The notes under the pieces are model-generated. The model was not told where the DNA came from and ran no database searches. It worked only from the letters and a program-made list of their open reading frames with translations. From contig NW_024881561.1 in the NCBI RefSeq assembly GCF_019059575.1, positions 496,001 through 560,000 of the forward strand: 64,000 bases of DNA, given 5' to 3'. The stretch is from Amphibalanus amphitrite (lineage: Eukaryota; Arthropoda; Thecostraca; Balanomorpha; Balanidae). This document shows positions 1-64,000 of the stretch, piece after piece (within the stretch, counting starts at the first letter, position 1; every line of letters starts with the position of its first letter). The position numbers and the translations under genes are program-made.

Positions 1-2780
1 CTCAAACTACTGGCCTTTGCAGTTTGCAGGCCCTGTACTGGTCTCTGAGGGCCCTAAACTGGCCTCTAAGTGAAAACATACATGGGTGGGCTTCTGAAGA
101 TCAGAGGGCTTACGCAGACTGCTGCGACCTGCACAGCCTGCCCTTAGGTACGTTGGTCCTGATCAAGATCACTTTACGTCCTGATGGTCCCGCGTAGATT
201 CCCTCATATTTCGAAGTCGGGACCCCATGAGCCGTTGTGGTTCCTGGGGCTGGCAGAGACTGATGAAGTCCTCAGGGCTCAGGGCCAGTCTTTTTAGCAT
301 GAGGACTAGGCAGGTTGAGTGAGCCCCAATAGAGCTGTTTCGAAGCCCGCAGGAGTTGCACGCGGCCAATTTTGAAAGCCAGGAACCTTTGGTCTCCAGA
401 GGTCGGTCAGTCGGTGTACCTACTCTCTCCCGCCGCCACACAACTATATGTGTAAATGTCATAGTCTGAAAATGCTCTCTGGGTTTCACATGCTTGTTCA
501 AAGCAAGAGGTAGGTATCTGTACTTTTCCGAATTGTTTTATAGTGGTAAGGTCATGAATCCGCGTGCCCAACCTTCCAGTATATGCTACACCGATCCGTC
601 GCCATGGTGCAGTGGCCTGACCGGTGGAAACACCGTGGACGGGAAATGGAACTGGTGATTTTGCCTTAAATTTAGCTTTAAGATTCCACGCAAGAATGAG
701 ATGGATGAAGCATAAGTAGTGCCAACTGCGCGGCACCTCGTGGACGTAAAACATTAGCCGATCACCCCCCCCCCCCCCTCCGGTGCCGGATTAATGTTAT
801 GTCCCGCGAGTGTGAGTTTGGCCCCCCCTTTTGCTAGCGGCTGCGACCGCCAGTGCCTATATGTACTTTTCTCAGCAACTGGATGGCAAAGGAAGTATTT
901 TGTTAACATTTGCATTGCAACACTGAAAAAAAATCGGGGAACCCCATTTCTTACAATCTGACACCACATACTCCAAAATACTCCTAAATTAGGCTCCGTT
1001 TTCATGATTTTAGGATGTCATGGGTGTTGTGACACCCGACACGGGAGCCCCATTACCTTTTGACGCCGCAAAAATGTACATGACCCCCTTGGGAGAGGTT
1101 CGGCTAGCGAACTCCCCAAAAATTGCAGGCCAAAAAATTGGAGTGTCGCTGAGACACCCCCGTTGAAACCCCTCTGGGGTGTCATTATCCTGGAGTGACA
1201 CCCCGTGTTTTCAGCTTCAAATCCTACCGATAGATGGCGCAAACTAAAGTTGGTAAAATCGGGACCTGTTTTTCACGAATGGCTGGTGCATGTTTGGAGC
1301 TAAGGCAAAAGCGTGCATAGCGTAGAGTGGCCAACTATATCATGATGATATCTAGACTGATTACCGTGTCATACGTTGGTCGTGCACACTACAGGGCGCC
1401 GCAAGGCCGCGAACGGAAAGAGTAACTCCTCACCCGGTTATAAATATAGTCTGAGATTCTCGTTCCGAAGGACATTTAATTCTCGCCGGGAGTTTTTCGG
1501 AAGTATAGGGGAGTGAAACTCCTCTGAGAGATTCCCTGCTGAAGGCGCGCGGTTCCCCGCGTGGGGGTCAGGAACAATATGGGGAGTTATATCAGAAAAA
1601 TAGGGGAGTTGAGCTGCTATATTTTACACCCTAATTTGGGAGTTTCACACCCTGTCGGGTGCTTAAGGACCAAAAAGGGGTGCTCGGCTGATATTTGAGG
1701 GGTGTCACCTGCAGTCTAACGGAACCCCATGTGGGCCGGCGCTGACCCCCCTTTAGCGGCTGCAACTCCCCACTATGCGTCGAAACCCTCCTGGGGTGTA
1801 CGCCAAACACCCCATTTATAATAGCTCAGCGACTCCCCTCAAAACACCCCACTCGGGTGTTATTTTTGACATGACCGTCAATACCCCGTACAGGGTGTCA
1901 TTTTTTCTTTCAGTGAATAATGTATTATTTGGCCTTATGAGGCAGGTGAAAAACCTGCTCATACAATAGTGTAATAGCTGAACACCTGATAGGAAGGAAG
2001 GTGCTAACTTCAGCGCCTATACCTTCCAAGGTCTAACGGACCTCTCATATAAGATTTAGTCAACTAGCATGTTTAATCTTTAATCTAGAGTATGGGGCTT
2101 CTTGCCCCAGGCCGTGGGGCGTTTTGCCCTGGGGTTGAGGCAAAATGCCTCATTTGCAGTTGTTTCACAAATCACTTCCTAGCTAGGAGTCCGATCATAA
2201 GTGAATGAATTTGAGGGGTGGAATTTAAAGTAAAATGTCCAAAGAACGCATTGAGCACAAATTTGGCCTTCCAGCTGAGGTGGGACAAAAGCCACGTGAC
2301 AAAATAAATTATCTGGGGCGTCTTGCCCCAGGCTACCCTATACATCGCAAATGTGCTTTTGTGCCATTGATCTTTGAGTCAGCTGAGATAAAGACAAATG
2401 TCCAAAAAGAGAAACTACGGGGAATGCCGATAACATATGAGGAATGCCGAAAACCTTTTTAATTTGATTTTTCACTTTCAAAACTAATTTTAAATTCAAC
2501 ATGAATAAATGAACCCCAATGGAAAATAGTCTCAAAGGCTTCAGAGCACGCCCCTAGCCTCATCCTTCTTCACTTCCCTAGTCGTCTGAGTGAAGCAGCG
2601 GCCGCGCCTGGTTGAATGGCGGTGCCGCCGTGCCGAGCCCAATAAAAACGACGGTTCAATCCGCCGACAGTGTTTTTGCACTGCAAAATCACTTTTAAAA
2701 AATTCCCACAATTTCGGCTTTACCCCAGTGACCCATGTCGTTGCTGCATATAGGTAACCGTTGAATGCTTATGTCCAACA
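1..2780. other. Non-coding repeat-rich stretch
   Basis: No supportable gene. The first 75 bases carry a degenerate repeat built around GGCCCT...ACTGGCCTCTGAGG that resembles a minisatellite at about 49.36-49.64 kb. Between about 760 and 1,930 there is a poly-C tract and many short GGGTGTC/GACACCC words in both orientations, including a small inverted repeat (GGGGTGTCA...TGACACCCC, about 1172-1203). The phrase TAGCGGCTGC occurs at about 834 and 1754. From about 2,093 to 2,335 several copies of a CTTGCCCCAGG-type word occur. These are probably decayed mobile-element pieces whose ends I could not define. Confidence 0.5.
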
Positions 2781-2794
2781 GTCTCTTCTGTCAC

Positions 2795-2945
2795 TATATA
2801 TAGGTCGTCAAACACAGCGAGCGAGACGTTCTTCATTGTACTTACCTAGTACCTACAATACCTAATACCTATTACCTACTGACTTATCTGCAATCAGCAC
2901 CGATATACGGTGATGGACAACAACGCCAATTACATTTTTTGTCCT
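2795..2945 (+). promoter_or_regulatory. Candidate TATA promoter and short leader exon
   Basis: CTATATATAG at about 2797-2806 looks like a TATA box. About 105 bases downstream, an ATG at about 2912 opens a short frame that runs into CCTG|GTGAGA, a good splice-donor match. A TACCTA-type simple repeat lies between. No downstream exon could be joined, so this is only a motif-level candidate. Confidence 0.2.
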
Positions 2946-3861
2946 GGTGAGAAGCTGGCATGCGTGAAATTACGATGACGCCGAAGGCAATCTCTGTCAA
3001 GTATAAATATAACACATGATAACGTACTCTTATGATACCAGTAAGAAGTTATTTTCTCCAAAAGAGACTGGATTAAGTCCGAGTCTGCTCTTCTTGAAGC
3101 CCCGACAATACAGCCAACGTTTCGAACCGTTTAGGTGAAGGACGAAATCGTGAAGAATGCCTACATATCTGCAATGCTTTATGACAGACGTCACTGTTTC
3201 ATATAAAGGGTTCATCCGATCGTGCATACACGTAGCTACACCTCCAGCAGTCACAGCCGCATCAGCGGAGCCTCGGAATGGCTATCAAATGTGAATGTCT
3301 AATCAGCCTCACACGACACAAGCGCGTCGTCGGTGGCCCACACCATCGACGACCTGCACCACGTCACGGTATCTCGCCGGTAGACGACGGAACACAGCAA
3401 CACATACAGGAGCCGACTGGCGGCTTCTGTCGACTGCACTTCCTTTATGTTGGGCATGGTGAGACGACTCGCGAGTTACGAGGCCGCTCTTCTGAGTCTG
3501 ACACCAAACGTCAGACGTCTCCACGCTCGCTTACCTCAATGAGTAGGCAACGGAGGCGGATTAGTAACCGCTGCTACGTGATCAGGGATTTCGATCGAAG
3601 ACTTCTCATTTCAGCCCCGAGCTTCAATTGAATTTGGCTCGAATCGTAGCTCTGACTTGTCATTGTGTGTCCTTCTGGGTGGGGTCCTCGCTTCTCTCCG
3701 AAATTTGCCCAAATACCAGCGATTAAACGGGTCAAACCAATGCACCAGGCAATCGGTGATTCGGTATGGACCACTGAACGGATGGCCTTTGAAGTGAAGT
3801 CGCACTGTCGCAGATCTCAAGCTCCTGAGCCTGTCAACGCGGCGCTGATACGGTCTGCAGA

Positions 3862-4011
3862 CAGTAGCGGCGGAACACCTTCAATTAGGGGGGGGGGGGG
3901 CACTGCCGACTTATGGTCCCATTCTTTCCATGCAACGCCCATAGGGCTAATGTTAAAATGCCCAAATCAAGGGGGCACGGTGCCCCCCCTCCCCCCGTTC
4001 CGCCTCCTATG
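3862..4011. mobile_element. hAT-type MITE (150 bp), copy 1
   Basis: The element begins CAGTAGCGGCGGAAC and ends with an imperfect inverted copy, GTTCCGCCTCCTATG. It is flanked by nearly matching 8-bp duplications, TCTGCAGA (3854-3861) and TCTTCAGA (4012-4019). An 8-bp duplication with CAG-type ends is typical of hAT transposons. Its middle (ATTCTTTCCATGCA, then a CCATAGG...TAATGTTAAAAT core between poly-G and poly-C runs) is shared with the 151-bp element at 8325-8475, so the two are members of one non-autonomous family. No coding capacity. Confidence 0.75.
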
Positions 4012-4139
4012 TCTTCAGACCCTATCAGGCCAGCGGTGGGCTGACGGGCGGAATAGAAACGGGATACCAATCCTTATCGACGCCGAACAACGAAGCGTGC
4101 TGAGTGCTGACCAACTTACAGTCACTTCCCGATGCCGAG

Positions 4140-5170
4140 GAGCGGTTTGGAGAGCGCCAGAGAGCGCCGTCCTCCGTCCGTCGGCGCGGTGCCGCGGGCC
4201 CGGTGAGTTTCACCTGGCCAAGGCCGCCGGCAGCAGCGGTGACGTCACCTCACCGAGCAGTGACGTCACCAGGAGCCGATCTCTTCGGGTCGTCGGAGGC
4301 GGGCGGCCCGTTTCCGGGCCCCGACGGCTGGGACGGGGCGGCGATAGTGATTGCTGTGGTTCCCGCCGTCACTCGTTCAGTGCTGCAGGAAAATCAACTG
4401 TTTCCTTGGAGTGCACCGGAACGTTTTGGATGACGAGTGTTCGCGACTGCCGACGTAATGGACAGCGAAATAGTCATCGTCCTATGAACAAGAACGTTAG
4501 ACAATGGCGCCACAGTTGAAACTCGACCGGTCCCGACTGAGGCGGTATGGACTGGAGCCGCCCCCGTTCCGCGGCGGCCACCCGCGACCTGCCGCAGAGG
4601 CCGGCACCGCTGACGCCGCGGCCCGCCCGCTCGGCCGGCCTCCACCGCGGCCCGCCCGCCAGCCGGCTGGCTCGGGCCGCTCCGTACAGCCCCTGACATC
4701 GAGACCCCGCACAGCGGCCGCCCGACTCGCCCGGCTCCTCGGCGTCCGACCGCCGCAGAGACCGTATAGCGTCAATATCGATTTATTCACGCAAAGACGG
4801 GGAATCCAAGACCCGGCTGATCGACCATGTGCTGAAGGAATTTCACTATCCTTCGGGTTATCTGTTGCCAGCGTTTCGCGTTCTTGCATTTCCTTCTTGA
4901 TCGTCCGCCGGCGCCCTGCCGACGCTGCCGCCCGCGCGGTCGCTTTGTTTACCGACGGCGGCCGGCTGGGCCAGGGGCTGGGCGGCGGCGGCGGCAGCGG
5001 CCTCCCCCGGCGCGCAGAGTGGGCTCGTCCGGACGCTGGGAGTGCGGCTGGCGCTGCGGCGCCGCCTGGCTGCCAGCAGACCTCCGCAGCCGGTGGAGAC
5101 GCCTGGCACGGCGGAGCGGGGTGGAGAATAGCTGAGAGAGGGGAGGAAGAATACTACGGTCGCTGCGGTG
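4140..5170. other. GC-rich island, possible promoter or 5' UTR exon
   Basis: About 1 kb of very GC- and CpG-rich sequence without a convincing protein. Open frames exist on both strands only because stop codons are rare at this composition. A good splice-donor match, CTGCG|GTGAGTACC, lies near 5166. This could be a CpG-island promoter with a non-coding first exon for the zinc-finger gene about 19 kb downstream, but that link is inference. Confidence 0.3.
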
Positions 5171-6785
5171 AGTACCGAGTAGTGTCAGTGGGGTAGTGCT
5201 CGTGATGGGATTTGCAGTGGGGAGGGGTTGTTGTCTTGTCCTGATGCCAGTGGTGATGGTCGATGAACATTCTCCGGCGCGAGGTCTTGTCGCTGTCCTT
5301 GACACCGGCGTGTTGGCTCTCACTCGTAGCGGTGACCCGATTTCCGTCATCGTGATTATGTTCCAGTCGGTGCTGACGTGAGTTGGCCGTCTTTTTGCGT
5401 GTGACGCCGCTTCGCTGAGCTCCCGTCATGGTGGTGCTGCGTGGGCAGGGACTTGTTGGCTCTACTGCGCATGCGCAAACAGCCGATGACTCGCGCAGGG
5501 CGGACGGCAGCGTCGTGTTGCTGGACTGACGCGCAGTAGATATACAGTACGACTGCCGTAGGCTGTCACTGGTTTGGAGGCGGCTCTGAACTGCCTGTGG
5601 GGGCCGGCCGTCCAGTGACTGACGTCACAGTTCGCGGCCCGGGGGGCTGGGGGTCAGCCAGTGACCGGTGCACCCCTACGACTCTGGTCCGGCCGGACCT
5701 CTGTCCATTGATCCGGCGGTCGGCCGGCAGACGGTGGCACTGGCACGATCAGACGTGCCGCCCGGTGCCGAGTACCCCACAGGTCCGCCGGTCAGGGCCC
5801 TCAGACACCGCGTGGTGGCCCGGCCCACGTGACCGGCCGGCCCGTGCAGCCAGCGGGCCACGTGACCTGCCGCGGAGGACCGGCTGCTGCTGCTGCTGCT
5901 GGCACGCTGCTGCTGCTGCTGCTGCTGTGTCACACGCTTGATGACTGATAGGACATCAAAGCGAAACAATTGCACATGTCCTGGTGTTTGGGTGGTTGGT
6001 ACGGGTGCCTGTGGTCGTTTCTGGTGTACCCAGGAAAGAATGAGCCCGGATGACATGCTGCCCGGCCCTGGTGATTTGGGAATTACTTGGTATGGACATG
6101 ATGGATACGTGTTGGCCTGTTTGGAATAGCAACGGCACAAAGACGATTCAAAACGATTCTCGGACGTTTCAAACACCTGCAAGCCGCTAGCTCGGCTTCT
6201 TCCTCGCCAGGACGATCGAAATGTTTGGAACCTGTGTCGACCCGAATTGGTCTTCAGATTTACGGCCTCACAATTTTGCATGCATTGCCTGAGTAAATGT
6301 GGGGCTTCTGCATATGTTAAGTGGAACTGAACGTCTCGACTCTTGAACGTCGACAGCAATTGACATGCATCATTCCTGGCCCCATTTGGGCGGTCCACAA
6401 TAAGCCCACCTCAAATAGGTAGAAGGTTTACTGGTTGTATTATCTGCTTGCTGATTTAATTATACCGTGGCCATTGCCCATTGCCAGTCACCATTCGTCA
6501 ACACAATAAAGGTCTTCTTGATCGCAGAGCAAGAGCAATAATGATCGCAGCGACACGATTTTGGCACCATCGCGTTTGTATGTCTAGCCAGTAGCCACGT
6601 CTAGCTTTTCATCAGAAAGAGCCAGCCCCATGGGTGGAGAACCTGCCCCGGCCACCCCGGCCACGGCCGGGGTAACTTTCAGCCCGGGGTAACTTTTTCA
6701 CTCTTATACCTAAATCCTAAAATCTTCCTCCATAAGAGAAAAACTATCGTTCTTCGGATGTTGACTGCCATGGGTGTAATATTGC
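5171..6785. other. Non-coding stretch, GC-rich left half
   Basis: No gene supported. It contains the CTG repeat listed separately and otherwise unremarkable single-copy-looking sequence. The open frames across 5.6-6.4 kb read through the CTG repeat and lack recognisable domains. Confidence 0.4.
5882..5928 (+). repeat. CTG/CAG trinucleotide repeat
   Basis: Two runs of CTG units separated by GGCACG. On the - strand they read as CAG. Not inside any gene that can be supported. Confidence 0.9.
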
Positions 6786-6793
6786 AAATTGGG

Positions 6794-7374
6794 CAGTGCT
6801 TTCCGCGATAACTTATTTTCGGACCTGCGATAACGATAAAACGATTAAGACAGTTTTGCGATAACGATACCTAAACGATAAACGATTTTTTTTTTCAAAA
6901 AATTAAAAGCGATAGCGATAAAACGATAAAACGATAATTGTTTTAACAGCGATAACGAAACGATAAACGATAAAACGATAACGATAATTGTTATTAAATA
7001 GCGATAACGAAACGATAAACGATATAACGATAACGTTAATTGTTTTTAACAGAGATAACAAAAGCGATAAGAAATACAGCTTAAATAATTGTACTTACAG
7101 TTTATTTGCAGATCTATACACTTAGCAGATGGCAACAGGTTGCGCACACATATACCTACTGTCGCGCGGCATGCACTGTCGATCGTCTTCCATTTTTCCA
7201 TCATCCGGGTTTACATTTTATCGTTTATCGTTCATAATTTTTGTAACTTGCAATAAGTGGATGAGCGATAATTTTGAAAATTTAGCGATAAACGATAACG
7301 ATAACCGATTTACTTAACAGCGATAATTATCGTTTATCGTTTATCGCTCATCCTATCGCATGCGGAAACCACTG
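6794..7374. mobile_element. hAT-type MITE filled with ACGATAA repeats (581 bp)
   Basis: The left end is CAGTGCTTTCCGC; the right end, read in reverse, is CAGTGGTTTCCGC. The flanks are near-identical 8-bp duplications, AAATTGGG (6786-6793) and AAATCGGG (7375-7382). The interior is a degenerate satellite of CGATAAACGATAAC-type units on the left and their complement (TTATCGTTTATCG) near the right end, so the element can fold back on itself. No transposase remnant was seen. Assignment to hAT rests on TIR style and 8-bp TSD. Confidence 0.85.
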
Positions 7375-7382
7375 AAATCGGG

Positions 7383-8316
7383 TAGGTATTGACTTAACGA
7401 GCCATAATCTCCAACTCTATAGACCCGCGTGTGGTTGCCAATACCTGCAGATTGCTCTCAATGAATCATACTCAATTTCGAAAATTTGGCATTCCTTCGG
7501 CGCACTATATCAGAACCACTGCTGTCTGTTTGACAAAAAGCTAAGCATTTTTTTAAAACAAATTTGGCCCGAACCTTTTAAATGGAAGGATTTACAAGGA
7601 CAGATGCAGAGCACCCGCTAAGCGGAGCTTGCTGCGCTGGCCCTGCCCTCTACCTTCCGAGTTTCGATGATGTAATTACTGATCCATGGCAGAAGTTAGA
7701 GCCCGAAGCTGAGCGTACACACAAAGCCGCGCACGGCCGGTCCTTCTCCCTGACTTCGGCTGACTTCGATTGGCCTGCCACCAACCGCAACCATACCCGT
7801 CAGGATGCTCAACACCGAGCGCCCGTCGTGATTCGAACCCGGACTGTTGTACACATTCAAGTTAGCGGGGCCCTTTCTCGACTCGCAAGCTCAATTTGAG
7901 AGGAAGTTGTTTTTAAACAACTGATGAACTTATGATTACCTTAAAACATTGCTGGCAGCGCTCTAACTTGCTATAGGTACGTCGCCACCATCTTCGCGGA
8001 AAAGAAGAATTGCCCGAGGGCAGGAAAAAATTCTGGACTTATATCAAGCCTGATCTAGCTCGATCAGGAGCCTCGATAGGTTACACGCTTTAAAAATGTC
8101 AATATGGGCGTTACGAGTCGACATTCTAGCAGGTCACGCTTTTCCGACTTTTGGGTCATCGACCTGACCTGAAGGTCAGCCTATGACCTAGGACTTTAAA
8201 ATCGGGTAACATCGGCTTCCTCCCGTCACGGGCCACACGCTCGATTTTCCTCGAAGCTCTAGCTCGATCGTGAGGGGCCGAACGGGGGTCCACATAGTCC
8301 CTCCACCCTTTACCTA
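7383..8316. other. Non-coding stretch
   Basis: No gene supported. A box-B-like word in reverse orientation (GTGATTCGAACCCGG, about 7828) is the only RNA-gene-like signal. The surrounding bases do not fold into a tRNA. Confidence 0.4.
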
Positions 8317-8324
8317 CTAGTTAG

Positions 8325-8475
8325 CAGAGGCGGATCCAGCTCAGAGGTTTGGGGGGGGGGGCAAACCATAAAAATTTATCGATTCTTTCCATGCATCGTC
8401 CATAGGCGTAATGTTAAAATCATGCCGTTTGGGGGGGGGCAAATGCCCATTTTGCCCCCCCTGGATCCGCCACTG
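8325..8475. mobile_element. hAT-type MITE (151 bp), copy 2
   Basis: TIRs CAGAGGCGGATCCAG and CTGGATCCGCCACTG are flanked by perfect 8-bp duplications CTAGTTAG (8317-8324 and 8476-8483). The core matches the 150-bp element at 3862-4011: poly-G, ATTCTTTCCATGCA, CCATAGG, TAATGTTAAAAT, then a C run. The exact duplication makes the boundaries firm. Confidence 0.92.
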
Positions 8476-8483
8476 CTAGTTAG

Positions 8484-11400
8484 ACGCTATAAAAAGTGCG
8501 ATACGGGCGAGGGTTAAACTTAATATTAACTGCCTTTTTCTCCTGGACTAATAGCGTGAATTGCATGTGTAATCGCACCGTAGTTATTGCGTATGCGTAG
8601 TGGTAGGAATCTTGCTGACTATTTGACTTTTTTCTGACCCGATCTCCGGAATCTCGCCTAAATCGTGGCACATCTATTCATCATCCCTACGTCTTAGATA
8701 TCGCCTCAACGTCTGGTAGGCTGCTTCCTTATCAACAGTCACCTCAACTGCCGGCTCAAGTATTTCTAATGGTCATACTGATCGCTAGAGGAGAATCCTA
8801 TTTATGTGACACCGCGTGCTGCTTTTGCCGACTAGCCTCTGCATGCTCGTCGCCTCGTCGTTCGTATGAACCTCTGCGAGTCGCTCGTCGGTCGTCGGGC
8901 CCAAGTATGTCCGTGTAGAGGCCAGCGGGCTTTAGCTTGATCGAATCATTTCGAGCCTGCGGCTGGACTATCGGCGCTATATCGATGACTCTCCCTTGGG
9001 TCAGCGTTTCTACTGTCACTGCAGATCTTTTTCGTAATGGAGTGGTCGTACGAGCGACAAATATGTAACGCGCACAGCCGTGGGTCGTTTACCGAATCGA
9101 CACTAACTGCCGATAGTTTGGCTTATTTTCGTGCCCTAAAACGTTTCTGATGGAATCGCATCTATAGTTACAGACACAGTTTCGGACCGTGCTCATTGCT
9201 CCGCTGACTCCTGAGTTAAGCTGAACCCACCGGTCACGATGCATAGATGTTCCGCGACTCATTGTGACTGGCGTACCGCGTGGGTCATTTGTTGCTGGAG
9301 CATGGTTTGTCGGGGCCAAGTTTTCTGCTCCGTCCTCGATCAACGTCCTGGTGAACGGAAAAAAACTATGGGCTGTAATCAACTCATCAGTCAGGCAGGG
9401 CGCTGAACACGGGTCTGGAACCATGCATTGGTGACTGCCTGCTGAGCACCTCTCCGCGTTATGCGCTCTCAGCAGCCCTTCGTCAGCAGCTCTCCGTCAG
9501 CAGCCCCCGAGCAGCCGGCGCGCGCCGGCAGTCGGCCCGCTCCGGAGGATGACTCAGCCGGCCGCTCTGCCTCTGCCTCCCTGGGCGGCGCGCGGCGGCC
9601 CTCTGCCCGGACCGTCCGCTCGGCCTGCGCTCGATACGCCGACCTCGGCGTCAGCAGGCGCCACGTCTGCCGCCGGCCGCCGACGGCGCGCCACGTCCGC
9701 CGCTTGCGACACGGCGCGCCGGCGAAGCGGAGCCGCGCCGCGCCGCGCCGCGGCCGCTGGCTGGGCAGCTGGCAGGCGCGCGGCGGCGGCGGCGTGGGCG
9801 CATGTCGTGCTGGCGGCCCGCCGCGCGGCGCACGGCGGGCGGTGTGGTGCAGCGGCCGCCGACCGCTCCCTGAAGCCAGACGCTGTCGGCCGGCCGACGG
9901 GGCACAGAGGCCGGGGCGGGGTGGGGGAGCGACTGCAGCGGACAGACTCCAGGCCAGGGCTGGTCGGCCAATCTCTGGCAGTCGACGTGATGTTTAACGT
10001 CAGCGTCATGTCAACTACTCTTGTTGCAGCCGCGTTAAAAATATCCATGGGCACAGATAACAGTCCATGAGCCACGCTTCATGCTTTGTTATTTAGCAGT
10101 GAAGAGCATTTGTTAGGCTATGAAATGGCGAATAGGCGGTTTTCACTCGTAGAAGATTCCGCTGCGATGAAAAGTAACGAGTCGGGTATGAAGGTCGTTC
10201 TTCTTAGAATTTCGAAGTAACGTTGGTGTCCACAGCATTCCTATCATTTGATATTTATGTTTAGCCCCATTAATATTGAATGCGACATGCCCTTCGCAGT
10301 GCAATCTTACGGGATGCCGGCCGCTTTACCCTCCTGTAAACGTCCTGATATATGCTGAGGATAGCATGCTTCCCGCACCACAATAGCGCCGTCCCTCCTG
10401 TTAAACTCTGCACCATTCCCAGGCTTAATCGGTGCTTTATGATGCGACACGCGCACTGTGCAGTGGATCCTGAGACACCCGTCTATGAGTGTGCGGTCCA
10501 GTTTTCGCGGAGGATGGCTTTCTCGTCGTTGGTTCTCTCATAAATCGACTGCTGTTGACCTCCTTGTTCTTCGCTAAACCCGTGAGAGGTTACTGTTAGT
10601 CGATGCTAAGCGACTCCTCTAGACAACTGCCAGCTTGGCATTTCCATTTAAGTCACACCTACCAGGCGCGCTCCTGATAGCTCTCACGTGAGTCGCGCCC
10701 CTGAGTACGCCGGTACCTGCCAACCACCTCCCCCTGAGGCGGTGCCTGAGGGCGCCCGTGCCAGCCGCCTCCACCCGAGAGCACGCCTGGGGGCGCCTCT
10801 GTCTGGGCGTCGGCGTCAAACCGGCTCGGAGCTCGGGGACGGCGCCGGATAGCCCCTCCTGTTGAGCCGCCGGCACTTTATCTGCAGCTCTCTGCCGCCG
10901 CTCGGAGCGAGGAGCGGCAGCACCGGAGCGTACCAAGAAACACGCTGATAGCGAACCACGGAGACGGGGCCAGAGGCCAGGCATTCTTCCACCACAAAAA
11001 GAAGTGATGGGTGAAAGAAGGGACTTAAGAAAGGTGCAGGTCTCACAGAACTGGTCGGAACTGGAGCGCGGAGGGATTTGGACGGTGGTATTTCCGTGAG
11101 CGCCGACCGGTGCGGAGCTCTGTCCCGTTGGACGGCTCACGACCTGCCCGCGGTCGGGATGGGGATACTGGGGCCCGACTGGGGGTCGGTGAAGGGACAT
11201 TCTTGTCGCCACCGCCGCGCCACCGTCCTCGGGGCGCGGCGCCCGGCCTCTGTGGCTCCTCCGGGCCACAGGCGGCGTCAGGTGCAGAATGCGGTGGGGC
11301 AAGGGCGGCGCCAGGTGCGGGATGAGGTGGGGTAGTGATGACGGCACAGACCGCCGTCCTAGCTGATTTTTGGTCGATGGTTGAAGGCTGTTGACGTCTG

Positions 11401-11592
11401 AATCGTTCACTGCTGACCACTTCTTACCAATAGCTTCTGACTGTTAATCATTGTCCGTTTATTTCTAGTCATGGCCGCTAGCGGTTGAGTGCTGCCTGCT
11501 AACCGGCTGCCGCTGATAAATAAATCGCTGGCTGTTGACTCCCGATGGCGGCTGGCTCCGTGTCTGATTTGCCGCGCGATACGCTGGCGGCC
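8484..11592. other. Non-coding stretch with GC-rich islands
   Basis: No gene supported. About 9,461-9,970 and 10,680-11,320 are GC-rich and CpG-dense, with open frames on several strands that show only low-complexity Ala/Arg/Pro composition. They could be promoters or non-coding exons. The rest looks like ordinary intergenic sequence. Confidence 0.35.
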
Positions 11593-11939
11593 GCCCGGTG
11601 CAGGGGCGTAGGCAGGGGGGGGGCCACTGGGCCATGGCCCCCCCCTTGGGCGCCGAAGGCGCCCTTTGCGATTGGAGGGCGCCGAAGGCGCCCTCCAATC
11701 GCAAATGCAATTGTGATATAATCGAATCGAAAAACAATCGCGACTGGAGGGCGCCCTCCAATCGCGAATGTGTTTACAGGGAAAATACGGATGGAGGGCG
11801 CCCTCGGAGGACGCCCATTCCAAATACGCCCTCCAAATACGGTTGGAGGGCTCCCTCAGGCGCCCTCCAACCACATTTGTAGGCTGTAGCTCTCTAAGCG
11901 TAACGGTGGTCGCCTATGTAAGCCGCTGTCCTGTAAATA

Positions 11940-12700
11940 AGCGCCCTCTCACCCGAAGGCGCCCTCCTGTAGGTCGCCACCCTGCTACACATTGCCGCCC
12001 TTCTGCTGATCGGTGTCCTCATAATTATTGGCGCTCTCCTACCTATTGAGCCCTCATGTGAAATTTTGAAGGCCGCCTTTCTCCCTTTTGGCACCCTCTT
12101 GTTCAGTGCCGCCCTCCTACCTATTGGTTCCCTAGTCCTTCCTGTTGAATGTTAATCGGGGCCCTTCTCCTATTGGCGCCCTCGTGTAGATCGCCGCCCT
12201 CCTAACCACTGGCACCCTCCTGTTGATCACCGCCCTCCTATCCACTGGCACCTTCCTGTTGACCAGCGCCCTCCGCACAGACGCCCTCCTGTTCGTGTCA
12301 TCCTCTTGAGCAAAGGCGCCCTCCTCACCATTGCCACCCCCATTTTAATCGTCACCCTTCCGCTCATTGGCGACTTCCAGTTGATGACCGCCCTCCCACC
12401 TATTGGCGACCTCTTGTTGATCGCCACCCTCCTATTGGTGCTCTCCTGTTCCTCGCCACCCTCTTACCTGGTGGCGCCCTTCTGTTGATTGTTGATCGGC
12501 GCCCTCCTGCCTATTGGTGCCCTCCTGTTGATCGCTGCCCTTCTATCCATTGGCGCCCTCCTGCTGCTCGCCAACTTCCTACCTATCGGTGCCCTACTGT
12601 CGAAACTCGGGATGTTGATCGGGGCTCTTCTACCTATTAGTGCCCTCCTGTGGATCGCAGCCCTTCTACCTATTGGCAACATCCGTTGATCGCTGCCCTC
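11940..12700 (+). repeat. GCGCCCTCC degenerate minisatellite inside the hAT element
   Basis: Roughly 30-35-bp units such as GCCCTCCTGTTGATCGCC alternating with GCCCTCCTACCTATTGG, repeated over about 750 bp with heavy divergence. The frame stays open over stretches and gives a hydrophobic IGALLPIGALL-like peptide. That is a property of the repeat, not evidence for a membrane protein. Confidence 0.8.
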
Positions 12701-12719
12701 CTATCATTTATTTACTCCT

Positions 12720-12931
12720 TTGGCATGTTTTTCAACTTAGTCGTTCTATTGCACATAGTTGATGTCTTGCCTGTGAAAACTGCCACAAATGAACGTGCAT
12801 TCAGCACAATGAATGAAGTATCTATACCTACCAAAACTATCTACGCTCTACGATGCATAAAACACGTCTTTGGTCTTAACGGATTGATCCTACTTTACGT
12901 GCATCATGGCATCTATATGGATTACGATTAA
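12720..12931 (+). pseudogene. hAT transposase C-terminal relic
   Basis: A short open stretch contains the pattern LPVKTATNERAFSTMNE, close to the start of the hAT C-terminal dimerisation domain, in which a Pro-Val-Ser/Thr-Ala segment is followed by ER-FS. No upstream catalytic region or BED finger is readable, and the frame merges upstream into the minisatellite. It lies inside the 8-bp-TSD-flanked hAT element, which supports the identification. Non-functional. Confidence 0.6.
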
Positions 12932-13584
12932 GTATTGTCAACAGGTTCGGGCGCAACAGCAGGCATCTGAAGTTTCGGTGATTGAAACTGGTTATGTGAG
13001 TACACTGTATGCATCTGTGAGAAGGCTATGAAGGCTGGTCTGAGGTAATTTGGATGATGTTTACGCATCTCGCGCTCCGGTATCAATCCGATACGGTGAT
13101 CTGGTGCGTAGATATGCCACCGCCAATAAACTTTTATACATCGACACCCATGAGCCAAGCTTTCTGTACAGTTTGTGTGGCAGCGGCCCGACCAAACCTT
13201 AGGTATTTTTTACACCTTCAAATTTGGTAAAAGAGCGAGAGGAGCTTTGAACAGTGATCGTATAAAAGGCGTGCCTAAAAAGCGGAGGAAAAGGTTGTTT
13301 TCAAAAATTTCGCGCGCCTTCGGCGCAGCATTTCAAGAACACTTGACCTTTTGTGACCTGGAGTATAAAGAATACACACGATGCAAAATCAATGCAGCAC
13401 GACCTATACGAGGTTACGCAAAAAAAAAACTGGTGGCATGGTAAAAAACGCCTCCCAACCCCCCAACCCCCACTGAGCGATTTTTTATCTCGCGACCGTA
13501 TGGCGCCCTCCTTGGGTGAGGTGGCGCCCTCCAAACCCTTGGCCCCCCCCTTCGCGATTTTCTAAATACGCCGCTGGCCCGGTG

Positions 13585-16361
13585 CCGTTCCACAAATGTC
13601 AGCGACCAGCGGCGTCTGCAGTGACTGGTCGCCGGCCCTGTCACCGTTCACTGGTCACTGATCAGTGGTCAGCCGGGTCTGCTGTGATCTGGGACTCCGC
13701 TGTCGGTCACGGCATTTAGAGCTGGTGGAGAGGCCCCGAGCACTCCTAACGCGCGCTGAAGGAGTAAGCACTGAACAGCCTATAGACTTTGCTTTACTCC
13801 TTTAGGCGCTCTTGCTGGCTGCTCGGGTCCGTCTGCCTGTCTAGTGTCTATCTGTGTCGTTATCTATCTGTCTGTTGTGTTCTTACTGGAAAAACACGAC
13901 GCCTTCTTCACCATGGGCAGCCCTGGAGACGAACCGAGTGCTGTCCGCCTCGGTCACGGGCTGACTGGTGGAACGCGACTGGGTGTCCTGTCAGACCGGA
14001 CTGGCGCCTGGGGCCCCGCAGGGTCCGGCCGCTGCCGCCGCGCCTGCCGCCGGCTGGCTGTCAGGGAGGCTCCGCGGGCGATCGAACGGTCGTGCCGGTC
14101 CCGCCGACCGCCGGGGGTGCCAGCTGTGGGCCGCCGTCTGCCGACTGCAGCTGCCAACACAGGCACGGAGCGCCGGCCGGCCCGAGCGGCGGCTGACCGG
14201 GACGGACCGAGCCCAGGCAGACTGGACAGACTCAGCGCCGTCCGCTGGCGACCGCGCTGCACGTGCTCCCGATCGAAGAGCATTGCCAAAGGCATAGAGG
14301 GCAATGCTGGATGCAAAGCAGCTCGGTTGTTTAATGGACCGAACTGAAGCCAGGCGGGAATTCCACCTGATGTAATTGATTCACCTACTTTCTTCCGTAA
14401 CGGAAGCTTCAAATGGTGTGATTATGGAATGAGTGCTATACCAGCAACTGTGTCGCGTTACGCCTCCAGTCGCTGTGCCTCTGACGCAGCGCCTCCACTT
14501 GTGGCGCAGTATGGCTCCACTGTCTGTCAGTACCGCGGTGCCTCCACTGCCGCTGTGGCGCAGCGCCTCAATTGCCGCTGGCTGTGACACAGCTCACACC
14601 TCCATTGGCTGTGTCGGTGCGCTGACCATCGATTGTCGGCGCGGCTGCTGTTGATGGCTGGATGGTGCCTAGCAGCCCCCGCCGGTCGGTCGGGCGCGCC
14701 TCCGGACGACACAGCACTGCCCAAGGTCGCCCAACTGTATAAGACGTGCTCACAGGGCTGGGAGTCGGCGGCGGCGCTCGTAGAACGAAACCATTGCACA
14801 GCGCCTGTGATGCGTGGGGCCTGAATGCCCGCCGAGCGATTGCTCCATATGATTGTTTTTTATGTTGACCTGATTTGTTGCCAAAGCATTACGGTCTGTT
14901 TTATCTCTGCCCATGTTGGTTGAGTTTAATCGTGTTCAACGGAGCCTTAAATAGGTATCTGTCTCAAACTGCGGCACGAATTCCAGCCAGACTTTATCCA
15001 TTGTCCGTAATGTTGAGAGAGCTGGCTGACTTCCTGTTTTCACCATCAGCGATTACAGGAATATAAATGTAGCTTTAATTAAATGGAACGTTGATTTTTT
15101 TGCTTTCCATGCCATCTATTTCATTCATTCATTCATTCATTCATTCATTCATTCATTCATTCATTCATTCAGTCATTCGTTCCATCTTATTAATTCATTC
15201 GCCCATTTTTCCATCCATTCATTCGCTTACTGGACATTTGAAACACTTCACTGCAATGACGATGGACACTGCTACGCCCGATGTACTTGGACAGTTTTAA
15301 GTTTTCTTACGTCGATCGGATCACATTTTAGACACTTTCGATGCCTACTATCTTATGCTAGCTCGGCGTAGTCGGCACGCGTTTATTGAGTCAAGAGCGT
15401 AGTCGCACAGCGTTGGCGCTATCTCCAGCGTTTGGACTTCGGTCCTACGTTGGCTTCACGGGCTTGTGATTTACACCATCACCGGTTTCGTTGGACCCGC
15501 ATGGCTGGCCATTCTGATCAGCGGTATGCGATAAAGCTCGGACGGTCGAAGATGGTCACTGGTCAGCGACCGAGGTAGCCGCTCGGCTGTGAGTGTATGT
15601 ACTTCTGGCTTCATCATAACTGTGCGTATATCGGAGCAGCAAATGGAAGGAAAATAATGTGTAATATATTATTTTAGTTCCAGACTTGCAGCACTTGATC
15701 CTTCCAACACATCGTCATTAGGAAGATCGTTCCTGCTGAGTTCCACACCATAACAATCCCGCCAGTGGTTGCCTATTCCATGACCTCAGCTCTCCGGGAG
15801 CGGTGCCGCTGCACCATGCCACGGCACCGGCCGGGCCCCTGTCCTGTGTCCACGGCGCCCCCGTCCTGCCTTCCCAGACAGGCCACGTGACCAGGCTGCA
15901 CGGCCGTCCGCGGGCCGCGCGGCCGATCACGTGACCGGGCCGGAAGCCGTACACCCTGTGGCTGATGGTGACGATGTGGCTGGCTAACAGCGCCGGCCGG
16001 CGGGTCAGGAGGAGGCGGCTGGCGGCAGCGGAGCGTCCAGCGGCACCGGTTTTCACTTACAGCAAGCAACATCGGACGGTGCCCTCTAAATACCTACTCG
16101 TACTTAGTGACAATGTTGGGAATGTGTAGGAAGCCACCGTCGCTCGATGAGCAAACGGGTATGAGAGGGCGAACTCTTGGCACCGGGCTAGGCTGACCGA
16201 CCTGTGGAATGTTCACCGCTCAATTGATTAGACGAGACATGTGACAGTGCACACCACATTGACATATGACGGTTGTCTATATACTCTGAGGCACACGGCC
16301 CAGAGCTACAGAGACATCGGCATTCAATGCAGTGCTTCTGCTGAGCCAGGTGGTCCAATGT
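13585..16361. other. Non-coding stretch
   Basis: No gene supported. A GC-rich island at about 13,920-14,280 and another at about 15,780-16,050 contain low-complexity open frames without domains. An ATTC microsatellite is listed separately. Confidence 0.4.
15120..15171 (+). repeat. ATTC tetranucleotide microsatellite
   Basis: About twelve uninterrupted ATTC units with degenerate units on the right side. Confidence 0.95.
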
Positions 16362-16365
16362 TTAA

Positions 16366-17371
16366 CCCGCGCACCGACGGGGGTCTGCGCCAACTTAGTA
16401 CCGACGGGGGGGGGGGGGCGGATGACCGCCCCCCCCCCCTGAGATCTCGAGAACGAAGCAAGATAGCGACAAGCGGTAAACGGCATCGGATACGCACGGT
16501 CAAGATCTACAATTTTTACTAAGGTCATTTTCAGGTCAGGTCAAAGATGACGTCACAGGAGTCGAAAAAGTCAAAATGGCGGCGCTAAATATGGAGAGAG
16601 TTTTTCTCAAATAACTTTCGAATTAGTCAAGATAGGAACAAACTAAGGGCATCATCGTGATTCCTCTCGTCAATCCGCATCGAATGATATATATGTTGAC
16701 CTCGAAAGGTCAAGGTCAAAGGTTGACCTCAGGTCACGTGACCTCGAGGTCATCATGTATATCATTCGATGCGTCTTGACGAGCTGAACACAATGAGACC
16801 ATCCACGCGTCTGTATCTTGTTCCTGTACGGAGTTATTGGCCAAAAACCTTTGGTGACCTTTGATGACGTCACATGACCTCACAGCTGCCCAACAGCAAA
16901 ACAGACCTCAAGGTACTGAAGGTTGATCGTATATGAAGTCATGTATGGTATATGGGGCCATTCCGACCCGTTTTAGTGGTAAAAACAGGGAGTTGATTTT
17001 TCCCCCATTGACTTATAATGGGGAGGTCGCGAAATTGACCTGACCTTAGGTCACCGATATCAAAATTCCGAGATATACAAATTGTAGCTACTAATGACCT
17101 AATAACATCCTGCGACTTTCAAAGGCCTCCGACATCTACTGTAGCTCTGGCACGGTGACAAAGTTGCAAAAAAGTGACTTGAGGTTGGGTCATTCAAAGT
17201 GACCTGGTGACCTGACCTTGAAAGGTAGGAGGTTCAAACTTGCACACCATGTGTAAAATTGATAAGGGAATAGTCATACCAACTTTCGCGGCGCTACGCG
17301 CCGCGGTTTTCCCGCTATTCGCGAAAAACCTCAGGGGGCGGATATCCGCCCCCCCCCCGTCGGTGCGCGGG
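16366..17371. mobile_element. piggyBac-type non-autonomous element (1,006 bp)
   Basis: Flanked by TTAA on both sides (16362-16365 and 17372-17375). TIRs begin CCCGCGCACCGACGGGGG on the left and end CCCCCGTCGGTGCGCGGG on the right. TTAA target sites with CCC...GGG ends are the signature of the piggyBac superfamily. No transposase frame is present. The interior is unusually rich in AGGTCA/TGACCT words, several as inverted or everted pairs near 16.69-16.76 kb. A second near-inverted pair (TCGAATGATATA and TATATCATTCGATG) flanks that cluster. Confidence 0.85.
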
Positions 17372-17520
17372 TTAAGCGTTGAGGCAATGCCGGAGTTTGA
17401 TGAACGTCTTGGTCATTGGGTTCGAGCGTTCTAAATATCCATCAACATTCATGGAATGATGTAGCGACTTTGGGAAGACCATAGATATCTACTATAATGT
17501 GGACCTAGATGCATTGATAT

Positions 17521-17914
17521 TAGAGGTGGCAAAATGTGGACCCGAGGACCCGGTCCAAAGAACCAGTCTGGACCCATATGGGTCCAGACCGGTTTCTGAA
17601 AAATTTATTACGGGTCCAACCGGGTCCTACCATAAACTATACATCTTGCACACTACACATTATTGCAAAATATGAAGTGAATGAAGTGAATGATTCTTTG
17701 CACACAGTAGCTCATGAGTATTCCCAGTGGGAAATAGGCTGTTTTACATGATGCAACTAATGATACCTACAAGTAGTTTGTATTAATTGACTTTTGGGGA
17801 ACGGGTCCAACTGGTTCCGATTACAACTAAGACCGGGTCCGACTGGTTCCAGAAATGTCCAGCCGGGTCTGGTTCGAGTCTGGTTCCCAAAATTTTCATC
17901 TTTTGCCACCTCTA
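17521..17914. mobile_element. hAT-type MITE (394 bp)
   Basis: TIRs TAGAGGTGGCAAAA and TTTTGCCACCTCTA are flanked by perfect 8-bp duplications ATTGATAT (17513-17520 and 17915-17922). The interior contains several GGGTCC/GGACCC words in both orientations. No coding content. Confidence 0.92.
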
Positions 17915-18299
17915 ATTGATATTTCCATGGCTTCATGAGTCGTCTCTTAGCTGCGATTATATTTTCTTTCACCACAATATGGAGTAGCAGAGAGGCTGTC
18001 CATCATGGCCTTCACCTCTGTCACCCGGGGCCCGAGTTAGGCAGCTGCTGAGCGCGGTGCCAGTGTGGGCCGGCTGCCACCTCCCTCCGGGTGACCTGGA
18101 TAGGTGCCGCCCACTGCCGCCACTGGCTCTGTCGGTGTCGGCACGGCCAGGGCGGGGCCGGGCCCACCGCAGCCGCCGCCGCCGCCCGGTGTGCAGTGGG
18201 CTGCCAGCAGCGCCGACCACGGCGCCAGTCCCCGCCTCACCGCCCGGCCGACTGGTCCGAGAGCCGACCTTGGCCTGCGCCGCGGCACTGACCGGCGAC

Positions 18300-18545
18300 C
18301 GCGCCCTGCGGCCGGCTGACCTGTCAGGTCGGTCCCTGCGGCTGGCTGACCCGCGGTCACTGACCGCTCCCTGCGCCCTGCGGCCGGCTGACCCGTCAGT
18401 CTGCTGACCTGGGGGGGGGGGGGGGAGGGCAGTGCGCGCGCCACTGACCGCTCCTCCAGTCGGCTGACCCTGGGGGGGGGGGGGAGGGGGGCACCACTAA
18501 CTGCTCCGTGCGGCCGGCCCGGCTGACCCGTCAGTCTGCTGACCT
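18300..18545 (+). repeat. CGGCCGGCTGACC tandem repeat with poly-G tracts
   Basis: Several degenerate copies of a unit around GCGGCCGGCTGACCCGTCAG, two of them interrupted by long G runs near 18,411 and 18,472. Confidence 0.75.
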
Positions 18546-19100
18546 ACGATGTCAATAGGAAACATCAGTTTGTTTCTTTTTAATCAATTTCGCGCCTTTG
18601 CGTGCCTTCTTTTACCAGAGATGGAAACGTAGATAGCTTAAGTTCTTAGTTACAGAATTGGTCCAACACAAACAACACTCGATGGTGTAGTTGGAATGTC
18701 AATGTTCAATTTCGGTGCTTCATCTGGTAAACGCCAGTACATTATCGGGTCCGGCGAGGTTTCAATAAACGATCGAAGTTGTCACGCCCTTTATCAGCAC
18801 GAGCACGTAGGAAGGTGCAGATGGAAGGTTTTGATTGAACATTTCCGTTGATTCCATCGGCTCATACCTTCCCACACCGTTATGGAAACGGCCGACCTGA
18901 CAACGACCAACTGTGTGGCGTAATGGTGCGGGCAGTCGAGCGCTCGCTCCTGGACCGTCCAGGCGGGAAGAAAGTCGCTGAGCTGCACTGCTGCACGGCT
19001 CACACGCTGCCGGAAAACCCACCTCTGGGACCATCCGGATGGTGCAGTGGCGGCCCGAGTCCGCTGCGACCGTCCTACTGGCCGGTCGGCCGGGCTGCTC

Positions 19101-19170
19101 TGCCCCCGCTGTAACTGGTCTGCCCCCGCTGTAACTGGTCTGCCTCCGCTGTAACTGGTCTGCCCCGCTC
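19101..19170 (+). repeat. 20-bp minisatellite
   Basis: Three to four copies of TGCCCCCGCTGTAACTGGTC, period 20. Confidence 0.9.
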
Positions 19171-20337
19171 CACAGCTGTTACCTACTGTGGATGATCCGC
19201 TGTCCCTGCCGCCTCTCTATCCCGCTGCTGCATCCGTCCACTGCTAGTCGCTGATAACCTCAGGCGAGGTCGGCTTCCCGCTGTTCTTTACATGTCATTC
19301 TGCGATCCAGGGACTGTGGGTGCGCTGGCTCCCGCAGTGGGCGCTGTTTTTCATATCCCCTGCAGAGCGGGCCCGAGGGACCAGGCCGTCACCCACCTCG
19401 AGCATTGACGCCCCTTCTCATTCTTTATGGGTGCCCCCGCTCAGTGGGTCCTGGGTCCCCAGCCCTTTCCCTTCCACTCTTGGTCCTCACTGGCGCCCCT
19501 GCCCGGTCCTCACGGACGGCCTCGGTCCTCACGGGAGTGCAGATTGTGCCCCGCTCTCGGTCGTGCAGCTGCGCTCAGCTAGAGCTCGTGACTGCTAATG
19601 CAGCATCTGACTGCCCGCTGCAGCCGGCGGCTGGTCCGGTCCGGGATCGTCTGTCTGCACTCTGCAGGCCGGAGGAGGGGCCGGTTCGGTGCCGGCCGGA
19701 GGAGCCGACCCGTCCGCCCTCCCTCCTACCGCGCCGGACTGGCGGCGGCGGCCGGCCGCTGCTGCCCGCGCCGCTGACGGCCGCTCGGCCGGCCGACTCA
19801 CCAGCCAGCGAAGGTCAGCCGAGCGGAGCGGCGCGGCGCACCAGGCGCGGGGCGGCCACCTGCCTGCAGTGCCGCCCGGCGCTCCGAGCCAGTGCAGAGC
19901 CGCCACGGCGCGCGCACAGCGAGTTTAGAGTCGAGAGTCGCCCCGGCGCGGCGCCATGGAGCGCGGCGCTGCGTGGGAGATGCCCCGCCCCGTCCTTTCG
20001 CCCGAAGGAGGTAGAGGGGGATTGTGGTGAGGTTGAGGTCGAATGAAGGGCATGGCTCATTCGGATGATTGACTGAAATTTTTTAGGAGCATCGTTGCTC
20101 TGCTGTCTTGACGCGGTTTGAATCTGATCCGGATGGTTTAGGAGGTAGATTTTAGCTGGGAAGACAGCGGACCTCCGCGGGTCGCAGCCCATCTCAGTGC
20201 AGAGTTTGGATTCGGGCGCGGTCTCGGCTGCGGCGCCAACTGGGCGTGGCGTGGCACGACGGCCGTCGGCGGTCAGGCGGCGCCGACGGCGCCAACAACC
20301 GCCGTCTGTATCACCGGCCAGGGAGCCGACCGAGCCG

Positions 20338-20436
20338 ACTCGAGAGCCAGCCAGCCAGTCAGACGGCCAGCCAGCCAGCCAACCAGCCGGTCAGACGGCC
20401 AGCCAGCCAGCCAGCCAGCCGGTCAGACGGCCAGAC
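20338..20436 (+). repeat. CCAG-rich repeat
   Basis: CCAG tetranucleotides punctuated by GTCAGACGG words. It ends next to a donor-like GTGACG|GTGAGC. Confidence 0.85.
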
Positions 20437-20872
20437 AGTGACGGTGAGCGCCCTCGGCTGGCGGTGAGCGCCCCTCCTCGGCTGGCGGGCGCCCCTCCTC
20501 GGCCGTCGCTGCTCGGAGCGCGCCGCCGTATCGGCCGGGGCCGGGGCCAGAGTCCGCCGACTGCACTCCGGCGCCGCTCGATCCGGTCTCCGCGCTGCTG
20601 TGGCGGCGTGACGTCAGCCAGCGGCGGCGCCGGCTGTCGGGCGGGCGGTCGCACTCCACAGTGAGCCAGCAGCGGCTGTCGGCCGGGCCACTCCAGCGGC
20701 GGTGGTCGGTCGTACCGCACCTGACGGAGCCGCGCCCGCCGCCACCGCCGTCATTAGAGAGATACCGGCGCGGCGTGTGCGGCTCAGCGGAGCGCCGCCA
20801 CAGCTCTGCCGGCGGAAACACCCGGTGGCCGCTGAGGCGCTCCATTGGCCATGCTCCCCAGTCCCCGAACGA

Positions 20873-20972
20873 AGGGTTACGAAAGGAGGGCTACGAGGGT
20901 TACGAAGAGGAGGGTTGCGAGGGTTACGAAGAGGAGGGTTGCGAGGGTTACGAAGAGGAGGGTTGCGAGGGT
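20873..20972 (+). repeat. 24-bp minisatellite
   Basis: About four copies of a unit containing GAGGGTTACGAAGAGGAGGG. The period is a multiple of three, so a frame reads through it as a Gly-Tyr-Glu-Glu repeat, but nothing else supports a gene. Confidence 0.85.
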
Positions 20973-21659
20973 GAAACGAAAACCTCTGCGCTGCACGATG
21001 AGTTTAACTCTGTCACCGCCACAAATGCCAGATCTTCTCGAGACCACCGATTTGGTTTCAATGTCAAATAGCTGTGAAAAAGGTACCTACATTGACGATA
21101 GTTTAACATGTCTGGTTTCAATGGCCTGAAAAAGAAAACGGGGAAACGCTTTGATGTAGTTGCTGTTCATTTAATAGGTACTTATGTACCTAAATATTAT
21201 TGGCACAAATGACTATTTAATATGGAGATTCAATATGTTGACACTATTGTCGTGAACGGGATATTGCATTATTATCAGATAAGTTGATAAATTTAGCTTT
21301 TCTGTGCATTTTCTGCATAAACCCTCCTGCAGTTATGGCTTCTCAGTCCTAGCTCCTAATCATTTCCCAAATAATCAATAGGTACCGGTGTCAGAATCGA
21401 CTTCATTTTCAGCTGCCTGCCAGCTCGGTCCAGTGGGGGACGAACTGATGTCCCGGTGTCTGGCTGGATATGGGACGGCCTTTATGACAGCTCTGAGCTA
21501 GGAGTGGAGTGTGGATACCTATCTGAGAAAGTGCTGACACACAACCGCTGGGAGTGGCGGCCGTCCCAAGACGCCGAGCCGAGCGCCCAGGCTGTCCGAG
21601 CCGCCGTGATCGTGCAGCTCCGTGCTCTTAGACCGTCGAATGCGATCGATGGTTTTGCA

Positions 21660-21750
21660 GACGGTAGCGATGGCACTGTGACGGTAGCGATGACACTGTG
21701 TCGGTAGCGATGACACTGTGTCGGTAGCGATGACACTGTCGGTAGCAGCG
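21660..21750 (+). repeat. 20-bp minisatellite
   Basis: Four copies of a CGGTAGCGATGACACTGTGT-like unit. Confidence 0.88.
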
Positions 21751-22358
21751 ATATCGGTGTCAGTGGCAACGACGGGCCATCGTTCGTATAGTGAGGCCGG
21801 CGCCTCCAGGAACGGTGCCGTCAGCTGGACGCTTGGTCCACTACCAGCGATCGACCACCGTGACTGAGCAGCTGGTCGGTCAGTGGATCGGTCAGTTGAT
21901 CGGTCAGTGGATCGGTCACCACGACCGACCAAACGCCAGTGACGCCAGTGGCCGGCCAGCCGACCGACTGACCGGCCGACAGACCGAACGACTGACGACC
22001 GGCTCCCACCGACAACCGACCCGACTTTTCCTGACCGCTCACCGGCAGCCCTCTGTTGTGTGATGGGAAGCAGACTACTGACCTGACCTGACCTTAACTG
22101 ACCTGACTCACCCTCATATTTTTACTTTGTCTTCTCTGCAAAGTACGCCTGAATATTAAGCATTGAGACATATTGACCTCATTAGACATTAAGCCGCGCA
22201 ATGATCTGAGCCGGTCTCATGACAAAGCCTATCGAATACGGCGAGTCAATTTCCCATACCTGCTACATTGCATGATTAAATCGAGACATCCAGGCATTTT
22301 AATGGCACGTGCACTGTACCACACTTTTCAAAGTTTAATGCAGTGCTTTAATATTGCC

Positions 22359-22406
22359 AGCCGTGTGGTTCAAGGGGTGTGGTTAAACGCGTTGAACCAC
22401 ACGGCT
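22359..22406. repeat. Perfect 15-bp inverted repeat (hairpin)
   Basis: AGCCGTGTGGTTCAA and TTGAACCACACGGCT are separated by 18 bases. Perfect pairing of 15 bp. Whether it is the tip of a transposon or a transcribed hairpin cannot be told from this window. Confidence 0.85.
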
Positions 22407-22481
22407 GCTGACGTCACTATCAATTATAGTTGTGAGCTTTTTGGCAGGTATGGGAAACACCTTCCAGCCCTCAGGCCAGGA

Positions 22482-22578
22482 ATTCAATAAATGTCACCTC
22501 GCTTTTTTAGCGAAAAGCACCTCGGGCCTAACGGCCCTCGGAGTTTTCGCTAAAAAACCTCGGTGACATTTATTGAAT
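22482..22578. repeat. 97-bp near-palindrome (hairpin)
   Basis: Both arms begin ATTCAATAAATGTCACC when read inward and share TTTTTTAGCGAAAA and GGGCC blocks, with a four-base centre (TAAC). The palindrome is nearly complete across 97 bp and starts 75 bp after the hairpin at 22359-22406. Confidence 0.85.
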
Positions 22579-23339
22579 CATCCCGGCCCCGGGCAGGAAT
22601 ATATTGTTCCACTTAAATAAGACATGCAGTCATGCCGCTCAGGCCAGGCCGGCTCTGGTCACTGGTGACCCTCGACTGGTCAGACTGTGTCCTGTTTATC
22701 CCGGAGCGGTCTGGCGGCTGGCCGAGCGTGCTGCTGTCAGTGCTCAGCCTCGCCGGCTGTCGGCTGCCCCGGCCAGCCCGCCGCTATACGGCCTCCGACG
22801 AGCCGCGTCGCTCCTCTGCCCGGCCCGTCCATACGTGCGTCAGCATCCGTGGACCGTGGAATGACGTCCGGACGGCCGAGAGCCGCCGTGACCGGGACCG
22901 GTGAGCCGCCTCGGCGGTCTCAGGCTCGCAGCCGATCTGGCTATGATGTGATATTATCTCTGCTGTTGAGGTATACCAGTAGGTACTGGCAGTGGCGGCA
23001 TTTTGCCCTGGGACCCCGGCATTCTTTAACAATTGGTCCCTGCAGGCGGTCTTATTATTCCGGTTTTCCTGCCAAGAGTTCGGTTCCAAACGTATCCCAC
23101 TTACAGCACCCCGGTGGGTGGTATTTAATGTTGCTATACCAGGCCATGGAGTTTCCTCAGATGCTTTCCTGCCAAGGTCTTGGCTTTCTCTGCTGATGGG
23201 TTTACTTATTGCTAAAAGGCTGAAGCTCTGTATATTCCCCCTGAGGACCTTACGTACTCTGTTGAAATCGAGATATTCCCCGTCAGGCCCCGAATGTCTC
23301 CGTTGAACCCTGCCCTCGCTGACACATCTCTGTCCCTCT

Positions 23340-23625
23340 GAGCGCTGATTGCGGAGTGCTGAAGTCCGACCGATGCGTTCTGCTCAGTGCTGGGGTCCGA
23401 CCGGAGTGCTGAGTGCTGAGTGCTGAGGTCCGTCCGGTGTACTCTGCGTAGATCTGGGTACTGAGGTCCGTGCTGAGTGCCGAGCGCTGAGCCCCGGTGG
23501 AGTACTCTGCTCAGATCTGAGTGCCGAGCGTTGAGGTCCGCGCCCCGGAGTGCTGAGTGCTGAGCGCTGAGGTCCGGCCGGCGGGCTGAGTGCTGAGTGC
23601 TGAGGTCCGGACGGAGGCCACGAGT
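23340..23625 (+). repeat. GTGCTGAG/GTCCG degenerate repeat
   Basis: Many copies of GTGCTGAGTGCTGAGGTCCG-type units with irregular spacing. Confidence 0.85.
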
Positions 23626-24537
23626 GCCGCTGTCAGCTGGCGGCCGGCCGACCGCGGCTGTGTCGTCACGCTCGGCCGGGGCCGCTGCGGCGCGGCGCGG
23701 CGCGGCTCAGGTGTGCCGAGCCGGAGCGGCGCCCGGCCGGCTGTGGCAGTCGCCCGGTCGTCCTCGGAGGCGGCTCGAGTGGCCCGCCGAGCACCTGAGC
23801 GGCCGTATCGACCCCGCGGCCGCCGCCAGCCAGCCCGCGGCCGCAGACGGCGTGTGATGACCGGTCTGATCGGACCGAGCACGCGCCAGACGCCTGTTCC
23901 CCGATAGCGGTGGCAATGGGATGTCGCCGCTCAGTGCTCACGCATAATCGCTGCTTGGAACTGCCTGCATTAGATGTTTTGTTTGCATTTTCCTTTTTCC
24001 TTCTGTTCCCTTGATGTAATTTCTTTAGAAGGATCTCATAAAAGAAGTGACTGTGTCGAAGTAGGTAGTCCATCGTTGGGCGATGACCGCTCACCATTCC
24101 CGACTGGGTCTCTCGTATCCACTGTTTGGCACACGTGACCGTGGCGGCGGTGGAGGGGCGCATCGATTCCCTCACATGCACGCTCACAGGGGCACGTCCT
24201 GTGGTCGTGTTGGCGCTCACCGGACGCTGCTCAGTGGTGGGGTACCCGGCCCGGTAGTGGGGGTACCCGGTATGGGGCACTGCTGAGTGTTATTTCGTAG
24301 AAATGTCTCTCTCCTGTTACAAACGAGCGACTGGTGAGCTGGCCTCTGGGACGCCCGATTGTCCCAAGAAGTGGCTGGACGGTGTGTCGCAACGGCTGGG
24401 TGCCGGGCGGGGTGTTATCGGCGGCCGTCGCGCTGCCGGCCGGCGGACCCGGAGAGCCGGCCGATAACGGTATCTGCCGGCCCGCGGCGCGGCACCCTCG
24501 GCTGACGCCGCCTCTGTCTTGCTCACAGGCGACTGAC

Positions 24538-27500
24538 ATGACTGAGAGCGCCACCGGCGCCGCCGCCAGCTCAGCCGACTCGGCCGCCGCCAACGAGGGC
24601 AGACTGGGTGAGAGCGTCGCGCCGGTCGATGGCGCTGGGGAGGCCGCCGACGCCGACAGAGCCGACGGGTCAGAGCAGGTGGGTGCCGCCAGCGAGCAGG
24701 GCCACCGCCAGGAGCGCGGCGCCACCGGGGACGACGGAGCACAGCCGGCCCCGGCGCCACAGGAGACTGAGAAGGAGCAGGATCCACTGGAGCAGCAGGA
24801 GCTAGACGAGGCGCAGCTCTCCCCTGATTCTGACGAAGGTGAAGGAGTGAACAAGGAGCTGCCCGACTGCAAGCTGAAGCGCACTTACTACTGCAAGAAG
24901 TGTCCGTTTACCACGCGAAACCCGCGTGAATTTCTGTATCATCAGAAGGACGTGCACAGCATACGTCTTCAAATCAACGAGTGCCCTCACTGCATCTACG
25001 CCTCAAGGTGTAAACTCAAACTAAACCGGCATCTGCGCATGGTTCACGAGGACGCGAAGCCAGCGAAGATGGAAGAATCCCCGGAGAAAGGTCCTCTGAC
25101 CATCGTCAGCGAACCTTCGCCCGTCAGAGAAGAAGAGGATGAGGAGGGCATTGAAGAGGAGGAAGTCGAGGAAAGTCTGTACTCTTTGAAGGACTACGGA
25201 GACATGGACGGGGAAATTCTGAAAGAGGAGGACGTCAGGGATGAACCCCAAACAAGCCGCTCCTCCAAATCGCGCAGCGAGCTTAAGAAGAAGTTCTACC
25301 GCTGCTCAAAGTGCCAATACATGACGCACATCAAGTCGCGTTTCACGAAGCACGTTAAGTACCACTCGATGCCGATGATCAAGTGCGAGCTGTGCGAATT
25401 TCGCACACCGTACAAGTGGAACCTGGACCGGCACATGAAAAATCACACTGGCAGCGGTGAGTTCCAGTGCAACCAGTGCAGCTTCTCGGCGCACATCAAG
25501 CAGAGTCTGACGGTGCATATCCAGAACCACCACCTGCCGGCCAGCCAGGTGCTGGAAAAGCTGCGCGCCAAGTGCAACGTCGGCGGCTCGGACGCCATGG
25601 ACCACAGCGGCTCCGAGGAGGTGCTGGATGTGGACGAGGAGGAGCTCCTTCGGCTGGAGCGCGAGGAAGAGTCTGAGGACGAGGAGACCGAAAAGAAGGT
25701 CAGGACCAAGGAACCTGCCAAGCCCAAGGTGAAGCCGACGGCACGCAAGACGGCGCCGGCCAGCCGTTCGAACGCCGACTCCGCCGAGCGTCACGACTTT
25801 GACAAGGACTTTGTTCACCCTGACGATGTGGTGGAGAAGAACGGCCGCGTCTACATCAAGGACCTCAAATGCTCGGTGTGCAGCTACAAGACGCTGTACG
25901 AGAAGGACTTGCTGCGTCACGAGTACTCCCAGCACGGTGTGGTACGTAACGGCATCATCCCTCCGGTGTTCACCCCGCCGCAGAAACCGTCTCCGGTGGC
26001 GGCGCCCGGCCGCACCGGAGCCGCCACAGCCACTTCGGTGGCCTCCACTGCCTCCGCCACAGTCGTCTCGCCCGCCTCCTCGGCTGCCACCTCCGGGTCT
26101 TCGTCCGTCGCCGGATCCTCCTCGGCATCGGTAGAGAAGCCGAAGCCGAAGCGGCCTCCGCCGAGCCTGATCCCGCTGCAGGGCCGGCAGGACAAGGACG
26201 GCGAGGAGTCGGCCGAGGCGGCCGAGGACGCGCCTGCCGACGGCGACTCGCCCGAGGCCGTGGCCATGAACGAGCGCGCCGAGCGGGCCGCCGAGGAGTT
26301 TTTGTCGGCCCGCTCGGACGGCGCCGGGCCCCAGTCGGTGCTCGACCGGCTCTTCACGCAGAAAATGGCGGCTGCTGGGGCCAGTGATACGACCAAGGCG
26401 GACGAGCCGAAACTGGCGAGCGGCGAGCGGCAGGCGTCGCGGCCGACCTCGACCCGGTGTCAGTACTGCCGTCATCGTTGTAAGACCACCGACGACCTTC
26501 GCACCCATCAGAAGAGCTGCCCGGAGGCCCCGGCCTCCGCTGCCACCGCTGGCGCTGAGGCCGACTCTCAGAAGCAGGTGTTTGTGTGGAACTCTGCCTC
26601 CGGGAGCGGCGACGCTCCGTCGGAGGGCAGCGCGCCGGCAGTCAGGGAGAGCAGGACGGTGGCCGAAGCGGCCGCTGATGACGAGGGTGGTGATGCGTCT
26701 CACGCCGACAACGGCTCGCCTCAGACGCGCTCGCACGGTCCCCCGACTCGGGGCGACGGGGAGGCCAAGCTGGTCACCCGGCGTGTGTTCAAGTGTCCGA
26801 ACTGCACGTTCTGGGCCACCACGGCGTCCCGGTTCCACGTGCACCTGGTCGGCCACATGAACATGAAGCCGTACGAGTGCACTGAGTGCGGCTACCGCTC
26901 CAACTGGCGCTGGGACATCACCAAACACATCAAACTCAAGTCGGCCAAAGACCGCAGCCACCTGCGCGCCAAGCTCTTCATCAACGACGGCGGCAGCACG
27001 CGTGACTACGACAAGTACGACATCTACCTGGAGTACATGCAGGTGGAGGAGGGACTCCAGTGCAAGCCCCAGATCAGCTCCTCGGTGCGGAAGCGCAGCA
27101 GCCCCGGCTCGCTGGGCCCGCAGCCGGGCTCGTCGCCGCTGTCTGCGCCGTCCGTGTCGCCGCGGCCGCCGCTGCCGCTCCGGCCCGGGGTGCCGGTGCC
27201 GCCCAATGTGACGGTGCGCAGTCCGTTCAGCGGCACGCTGCCGCTCTACGAGCCGCCGCTGATTGGTAACCCTCCACTCGCCCGGATGCCGATGCCGCCG
27301 CGACTGACGCGCGCGCCGCTGGGCCCGGCGCGGCCCGGCGCGCCGCCGCCGCCGTTCCGTCCGGCGGCTGCCTTCAAGCAGCCGGTGCTGGACCTGCCGT
27401 TCGGGGCGCGCGGCGTGCTGCTGCCGGGCGTGCGGCTGCCGGGCGTGCCCGTGAGCGGCGTGCCGGGCGTGGTGCGGCCGCTGGCGCCGGCGCCCTCGCT

Positions 27501-27674
27501 GGAGTCGCTGAAGCGGATGGACCCGACGCTGGCCGCCATGGGCATCACGGACGAGAACACGGCTATCGTGATGCCGGAGCCGCCGCCGGACGCCGCCGCC
27601 GGACAGGGCTCAGGGCAGGCCGCCGGCGGAGCCAAGAAACCCACCGTCTGGCGCTGCAAAAAGTGCAACTTCAA
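24538..27674 (+). CDS. Zinc-finger gene, coding exon 1
   Basis: 1,045 codons plus two bases. Residues 1-115 are acidic and Ala-rich. Fingers start near residues 118, 148, 254, 281, 309, 443, 640 (C2HC-like, final KSC), 751 and 779. The ninth is followed by a conserved-looking basic/aromatic extension (SNWRWDITKHIKLK, then DYDKYDIYLEY). Residues about 870-1030 are Pro-rich. It ends inside a finger, at CKKCNF plus AA, with donor GTGAGT, so the histidine half of that finger must come from the next exon. The acceptor at 24526-24528 marks the exon's left end at 24529. Confidence 0.92.
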
Positions 27675-30600
27675 GTGAGTACCTATCGGGAGGGGTTGGA
27701 TACGGGTGGGCCGTTGGCATGTCTGTTGAAGAGTCTGTAGCGGAAGTATTAACTTTGATATCAGTTGGGTGTTATATGAGTGGTTTATTAGCGTATTTAT
27801 GAGCCTATTTAGAACACTACAGACCAGCGCTCACTTACACCTGCAGTCGGTAAACGTTCGTTACTGGTACACAATAAAACGACAGCTCAGTCGTGTCCAT
27901 AACGACAGTCGCCGCAGGCGGGGTGGAGACATAACACTGAAACTAAAACGACAGGGTGGCAAAGCTGCTCCCGCTGCCGTTCTATTGTCTTGTCTCACGA
28001 CCTCTGTGTTGATATTTTTCAATGCATCAAGTGTAATCTGCATTTAGATGCATCGTTTGAAGTAGTCCAACAGAGGTAGGCTACCCAAGGCGCAAATTAG
28101 TCGTGCTTAGGGGATGTGTTAGATAAAGCGCTGCTGCATGGGCGGCTGGTGCGTGGTACCGGACCGTTTTTGTTGTGCTTGTGTTCGTCGGGCCTGTCTT
28201 CTACCCCTTACTTCCCTCTAAAGAAGTGTTCATGATGTCGCTGCGCCGCTCGTATTCGTCACATTCTGAGCGTGTGTTTTCAGACACAAGGACCGGAGGA
28301 TGATGCTAGCCCACGTGGCCAAGCACACCAACCGCGAAAAGTACAACTGCGGCCACTGCGGCAAGCCGTCCAACTGGCAGAGTGTGATCCGGGTAACTGA
28401 CCTCGGCGCGGCGGCCCTGTGACCTCCCGTGACCTCTCCCGCAGCGGTGGCGGCTGCGACTGACGGTGGCAGCTCGCTCCAACTAAATACCTACTGACTC
28501 CGCTTCTCTCGATGGTCTCTTTCAGGTGTGCACGCCGGTTCTGATCTTTCGTCTGTACCTTTAATACTAACCTCTGTAGTTCTCGAACAGGGACATTCGG
28601 GACTCTCACACCCCGGCCGGCCGTTCTCGCAGGTTGCGCGCGGCTCTCACCTCTCCCTCTCGGCTCTCGCCGCTCTGACTCGGTGGCGGCTGCCCTCTCA
28701 CTCTCTCCCGCTCCCCCCTCTGCCCGTCTTGGTAGGCACGCCGACAGGGAGGTGGTGCGCGCCCACTACCGCTCTCACAATGCCCCCTACATGTGCGGCC
28801 ACTGCGGCCAGGGATCCAAGTGGAAGCATGTCCTTCAGGTGGGTGCCTCACGCGCGTGCCTTTCGGAAGTCATTCGCCACCCTCCTCAACTCACCCAATC
28901 GCTTTGCTCCAACTCACTTTATTCGCCTAGTTTCCGCCCCATCGCTCCGCATCGCCAATTATTTTCGTATTTCACACATTATCCACACACAGACTTGCCC
29001 CGTCCGATCCCGTCCCGTCTGGCTCTGGTGTGGGCTCGTCCCATTCCGTCCCTTTAGTTCCCGTCACTGTCTCATTTATAGGTATGTTCCTCTGCCTGGG
29101 ATCAGCGCCTTGTGTCACATCCTCATCTGTTAGGAACGACTTCTGTTGCACTAGAATTCTAGCATGCTCCTTCTAGGTAATATAACGGGTGAAGGAACCG
29201 GTAGATAGGCATCAACTCACCAAAAATGTGTGGATTGCAGTACGCAACATGTCACAAGTTGACAAAATGTATGCTGATTGTATTTATTCTTTATCATACC
29301 TACTATTGTTCGTTTGCTGTTCCTATTTCTACTTCAGTTTCAATTTTTGTAGATGAAGTCGTCTTTGGCTCAGCAGTGACGTGACAGTGCCCCCAATCGT
29401 AACGTAACATGTCGCGTAACTTGTGTTGTAACAACTAACATGTCTTATCAAGCACAGCGGCGCCGTGCCAGACAGCTGCGTCGAGTGTAGCAGCCTCTAT
29501 CTGTAATGTCTGTTAGCGGCGGAGACCTCCGCTAGTGTGTTGGGTAACCCTTCTCCGTCTGTTCAAACGTAACCATTTCCCTAGGGTAATCGTCACTCAT
29601 TTCTTCAGTAACCATTTCCCATGTCGGTTTTGTAATCGTGTAATCTGTTTAGTCCCTACCCGTTTCCCGTCAGTTTGGTAACCCGTTTCCGTCCGTGTGG
29701 TGACCGTTTCCCTTCTGTGCGGCAGCGCCATTGTCGTATGAAGCACAACGGCAACGTGTCAGTGGTGGAGAACAGGGTGGAGACGGAGGGCGGGCCAGGT
29801 CCGCAGCAGGCGCAGGCGCAGAAGCAGCGGGCCGCCTCGGACGTCACCATCTCCGTGGTCAACAAACAGGGAGGAAACGGTACGGGAAACGTGGCAACTC
29901 ACAGGGAGGAAACGGTACGGGAAACACGGCTAATAACAGGGAGGAAACGGTACGGGAAACATGGCTAATAACAGGGAGGAAACGGTACGGGAAACACGGC
30001 TAATAAAAGGGAGGAAACGGCACGGGACTCAACAAACAGGGAGGAAACGGTACGGGAACCACGATCAACAAACAGGGAGGCATCGGTACGGAAACATAAT
30101 CGGACAGCTGCGTGACGGCTCGTACGCATCGGGTCTCTAGGCATTACGGTCGCGACTACGTTACTGTCGTTATTTTCTGTCAGTGGCTTATGGGATGAAC
30201 CAACTGGTAGGCTGTGACTGACGATAGACACATCGGCAAACTGGTTACCGAGGTCAGTGTAACTGTTTGAAGGAGCCATTTGGTTACAATTCTCCTGATC
30301 AACTGAGTGTCAACTATGTGTGCTGGCAGGCTCGGTGGGCGCCTCGTTCCGCTGCGACATCTGCTCCTACACGTGCGCCAACAACGACGAGACGATATCG
30401 GCGCACATGCAGCACCACACGCCGCAGCCCGGCGCCACATTCAAGTGCATCCTCTGCCCCTTCTACGTCTCAACCAAAAAGTACGTACTGCGACGACTGA
30501 GTTATGTCTCGGTTGATACGCCAGAGGGTAACGTCACTCGTAAACGGTCTTACAAGATGTAAGATTGTGCCAAAGCTAGTTGCCCTAATTGTACATCCAA

Positions 30601-33600
30601 ATGACCGCATACATGTGGATTACAGATGACTAAGTGACTGTCAGTGACTTAATGATTATCTGTTCCGTCCTTAAAATTCCAACAAACAGTGTTCTAGCTC
30701 CTGACCTGACCTTCCACGCTCGCTGTCCCACAGGGCGCTCTCTGACCACATGCTGCTCCATGGTGTGACGTCACCGCAGCAGTTTGTGACGCAAAAGGGC
30801 CCCAATTCGGCCGGAGGCACCCCGTCGACACCCACAGCCCAGCAGGTATGTCGGCTGGGTCAGACAGGTTAAATAGGGTCACTAGGGTCAAACGAACTTA
30901 GTGTGTTAAGCGGGGCCATACGCGTCGAACGGTGTCGAGATCAGAGAAAGAAACTGGATACGTTGTTGGTCATTGGTCATTGTACCTATCTCTACGTGTA
31001 TCTTTCATATATTTGATTTCAGTTCGTTGTGAAAGTCTCCTGAAACACCTTGTCTTTCTTCCCCGACCCCGTTTGAATCGTTTGCCTTATCGTGTCGTGT
31101 TGATCCCCCTTTTTGGGATAGTTCGAACAGATGTGCTGTATTTTGTTCCGCTCAGTATCGTTTCTCCTTGTTTTGAATAGTAAGCCGTTACGTCGTGTTT
31201 CACTGACCCTATTTTCTCTCTCCCTTTTCTGGCCAGTTTGAGCCGGTCGATTTCATCCAGGCGGGTCCAGCGGAGGCGCAGAGCGCCAACAAGCCGTTCC
31301 GGTGCACGCAGTGTCCGTTCGCCACGGACCAGAAGAGCCAGTTCCAGTACCACCGGCAGTACCACGTACCGCGCGGCATGCCGTACCGCTGCCCGGCCTG
31401 CTCGTACTCGGTCCAGCAGCGCAGCCACCTGATCGCTCACGCCCGGCTGCACGGCCTGCAGCCGCGGCCGAGCGCGACCAACAGCGACAAGCCGAAGCGG
31501 GCGCTGCTGAAGCCGGAGAGAAGCACTGTGGCCGGCCCCGTGCTGAGGGACGCCGACACTCGGCACATGGACGAGGTGCCCCTCGTCTGGGTCTCCCGCG
31601 GGGGCAAGTTCTTCAAGATGTTCAAGTGCCGCCAGTGTCCGCACGTGAACCTACGCAAGAGCAACATCCAGGACCACGAGAAGATGCACACGGACCGCGA
31701 CCTGGCCGGGTACGCGCACCGCTGCACCAAGTGCAACTACGTGTGCATCAACGCCGGCGTGCTGTCGGGCCACCTCAAGGTGCACACCTACTGGCTTGGC
31801 AAGATCCACGCCGTGGTGGACATGAAGCGCAGTGACGAGGAGCAGCTGCGCGAGATCCTGGGCGAGGACGCCGCCAGCGACGTGGAGGTGGTGCTGGACA
31901 GGTCGCTGCCGGCGCCGGTGGCCACCTCTACTGCCTCCACCGGCCCGACGGCGGCCGCGGACGCGGCGAGCGCGGCCGACCCGCAGCGCATCCTCTACTT
32001 CTGTCAGCACTGCCCAGCGCGCTTCTTCCACGACAACGAGATCAAGATCCACTCTCGGTTCCACGGTATGAACCTGCCGTTCACGTGTCAGAAGTGCAGC
32101 TACACGGCGCGCCAGCACCCGCACCTGTTGGCCCACCTGAAGGTGCACTCGGACGAGTACCGTGACCGGACGCGCTCCCTGCTGCTCATCTACACCAGCT
32201 CCCCGGACCACCCGCCGCGCGGCGCCGCCCCGGCCGCGCCCCCAGCCCCGCCGGCGTCACAGGCGACCTCCTCGCCCAAGCGGACCACCCCGTCCCCGGC
32301 GCCGGGGACAGCGTCCTCCCCTGCCACTGTGACGGCGGCGGCCGGCCTGCCGGACGTCCCGGCGCCCTCGGCCAGTCCGTCTCAGCCGGCGGCCGGTGCC
32401 GACACCACGCCAGCAGCCGGGACGGAGCCCGAGACGACTCCCACCGCTGGGGCAGGGTCCTCCCCCTCCCGGGCCTCGCCGACGCCCAAAACGGCGTGGA
32501 AGGTGAAACGGTTCACGTGCAGCCAGTGTCCGGCGCGGTTTGTGAAAGAGGCCACGCTGCGCTACCACATCTCACTGCACGGCAGTAACGGGCCGTTCCG
32601 CTGCGACCGCTGCAACTATGCCGTGAAGACGTACGGCAACCTAGTACAGCATCTGAACCTGCACACAGAGTCCGACCTGGCCGGTACGTGGGGGCACGGG
32701 GCTGACACACAGCCGCTGGGTAGGGGAAAGGACACGGTCTGCGGACGGTCCGGGTATTAGCATCGAAGTTAGCACGCCAAATTAATGCCGCGTAACGATA
32801 TGGAACCATTGATAGAGCTATACTTTGTCTTACGACTGTCTTACGACATGATTTTTAACATTTGCTACCTTTGTGGCAACTTGTCTGTCAATCAGTTTTG
32901 ATCATGAGTCACACGACTGTCAATAGCGTAAACCACACTGTTTCTCTGATCGCTCCACCGTGCTGCAATGACCCAGTCTTGCTAACCTCCCGCCCATCCC
33001 GGCAGGCGACACCAGCAGCCGGCGGTCCTCGCCAGACGCCGACGTGGGCCGCTTCAGGGCCTCCGCCAACGACTTCCCCATGTCCGGCGTGGACCTGCTG
33101 AAGCGCAAGCTGGACTTCGAGAAGGAGCACCTGGGCGAGCTGAACGAGAACAACCTTCCGTCGCGTAAGGTGATGCGGTTCGCGCCGCCCAGCATGGACC
33201 CCGCCAGCCCGTACTACGCTGAACGGGCCGGAAACCCGGACTTCGCCTACCCGACCGTGCTCGACCGGTACGGCCGGGAGCGCGAGAAACGCTACAAGTG
33301 CCGCCGCTGCCCGTCCGCCTTCGAGAAGCGCGAGCAGTACATCAAGCACATCAACCTGCACGGCGTGCAGAACCGTTACACCTGCTCCATCTGCGACTAC
33401 TCTGTCAAATACTACCCCAACTTCTGCAACCACATGAAGCGGCACGGCATCCGGCCGCCGCCGATGGACGAGGCGGCCAGCGCCACCGTCTCCGGCCAGG
33501 ACTCGGGATCCAACTCGCCGCGGCCCGGCGGAGCAGGGGGCGAGTCGCCGCGGCCGGCCGGCGGCAGGGGGGCCGCCTTCACGGGCGCGCCAGAGCTGAC

Positions 33601-35234
33601 CACGGCTGAGCGGCAGCAGCTGGTGCTGCAGCGCGTCAGGGAGGAACAAGACGCCCTCAAGGGTGAGTGGGAACCGGTGGTGGGGAGGGGAGGGGAGGGA
33701 GACTGAGGGGGGGGGGATAGCGCTGAGGGCGAGCGCGGGCCACAGGGCGCACGGCTTTGGGCTACAGTGGGGACTGGCGAGTCTGGAAGATGGCGAGACT
33801 GGTACCCAGTACCCATGTGATGTTAAAATCGATATAATAAATCGGAACACCAGCCCACATGTTTCTCACGGTAACTCGTCTCCTACAATCCGATGCTTTT
33901 CTGCCTCTGGTTGACGCTTCATCGTCGTAAAAATCGCATTGGGACTGTAACCCGGTCCGAAGCACTCGCTCCCATTGGGCCGCACCTGACCGCTGATCCG
34001 CCCTGTTGCAGAGGACTCTGAGCCGCCGCGCAAGGTGCACTGGTGTGAGCTGTGTCCGTACGCCAACGTACGGCGCGATACGACCGAGAACCACCGGTGG
34101 CGTCACCTGTTCTACGGCGGTCCGCGCGGGCCCATCAGCTGCGGCTACTGCGACTTTTCCGCCCAGCAGAGCCACCTGATGCGCGACCACTACAAGGTCC
34201 ACTTCCGACCCTGCAAGTACATCAAGGTGGAGTCGTACACGGAGCTCGTCAAGCTGGAGGTGTTCATGAAGGAGGTCAACGTGCAGGAGGAGGACGCCGT
34301 GAGTGCTCTCGGGGCTTCAAAACTGTGTCGGGGAGCTGGATGGAATGGTGTTGGAGTTATTGTTCCGAGTGATAGCGCTGTTTTTTTTTTTTTAAGTTTA
34401 CTTTCATACTTTTTCGTATTGACTACTCAAGATTTGTTGGGATAAAAAAGTAAAGTCAACGTCCATATAACCGCTCCGCGACTTCATTCGTCATGCTTTT
34501 GTTCATTGTTTGCATGAAAGCTCCTCAAACTTATCTTACCTCATCAATTAAGTTTTGCTTTTCTGTGACCATAAACCACCCTCTGACACTGACCTGTTCC
34601 CCCTCAGGAGATTCTGGAGGACGCCTGTGAGGACGTGGACGTCTCCACGCACGACGTGTTGTTCGCCGCCTCCGACTGGGACGAGACGCGACCGGAGCCG
34701 GAGCTGACACCCGGCGAGCCGCCCGTGCTCGTGGACGTCTTCACCGGCGACTTTGTCAGCGAGAAACGCGCCGAGAACGGCGAGACTGCAGACCGGGCTG
34801 AGGAAGAGCCCGACCAGAAGAGGGTGAAGCTGGAGAGTAAGGAGAAGGAGGCGTCACCCGACCAGGAGCCGGACCAGGAGGAGGTGGCGGGCGGAGACGC
34901 CGAGGACGCGGCGGTGAAGGACGAGGAGGCCAGTGATCTCCCCGATGGAGACAAGACTGACGACGTGGCAGAGGAAGCCACAGAAGAAGCCGTAGAGGAT
35001 GCAGCAGAGAATGCCGACGCCGGCGACTCGACAGAGGTGGCTGAGGATGGTGACGGTGATGTCAAAATGGAGGCGGAGGAAGTCGAAGACGCCGCCGCCG
35101 CCGAGGAGGACAGTCCGGCCGCGGAGACGGCTGAGGTCGGCGAGCAGGCGGGAGAGGACCGGGAGGAGGATACCCAGGAGGAGGAGGAGGACATGCCGCA
35201 GGAGCCGCTGGAGGACCCTCTGGCGGCCGACTAG
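24538..35234 (+). CDS. 25-finger C2H2 zinc-finger protein, nine coding exons per transcript
   Basis: A nuclear C2H2 protein, presumably a DNA-binding transcription regulator. Exons are 24538-27674, then either 28284-28392 or 28736-28838, then 29726-29879, 30330-30480, 30734-30845, 31237-32683, 33006-33662, 34012-34298 and 34608-35234. Every junction has GT/AG ends and phases close exactly, giving 2,226 or 2,224 residues. I count 25 fingers: nine complete and one split in exon 1, the rest across later exons, often in closely spaced pairs. Ala/Pro/Ser-rich and acidic linkers separate them, and the C-terminus is a long Glu/Asp-rich tail. The ATG at 24538 follows an acceptor (TTGCTCACAG) by nine bases, so at least one 5' UTR exon lies upstream. 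The finger layout and the NWRWDITKHIKLK motif recall insect charlatan/REST-like proteins, but I cannot confirm orthology. Confidence 0.9.
28284..28392 (+). CDS. Zinc-finger gene, alternative exon 2a
   Basis: 109 nt, entered in phase 2 after GTGTGTTTTCAG and left in phase 0 before GTAACT. It supplies the H-x3-H half of the finger begun in exon 1 (HVAKH) and the CGHC half of the next (CGHCGKPSNWQSV). The linker between the two fingers has the canonical seven residues. It is a homologue of the exon at 28736-28838. Confidence 0.88.
28736..28838 (+). CDS. Zinc-finger gene, alternative exon 2b
   Basis: 103 nt with the same entry phase (2) and exit phase (0) as 28284-28392. A strong pyrimidine tract ends in CTTGGTAG and the donor is GTGGGT. 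It encodes the equivalent half-fingers (HYRSH and CGHCGQGSKWKHV) but with a linker two residues shorter and different specificity-helix residues. Using both 2a and 2b in one transcript shifts the frame and meets a TGA in the exon at 30734, so the two should be mutually exclusive. Confidence 0.85.
29726..29879 (+). CDS. Zinc-finger gene, coding exon 3
   Basis: 154 nt after GTGCGGCAG. It begins with RHCRMKH, which completes the finger started in either alternative exon (C-x2-C-x12-H-x4-H), followed by a Gln/Ala-rich linker. It ends in phase 1 at AAACG|GTACGG. The donor and preceding exon bases are reiterated downstream in a minisatellite. Confidence 0.87.
29862..30095 (+). repeat. Minisatellite made of the exon 3 splice-donor junction
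   Basis: About seven tandem copies of a CAGGGAGGAAACGGTACGGG-type unit (about 28-38 bp each). The first copy is the real exon end and donor (AAACG|GTACGG); the rest lie in the intron and most retain the donor word. Confidence 0.88.
30330..30480 (+). CDS. Zinc-finger gene, coding exon 4
   Basis: 151 nt, acceptor GTGCTGGCAG, donor AAAAA|GTACGT. It encodes one complete finger (FRCDICSYT...HMQHH) and the cysteine half of another (FKCILCPFYVSTK). Phase 1 in, phase 2 out. Confidence 0.88.
30734..30845 (+). CDS. Zinc-finger gene, coding exon 5
   Basis: 112 nt, acceptor TGTCCCACAG, donor CAG|GTATGT. It supplies the histidine half (HMLLH) of the finger from the previous exon, then a Ser/Thr/Pro/Gln-rich linker. 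Confidence 0.87.
31237..32683 (+). CDS. Zinc-finger gene, coding exon 6
   Basis: 1,447 nt, acceptor TTTTCTGGCCAG, donor GGCCG|GTACGT. Eight fingers: two pairs in the first 500 nt, then two more after an acidic Ala-rich linker, then, after a Pro/Ala/Thr-rich stretch of about 110 residues, a final pair. Each pair is joined by a short G-MP or NLP/NGP linker (for example HGMNLPFTC, HGSNGPFRC). Confidence 0.9.
33006..33662 (+). CDS. Zinc-finger gene, coding exon 7
   Basis: 657 nt, acceptor CATCCCGGCAG, donor AAGG|GTGAGT. It begins with a Ser/Arg-rich segment and a charged region (LLKRKLDFEKEHLGEL), then a finger pair (YKCRRC..., YTCSIC...) and a Gly/Pro/Ser linker. Phase 1 in, phase 1 out. Confidence 0.9.
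34012..34298 (+). CDS. Zinc-finger gene, coding exon 8
   Basis: 287 nt, acceptor CCTGTTGCAG, donor GCC|GTGAGT. It encodes the last finger pair (HWCELCPYA... and ISCGYCDFSA...HYKVH) and the start of the acidic tail. Confidence 0.9.
34608..35234 (+). CDS. Zinc-finger gene, last coding exon (acidic tail)
   Basis: 627 nt after a strong acceptor (TTCCCCCTCAG), ending at TAG 35232-35234. It encodes 208 residues dominated by Glu, Asp and Ala, with one basic patch (DQKRVKLESKEKE) that could be a nuclear-localisation or SUMO-type site (VKLE). No fingers. Confidence 0.9.
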   Translation, partial: EILEDACEDVDVSTHDVLFAASDWDETRPEPELTPGEPPVLVDVFTGDFVSEKRAENGETADRAEEEPDQKRVKLESKEKEASPDQEPDQEEVAGGDAEDAAVKDEEASDLPDGDKTDDVAEEATEEAVEDAAENADAGDSTEVAEDGDGDVKMEAEEVEDAAAAEEDSPAAETAEVGEQAGEDREEDTQEEEEDMPQEPLEDPLAAD

Positions 35235-36806
35235 CGGCCCGTGGCGGCGGTCCCCGGCCGGCAGCCGCTCCGGCAGCGGTGTGTCCGTGCTGCTGAGCCG
35301 CTGCCGGGGCCGCTGGGAGGCGAGGGACCGCCAGACAGACCCCAGCCGGCGCCAGTGAGGGAATGGAGCGCGCGGCGGCCCCCAGCCGGCCTCAGTGAGG
35401 GGAAGGGAGCGCGCGGCCCCCAGCCGGCGCTAGTGAGGGCAGAGCTCAGGGTAGTCTCCGCTGAAGGACCGCCGGACAGCCCCCAGCCGGCGCCAGTGAG
35501 AGGGAAGAGCTCAGGGTAGTCTCCGCTGAGGGACCGCGCGGCGGCCTCATTGAGGGGAGGGAGCTCAGGGTCCAGTCCGTGCCGCTGTGATGGGCAGAGG
35601 ACGGATAGTGACGCCAGTGTTGTACCGTTTGGACTGACCACAGACCCGGTCCGTGACGAACCCCCGTGGGGAGCGAGCTCCGGTGACGGGACTGGGCCGT
35701 CCCCTACCCTGTGATCCACACTATGTGTGGAGGGCGCTGTGTTTGATGACGTATGCGTGGACCGACGAGTTCCAACGCTTACCAACTGTGCAATGTAAAT
35801 AGGAGTGTGATGTGATCTGCTCATATCAAAAAGCCGCCGGACGTTTCTGCCGAGGCCGTTCCTCGGCCAACCACCGTCCACTGTTCCTATGGGCGCCCCG
35901 GAGGGGTCAGGGCGGGGCCGCCCCCGCCCGGTCCCGCCGGCCTGCTGTGATATGTAATCAGCTGACGGCACGCGCAGTCAGCTGACCACGGCCGTCAGCT
36001 GAGCCTGCCGAAAAGTGTACCGTGTCCAGACCAAAGAGCGCGGCCCGCGCGCGTGATGGCTGTACGTTTTGGAGCGTGGGCCGGCCTGACTCAGCTATAC
36101 GTGTCGATCGCGCGCTAAATATACACCCCCAGTGACGTGGCGCCGGATTTTGTCTCACAGTCGCCGCCCGCCGGTGTCGTCACTGATAAGACGCTGCGAC
36201 CGGACGCGGGGTGATTCCGACGGAACGACGCAGGAGTCGCGCTGGAACCGGACCGGCCCGTGATACGCGGTCTGCATCACCCGAGGTAGCCCCCGATCCG
36301 CGGTCCTCTGTGGAGTACCGGGCTCGTCCTAGTCTTTTTTTTGTACCCTGACCACAAACTGTCTACTGCAGTCCGATAAGCACTCTGACTGATGCCAGTC
36401 GTTTTAACCTACTTCACTTTTTCTCCGCTAAGCCCTCCACAATCCACCTGGCTCTAAACGGGAGACATTCCCTTCTGTGTGTCAGTATAACAGCTGTGAC
36501 GAACCCCGGCCAGACGAGGCCGCGTCGGATCCGCACCCACTGACTTCGATGTAGCTGGCCAGCAGCCATCGCTCGCGTCAAACCCAGTCGCTGTGACGTC
36601 AGCTCACGAATTCACCTCTCCAAACTCCCAGGGGAGGCGTCACTGGCGAATTTTACACGCCAATCAAGCAGTGTTACATTTCTACAGCGCGAGATAATTG
36701 TGATCGTGTTAGCATCCACAGCAAGGAGTGGAATCAGTCGACCAGTCCCAATGCTCTTATACTCGAGGAGATTCACACTTAACCCTCCAAGATCAACACT
36801 GCTAGA
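35235..36806 (+). other. Presumed 3' UTR and intergenic sequence after the zinc-finger gene
   Basis: GC-rich, no coding signal. About 35,315-35,560 holds a degenerate minisatellite with CCCCAGCCGGCGCCAGTGAG and GAGCTCAGGGTAGTCTCCGC modules. No clear AATAAA was seen on the + strand, so the transcript end is undetermined. Confidence 0.45.
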
Positions 36807-36812
36807 TTTATT
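36807..36812 (-). terminator. Polyadenylation signal (AATAAA) for the DNAJ gene
   Basis: AATAAA on the - strand (TTTATT on +), about 1.1 kb past the stop codon at 37927. It is the nearest consensus signal downstream of the last exon that I found. Confidence 0.5.
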
Positions 36813-37926
36813 GAGAAAGGAGTTTCATATACAGAACCAGTCAAGTGGCATGAAGACAAACATACCAGTGATAGTCAGGCCGGGACAATCAACCTACGTG
36901 CTTACATAAACTTGTCACCGGCAACCTATAAAACAGGCAGCGTCGCACACATGATCGTGCTGCCTGGGCGACCCAGTGAGTGTGCCGGGTCAATGCGCGG
37001 GTTACCTACAGCACAGACACAGCAGTCGCACAGCAGTCTGACCGGGGGAACGGTACGGACAACACTCCTGGAGCGCAGCATCGCCAATTTATGTGCACAT
37101 GGAACGAAAACGAATATACTCGGCTCGACGTCTCGCCGGGCGCAGCGGTCGCCCACGCCCTGTCGGGTCACACATGGACCCCGGCCGGTCTCTCCCGCTC
37201 GTACGATCAGTCTGGCTCGCCCTCACACACAGACACACACGCATACATACACGGACGCGCGCCCACAAATATGGGAGCGCGCGCCGCCCACGCGCAGTCC
37301 CGACTGGCGTGCTTTATATCGTCAGCGCGGTACGCCGCGCAGTGTCCGTCCGCTGCCCGTCTCCACTGGGGGCCGGCCACCCCTCCATCCTCCCCGCACT
37401 GTCCACCGGGCCAGAGCTGTACCCGGTTCGCCCGGCGTACCCCGGCCTTACCGCCGGGCGCTTCCTGAAGTCGCCGTCTCCGTTCGACCAGCCTCTCTCT
37501 GTTCCTGATCCGCCAGCCGCCGCTGTTCAGTCTGTCCGGTCCCAGCCGGGCGGTTCTAAGCGGCTCGCGCTGCCGGCAGCACGGCCCGACCTGCCGCCAC
37601 TCTCTCCCTCTCACCCCTCTCTCCAGCACCGGGGCGCCACCCTGTCTGCTCCAGTCGGGCCGGTCGGGCCGCGGCAGCCGTCACCGGTCCCCGACGCACC
37701 GCAGTCGGCGCGTCCCGCCCAGCGCCGCTACGGCAGCACAGCCATCCGCCGGCGGCGCCTCACTCGACACATTATCTCCTAACGTCACCTGACGTTCCCG
37801 ACATCACCCAGACGTCACCTGACGCCGCTGACGCCGCCTGAGCGTCTCCACTAGCGCGGGCGGCCTCACGCCGGAGCCGGCCGGCGGCGCGGGCTCGCTT
37901 CCTAGTCGGGCGACGGCCGAGCGGTG

Positions 37927-38002
37927 CTATTGGTGGGCGCACTGGACGCCCGGGCCGCCGTGCATCTCTTCATCCTCGTCGTACGCCTCTGCCCGGCTCG
38001 AC
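37927..38002 (-). CDS. DNAJA2: DNAJA2 last coding exon with CAAX box
   Basis: 76 nt after GTCACCGCCGCCAG. It encodes [18 protein letters not shown], then VQCAHQ and TAG (37929-37927). The C-terminal CAHQ is the same prenylation box as vertebrate DNAJA2. The incoming phase (2) matches exon 6. Confidence 0.93.
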
Positions 38003-41000
38003 CTGGCGGCGGTGACAGCGAATGCGGGCTGCGTCAGTGGGGGCGGGGGACCGTGCGGCAGTGGAAGGGGGCGACAGCGGGGAGACTGGCCGTGAACTCA
38101 GTAGGGGAAAGGTGCGCCAAACCACCAACAGTCCGGGTGACGCTGATGGGGGGACGTAGGTCGATGTCTTGGTTATTTTAGTTCACCCACTACCAGCGTC
38201 GAAGCATCACCTAACTCTGCATTCATCGGTCATCTATCGAAACAGGCTATCTGTTTTTAAGTCGCGACAACAGGGTACGGGCATGCTAAGATCTAACACA
38301 AAGCCAGGATAAAAAACGACACAATATCTACCACCAACATCGACCCAATATTTTCACTGCCATCCGTACAAAACAACAGCTATCACTATAAGACCAAACC
38401 GCAGAGCACCCGGCCGAAGGGTTGCGGAGAGTGACAAACAGGAAACGCCCTGGTTACCCAGCGGAGCCCTCGGGTCGGTGGAACTTTGCTGAAGGAGCCT
38501 CCGGCGGGCGTGGGGGAGGAAGGAGGTGGTGAGGGGCGCTACGTCACGTGGGGTGATGTAACGTCAGACATGTGACCGGCCGTGGGGTTAGCCCGCTCGG
38601 AGCACCTCGCAGCTGGCCGGGGCTGCAGCGGTGGTTCGGGTGGAGGAGAAACGGAACAGCCTCCAGCATGGGTAGACATGGGCATACTGAGGGACCAACA
38701 TACGAACTAACAGCCGTGAATCAACAAAGCCCACAACCAGACCGACTCATAGACCCTCACAAGCAGACAGCTGGACGGACGGAGGGACGGACGAAGGGAC
38801 GGACAGACGGATCCAGATTGTCACACTGCCACTGGGACTCTCAGTCCCTAAGGTCCGCAGGTCGCTGACGAGAGCAGCTGCGTCAACCAGCTCATACCAC
38901 CTCACTTATACCACCATATCAACACCCATTCCTGGGAACGAGAAACAAAACCCCCGGCGTATGCAAGCATCGGGAGCCCCTTCCAGTCCTTCCCCAGGTA
39001 TCCCCCATCGCCCCCTCCGGCGATGGGGGATAACTGTCCGGGAACCTCCGAGTCCGGGAACCCTGAACCCCTGACACACCGTCGCAGCACCGTGCCCTCA
39101 CCGTGACTGCGAGCTGGGGTCAAAGTCGTCCAGGTGGACGTCCTCGACGTGCGCGCCGCTCGGCTTGGTGAAGGCCGGCCGGGGCGGCAGCAGCGGCTCC
39201 AGCTTCGGGTACACCGACTCGGGCGCCCACTGGTTCTCCGGGAAGTCGACGTCGAAGCGCACGTACAGGTTGCCCTTGTCGAACGGCGAGCGGTGGATGG
39301 GGAAGCCCTCTCCGCGCACACCGCGGCGGGTGCCTGGGGGCACAGCGACCGGTCAGAGGAGCGGGCAGCACACCGCTGGTGGGGATAGACACCATACTCG
39401 GAAATCAACGAAGGCACCCGGGTACAAACATAGAGAACTGGGCAACGCAGTTCTAACCTGAAAGGTTCAATTCACTTACGCACTCGCCAAAGATGAACTT
39501 TTCACGTTGTTACATTTCAGTCATTTCAGCTGAATTTCAGTTAACATCGTCATTTCAGTTGCTCGTACATTTCAGTTGTTACATCTATATTGACACTAAA
39601 CTGAAGTACTTATGGGAAATGGCGAGAAAGTAACCAGATGAAAATGCTAAGCGCCCAGCATGCTGTCCGTAATTTAACGCTGTTGTCCACAGACCACAAC
39701 ACGTCTATCATACATGGAAACCCGCGCCAATCTACCAATCTCCAGTCCTGAAATTGCTTACGGGTCCTCACGTCTCTGCATTGTGCCCATCGGGTCTCGA
39801 GTTCCGTCTGGGGCCGCTCTCATAACTCACTGTGTCCTCTGGAGCCGCCCCAGCGTTCAAGGTGTCCTATGCCCTCCCCCCCATTCACCGTACCCCCAAG
39901 GCCGCCCTCCGTTCTTACCTGGGGCCAGCACTGCCTTCTCCGGGCCAGTCCCCGACTGCACTCACCATACTCTCTCAATCCAACCTCGGGTCTCACCTCA
40001 GGTGAGACCTCAGGTGAGACTGGCGCCGGCACTGTGCCCTCTGGAGTCGCCCCCTCACCCCCCTCACCTCTCACTGTACCCTCTGGGGTCATCCCCTCAG
40101 CTCTCACCTGGCGCCAGCACTGTTCCCTCTGGGGTCGTCCCCTCAGCTCTCACCTGGCGCCAGCACCGTTCCCTCTGGGGTCGTCCCCTCAGCTCTCACC
40201 TGGCGCCAGCACCGTTCCCTCTGGGGTCGTCCCCTCAGCTCTCACCTGGCGCCAGCACCGTTCCCTCTGGGGTCGTCCCCTCAGCTCTCACCTGGCGCCA
40301 GCACTGTGCCCGGCTCTGAGGAGATCACCACAGTTCGGTCGTCCAGGTGCTTGATCGGGATTTGGAATCCGCACAGCGACTCCGTCAGAGAGATCTTCTT
40401 GGTCATGTACAGATCCTGCGGGCAGACAGAGGGAAGCGGTGAACCTAGAGATCTTCTTGGTCATATACAGATCCTGCGGGCGAAGTAGAGGGAAGGAGTG
40501 AACACAGAGGTCTTTTTGGTCATGTACAGATCCTGTGGGAGACCGAACACCCAGTGCCTCATTGAGTTTGAAATGTGCATCGCTGACTATTCCCACCCAT
40601 TCTGATGATAGAGCAAACGCCGCCGCTGCCGCCGCTGTGATGGAACCGGCGCGCACAAATAGATGTGTCAACACCGGTCAAGGTCCGACATAAGCGTAAA
40701 CAGAGCCTGAGTCGGGCCGAAGCTCAGCCAATGTGAATATATCCCCGGCGAGCATATTTTCGGCTCGCCGCAGCGTCGCGTCAGTGGGATGGTCGTCAAG
40801 GCATGGGACGGGCGTGTATTTACCACTTATTGTGCTTTCTGGGCCTAAATATGACCTCGACAGCATACTTACAGAAAGCTATGAACGTATGCTCGTCCCA
40901 AGCACAAAAGTCTCTCAGCCAGTGTTTGGCCCTAACCACAGCCATCCCCTCATGCATGGTACCAGACCTATAGCTTCCCGGTTGAGTTCGGCCGCCGGCT

Positions 41001-44000
41001 GTCGAACGTGGAACCGCGGACGATCGCCGCCCAACTGACATCCAACTGGACCACTGGTGACTTAATTCAGCCCGAATTTTGCGAGTGGAAGACGCCGGAG
41101 GCGACTATGCAACAGGTGTATTCCCAACGGATGAGTGTTGAAGATGAGCAACATAAATAAAAATAATGATATGTACCTTTATTTATTTCTATAGAACCGT
41201 TTATTTTTGCGGATGTCTTATGATTAGCACATGCATACATTTACGACCACGAGGAACAACGCGCAAAAGTCGTCGAAATAAAGGCAAGGAAGCCGTTGAC
41301 AATGGGAAGAAAAGTGCACCGATGTGTGCTTAGCCATACTAAGGTTGATGAAACGGTGGAAACCACCATACGCTACCTATCACACAAACCTGATCTTATC
41401 ATCAGGAGATTTACGAATGAACACAAACATTATAGGCAGTGAATAAAAGTCACATACATGTAATTCATACATGTGATTCACCGCATAACGACGTCGCATG
41501 AAAATAAACCCCAACCAAAGGCAGTCAAAATCCGGCGCTCATCAAACCCAGCCGGGTGGTCGGGCACAGCCAGTTTTCCGGAGTCCCCCCGCGCGCTATC
41601 ACCACCGCGCAGCTCCGTACCGGGACAATCCAGAGGACGGCGGCGAGGGCCCGCCACCGCGGCGGACTTCCCGGACCGGCCCGCAGCCGCCGCTCCGGCC
41701 CACGGACTGCGAGACGGGGCCGACAGCGCGGCGGCCCGCCCACGCCGTACGACAAACCCGGGGAGCGGCGACCCGGCGCACTACACGGTGCGCGTCAGCC
41801 GAGTGGAGGCCACGCCGAGCACCACCAGCGGCTGGTCACGGTGGAACTCCACCATGCCGTCCAGCGAGTCGAACGACGCCTCGTCCTCCTTGGCCTGGCC
41901 GAGTGCCAGCCGGCCGTCGGCGCGCCGGCGGACCGGCAGGTGACGACACCCGCCCGCCAGCGCCACGGACAGCGTGGCCACGCACCCGGGCTTGGTGGTG
42001 GGCCGCACGAGGAAGGAGCCGTCGGTCCGGCCGTGCAGCAGGCGCTCGGCCCGGCCGCGGTGCACGTCGCGGTACCAGGGCCGCTGGTCGGCGCGGTCCG
42101 GCTCCGACTCCGTGCTGTGCCGGTTCGCAGAGCGGTCCAGACCGGCGGTGGCGCGCTCCTGCAGCGAGGTGCTCGAGCCGATCGACGACAGAGAGCAGGA
42201 GGAGCCGAGCGGGTCCGCGCCGCGCACCGACAGCCTGCCGGCCGCCTGGCGGCGCTGCAGCGCCTGTGCCAGCGCCAGCGACAGCGGCGGCGGCGGCGGG
42301 GACGGCGGCAGGGACGGCGGCGACCCGGACAGCTCGGTCGACCGCTGCTTCATCCGGCGCTCCGCGGCAGCGTCCGGTGACGGCGGATCGGCGTGCCAGC
42401 CAAAGGCAGCGGTCACCGAGCGCGCCGGACTGGCGGCCCGCGGCGGCGGCTCCGTGATTCTGATAGGTGCGGCAGCGCCGGCGGGCCGCGGGGGTACACC
42501 TGCCGACCTGGACGGCACGGCGGGAGCAGCCGACAGCGGCTGGGAGTTGGCCGGCTTTCTGGCGGGCACGGCGGGAGCTACCTCATGTGACTGCGGACCC
42601 GCCGCCCTTCTGACGGGCAATCGCGACTGAAGCTCTGCCGGCCTCCTGGCGGGCGGCGCGGGGGCGACAGGAGGCGGCTCTGAGCCCGCCGCCCTTCTGA
42701 CCGGCAGCCGCGACTGGTCCGGCGCCCCTCTGACGGCCTGTGTGGGGACGAGACGCGGCGGCCTGGGGTCGGCCGCCCTCCTCACCGGCACCGGTGGACT
42801 GACTGCGCTCGGCTCTGGCGCTGCTGGTGGATACTGCCGCTCCATTGCCAGATATTCGGGCCCGCTCATATCGATGTAGTCTTCCTCGAACGCAGCCCCG
42901 TCAATGGTCGTATAGGCCGGGTCCACTTCATATCCATTCATGGCCATATACCCCAGGTCCGACTCGAGTCCATTCATGGCCATATATCCCGGGTCCGATT
43001 CGAGTCCATTCATGGTCATGTAACCCGGGTCCGATTCGGGTGCGTTCATGGTCATATAGCGCTGGTCCCCATCTGCGCCCGGCTTACACATGACCAGGTA
43101 CTCCTGCTCGACGGCTGGGGCGGGGCTGGTCGATCGGCGACCGAGCCCCGGCGGCCGCGGCGGGTGCCGGCCGCTCGGTTTCGGCGGTCGCGGCGGCGCG
43201 GCTCCGGCAGACTCCGCGGACGGCAGCGGCGCGGCGCGCGCCCACCGCTGCCCGCTGTGGACGGCCGTATCGCTGGCCGACGAGCCGCTGCGGTTCACGG
43301 CGTGCCGTTCGGCCGTCCTCTGTCCCCGGGCGGCGCCGCGCGCCGGCCGACCCGGCTCGGGCGCGGGCAGGTCGGACGGCGGCCGCGGCAGGCAGCCGCC
43401 CGGACCGCGGGTGGGCGCGGGCGGCGCCAGGCCGCCGCCCAGCCGCCGCTCCCAGCCGGCCACCCGGCCACTCATGGCGCTCTCCTCTGGACCGGAGAGC
43501 CGCGGGGACCAGACACACGCTGACACCCGACTGCTACGCCGACAGCCGCTGACACACGCTGACACCCTGAGGCCAGACTTTTCCTGCGCCGAGTCCCGCT
43601 GGCACACCCAGACACCAGACTGTTCCCGCGCCGAGTCCCGCTGAGACACCCAGACACCAGACTGCTCCTGCGCCGACTGACGCGACTAGGGTCGAACGCC
43701 AGCGGCGCCGTCCGCCGTTCGCCCGGCTATCTTTACCACATCCCGCCGGTCAGCGCAGCCAGAGCGGACGGGCGCCGCGGCTCCGGAGCCGCCAGGGGAA
43801 GGCCACGACACGCCGTCAGCTTCCGGCGGGCGCAGCGCAGCCGCCGGGACAACAGAAGGGGGGACACCACGGGACAATCCGCGGAAACCCTCCCAGCCAG
43901 GGACAGTCTGCCTGCCGCTGGGGGTAGCCGCGAGGTATTCCAGCCGAACACATCATAGGGGGGTCCACCCACGGTGACTGGTTCGTACCCACGGTGACTG

Positions 44001-47000
44001 GTTCGTACCCACGGCGACTGACGGCCGCAGCTCATCGCCGCACCCGATAACTAAAAGCACCGCACCGAATCGTCAGTTCTTGTTGCAGAATCATGAACTT
44101 CAGTTGCTTCAGGAGATACAATGACGATACATTTGGAACTTGAGTACCATGCTCGCACGCAGATATTTCGAACTGAATCAGTTCTAACGCGCTAAGTAAT
44201 TACATAAATGATGTAGTTAATTCGTCAACGTGTCCCGAAACCTGTGTTTTATTTTTGTTTTCTGCAAAGTTTTGAGCTCTCAATATACCTTGACCCCAAA
44301 CGGGAAGACCGAGCTAAGCCCAACTTTGCAATTACCCAATAAACAGATGTTCATTTCGACTCAACCTTGGACGCTTGAAGCAGACGGCAACAGTAGTCAG
44401 CCACGCGAGAATGGCCACGCGAGAAAACACCTGTCATCCTTCCCAATCAGGATGCTTCAGTTTAGCTGCTGTTCAGTCATGTCTTTCCCAACTCCCATGT
44501 TTGCATCTCTAGGATCAAATGCGTGTATGGAAGAGAATCATTAAACCCAGAGAGAAGAAAGTGGAGCAGGAACCCGCCTCAGTATAAGCAATGGACGACG
44601 TCTTTGTCATAGACCAAAATATCACGCCAAGAACATACAACTCTTCCTGCAGTCTTCCGCAGAGTACCTGAAGACCGACGCATGAGTACCAAATACTCTA
44701 AGGAGGGTGTTAGCTGTGATGTGGATTCACTTCGTTGATCGTGTTGCGCTCAAATTTGCCCGCTCATTGTGTTCGTACTCACCCTGTTCACTGTTCAGCC
44801 CCATTTTGTGTTGGAATTACATACATGAGTGATTCACTGGAACTTTGGAGATCTCGTCCATCATCCAAAAAGAACAGCTTTGCTGTACATGTCATCAATG
44901 AGTTGCTGGTGTTTTCATGCAACGCGAATTAAACTTTCCGTCAGACTGCCAGGAAGCCACACGGTTGATTGCCGAGGGGAATTTGACAATAACACATGAT
45001 AACATCAATAAATAGAATACAGCCCACGGAGCGGCCAGCCAGCAGCTGAGCGCCGTGTGCCTGTGGCGCTACTCACGTGCCCTTCCCGCTGGAACACCTC
45101 GTGCGGCACCTGCTGCAGCACCACGATCACGTCGCCGGGCTCGATGCCGGGCTTCTGGTTCCCCTCGCCGCGGAACGAGATCTTCTGGCCATCCCGCATA
45201 CCCTTGTCCACGTGCACCTGAGGAGACACACAGAGAGACACGGAGTGACGGGACCTGTCTCCGACACACAGAGAGGCACGGGGTGACGGGACCTGTCTCC
45301 GACACAGGGACACGGCACGGGGTGACGGGACCTGTCTCCGACACACAGAGACACGGGACGGAACCTGTCTCCGACACCCAGGGAGACACGGGGTGACGGG
45401 GCCCGTCTCCGACACACAGAGAGACACCGGGGGGGGGGGGGACGGGACCTGTCTCCGACACACAGAGAAACACGGGGTGACGGGACCTGTCTCCGACACA
45501 CAGACACGGGGTGACGGGACCTGTCTCCGACACACAGACACGGTACGGGACCTGTCTCCGACACAGAGGCACGGGACTGGACCTGTCCCCGACACATAGA
45601 GACACGGGGTGACGGGACCTGTCTCCGACACACAGAGAGACACGGAGTGACGGGACCTGTCTCCGACACACAGAGAGACACGGAGTGACGGGACCTGTCT
45701 CCGACACAGAGAGAGGCACGGGGTGACGGGACCTGTCTCCGACACACAGGGACACGGGGTGACGGGACCTGTCTCCGACACACAGAGACACGGGACGGAA
45801 CCTGTCTCCGACACCCAGGGAGACACGGGGTGACGGGGCCCGTCTCCGACACAGAGAGAGACACGGGGTGACGGGACCTGTCTCCGACACAGAGAGAGAT
45901 ACGGGGTGACGGGACCTGTCTCCGACACACACAGAGCCGTGGCGGTGACGGGACCTGTCTGGATTAAAGACAACACCATAAAGAGAAGAGATGCAAGCAG
46001 GTAATGCCTTAGGGAAAATGAGTTGTTGGGTTGAGTTGCTAAGCATACCAGGCAACACTCAAATAATAAAGGCAACATAATATGTCCAATGCTTTTTATC
46101 ACTCGCTAAACATGCATCACATGAACAGGAAAAATTAGCAACTGCAGATCTGAGATTCCCATGGAGAGCTGCAGTCTCAATAAAATAAACAACGCTGCTA
46201 AAACTAACTGAAAAAAGTACCGGAGTAAATGCAACGAAATAATGTTTTGTGATATAGAGACAGCTCATGACATACGAGGCCGGATCAAGCCAGGACGGCA
46301 TTTTATAGACGGCCTGCCCAATACCCCCATTTCAACCCTCCCATAATGCTGTGCCGACCGACTGCCCGCCGTGCGTACCTCCAGTATTTTGACCTCGCTG
46401 GTGGTCTTTTGGCCGTGGCAGGCGCGGCAGCGGTCGCGCTCATTCATCAGCTCGCCCTCGCCGTGACAGTCGGAGCACATGACCTGCTTGTGCTGCACCA
46501 TGCCGGGCCCGATCTGGCGCGTGTGCAGCTTGATGCCGCGTCCGTGGCAGCCGCGGCACGGCTCGGGCGCCTTTCCCGAGCGGCCGCCCGTGCCGCCACA
46601 CGCCGCGCACACCACCGACTTGCTCAGCTGCAGCTTGGACGTCTTGCCGTTATACAGGTCCTCCAGTGTGACCCTGCGGTGGAGAGGGGTCAGTCACTGC
46701 TACAGCCTGGACGCCTTGCAGGTCCTACAGTGTGACCCTGCGTTAGAGAGGGGTCAGTCACTGCTGCGGCCTCCAGTGTGACCCTGCGGTGGAGAGGGGG
46801 TCAGACACTGCTGCGGCCCACAGTGTGACCCTGTGGTAGAGAGGGGGTCAGTAACTGCTGCAGCCTCCGATGTGAACCTATGGTAGAGAGGGGGTCAGGT
46901 CAGCTGTCATCATCAGAGGGCTCTTCACGGGCCATGTGTGCTGTAGGACCGCACACAGCCTCCAAGCTCCGCCCACTGCGTCCCTACGTCAGCCTTCCGT

Positions 47001-50000
47001 CACCGCACACAGCGATCGCTGTGGCCGGTCGGGACTGGCCACAACGATGGCTGTTTGCGGTCCACCGCACGCAGCCGTGTGACGTCAGAACCGCCTACCC
47101 ATCCCCTGCCGCCACTCCTGCTGTACACACCGCACTCAGCAGTTTGCAGTGCCCATGAACAGCCCTCGGGGATTATTGGGCCGGATTAGGTAGATTACAT
47201 GCAGTGATTACGAGCGAGCGAGCGCAGCGAGCGAAGTGAGTCTTTTCAATATAACGGAAAAATCTCAGTATGAGCGGCCCGGCCCGGCCCGGCCCGGCCC
47301 GGCCCGGCCTGTAACGCTTTTGAGAGGCTTATATCTCAGCAACCGCTGGACCGATTGGCCTGCGTCCTTTTTTGTTGGGTAGCCCCATCCCTTCTACCCC
47401 GTAATTGACTACTTTTGATACATCTCAGTGACCGTCGTGGCACGTGCCACGTGAAAAGTCAAGGGTGTTCAAGCTGTTTTGCAAAAGTAGTGATTTTGAG
47501 AGGCTCATATCACAGCAGCCGCTTGAGCGATTGACTTGCGGTAATTTTTGTAGGGTAGCAGCATCCCTTCTACCCAAACTAGGATACTCTCGATGCATGT
47601 GGGTCACCCCCAGTGCACGTGCAAAATACAACAATAAGAGGTGCCAAATTTGTTCCCATTTCCGTAACTCGGTAATTACTGGGGCGATTTCGCTGAAACT
47701 TGGCATACAGGTAGGCACCCACCAGGCAATGCATTCCCATGTGTTGCGGTTAGGGTGCTACTGCACGTGCGCACGTGCAGGGGGCGTTTCCAGATCTCGA
47801 GAACGGCTGGGCCGATTGCGCTCAAATTTGGTACACGGTTGGGGACCAGTTAGTAGGGTGCCGTGCAAAAGTCATTTTGGACCCCGTTTGCACGTGCGCA
47901 CGTGCAGAATGCCGCTTCCAGATCTCAGGAACGGCTGGGCCGATTGCGTTCAAATTTGGCACACCGCTAGCGACCAGTTAGAAGGGTGCTTTGCGCATGC
48001 CCGTTGGAAGCACCCTCTCGCCCTTCCGCACGTGCAGGGCTCACTATCTCGCTCGCTCGTTCTTCGCCCAAAAGGCGTTTTACTGGTTTTATACCAGAAC
48101 TGTGATAGTAACGAGTCGACAGGACTCTCCGGAAGTGGTATTTCCCAGCTGCCACTTCTCGTGACTTACTCATCAAGTCATCACAAAGGAAAGCTAATTC
48201 CTAAGGCAAAAACAGAACAATGTCTCGCTTAACTCGCTAACTTGATCTTGATGTGATGACCAGGCAACTCCGCAGGCGGGCTATCGCTTCCCTCCCAGCC
48301 GCCCCTCGCTCCGCCGCCGCCGGTAGCGCCACCTACTTGAGCGGGTAGACGGTGTCCTCGCCGCGGCGCGGGCCGCGGTGGCGGCCGCCCATGCCGGCGA
48401 ACATGCCGTCCAGGCCGCCGCCGAAGAAGTGGCTGAAGATGTCCTCGCCGAAGCCGCTCATGTCGTGCCCGCCGCCGCCACCCTCCTGCAGGCCGCGCAG
48501 CCCCTGTGTGTCGTAGATGCGCCGCTTCTGCGGGTCGGTCAGCACCTCGTAGGCGAACGAGATCTCCTTGAACTTGTCGCCCGCCTCGGGGTTCTTGTCC
48601 GGGTGGAACTCCTTGGCCAGCTTGCGGTACGCCTGTAGGGGGGGGGGGGGGACGGTCAGTCGCCGTCCTGTTGGCCACGAACGGAAGAGAACCACAAGGT
48701 CGGTCGCTCTTACGGGGAGGTGTAACAGCGTACTGCCAGTCATTACCGGAGAAGTAGGTATGATACGGCAAGTCACCGACATTACATATACCAGGGCACT
48801 TTACAGTCTATAGGGGAGAGTGGGGTAAGATGCCCAGGGTGGGAAAGACGCCCCACCCCCTCTAGCGGCGAAACAAAGAATCGAACCTGGAAATTAATGT
48901 TCTTAGCGTAAAGCGGAAGCCTGCCTTGTTAACTGCACAAAAATTTGCGAAGCTCAGTTGGGCAACGGCTAGCTGGTGATTGCATGTTTTTTATTTGCTG
49001 CTTTCAAAAAATATTTTGGTGTCAAAACATTGTAAATATCAAAGAGGGTAGATAATTTTTGAGTCCCTTGCTATAGTCGTGATACATTAACATGCGTGTA
49101 CTGTGTCCCTAACAGTTTGTTTCAGGGTGCAGTTTTATGGCTAACAAATTGTACTGATTTAATGTTGATTCGGTACCTTGGGGTAAGATGCCCCCTGTCC
49201 TGATGGGGAAAGACGCCCCCCTAAATCCGTAGGCTGTCCTTCAAGCAGCCCGTCAAATCATTTATTACATACTTGTGATGAGAGACAAAAGCCGATCTGG
49301 GACTATTGAGAGTCCAGTACGGTCGGGTGCTCCCCATGCCGGTCTCTCGGCACACACAGCGACTTTTTGGGCGGCATCTGACTCTGAGAGCCCTCACGAC
49401 GGCCTCTGTGGGCCCCATTATTGGCTCCAGGGCCCCTCACGACATCCTTTGAGGGCTCCCACGTTGGCTCCACGGGCCGCGCTGACATATTCTGAGGTCC
49501 CCACGATGGGCTCGAGGGCCCTCAAGCATCATGAAGACCTATAAGGGCCCCACAGTGGTCTCCGAACGCCACCACGGAGGCTTGTTTGGCCGCGCTGGAC
49601 TATGATGGCCCTAACGATGACCTCTGAAGCCCCTTACGACTACTTTTGAGGGCCCTTACGATGATGTTTGGTGTCTACTGCAGTCTCGAAGGGACCACTG
49701 ATTCGCTCAGGCGATTCACGTGCCCATTTATGCCACTTATAGTGCAGGGGGCATCTTTCCCAACGCCAGGGGGCGTCTTTCCCAACCTGTGGGGTAAGAT
49801 GCCCCCTTTCACTTCTTCAGGAAAATGCTTAATAGCAAAAAAAGTTATCATATTTCAGGCACGGAAGTGTGATATTTTTGGAGAAAAATGATGTCGGCTT
49901 CCGTTGAAACTCCAAGTTTTTGCTTTCCGATCGTCATTTTTGAATAATATATGACATAGTAAAACCCTGGGCATCTTTCCCCACTCTCCCCTAAGCACTA

Positions 50001-53000
50001 AAGGTATTGTACATCAGGGTCAGTTGGTGTCAGCCGGGGGACGTCAATAACGGACAGCACCGGTTCCATTCAAAACGGAATGCAGCTTTAAATGTTGTGA
50101 TTGACGGTACACAATCAAAGAAGTAAAAGCGTACAACAGATACGTGGGTAAAGCAGCATCAACTAGGTACTTATCAACCAGTGGGCGGGGCGATAATACG
50201 AGCAGAAGGCCGGAGCGATCCCACAGTTGTAATGCTATACGTGCTGTAGCATCATCACTCACTATGAACTGCAAACTGACAGCTCTTGGTGTCACTATAT
50301 GATGTGAGCAGAGGGGTGTTCACGGACACCGCACACTGCTGCTTGCGGTGTGTGCGGTGCGTCCAGCAGGCGTGGGGGTAGGGGATGGGTAGGCGGTTCT
50401 GACGTCACGGCTGCGTGCGGTGGACGGTCCGCTGTGGCCAGTCCCGACCGGCCACAGCGATCGCTGTGTGCGGTGACGGAAGGCTGACGTAGGGACGCAG
50501 TGGGCGGAGCTTCGAGGCTGTGTGCGGTCCGACCGCACACAGGGCCCGTGAACAGCCCTCAGGTAACAATTGTCAGCTCTGCCAGATGCATGGCATGCAG
50601 TACCTTCGTGACCGCTGTGGCCGGTCGGGACTGGCCACAGCGGACCGTCCACCGCACGCAGCCGTGACGTCAGAGCCGCCTACCCATCCCCTACCCCACG
50701 CCTGCTGGACGCACCGCACACACCGCACGCAGCAGTGTGCGGTGCCCGTGAACACCCCTCAGAAACAGGAACACGACGGCGGTAAAAGAAAGCTCGCACA
50801 AGTTTTGAGCCAATAGTTACTGCAGTTTCACAAGAATGTTTATTTTGGCAGTTTTTGGCCGCTGCAGGCTAAAGAGATGACCTTAGGTCAAATCTGAGGA
50901 AATAATTCAGAATGAGAGTTAAAAGGGCAATCCAATGCATTTTCTGCGGTGCTGTAGCTCTATACATTTCCAAGTTATGAGCCAGTTTTAATTGCCGAAA
51001 TAGGCGAAACCTGATCTTTGATGACTTTTGGTGAAACTTTTGACCCAGTCTAAAAATGATCAAAGTAATTTGGTCAATATTCTCAATGCCCTTTTAAACA
51101 CAGCCTACCATGTGTCACTATACGGCCCAGGAGTCAAGTTAGAAAGGGATGGAGGGGGGGGGGTGTTTAAACACCCTTAACCAGGCATGGAAGTCTATCT
51201 GGACCACGGTTGGATGAAGTTCAGGTTGAGGCCAGGCCAAGTTCAGGCCAAGGTGAAGCCAGCTGTCAGATAAGACCAAATTTTAGAGTTGGATTTTGAG
51301 AACAAAAAAGTTTTCTATCTGAAGCAGTTTTAAAGTGTTGAAAAGTGCAATTCCCACTTCTAAGTAAAGTCAAAACAAGAAGTTGTTTTTCAAATAAATG
51401 TTCTGTGCTGTGGTGCCACTGAAATATCAGTAACTTCTTCAATTTTTGACCAATTGGTCTGAAAACAATGGAATGGGGGTGCTTATTGCTTAGCATGACA
51501 ATACTGATGATACCTTCCAATTCCAAATGACTTATGATGGGAATAATATTGTGTGTCAGATTTCATACAAAATGAGTTCAAACATCAAAATTTGATAAAC
51601 TTACCCAAAACCCACTTTGATGAGTATCCTTGTGCTACCTTATAGGATCTAAATTCTAAACACACCACTATAACATGCGCCATAGATGGCCTTGCAGGCA
51701 CCAGTTTCATGTGATAAAAGGTACCAGTTTTATGTGATAAAATTTGAGTTGAAACTACACTGAAATGCAGCAGAATTTAGAATGAAGGATCTAGCTGGTG
51801 GTTAGGTTGCATATAAGTAGACTGTAGGTAAGTAACTAGTAAGTTGTAGGTTAGTAGGGAATGTTAGGTCAGGTTAGATTTCTTTTAGAGATTTTAATTG
51901 ACTTGACTTTTTCTAAGACCTTTTCTATAAATTTTATGCATTATTTGTTATTTGCAATTATGCCACACTTCATGCACATCAGGCGCAAACATTGTGTGGG
52001 TGTCAATGTGCATGCAAATTGCAACATGGTGGGATTGACAAAGGGATCTTATCACCCATTTCAGCATTATCATAAAAAATCTCATGTTGTTTAGCATGGA
52101 TAAATATATTTTGACTGAACAGAGTTGGTCTTTTGATAGGCAAAGACCCTAGGTTTCACCATTTACCTACCTTAGAATGCAATTCTGACATATTTTGTGG
52201 TTTTGAAGCTCAGCATTTTGGATTTGAGGCTATTCACCTAATAAATCAGTTTTGCACAGAAAAAGATCAAACTTCAAATTTTTCCAGCAATAGACCAGAT
52301 AAGGGCTACCTACTCCAGTCTCCACGGCCCTGTTTCACTGCACGACTCTACAGTGGGTCATTTCCCTCTTTTGCACTCTTTTAAAACTGAAAAAATTTAC
52401 AAACAAAATCATAAAAAGAAAGAACACATCCTTCTAAGGTATAAAAGTAAGATCACACATACATACTTAGGATACTTTTCACACAAATCATTTATGAATT
52501 ACACCCAACCACTTGTTGAGTCTGGTAAGGTTATGTGGTATATAAGTCAATTTAGGTTGTAGGTTAGGTTGTAGGTTGTAGGTTGGTAGGTTAGGTGAGG
52601 TTAGATTAGGTTTTTCATTTCTGCTTGTATTGTACCTGTTTTTTTAAAGCATTTAATGATTGTATGAACAATTTTCTAGGTTGATACACAATTCTGACAG
52701 TATGCTGTGGTTTTTCTTCAATTTTGAGCCCAGAGTGCAAAGAGGGATTTTACCTTACAGTGTGCTACACTTTGTTGCTGTATTGGTGAGGTGTTCAAGA
52801 CAAATTTGGCTTAATGCTCCAGCATTGCGAGCATCTGGGCTTGTTGATGCTTCGATGGAAACCCTATAAACTGCTGCGCATAGCTCGCAGTGTCGTGCCG
52901 TGAATCAGCCCACAGACACATATTATTTAACATGCTTTTCATGAAGTACATACACCTCATTATTAAGCTTAGGGAAAATTTAACAGGTAAGATTTGTAAT

Positions 53001-53092
53001 GGTCATAGTCTAGTAATACCTACCTTTTTAATTTCTCCATCCGACGCATTACGGCTGACTCCAAGAAGCTGATACAACGTATTATCAGACAT
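37927..53092 (-). CDS. DNAJA2: DNAJ homolog subfamily A member 2-like co-chaperone (410 aa)
   Basis: A type-A (class I) HSP40 that delivers clients to HSP70 and stimulates its ATPase. Exons from 5' to 3': 53092-53024, 48632-48337, 46673-46379, 45217-45077, 40415-40292, 39333-39102 and 38002-37927. All junctions are GT/AG, phases close and the product is 410 residues, close to human DNAJA2 (412). It has a J domain with HPD (residues 33-35), a Gly/Phe linker ([14 protein letters not shown]), four CxxCxGxG-type zinc repeats from residue 144 ([32 protein letters not shown]), two C-terminal client-binding segments, and a terminal CAHQ box for farnesylation. Intron 1 is 4.4 kb. Intron 4 (4.7 kb) contains an SH2 adaptor gene on the same strand. 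Several splice junctions are amplified as intronic minisatellites. Paralogue choice (A2 over A1) rests on the CAHQ end and length. Confidence 0.95.
38003..39101 (-). other. DNAJA2 intron 6
   Basis: 1.1 kb, no gene. It contains a short inverted repeat (TATCCCCCATCGCC and GGCGATGGGGGATA at about 38,999-39,031) and a run of GGACGGA-type words near 38,770. Confidence 0.6.
39102..39333 (-). CDS. DNAJA2: DNAJA2 coding exon 6
   Basis: 232 nt with acceptor TGTGCCCCCAG and donor TCACG|GTGAGG. It encodes [20 protein letters not shown] and [12 protein letters not shown], the dimerisation-side part of the second client-binding domain. The donor itself contains an in-frame TGA, so reading through without splicing would end the protein at QSR and lose the CAAX box. 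Confidence 0.94.
40105..40300 (-). repeat. 46-bp tandem repeat of the exon 5 splice donor
   Basis: Five copies, exact period 46, of CACCTGGCGCCAGCAC (+ strand) at 40105, 40151, 40197, 40243 and 40289. The last is the real exon end; each contains CTGGCGCCAG|GTGAGAG on -. More diverged copies extend left to about 39,915. Confidence 0.93.
40292..40415 (-). CDS. DNAJA2: DNAJA2 coding exon 5
   Basis: 124 nt with acceptor CTGCCCGCAG and donor GCGCCAG|GTGAGAG. It encodes [20 protein letters not shown] and the following [10 protein letters not shown] segment of the second client-binding domain. Both ends are reiterated in the flanking introns. Confidence 0.94.
40405..40545 (-). repeat. 58-bp tandem repeat of the exon 5 acceptor
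   Basis: Three copies of the acceptor plus the first about 24 exon bases. Exon-start equivalents fall at 40415 (real), 40473 and 40532. On + each reads TTGGTCAT(G/A)TACAGATCCTG. The outer two are diverged. Confidence 0.88.
41179..41206 (-). terminator. Polyadenylation signals for the SH2 gene
   Basis: Three overlapping or adjacent AATAAA words on the - strand (TTTATT on + at 41179, 41183 and about 41201), about 580-600 bases past the stop codon at 41781. Confidence 0.55.
41781..43475 (-). CDS. SH2-domain adaptor with YxxM array (564 aa)
   Basis: A cytoplasmic phosphotyrosine-signalling adaptor by architecture: a Pro/Arg-rich N-terminus, an array of eight tyrosine motifs at about residues 125-215, a Pro-rich middle with repeated RLPVRRAAG words, and a C-terminal SH2 domain (about 465-560) with the phosphotyrosine-binding Arg in GSFLVRP. 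The array reads YLVM, YMTM, YMTM, YMAM, YMAM, YTTI, YIDM and YLAM, and YxxM is the consensus for the p85 subunit of PI3-kinase. The SH2 region is most like the SLP-76/BLNK type to my eye, but orthology is not established. I chose ATG 43475-43473; the frame is open 58 codons further upstream, but that part is a 42-bp minisatellite. It is a single exon lying in intron 4 of DNAJA2, same strand. Confidence 0.8.
   Translation of the reverse strand: MSGRVAGWERRLGGGLAPPAPTRGPGGCLPRPPSDLPAPEPGRPARGAARGQRTAERHAVNRSGSSASDTAVHSGQRWARAAPLPSAESAGAAPPRPPKPSGRHPPRPPGLGRRSTSPAPAVEQEYLVMCKPGADGDQRYMTMNAPESDPGYMTMNGLESDPGYMAMNGLESDLGYMAMNGYEVDPAYTTIDGAAFEEDYIDMSGPEYLAMERQYPPAAPEPSAVSPPVPVRRAADPRPPRLVPTQAVRGAPDQSRLPVRRAAGSEPPPVAPAPPARRPAELQSRLPVRRAAGPQSHEVAPAVPARKPANSQPLSAAPAVPSRSAGVPPRPAGAAAPIRITEPPPRAASPARSVTAAFGWHADPPSPDAAAERRMKQRSTELSGSPPSLPPSPPPPPLSLALAQALQRRQAAGRLSVRGADPLGSSCSLSSIGSSTSLQERATAGLDRSANRHSTESEPDRADQRPWYRDVHRGRAERLLHGRTDGSFLVRPTTKPGCVATLSVALAGGCRHLPVRRRADGRLALGQAKEDEASFDSLDGMVEFHRDQPLVVLGVASTRLTRTV
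43530..43690 (-). repeat. 42-bp minisatellite upstream of the SH2 gene
   Basis: Three to four copies of a unit containing GACACCCAGACACCAGACTG followed by CGCGCCGAGTCCCGCTGA. It would lie in the 5' UTR and extend the open frame artificially. Confidence 0.8.
43691..45076 (-). other. Upstream region of the SH2 gene, rest of DNAJA2 intron 4
   Basis: No further coding exon recognised. The 43.7-44.0 kb part is GC-rich and probably includes the SH2 gene promoter. A short direct repeat (CCCACGGTGACTGGTTCGTA) is present at about 43,970-44,010. The remainder is AT-rich and featureless. Confidence 0.45.
45077..45217 (-). CDS. DNAJA2: DNAJA2 coding exon 4
   Basis: 141 nt, 47 codons, phase 0 at both ends, acceptor GTGTGTCTCCTCAG, donor GGGCAC|GTGAGT. 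It encodes [20 protein letters not shown] and the [10 protein letters not shown] segment of the C-terminal client-binding region. Confidence 0.95.
45218..45955 (-). repeat. Minisatellite abutting the exon 4 acceptor
   Basis: About 19 units of roughly 35-40 bp on +: GACGGGACCTGTCTCCGACA followed by CACAGAGAGACACGGGGT. The array begins at the exon boundary. Each unit, read on -, contains TCTCTGTGTGTCGGAGACAG, which resembles the true acceptor TCTCTGTGTGTCTCCTCAG. The frames open across it are repeat artefacts. Confidence 0.9.
46379..46673 (-). CDS. DNAJA2: DNAJA2 coding exon 3
   Basis: 295 nt with acceptor TCCACCGCAG and donor CTGGAG|GTACGC. It encodes the whole zinc-finger-like region: [24 protein letters not shown] and CRACHGQK, two zinc sites in the family. 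The acceptor and first exon bases are repeated four more times upstream (46680-46905). Confidence 0.95.
46674..46905 (-). repeat. Minisatellite copying the exon 3 acceptor junction
   Basis: On + the unit runs CCAGTGTGACCCTGCGGTGG followed by AGAGGGGTCAGTCACTGCTG. The first copy contains the true acceptor and exon start. At least four more lie upstream in the intron, and one also repeats more of the exon (GGACGCCTTGCAGGTCC). Confidence 0.85.
46916..47167. mobile_element. Inverted-repeat element (252 bp), family A
   Basis: Ends GAGGGCTCTTCACGGGC and GCCCATGAACAGCCCTC are imperfect TIRs. The interior contains GCGATCGCTGTGGCCGGTCG, GTGACGTCAG and CTACCCATCCCCT. An inverted full copy (50311-50560) and a half copy (50611-50760) lie in the same gene's intron 1. 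No clear target duplication, so the superfamily is unassigned. Confidence 0.75.
47211..48069. repeat. CACGTG-rich repeat unit with CGAGCGAGCG ends
   Basis: Bounded by CGAGCGAGCGAGCGCAGCG on the left and CTCGCTCGCTCGTTCTTCG on the right. It contains a GGCCC pentamer run (about 47,277-47,309) and several copies of two modules. One contains TTTGAGAGGCT(T/C)ATATC and CATCCCTTCTACCC. The other contains AGATCTCGAGAACGGCTGGG and GCTCAAATTTGGTACAC. CACGTGC words recur. Non-coding, nature unknown. Confidence 0.6.
48337..48632 (-). CDS. DNAJA2: DNAJA2 coding exon 2
   Basis: 296 nt with acceptor CCCCCCTACAG and donor CTCAA|GTAGGT. It encodes the rest of the J domain with HPDKN, the Gly/Phe-rich linker and the start of the first client-binding domain ([10 protein letters not shown]). 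A long C run (G on +) forms the pyrimidine tract. Confidence 0.95.
48813..49991. mobile_element. TA-flanked inverted-repeat element (1,179 bp)
   Basis: TIRs run GGGGAGAGTGGGGTAAGATG (then CCCAGGGT) on the left and, at the right end, its near-perfect complement. TA dinucleotides sit on both sides (48811-48812 and 49992-49993). A TA target site fits the Tc1/mariner superfamily. The interior repeats the GGTAAGATGCCCC and GGGAAAGACGCCCC words twice and carries a minisatellite of AGGGCCCTCACGA-like units (about 49,360-49,640). No transposase frame. It sits in DNAJA2 intron 1. Confidence 0.8.
50311..50760. mobile_element. Family A element pair forming a 150-bp-arm inverted repeat
   Basis: 50311-50560 is a full-length copy of the element at 46916-47167 in opposite orientation, with ends GAGGGGTGTTCACGG and CCCGTGAACAGCCCTC. 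50611-50760 is the second half of another copy, in the other direction, ending CCCGTGAACACCCCTC. Together the outer 150-bp arms are near-perfect complements around a roughly 150-bp spacer, so the unit would form a long hairpin in the intron 1 transcript. Confidence 0.78.
50761..53023 (-). other. AT-rich part of DNAJA2 intron 1
   Basis: No gene. A short TAGGTTAGGTTGTAGGT repeat lies at about 52,550-52,610 and a weaker one near 51,830. Confidence 0.55.
53024..53092 (-). CDS. DNAJA2: DNAJA2 coding exon 1
   Basis: 69 nt, 23 codons from ATG (53092-53090) to AAAAAG|GTAGGT. It encodes the start of the J domain ([19 protein letters not shown]) and joins in phase 0 to the [14 protein letters not shown] of exon 2. 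It lies 4.4 kb from the next exon in AT-rich DNA. Confidence 0.92.
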
Positions 53093-54181
53093 GACTCAGC
53101 TCGAAACTGAGTGCAAGGAACTATCACAAACTAAAACGAGACCAATGTCTTGGCGTTTCTCCACGCAAAATGTCAATTGAATACAACACCGCAAAGCAAT
53201 TAATCTCCAGCGTGGGTGAAAAATTCGATAAATCAAAATCGAAACGCGAAAGACGACCGCAGGCCAAGGGCGACAAAAACCACGCGGGCAATCGTACGAG
53301 AAGGTTCTCTACAAAGCGAATGGCGAAAGAAGCTCTGTTATTTCTATTCGAAACCAGCAGCTGGTGTTGTCAGCAAACCTGCAATAAGCGAATCACAGCT
53401 CGATATTTCAACCACGAGCGTTTTTCAACGAATCATAGACCTTCAATTCAGCTTTCGAAAGCCATCACAAACACAGTGAACACAGTGAGCACAAGTTTGG
53501 CTCGTTCGTAACAAATACTCTCTCACAGGTATTTATGGTATTTATTTTCATTTATTTCTACATAACTAGTGCTCGCTGGTTTACTTTAAAATTGTTATTG
53601 ATATTTCATAATGCTATCATGCACATATCATTCAGAAGGCATTTTTGCTTTTCTGACGTTCTCATTTTCGTAAGAGCATCTTAAAATTCTCTGAGTTTGA
53701 AGACTTCTAGCAAGACTTCTAGAGAGAAGTATTCTCTTAGACCTCTTAGACCAAAAGAAAGTACAAATGATTGAAATTTGAAGAGAAACGTAAGGAAGGC
53801 TAAAAATTTGCTTTTCATAAAACAAGTTTGAGTTTTGGCTACTTGAAGTCTTTGGCCTTACTGCCTTACAGTGTCTTACAGTCTTTACCTTTGTAAAAAG
53901 TCGCTAGATTTACGATGCTACTTTGTGACTCAATTATGCCGCACAAGTTCCGTTTGTTGCGGATATAATTTTGCTGAAGGCTCATGTCATAATTGCTTAT
54001 TTTTAATTATATTTTATTCATTTTACTTCTTTGTGAGAAGTGATAATGACCAATTATATATAGTAATATTATGAAAGGAAGACCGAAGAAATTGTTTGTT
54101 TGAGCTGTCTAAAGTCAGCTTTGCAAGACAGGGGAAGATAACCTTGAGCACTTTTTGCTGGTATGTGGAAAACTTTCGGCT
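53093..54181 (-). promoter_or_regulatory. Presumed promoter and upstream region of DNAJA2
   Basis: Sequence 5' of the DNAJA2 ATG. AT-rich, no TATA element placed with confidence. An open frame on + at 53170-53511 has no recognisable domain and is probably chance. Confidence 0.35.
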
Positions 54182-54189
54182 ATAAGAAT

Positions 54190-54959
54190 CAGGGTTACCG
54201 CTGCTAGGGAAATTTCCCTTTTCTATGGAAATCAGCGAAGATCTAGGGATTTATGGATTTCGCACAAAATCTAGGGAAATACCACAAACCCGAAAAAATT
54301 GTTGTTTTTTCAACAATCGAAATCATTGTTGTCATAAATTATTCTTCCGCATGTCATGTCATATGAAATAAATAGGTATGAGAACATTTTTCACAAAGTT
54401 CAGGTTTGATGCTCTCGTTTTAAATACATATAGGGGGAATTACATACCTATGTATGCATGCATATATGACTCTTGCTATTATTTCAAAACAAACTGCTTC
54501 CATGCTTTGTATTGTACCATATAGGGTGCGGCTAATTTTTTACATCAAAGTTTTTGTTTTGGCGCGATTTTTACAATTTCTAGCGCATTTCACTTCTTTA
54601 CGGTCAAACTGACGGCATGCGAAATAATGCATCGACTCGTCTCTTATCGCCAGCACTACCTATACGGTATAGTTTCCCGCGTCCCGCAACACACCACAAT
54701 TTGCGATATACCGCGCACTTATATTATACCACATACAGTATTTTGCTATATGCCAGCAATTTCATTAGAATCTTTTACGTTAACGTAACAGAATGTAGTT
54801 AACTGCTGTTTAGGACGCAGCGACTATAACACCTATGGTTAAAATGAGAAAAGTACGTCAAATTCCAGGAAAATAACGGTATCTAGGGAAATGATTTTCA
54901 AAATAGGGAAATTTTCGTGAGAATCTGGGGAAACCAGCGAGATGCCAGCGGTAACGCTG
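54190..54959. mobile_element. hAT-type non-autonomous element (770 bp)
   Basis: TIRs CAGGGTTACCGCTG and CAGCGGTAACGCTG are flanked by perfect 8-bp duplications ATAAGAAT (54182-54189 and 54960-54967). Subterminal CTAGGGAAAT words occur in several copies near both ends. No transposase. Confidence 0.93.
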
Positions 54960-55468
54960 ATAAGAATATCGATGCCTGAGCTCCAACAACTGTATGAAGA
55001 GGACAGGGAAAGGGTTATTGCAAATTTTTTGTTCACCAAAGATTTTCAAGACATAGAACGGAATAAAGAAAGTCTATACCAAATGCGGTAAATGAGAAAC
55101 AGGAAAATAAGAGAGGGTCGTGAGGAACAGTGATGGCATACCTACTAAAAAGGCGGACTGCACAATCCTTTCACTGATCCATGACCCATTTGTGCCCAGT
55201 ACTGAACCATACAGGATGCCGATGTAAAGGCGAAACTGCGAACAAACTATCTGCATCATTAGCCAGCTAGTGAGAATAAGGAGAAAAACCTTTATTTTGG
55301 CAGAAAAACATGGCTGACAGATCCAGACCAGCCTGCAGGCGTTAATCAGCTGTGACCGTATGGTGCAGTTCAACCTTACCTTACCTTCAAGGTGTTCGGG
55401 TTAAAGAAGGCCACTTGGCCTGAGGATCCCGCTCTCATCGAGCTCGTGAGGATGTACATTCTGGACTC

Positions 55469-58283
55469 TTAGGGGAAGGGGATGTCGTACATCTTGTTCT
55501 TCCAGTGATTGTCCAGCCGCGCCTTGAATTGGTTCACCGATGTCGCTGACACTACGGAGTCTGGGAGTGAGTTCCAATCGTTGACTATTCTGGTGCTGAA
55601 GGCGTTTCTGCGCACAAGCTTCCTAGCCCGTGGCTTGTCCAGTTTCCAGCGGTGTCCTCTTGTCCGGTCAGACTCGTTCCGTATCAGAAACTCCTCCGGT
55701 GTCAGCGCCATGCCTCCGTGCAGCAGCTGGTACACGGTGATCATATCACCTCGGCGTCGGCGATAGTACAGTGACGGCATTCCGAGGCTACGTAGTCGTT
55801 CAGGATATGTCAGGTGGCTCACGGAGTGGACCATTTTTGTCGCACGACGCTGAACTCGTTCCAGTCTCTTCTGGTTGCCTATGCTAAAAGGTCCCCATAT
55901 CGTGTTCCCGTATTCCAGCAGCGGCCTGACCATAGCATTGAAGAGCAGAGGTAGTGTTGTCTCGTTGATGTTTGCAAAAGAGCGTCTCAATACAGCCAGG
56001 ATTTGACGAGCTTTTGATACAGCCACTGATGCCTGTTTCTTAAAGTTCAGGTCACTGTCGATGACGATGCCAAGGTCCTTTTCCTCGTCGGTTTCTTCAA
56101 TCGGGGTACCGTGCAGGGTGTAGGTCAGGTTTGGATTTTGGTGCCCAATGTGCATTACCTTGCATTTCGCGACATTGAGAGGAAGCATCCACTTTCGGGA
56201 CCACTCACCAAGCGCGTCAATGTCGGCTTGCAGGCCAACGTCATCCTGATTGACCATCATCCGGCGGTAAATCTTCGTGTCATCGGCGAAGAGCTTTATG
56301 TGGCTGGAGACTTCCAGGGGCATGTCGTTTACGAAGATCGTGAAGAGAACTGGCCCAAGGACTGAGCCCTGTGGTATCCCGCTGAGGACACTCGTCCATC
56401 TCGATCTTGTGCCTTGGATCACGACCCTTTGTCGGCGATCGAGCAAAAAGGCCCTGATCCAGTCCAAAAGTTTGCCTTTGATGCCGTACGCTTGGAGCTT
56501 GTGGATTAGTCGATGATGAGGCACAGAATCGAACGCCTTGGCAAAGTCAAGGTAGGCTACGTCAACCGGGTCGCCATCCTCCATACAGGCGCTCAGGTGC
56601 TCCATCACCTCCATGAGTTGGGTGGTACACGACCTTTCGTGGGAGGAATCCATGTTGGGAACTGTGCAGAATACCGTTCCCGCAGAAGTGTTGCAAAAGA
56701 CTGTCTCGGATGATTGACTCCAGTATTTTGACAGGAATTGCAGTGAGACTTACAGGACGGTAGTTCTCTGGCTTTCGGCGATCTCCCTTTTTGAAGATTG
56801 GGACTACCTCACCCGATTTCCAGTCCGGAGGGAGCTCTCCTGCGTCTAGAGATTTTCGAAAGATCATGCTGAGCGGGGTACACAGAGCGTGTGATGAGTC
56901 CCGGAGCACGCGGGGGTGGATGGCGTCCGGCCCTGGGGAGCTACCTGGTCGGAGGGCTGCAAGTTTCTTCTCCACTAACTGCGGAGAGACGTCGATATCT
57001 TCAAGAGTGGGTCCTTCCCAGCGGTAGCGCATTGTCGGCATTGGTTCGTCTCCTTCCTCGGTAAAGATGGTCCCGTAGAAGGCACTCAGTGTCTCAGCCT
57101 TTTCTTCGTTGGTAGAGACGAGCACTCCACGGTCGTCCAGAAGGTCCTCAACTCGGCACCTTGTTCGGAGTCTGGAACTTGCGTACCGCCAAAACGCTTT
57201 GGGATTCTGTTTCAGGTCCTGAGCCAGGCTGGACTCAAAGCTTTTTCTGAGTTTCCGGGCCAAGCTTCTCAGTTCGTTTTGGCATCGGGTGAATCTGGCA
57301 TGATCCACAGGGTCCAGAGTGATGGAGTATACATCCCACAGGGATTTTTTCTTCTTCCTTAATTGCATTGCTTGACGGTTCAAGTAGATGTTTTTGTGTC
57401 GCGCCTTTTTGGTTTTGGAGCACTTCTCCGTAGCTTTGGATATGGTGGTTTTAAATGCAGTGTAGGCTTCATCAAGATCCATTTCAATAAGGCGGCTCCA
57501 ATCATGTGCCCCGAGCATCCCCGCCAGGCGGGTATAGTCAGTGACCTTGTGTTGACGTGGCAGTGACATGTCTGAGTAACAGGCCAGGTTGAATCTCAGA
57601 ATCAGGTGGTCACTTCTATCCAAACCTGGCTGGTATTGGAGGTTTTTCACCATACCCTCCTCATTTGTGAATATGAGGTCTAGGACATTCGGAGATTCAC
57701 CCAATCGGTATCGAGTTGGGTGGTACACATGTTGATACAGGAGGCAGTCTTGAACTGTTTCTATGAACATGTGAGAAGCATGAGGAGCTGGAGCAGATGA
57801 AGTTTCCATTGTCCAGTCAATCTGGGGAAGATTGAAGTCCCCTGTGATCAGTATATGGGAAGCAGGCATTGAAACAATTTCCTTGAAGATATTGTCAGTG
57901 TGTTGCACACTTTCTTCCAGGGCACAGGAGGGGCTGCGGTATACACACCCTATGATTAAGCTGTCGCTCCCAGTGAGTGCCAATTTAATCCAGACATGCT
58001 CCACAGCTTGACCTGCACTTGAGATGGATATTTCCGAGGCTTTGAGTTGGTTTGATGCATAGATGGATACTCCCCTGATGCCACTGGTCCCTAGGTTTGG
58101 GGTTTCCGGCTCAAAGTTACTGTATAGTGTGTATCCTGGGATTTCAAGTAGAGCTGGTGATATGGGTAGCCGCTGAGCCTTCGGTATCACCTCCGTGATG
58201 AGGATAAGCTCTGGTTCCTCTCCACAAATCAACTGGCACATATCATCTCGCTTGCTGACAAACTGATCAGCGTTTGTATACAA
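55469..58283 (-). pseudogene. LINE ORF2: endonuclease plus reverse transcriptase, frameshifted
   Basis: The first frame (58283-56562) holds the endonuclease with GDFNLPQIDW and a DRSDH end motif, then the RT start (IFKKGDRRKPENYRPVSLT, HSSQHGF). The second frame (56653-55469) continues with SCTTQLMEV, DFAKAFDSVPHHRL, GIPQGSVLGP and the catalytic FADDTKIY, ending in NWNSLPDSVVSATSVNQFK. The two overlap around 56,630, where one extra base (in the AAAGGTCG run) breaks the frame. Otherwise there are few lesions, implying fairly recent insertion. Upstream, the same frame meets a TGA at about 58,329, before the ORF1-like piece. Confidence 0.9.
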
Positions 58284-58328
58284 TACAGATAAGCCTTTGG
58301 TAATAGCGTGGCAGCCTCGCTGGTCTAG

Positions 58329-58523
58329 TCAGATCCTCTGGGGTTCTGGGTTATCTGGCCCCTGGTTGGGTGCTGGTTCTTCAGTAGTTTGGGGTTGACC
58401 CTGGCGAGATGATCTCTCACTGCAGTGAAGGGCGGCAGCCTGCTCTGCCTCCCTGGGCTTGTCAAGGTTGGGGGGCCCGTCTAGTTGGTGGGCGTTGGCG
58501 CTCTTCTCACCTCCCGCTTCCAC
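58329..58523 (-). pseudogene. ORF1-like fragment of the LINE
   Basis: A 64-codon hydrophilic frame rich in Gln, Glu, Pro and Asn, just upstream of ORF2 and in the same frame, ending at TGA. It could be the end of ORF1 or the ORF2 leader interrupted by a nonsense mutation. No domain is visible. Confidence 0.4.
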
Positions 58524-58921
58524 GCTGGGGCGACCACGAGGTGTGAGGCCCCCGTTACCATCAGGGACCTCATCCCGACGGTCTGATCCAGGCGCAGGGG
58601 GGATGGTGGTTGGGGGTTCTGCCCAAAAGCATATTTGATTGCTTAACTCTTCATTTTAATGCTATTCTTCCATTACTAAATTTAATATAAGCCACTGTTG
58701 GACTAAGGTTAATGCTTATTCATTCGAACTTATATTTAAGGTTTGGTTTCTTGTAAAAAGACATCCTGAAGAAGGTGAACAAAAGAGCTCAATCTGTTAC
58801 CAGCCTTGTTTGTTTTGAGTTTGACATAGTTGTATATTTGTGCTTAGAAGCAAGCTTTGATATTTTCTTGTGATTTTCAATATTGCAGATACTCACAACA
58901 TTGAAGTTGCTGTAGAAGAAA

Positions 58922-60073
58922 ATGGATCGTTTTGAATGGAGTGATGGAACCCTTCTCTTTGCTGAAACAGAAGTGTATCAACAAAAGAACATTCAACTCT
59001 ATGATGGTGACAATAAGACAGACTTTGAGGGTGGTCATTTGACTTTGACAACACATCGGCTTCTTTGGCGTAACGCAAATGGATCATGTTTGGCGCTGCC
59101 GCTCAAATACATTGTCCTTGCTGAGAAAGAGGACCACACATTCTTCCATAGTGACAAGATAGTGGCGCACCTATCTGCCCCGGCGCCCGGCCGACCGGCG
59201 GGTCCCGTCAACCGCAGCAGCCACAGCCACATCAAGCTGTCGTTCCGCTCGGGTGGCATGCACGAGATGTTCTCGCGCCTGAAGGAGACCATGTCTCGGG
59301 AGGAGTGGGTGAAGACGGGTAGCTTGTCGGCCGGCACGTCCGGTGACAAGCGCGGCTACCGCGCCGGCATCGTCGGCATCGAGAAGAAGCTGGTGGCCGA
59401 GCAGCAGCAGCAGAACCGGAGCATCTCGGAGGCGTTCCGCGACCTCACCAACCTGATGGAGGCCGCCCGCGAGATGGTGGCGCTCAGCCGCCAGATCTCG
59501 GCCAAAATCACCGAGAAACAGGGCGGCATCAGCGAGGACGAGACGGTGCGCTTCCAGTCCCAGCTGCTCAGTCTGGGCGTGGACGACCCGGTGACGCGGG
59601 GCACGCACGGCTCCGGCGACCGCTACCACGCCGAGCTAGCGCGCCAGCTGGCCACCATGCTGGAGGCGCCAGCGCGCCAGGCCGGCGGCATGCTCACCCT
59701 GACGGACGCCTACTGCCGCGTGAACCGGGCGCGCGGCCTGGAGCTCATCTCGCCGGAGGACCTGCTGTCGGCGGGCCGTCAGATGACGCGGCTGGCGCTG
59801 CCGCTGCGGCTGCACGAGCTGCCGTCGGGCGTGCGGCTGCTGCAGCTGGCAGAGCTGGACCAGGACGCGGTGGCCGAGAGCACGCGCCGCCTGCTGGCCC
59901 AGCGCGGCACGCTGACCGCCCAGCAGCTGGCCGCGCTGGCCGGCGTCTCCGTGCTGCTGGCCAAACAGCGCCTCCTCTACCTGGAGACCAAGGGCGGCGC
60001 GTGTCGCGACGAGTCCATCCAGGGACTGGTCTTCTACCCTAATCGCTTCCTGGAGGAGGCCCAGGCGGATTAG
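58922..60073 (+). CDS. VPS36: ESCRT-II subunit VPS36 (383 aa), single coding exon
   Basis: Vacuolar protein-sorting-associated protein 36. It binds ubiquitin and phosphoinositide through an N-terminal GLUE domain and joins SNF8 and VPS25 to form ESCRT-II on endosomes. The N-terminus (MDRFEWSDGTLLFAETE, then GGHLTLTTHRLLW) and residues to about 130 form the PH-like GLUE fold. From about 160 onwards lies the EAP30-type winged-helix region (GIVGIEKKL, then LTDAYCRVNRARGLELISPE). The length matches metazoan VPS36 (human 386). There is no NZF insert, as in animals. The whole coding region is uninterrupted. A TATTGCAG acceptor about 30 bases before the ATG suggests a 5' UTR intron. GC content jumps from the first about 250 bases to the rest. 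Confidence 0.96.
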   Translation: MDRFEWSDGTLLFAETEVYQQKNIQLYDGDNKTDFEGGHLTLTTHRLLWRNANGSCLALPLKYIVLAEKEDHTFFHSDKIVAHLSAPAPGRPAGPVNRSSHSHIKLSFRSGGMHEMFSRLKETMSREEWVKTGSLSAGTSGDKRGYRAGIVGIEKKLVAEQQQQNRSISEAFRDLTNLMEAAREMVALSRQISAKITEKQGGISEDETVRFQSQLLSLGVDDPVTRGTHGSGDRYHAELARQLATMLEAPARQAGGMLTLTDAYCRVNRARGLELISPEDLLSAGRQMTRLALPLRLHELPSGVRLLQLAELDQDAVAESTRRLLAQRGTLTAQQLAALAGVSVLLAKQRLLYLETKGGACRDESIQGLVFYPNRFLEEAQAD

Positions 60074-61869
60074 TGCGTGGTGATGATAGGTGTTCAGAGG
60101 AAATGTTGATGGAACAGATGCCTTTTGTGCTCTGGGACTATTTCAATGGTGTGCGATAGCGTCGTACGATAAGTTTTATTGTTGATTTTGTATGAATTAC
60201 TGTTCGAGGATTCCCGAGCATATTATTTTGAATGTCGTCCATACTCAATTAGTTTTGCAAGTGTGTGAACTCGATGGTCATGTACGACTAATTTAAACCT
60301 GCCCTTCTTCACTCTTCTGCGTCAGACTCGACTGGTAAAGGCGTATGTAAATGATGTTATTGCTCATGTCATTGCGGTGTTCACTGGCGTGCCTCTTTCC
60401 CGGTTGATGTGAGATAGGATTCCACGTGAGATGTACTATGTAGGGCTTATAATTGCTTTGCTTTCTAGTGATGTTCCTGCATCTGAAAGTCAAGGTGTGA
60501 ATTTCAGTTTTTTTTCAGACCTCTCTTGCTCGCGTGTCAATGCGATTGAGTACGAGTTCTTATCAAAGTTGATTGACCAACTATACCATGAGAGCGTCGT
60601 GTTTCGTTGGCTTAATCGCTGGAAAATGTAACAAATATATCAGGAAAGGATTCGTTGGAACGTTGGAACCCCTATTGAATGGATAGCACGTATATAGAAC
60701 GGCCGCCGGCGCTGCATCTCATAGCATTGCTTGGTGCTGATGGCAGCTGATGGTGGGGCTGTTGCACTGGCGTCTAACTAGCGAAAACGGTAGCTGGCGC
60801 ACTGAGTTTAAAAACTAGATCACGAGCTGAGTGAGACTGACACTCCCGAAAGCTGGATATGACCGCGACAACCACCGACAGCATTGAGATAGGTGTTTAT
60901 GTTCTCCCCAGCTAGTGACCATCTGACATCTTGACAGCTCGACCATCTTGACATCTGACATGAAAGTGCCGACTCCTGTGCCAGCCGGTTACGTTGATGA
61001 GCGCCCGATTTGAGCCGATTTGGTGCTGGTCACTCTGCCTCCGACGGGTGCGGCCAGCAGATGGTGGCAGTGGTCGAGGGCCGCCGTACCGGTCAGATGA
61101 GTTCGATGAGCGTGAAGGGCTGTATGATGACACTAAACGTTGCATTCCTAATCTTGCCATGCACCCGGAAGCATTGCGAAGAATAGATAAATCTGGGGAT
61201 GTTATCTCTTCTGGGAAATCAGCATGCCTGTCCAGCTACATGCTGGAGTTTTAGTAACAAAAAAAGCCAACAGAAGTATTTATTCGAATGCATATTTGCC
61301 TTATATCAAAATAACTAAGTACGAAGGGTAAATCAGGAATCTAATATTGAAAAGAAATGTGTGTTTTTCCTGATTTGTTCTATGATATTCATAATAACAA
61401 CACTTTTCTATTTACTAGCAGCAAGTCTCTTAGACCATAAAAATCCGCCGGCGCACGTATTACGATCGTGACGCAGACAAATCTTTGGAAGCGGTGGTAT
61501 CACGTGATAATACGAAAGCAATAGTAATAGGATTATTGAAATCAAAATTGCTCGAATTTCGGTGACTTTCGTTTTTAGACGCACGACTCCTAATTTTCCG
61601 CGTAAGGTAAGAAACTGTAAAATTCATTGAAGTGGTAGGCAATGAAGATGCAAAGTAAAGAATTAGATGACTTTGCAAAGCACCCCAATTCCCACTGGGC
61701 ACTGAGATATCAATATAAAGATAGTATTCAGGCTTTCAGCCAGAAATTCATGTAAAATAAATATTCAATTATTTTTGTGCATCTTGACCATGTTTTCTGT
61801 GGACGATTTATATCTAGAAAATGGACAATGAGGGATTTGGGTCCATTTTCATCTTTTTGCATTTTTACA
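60074..61869 (+). other. VPS36 3' UTR and intergenic sequence
   Basis: No gene supported. No consensus AATAAA was found close to the stop; an AATATA-like word occurs near 60,637. An open frame at 60,994-61,254 has no recognisable domain. Confidence 0.4.
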
Positions 61870-61988
61870 GCTGGATGTTCAGACACCTTGGCCTGCTGAC
61901 CGAGCTGACAGTCTCCTGCGTGCATCGTGCCCTGGTGCCTCCACTCCTCACCCTTGGAGTCAGCCATCGGTGTCCAGGGTTTCGGCTA

Positions 61989-62351
61989 ATGGCGTCTGAG
62001 GCTACCCAGGTGGCGGGTCCTGCTGTCCTCACGGCTGTGGAGGGTGGGGAGAGTGCCGGTGGGAGTCAGAGTGAAGTGCAGCAGTCTGGGGCAGCTGTGT
62101 GCGAGCAGAGAGGTGCGGAGACAGGTGGTGTTACATTGCCGCCCGCTGGCCCTGCCTCAAGTGCCGGTACGCGGGATGGTGGGACCAGTAGTGCTCTGGT
62201 CAAACACGGGATGCAGCAGGAGGTCGGCAACTGCGAGACGCCTGAAGAACCGGCCGACTCCGAGACGCCTGCGGGACCGGCCGGCGCGGGTTCTGCCAGT
62301 GAACCACCCGCTGAGGAGACAGTCTCAACGACTCCAAAGTCCACGGACCAG
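61989..62351 (+). CDS. Candidate 5' coding exon of an unknown gene
   Basis: An ATG at 61989 opens 121 codons to a strong donor, GACCAG|GTGAGC, in phase 0. Upstream, CATTTTTACAG at about 61,859-61,869 is a good acceptor, so the exon may run 61870-62351 with a 5' UTR. The product is disordered: rich in Gly, Ala, Ser, Glu, Thr and Pro, with repeated ETPEEP/ETPAGP-like words and no domain. Without splicing the frame continues to 62453 (ending RIFCR). No downstream exon is visible before the window ends. Function unknown. Confidence 0.4.
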
Positions 62352-63205
62352 GTGAGCCCCGGACTGGCGATCAAACCCATTCTAAGAAATACAAGCTCGA
62401 TTGTGGTGCCAGTAAAAGTGTCCCCGGTAAAAAGACGTATATTTTGCCGTTGACGCTTGGGAGGTTCAGGTCTTCTTTGAGCATCGACCGCTTCGCTGTC
62501 GCGAAGATTTTAGATGCATTTTGTTGCGGGACATCACATAGAGATCAACTATTTGTGTGGTTGTTTGAAGCGAAATAGCCAGTCCCGCCGTCATTTAGCA
62601 CTCTCCGATTCTCTACTCAGCTTGCGTTACATACTCTATTGAGGACGTAGCTTGCCTACCAAATCTTCCCAATTGGTATTGTAATCTAGAGCGAATGCAT
62701 CCGCATTGAAAGGCTTCGCCATAAGGCGAAGTTTTTTATTTGTATTTTTTTTCTGCGAGATTCATTGAGGGAGAGGGTTCTTAGGGCCTAAAGGGGTAAG
62801 CGTTTTCAATACAAGGAATTGTGAATACCTGCATTTTCCTTCACCATCTAGTTGCCAGTTTTTAGGTGCTCATGACGTGATGTAGCCCGTATTTACCGTA
62901 GCTGTTTTGAGTGACACCGAATCCAAATTTAGACCCATGTTCTTGTTCTATGTTTGGAACTATATTTCTTTTAATTCATATCCCTAATTCAATATACCCT
63001 GATTCATATCTGCCAGCTAACGTTGTCCGTTGTCTATTTGTGTCGCGTTAACATTCCTAGCTAGATGACATCTCTGGCGCGTGCCAATCTTGACAGGTAA
63101 CCGGTGACACTTTTTAACTAACACGGATCTTCGTCTCTCTTTCCACGCACATTCCATTCATCAGCGCGGCGTCTCGCCCAAATCTGCTGTTCTCTTCTTC
63201 CCACA
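62352..63205. other. Non-coding stretch
   Basis: No gene or clear repeat. Probably intron of the candidate gene starting at about 61.9 kb. A small hairpin (AGGCTTCGCC...GGCGAAG near 62,710-62,730) is present. Confidence 0.4.
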
Positions 63206-63208
63206 TTA

Positions 63209-63471
63209 AGGCCTGGCTACACTATGCGTTTTCTGCGTGCGTTTTTGCAGGTTTGCGTGTTTTGCGTAATATCGTTCTAGGAAAAAAGTTATAAACAATA
63301 TAATTTTTACTTTGGTTATATACAAAAGCTAATATAACTCTTATGTAACTAAAATTTAAGGTGAAAAACATCACAAAAACGTAATATTGTTCTTTTTTCT
63401 AGAAGGATATCACGCAAAACACGCAAACACGCAAAAAACGCACGAAGAAAACGCATAGTGTAGCCAGGCCT
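63209..63471. mobile_element. Harbinger-like MITE (263 bp)
   Basis: Long inverted repeat: both ends begin AGGCCTGGCTACACTATGCG when read inward, and the arms stay similar for about 80 bases (GCGTGCGTTTTT, TTTGCGTGTTTTGCGT). TTA flanks both sides (63206-63208 and 63472-63474). A 3-bp TTA-type duplication suggests PIF/Harbinger. The AT-rich centre has no coding content. Confidence 0.85.
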
Positions 63472-63474
63472 TTA

Positions 63475-64000
63475 TTCTCGTGTTTCGTCTCATCCTTAAA
63501 CCTCTGCCGTCTGGCGGTACAGAGGCCGCTCGTTTGTCTTGTGTGACTGTGGGGAACGCGAGTCAATTGACCCACATGTAACCGTGTCCGCGCGACAGCC
63601 GCGTCCCAGGACCTGTCTGTCAGACGCCGGCGCGAGACGTCATCCGTCCGCTGCGTGACGTCATTCCGTCTGTCGCCTCCCGCCGGGGCGATGGGACGTC
63701 CGCCAGGGGTCATTGGGGCCAGCCGAGATGGACACAGGCCGCCCAGCTCAGGACCGACTCGCTGCCTCCACCGGTGACTGTTACCCCGCCAACTGTTCTC
63801 GCAGACGCGTGCTCCGTCTTTAGTCGGTCTTCAGGCTTTGACTTTGGTAGTTCAGTGGGGCTTTCGGACTCCGGGTATCTATCTATGGTTCTATACGTAC
63901 TGTCGCTGAGGCGCTGGCTGGTAGGGACCTGTCCCTGACCTGGCTCTGTCTCAGTTCCCGTCTCCCCTCTAACCCGCGCTGCGGGCTGTCTCCCGGGGGC
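63475..64000. other. Right-edge sequence, nothing recognised
   Basis: Moderately GC-rich, no supported exon or repeat. Open frames are short and lack domains. Confidence 0.4.

Follow-up and report, generated by a model that had tools for sequence, protein, structure and literature searches.

Two neighbouring exons of a polydactyl C2H2 zinc-finger gene, exon A (positions 28284–28392) and exon B (28736–28838), appear to form a mutually exclusive, tandem-duplicated pair, a reading of the genomic sequence to which we give a probability of about 0.8. Positions are those of the window, by which we mean the whole stretch of 64,000 nucleotides that was analysed. Mutual exclusion is strongly supported by the anatomy of the locus, namely the shared 2–0 phase, the homology of the duplicates and the premature stops that are predicted when both exons or neither are included, together with purifying selection on both exons. 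Use of each exon in RNA, regulation of the choice between them and an effect on binding are inferred.

In the mechanism that we propose, exons A and B would have arisen by tandem duplication and would be used mutually exclusively. The upstream exon would provide the C-x2-C knuckle of finger 9; the chosen exon would provide the finger 9 helix with its H-x3-H, then the linker and, for finger 10, the C-x2-C and the greater part of the helix; and the downstream exon would provide the end of that helix with both histidines. Transcripts with double inclusion or a double skip would end early, leading to decay or to a truncated protein. The swap would change positions 2 and 3 in the helix of finger 9 and position 2 in that of finger 10, and would shorten the linker from a canonical-length seven residues to five, most likely retuning the docking of the finger pair on DNA or on a partner; a regulator would still be needed to choose A or B. 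At somewhat less than even odds, we suggest that a single splicing choice, by rebuilding two fingers and the linker between them, gives a 25-finger factor two geometries, each with its own target set, in which to dock its central pair, the reading frame making the choice all-or-none.

Gene model and homology of the exon pair

The gene lies on the forward strand, from an ATG at 24538 to a TAG ending at 35234, in an exon model that was read from the sequence and comprises the coding exons from the ATG on; spliced translation gives 2,226 amino acids for isoform A and 2,224 for isoform B. The common upstream exon (24538–27674) runs from the ATG to a phase-2 donor, CAA/GTGAGT, and supplies the C-x2-C of finger 9. 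It is followed by the intron preceding exon A (27675–28283), exon A itself, the intron between the two exons (28393–28735), exon B and the intron that leads to the next common exon (28839–29725). This next exon (29726–29879, phase 0 to 1) carries, for finger 10, position 6 of the helix and the two histidines. Further common exons encode finger 11 and the first part of finger 12 (30330–30480), the remainder of finger 12 (30734–30845), eight strict C2H2 fingers (31237–32683, where Pfam zf-C2H2 and REST-like C2H2 models score above cut-off), two fingers (33006–33662) and another two (34012–34298), and the final coding exon (34608–35234) encodes an acidic C-terminus with the natural TAG at its end. 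The protein pattern C-x2-C-x12-H-x3-5-H is matched by 24 fingers in either isoform, and one odd finger (CTECGY, residue 781) has a distant second histidine. Fingers are numbered by the strict list, in which the junction fingers are 9 and 10; Pfam finger models match these two only below curated cut-offs in both isoforms, and the strict pattern fits them. An intron also interrupts finger 12, again in phase 2 and behind its C-x2-C half; compared with the interruption of finger 9, it lies five residues further in.

Exon A is bounded by TTTTCAG/ACAC and CGG/GTAACT, and exon B by TTGGTAG/GCAC and CAG/GTGGGT, all following the GT-AG rule, and the splice sites and phases bear out the initial annotation in describing two tandem exons of 109 and 103 nt that enter in phase 2 and leave in phase 0. 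The acceptor of the next common exon is GGCAG/CGCCAT, and A or B alike reads out into CGC CAT TGT. Exon A encodes the finger 9 helix together with its H-x3-H, the linker TNREKYN and, for finger 10, the C-x2-C and the greater part of the helix; exon B encodes the same structural piece with the linker NAPYM, so the contrast of seven against five linker residues was correctly drawn. Either exon also completes both junction fingers with x12 before the histidines, as had been claimed: finger 9 reads C-x2-C-x12-H-x3-H and finger 10 C-x2-C-x12-H-x4-H in both isoforms. The expected consequences of the two wrong choices were reproduced on translation, joint inclusion of A and B ending at a TGA at 30743, within the exon at 30734, after 1,221 residues, and the skipping of both breaking the frame and ending at a TGA at 29739, within the exon at 29726, after 1,050 residues; both outcomes leave several exon junctions downstream. 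Because each exon is asymmetric (phase 2 in, phase 0 out), the frame is kept, given these splice sites, only in transcripts that carry a single copy, A or B. The two are thus neighbouring exons of similar length (109 and 103 nt), with GT-AG borders and equal phases.

A published predictor of mutually exclusive exons uses similar length, the same phase, homology and the lack of a stop as its criteria, features that on the D. melanogaster X chromosome were shared by 90 of 16,180 other exons (0.56%; PMC3228551), and we modelled our own enumeration on its idea. All open segments between an AG and a GT in the phase of exon A, and within 20 nt of its length, were taken from both strands of the 64 kb (n = 1,853). 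The exon B peptide scored 86 against that of exon A, 41% of the self-score of A (208), compared with 10 (5%) for the best non-overlapping segment; the remaining high scorers were overlapping variants of A or B, and B is the only A-like segment among the 1,853. The two peptides share 16 of 35 aligned residues. Among 78 pairs of finger-pair units A–B also ranks first, although so narrowly (79 versus 77) that this ranking alone proves little.

No third copy was seen in the nine introns of the gene, where none of 119 candidates for A and none of 132 for B scored above zero, nor did exons A, B, 29726, 30330, 30734, 33006 or 34012 have other hidden duplicates in these introns (exon 33006 yielded no candidates, and exons 24538, 31237 and the last exon were left out of this search). 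When the gene region was scanned for the motif, a single stray H..C match turned up, intronic, at 29598, which is absent from the list for the second haplotype. The source genome (807.55 Mb, 2,644 contigs) has intron-containing genes and is evidently animal-like. When it was searched with a 52-residue isoform A query, 150 of 703 candidates were scored and gave 14 matches: the A and B exons on two contigs (four), the finger 8 unit of both gene copies (two) and eight finger regions at 27–35% identity. Among these 150 of 703 candidates there was no further A-like exon pair. The finger block of the first exon, compared with the collections viral_contigs and genome_contigs, which contain no animal genomes, gave 1 and 26 pattern matches, respectively, and no confirmed relative.

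Effect of the exchange on fingers 9 and 10

The contact positions of a C2H2 helix are, by the canonical numbering, −1, 2, 3 and 6. Finger 9 has Asp, Arg, Met and Ala at these positions in isoform A and Asp, Glu, Val and Ala in isoform B; finger 10 has Trp, Ser, Val and Arg in A and Trp, His, Val and Arg in B, position 6 coming from the common exon. Three of the eight positions therefore differ, namely positions 2 and 3 of finger 9 and position 2 of finger 10. The suggestion that the exchange alters the DNA-binding specificity of two neighbouring fingers stands to that extent, and a change in specificity is plausible from the residues, but the suggestion was overstated, the larger change being in the length of the linker. 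The ten other linkers listed (shorter than 15 residues) have 6, 7, 7, 7, 7, 8, 8, 9, 11 and 11 residues, which makes NAPYM, with five, the shortest.

In a sequence search of the PDB, the alignments of isoform A with PRDM9 (5v3g, E = 1.2e-14) and with Aart (2i13) were gapless, and chains of ZNF568 and CTCF were also matched, judged by their equal lengths. Isoform B matched the same PRDM9 chain with a better score (2.2e-16), but with a two-residue gap at the linker. A chain of SNAI1 (3w5k, 155–200) matched B, likewise judged by equal length, so the five-residue linker is probably not without parallel.

The KTS insertion of WT1, which changes an inter-finger linker, reportedly arises from an alternative donor. 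The likeness to our exon pair is that splicing alters the length of a C2H2 inter-finger linker, and we claim no relation to WT1; in WT1 three residues are added, with no exon swap and no exchange of helices. The linker here (seven versus five by sequence) is splice-dependent in the same sense if both isoforms are made. Because the +KTS form is described as having an affinity lowered about 24-fold for oligonucleotides with C or 5mC (PMC4201290), we weigh a switch in geometry or affinity as at least as likely as one in specificity.

It is also quite possible that the pair is mutually exclusive and that the exchange tunes a protein or RNA interaction rather than the choice of DNA, in which case fingers 9 and 10 may not touch DNA at all. 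This reading is a rival on function and is compatible with mutual exclusion. It draws on the constancy of positions −1 and 6 of both fingers and of position 3 of finger 10, on the Trp at position −1 of finger 10 and on the linkers, among which, as listed, one begins with TG (TGSGEFQ) and none has the full TGEKP. The gapless alignment of isoform A with the DNA-binding arrays of PRDM9 and Aart, the equal-length matches to ZNF568 and CTCF, and the differences at positions 2 and 3 of finger 9 argue in the opposite direction.

Should the two isoforms both be made, a single transcription factor would have two binding modes and, because the exon boundaries fall inside fingers and not between them, the other 23 fingers would be untouched, a number given in the initial annotation that holds if the odd finger CTECGY is counted, the strict list having 24 in total. 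In mammals, FOXP1 has mutually exclusive exons, 18 and 18b, within its DNA-binding domain, the choice between which alters DNA motif preference, according to a review (PMC11701043); the position of the exons is alike, but in FOXP1 a single forkhead domain is altered in place of C2H2 zinc fingers. Exons 4A and 4B of Drosophila serpent (srp), an arthropod transcription factor, are described as mutually exclusive and thought to have been duplicated from a zinc-finger exon (PMC8844375). The finger of srp is of the GATA type, however, and 4B, which has no known motif, makes a presence/absence switch, whereas both copies here keep the residues of two C2H2 half-fingers. Our exon pair resembles mutually exclusive clusters in general in length, phase, homology and the lack of a stop (PMC3228551), and in the loss of frame on joint inclusion (PMC5740500), and differs from them in that the exon borders cut two zinc fingers, so that a single exchange remakes two domains together with the spacer between them. 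None of the titles and abstract openings among the matches listed from the open-licence literature described a mutually exclusive choice of exons by which the halves of two C2H2 fingers are exchanged. The pair would provide a clean natural test of the contributions of linker length and of helix positions 2 and 3 to binding by polydactyl fingers, and of whether frame logic alone enforces exclusive splicing, and it suggests a simple genome-wide screen for asymmetric tandem exons whose borders cut pairs of fingers.

A second gene copy and selection on both exons

The source genome contains one further close match to the two-exon stretch, with 92% identity across it, on contig 153. Judged on 60 kb of that contig, the copy is colinear through the gene and its neighbours, with blocks of more than 400 bp between window positions 2943 and 53543 that cover 38,340 of the 64,000 bases. 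We consider it probably the other haplotype, and refer to it as such, the alternative being a recent duplication; comparable divergence has been recorded in a barnacle (median 5.3% over 66 genes; PMC8270832). In the second copy both isoforms are open (2,224 and 2,222 residues) and GT and AG are kept at all nine introns. These introns differ between haplotypes by 2.7–18.7% substitutions and 16–402 gap columns, whereas neither A nor B has an indel and each differs by two substitutions.

None of the four substitutions in the two exons changes an amino acid (probability by chance 0.0017, given the proportion of sites that are synonymous). The synonymous divergence of A (9.4%) and that of B (9.5%) are similar to that of the long first exon (10.6%), which shows that the two exons are not simply poor in mutations and that the constraint is on the protein, not on the DNA as such. 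At synonymous rates 15.9 or 18.6 nonsynonymous changes would be expected in A and B together, and none was observed (P = 1.3e-7 and 8.5e-9). With the rate of the intron between A and B as the yardstick the expectation falls to 8.0 (P = 3.5e-4); this intron is among the less diverged (4.75%), and so the test is weaker when measured against it. For each exon alone there were no nonsynonymous changes against 3.8–9.6 expected (P = 7e-5 to 0.02). The sample for these tests was one species and two haplotypes, with 42.3 synonymous sites in A and B together. It seems most likely, from the sequence comparison, that both exons are under protein-level selection and that neither is dead-looking.

These results bear on an alternative in which the normal transcript uses one of the exons, and including the two together or omitting both serves as a regulated shut-off, acting through nonsense-mediated decay or through a protein with only the N-terminal fingers. 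Both wrong outcomes do end at early stops with several exon junctions downstream, and reads joining the exons are recorded in 22% of human clusters with exons not divisible by three (PMC5740500). A poison exon, however, needs no conserved finger residues, and A and B both keep the spacing of their cysteines and histidines, with no nonsynonymous haplotype changes, so we consider such a switch unlikely. It is quite improbable that one exon is used and the other is a fossil or unused duplicate. The acceptor of exon A would suit this idea, being poorer in pyrimidines (0.63) than that of exon B (0.83) and having an AG 11 nt upstream, but the lack of nonsynonymous change in each exon, at ordinary synonymous divergence and with no indel, implies protein-level selection on both and counts strongly against a dead duplicate. 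Polydactyl proteins have expanded by tandem duplications of finger-coding sequence, but an enlargement of the array here, with both exons used by way of an unnoticed frame-restoring splice site, is very improbable because, with the sites seen, the phase-0 exit of A does not fit the phase-2 entry of B, the half-finger of B is left incomplete and the shifted frame runs to the stop at 30743.

In the acidic C-terminal exon (34608–35234) the haplotypes show 31 nonsynonymous and 10 synonymous differences (pN 0.0645, pS 0.074), a figure that is close to no protein constraint and that alignment gaps may inflate.

Enforcement of exclusion and neighbouring features

Branch sites follow the pattern yUnAy, and a search for it in the last 160 nt of the A–B intron placed branch-like sites 35–127 nt before exon B, which puts them at least about 215 nt beyond the exon A donor. 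The human criterion for steric hindrance is a distance from donor to branch point of under 50 (PMC5740500), and with an intron of 343 nt steric exclusion is unlikely. Incompatibility of U2- and U12-type sites is likewise unlikely: none of the nine donors is of the U12 type by eye, and all introns are GT-AG in both haplotypes. Exons not divisible by three occur in 60% of human mutually exclusive clusters, and 9% of the clusters appear to be under steric constraint (PMC5740500). By analogy with these clusters, loss of frame followed by decay would be sufficient to enforce exclusion of the mutually exclusive pair, and is a common means of doing so.

Several features of the introns could be read by a regulator. 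The AG-free zone that precedes exon B spans 101 nt in both haplotypes, more than at the acceptor of any other of the nine introns, and the A–B intron contains 16 CU motifs (15 in the other haplotype), the highest density among the nine introns in both; a count of 16 was reached by 37 of 500 dinucleotide shuffles and reflects composition, not proof. CU-rich tracts suit a PTB-like repressor, and the tract before exon B would suit PTB-like repression of that exon. Two runs identical between haplotypes, one of 80 nt (27998–28077) lying wholly within the intron before exon A, which differs by 8.5%, and one of 95 nt (28342–28436) that takes in the last part of exon A together with 44 nt of the next intron, are candidate control elements.

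Docking-type pairing, as in docking/selector clusters of the Dscam type, was scanned for in the three intron pairs I1–I2, I1–I3 and I2–I3 with 60-nt windows, the best duplexes were compared in both haplotypes and the region 27600–29800 was folded in both; the controls were 120 shuffles of the window introns and all 36 pairs of the nine introns, giving 33 control pairs. The I1–I3 duplex (−58.1 kcal/mol) was reached by none of 120 shuffles, yet two of the 33 control pairs were stronger (−66.2 and −62.4); the I1–I2 duplex (−54.3) was reached by two of 120 shuffles and the I2–I3 duplex (−45.7) by 20 of 120. The best values in the second haplotype were −51.5, −48.9 and −50.0 for I1–I2, I1–I3 and I2–I3, respectively, with −56.1 for I1–I3 in the aligned window. 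Two helices of at least four pairs and spanning more than 150 nt were shared by the folds of the two haplotypes, 27739–27744 with 28499–28504 (P 0.39 and 0.47) and 28741–28756, at the start of exon B, with 29611–29627 (P 0.95 and 0.40). Docking-type pairing does not clearly stand out from that of other intron pairs in the gene, and an I1–I3 stem, which would enclose both exons, would not obviously help in choosing one of them.

A 35-bp minisatellite (29860–30097) starts inside the end of the exon 29726–29879 and repeats its donor region, so that near-copies of the 5′ splice site recur. The unit GGAGGAAACGGTACGG and near forms of it occur in seven copies, 30–36 bp apart, one of them without the GT. 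The intron that follows this exon measures 450 nt here and 850 nt in the other haplotype, a difference of 400 nt, and length variation could affect the choice of donor.

On the reverse strand, a single open frame of 622 residues (41781–43649) contains tandem YM-x-MNG motifs, encoded by a 36-bp minisatellite (42933–43058), and a C-terminal SH2 domain (Pfam E = 8.9e-8); from its sequence, the product looks like an adaptor with YxxM docking repeats. Exon-like stretches on the same strand (39100–45220) resemble, by eye, a DnaJ-A (Hsp40) gene, in an intron of which the SH2/YxxM frame would sit, and a 38-bp minisatellite (45225–45960) adjoins the DnaJ-A-like stretch.
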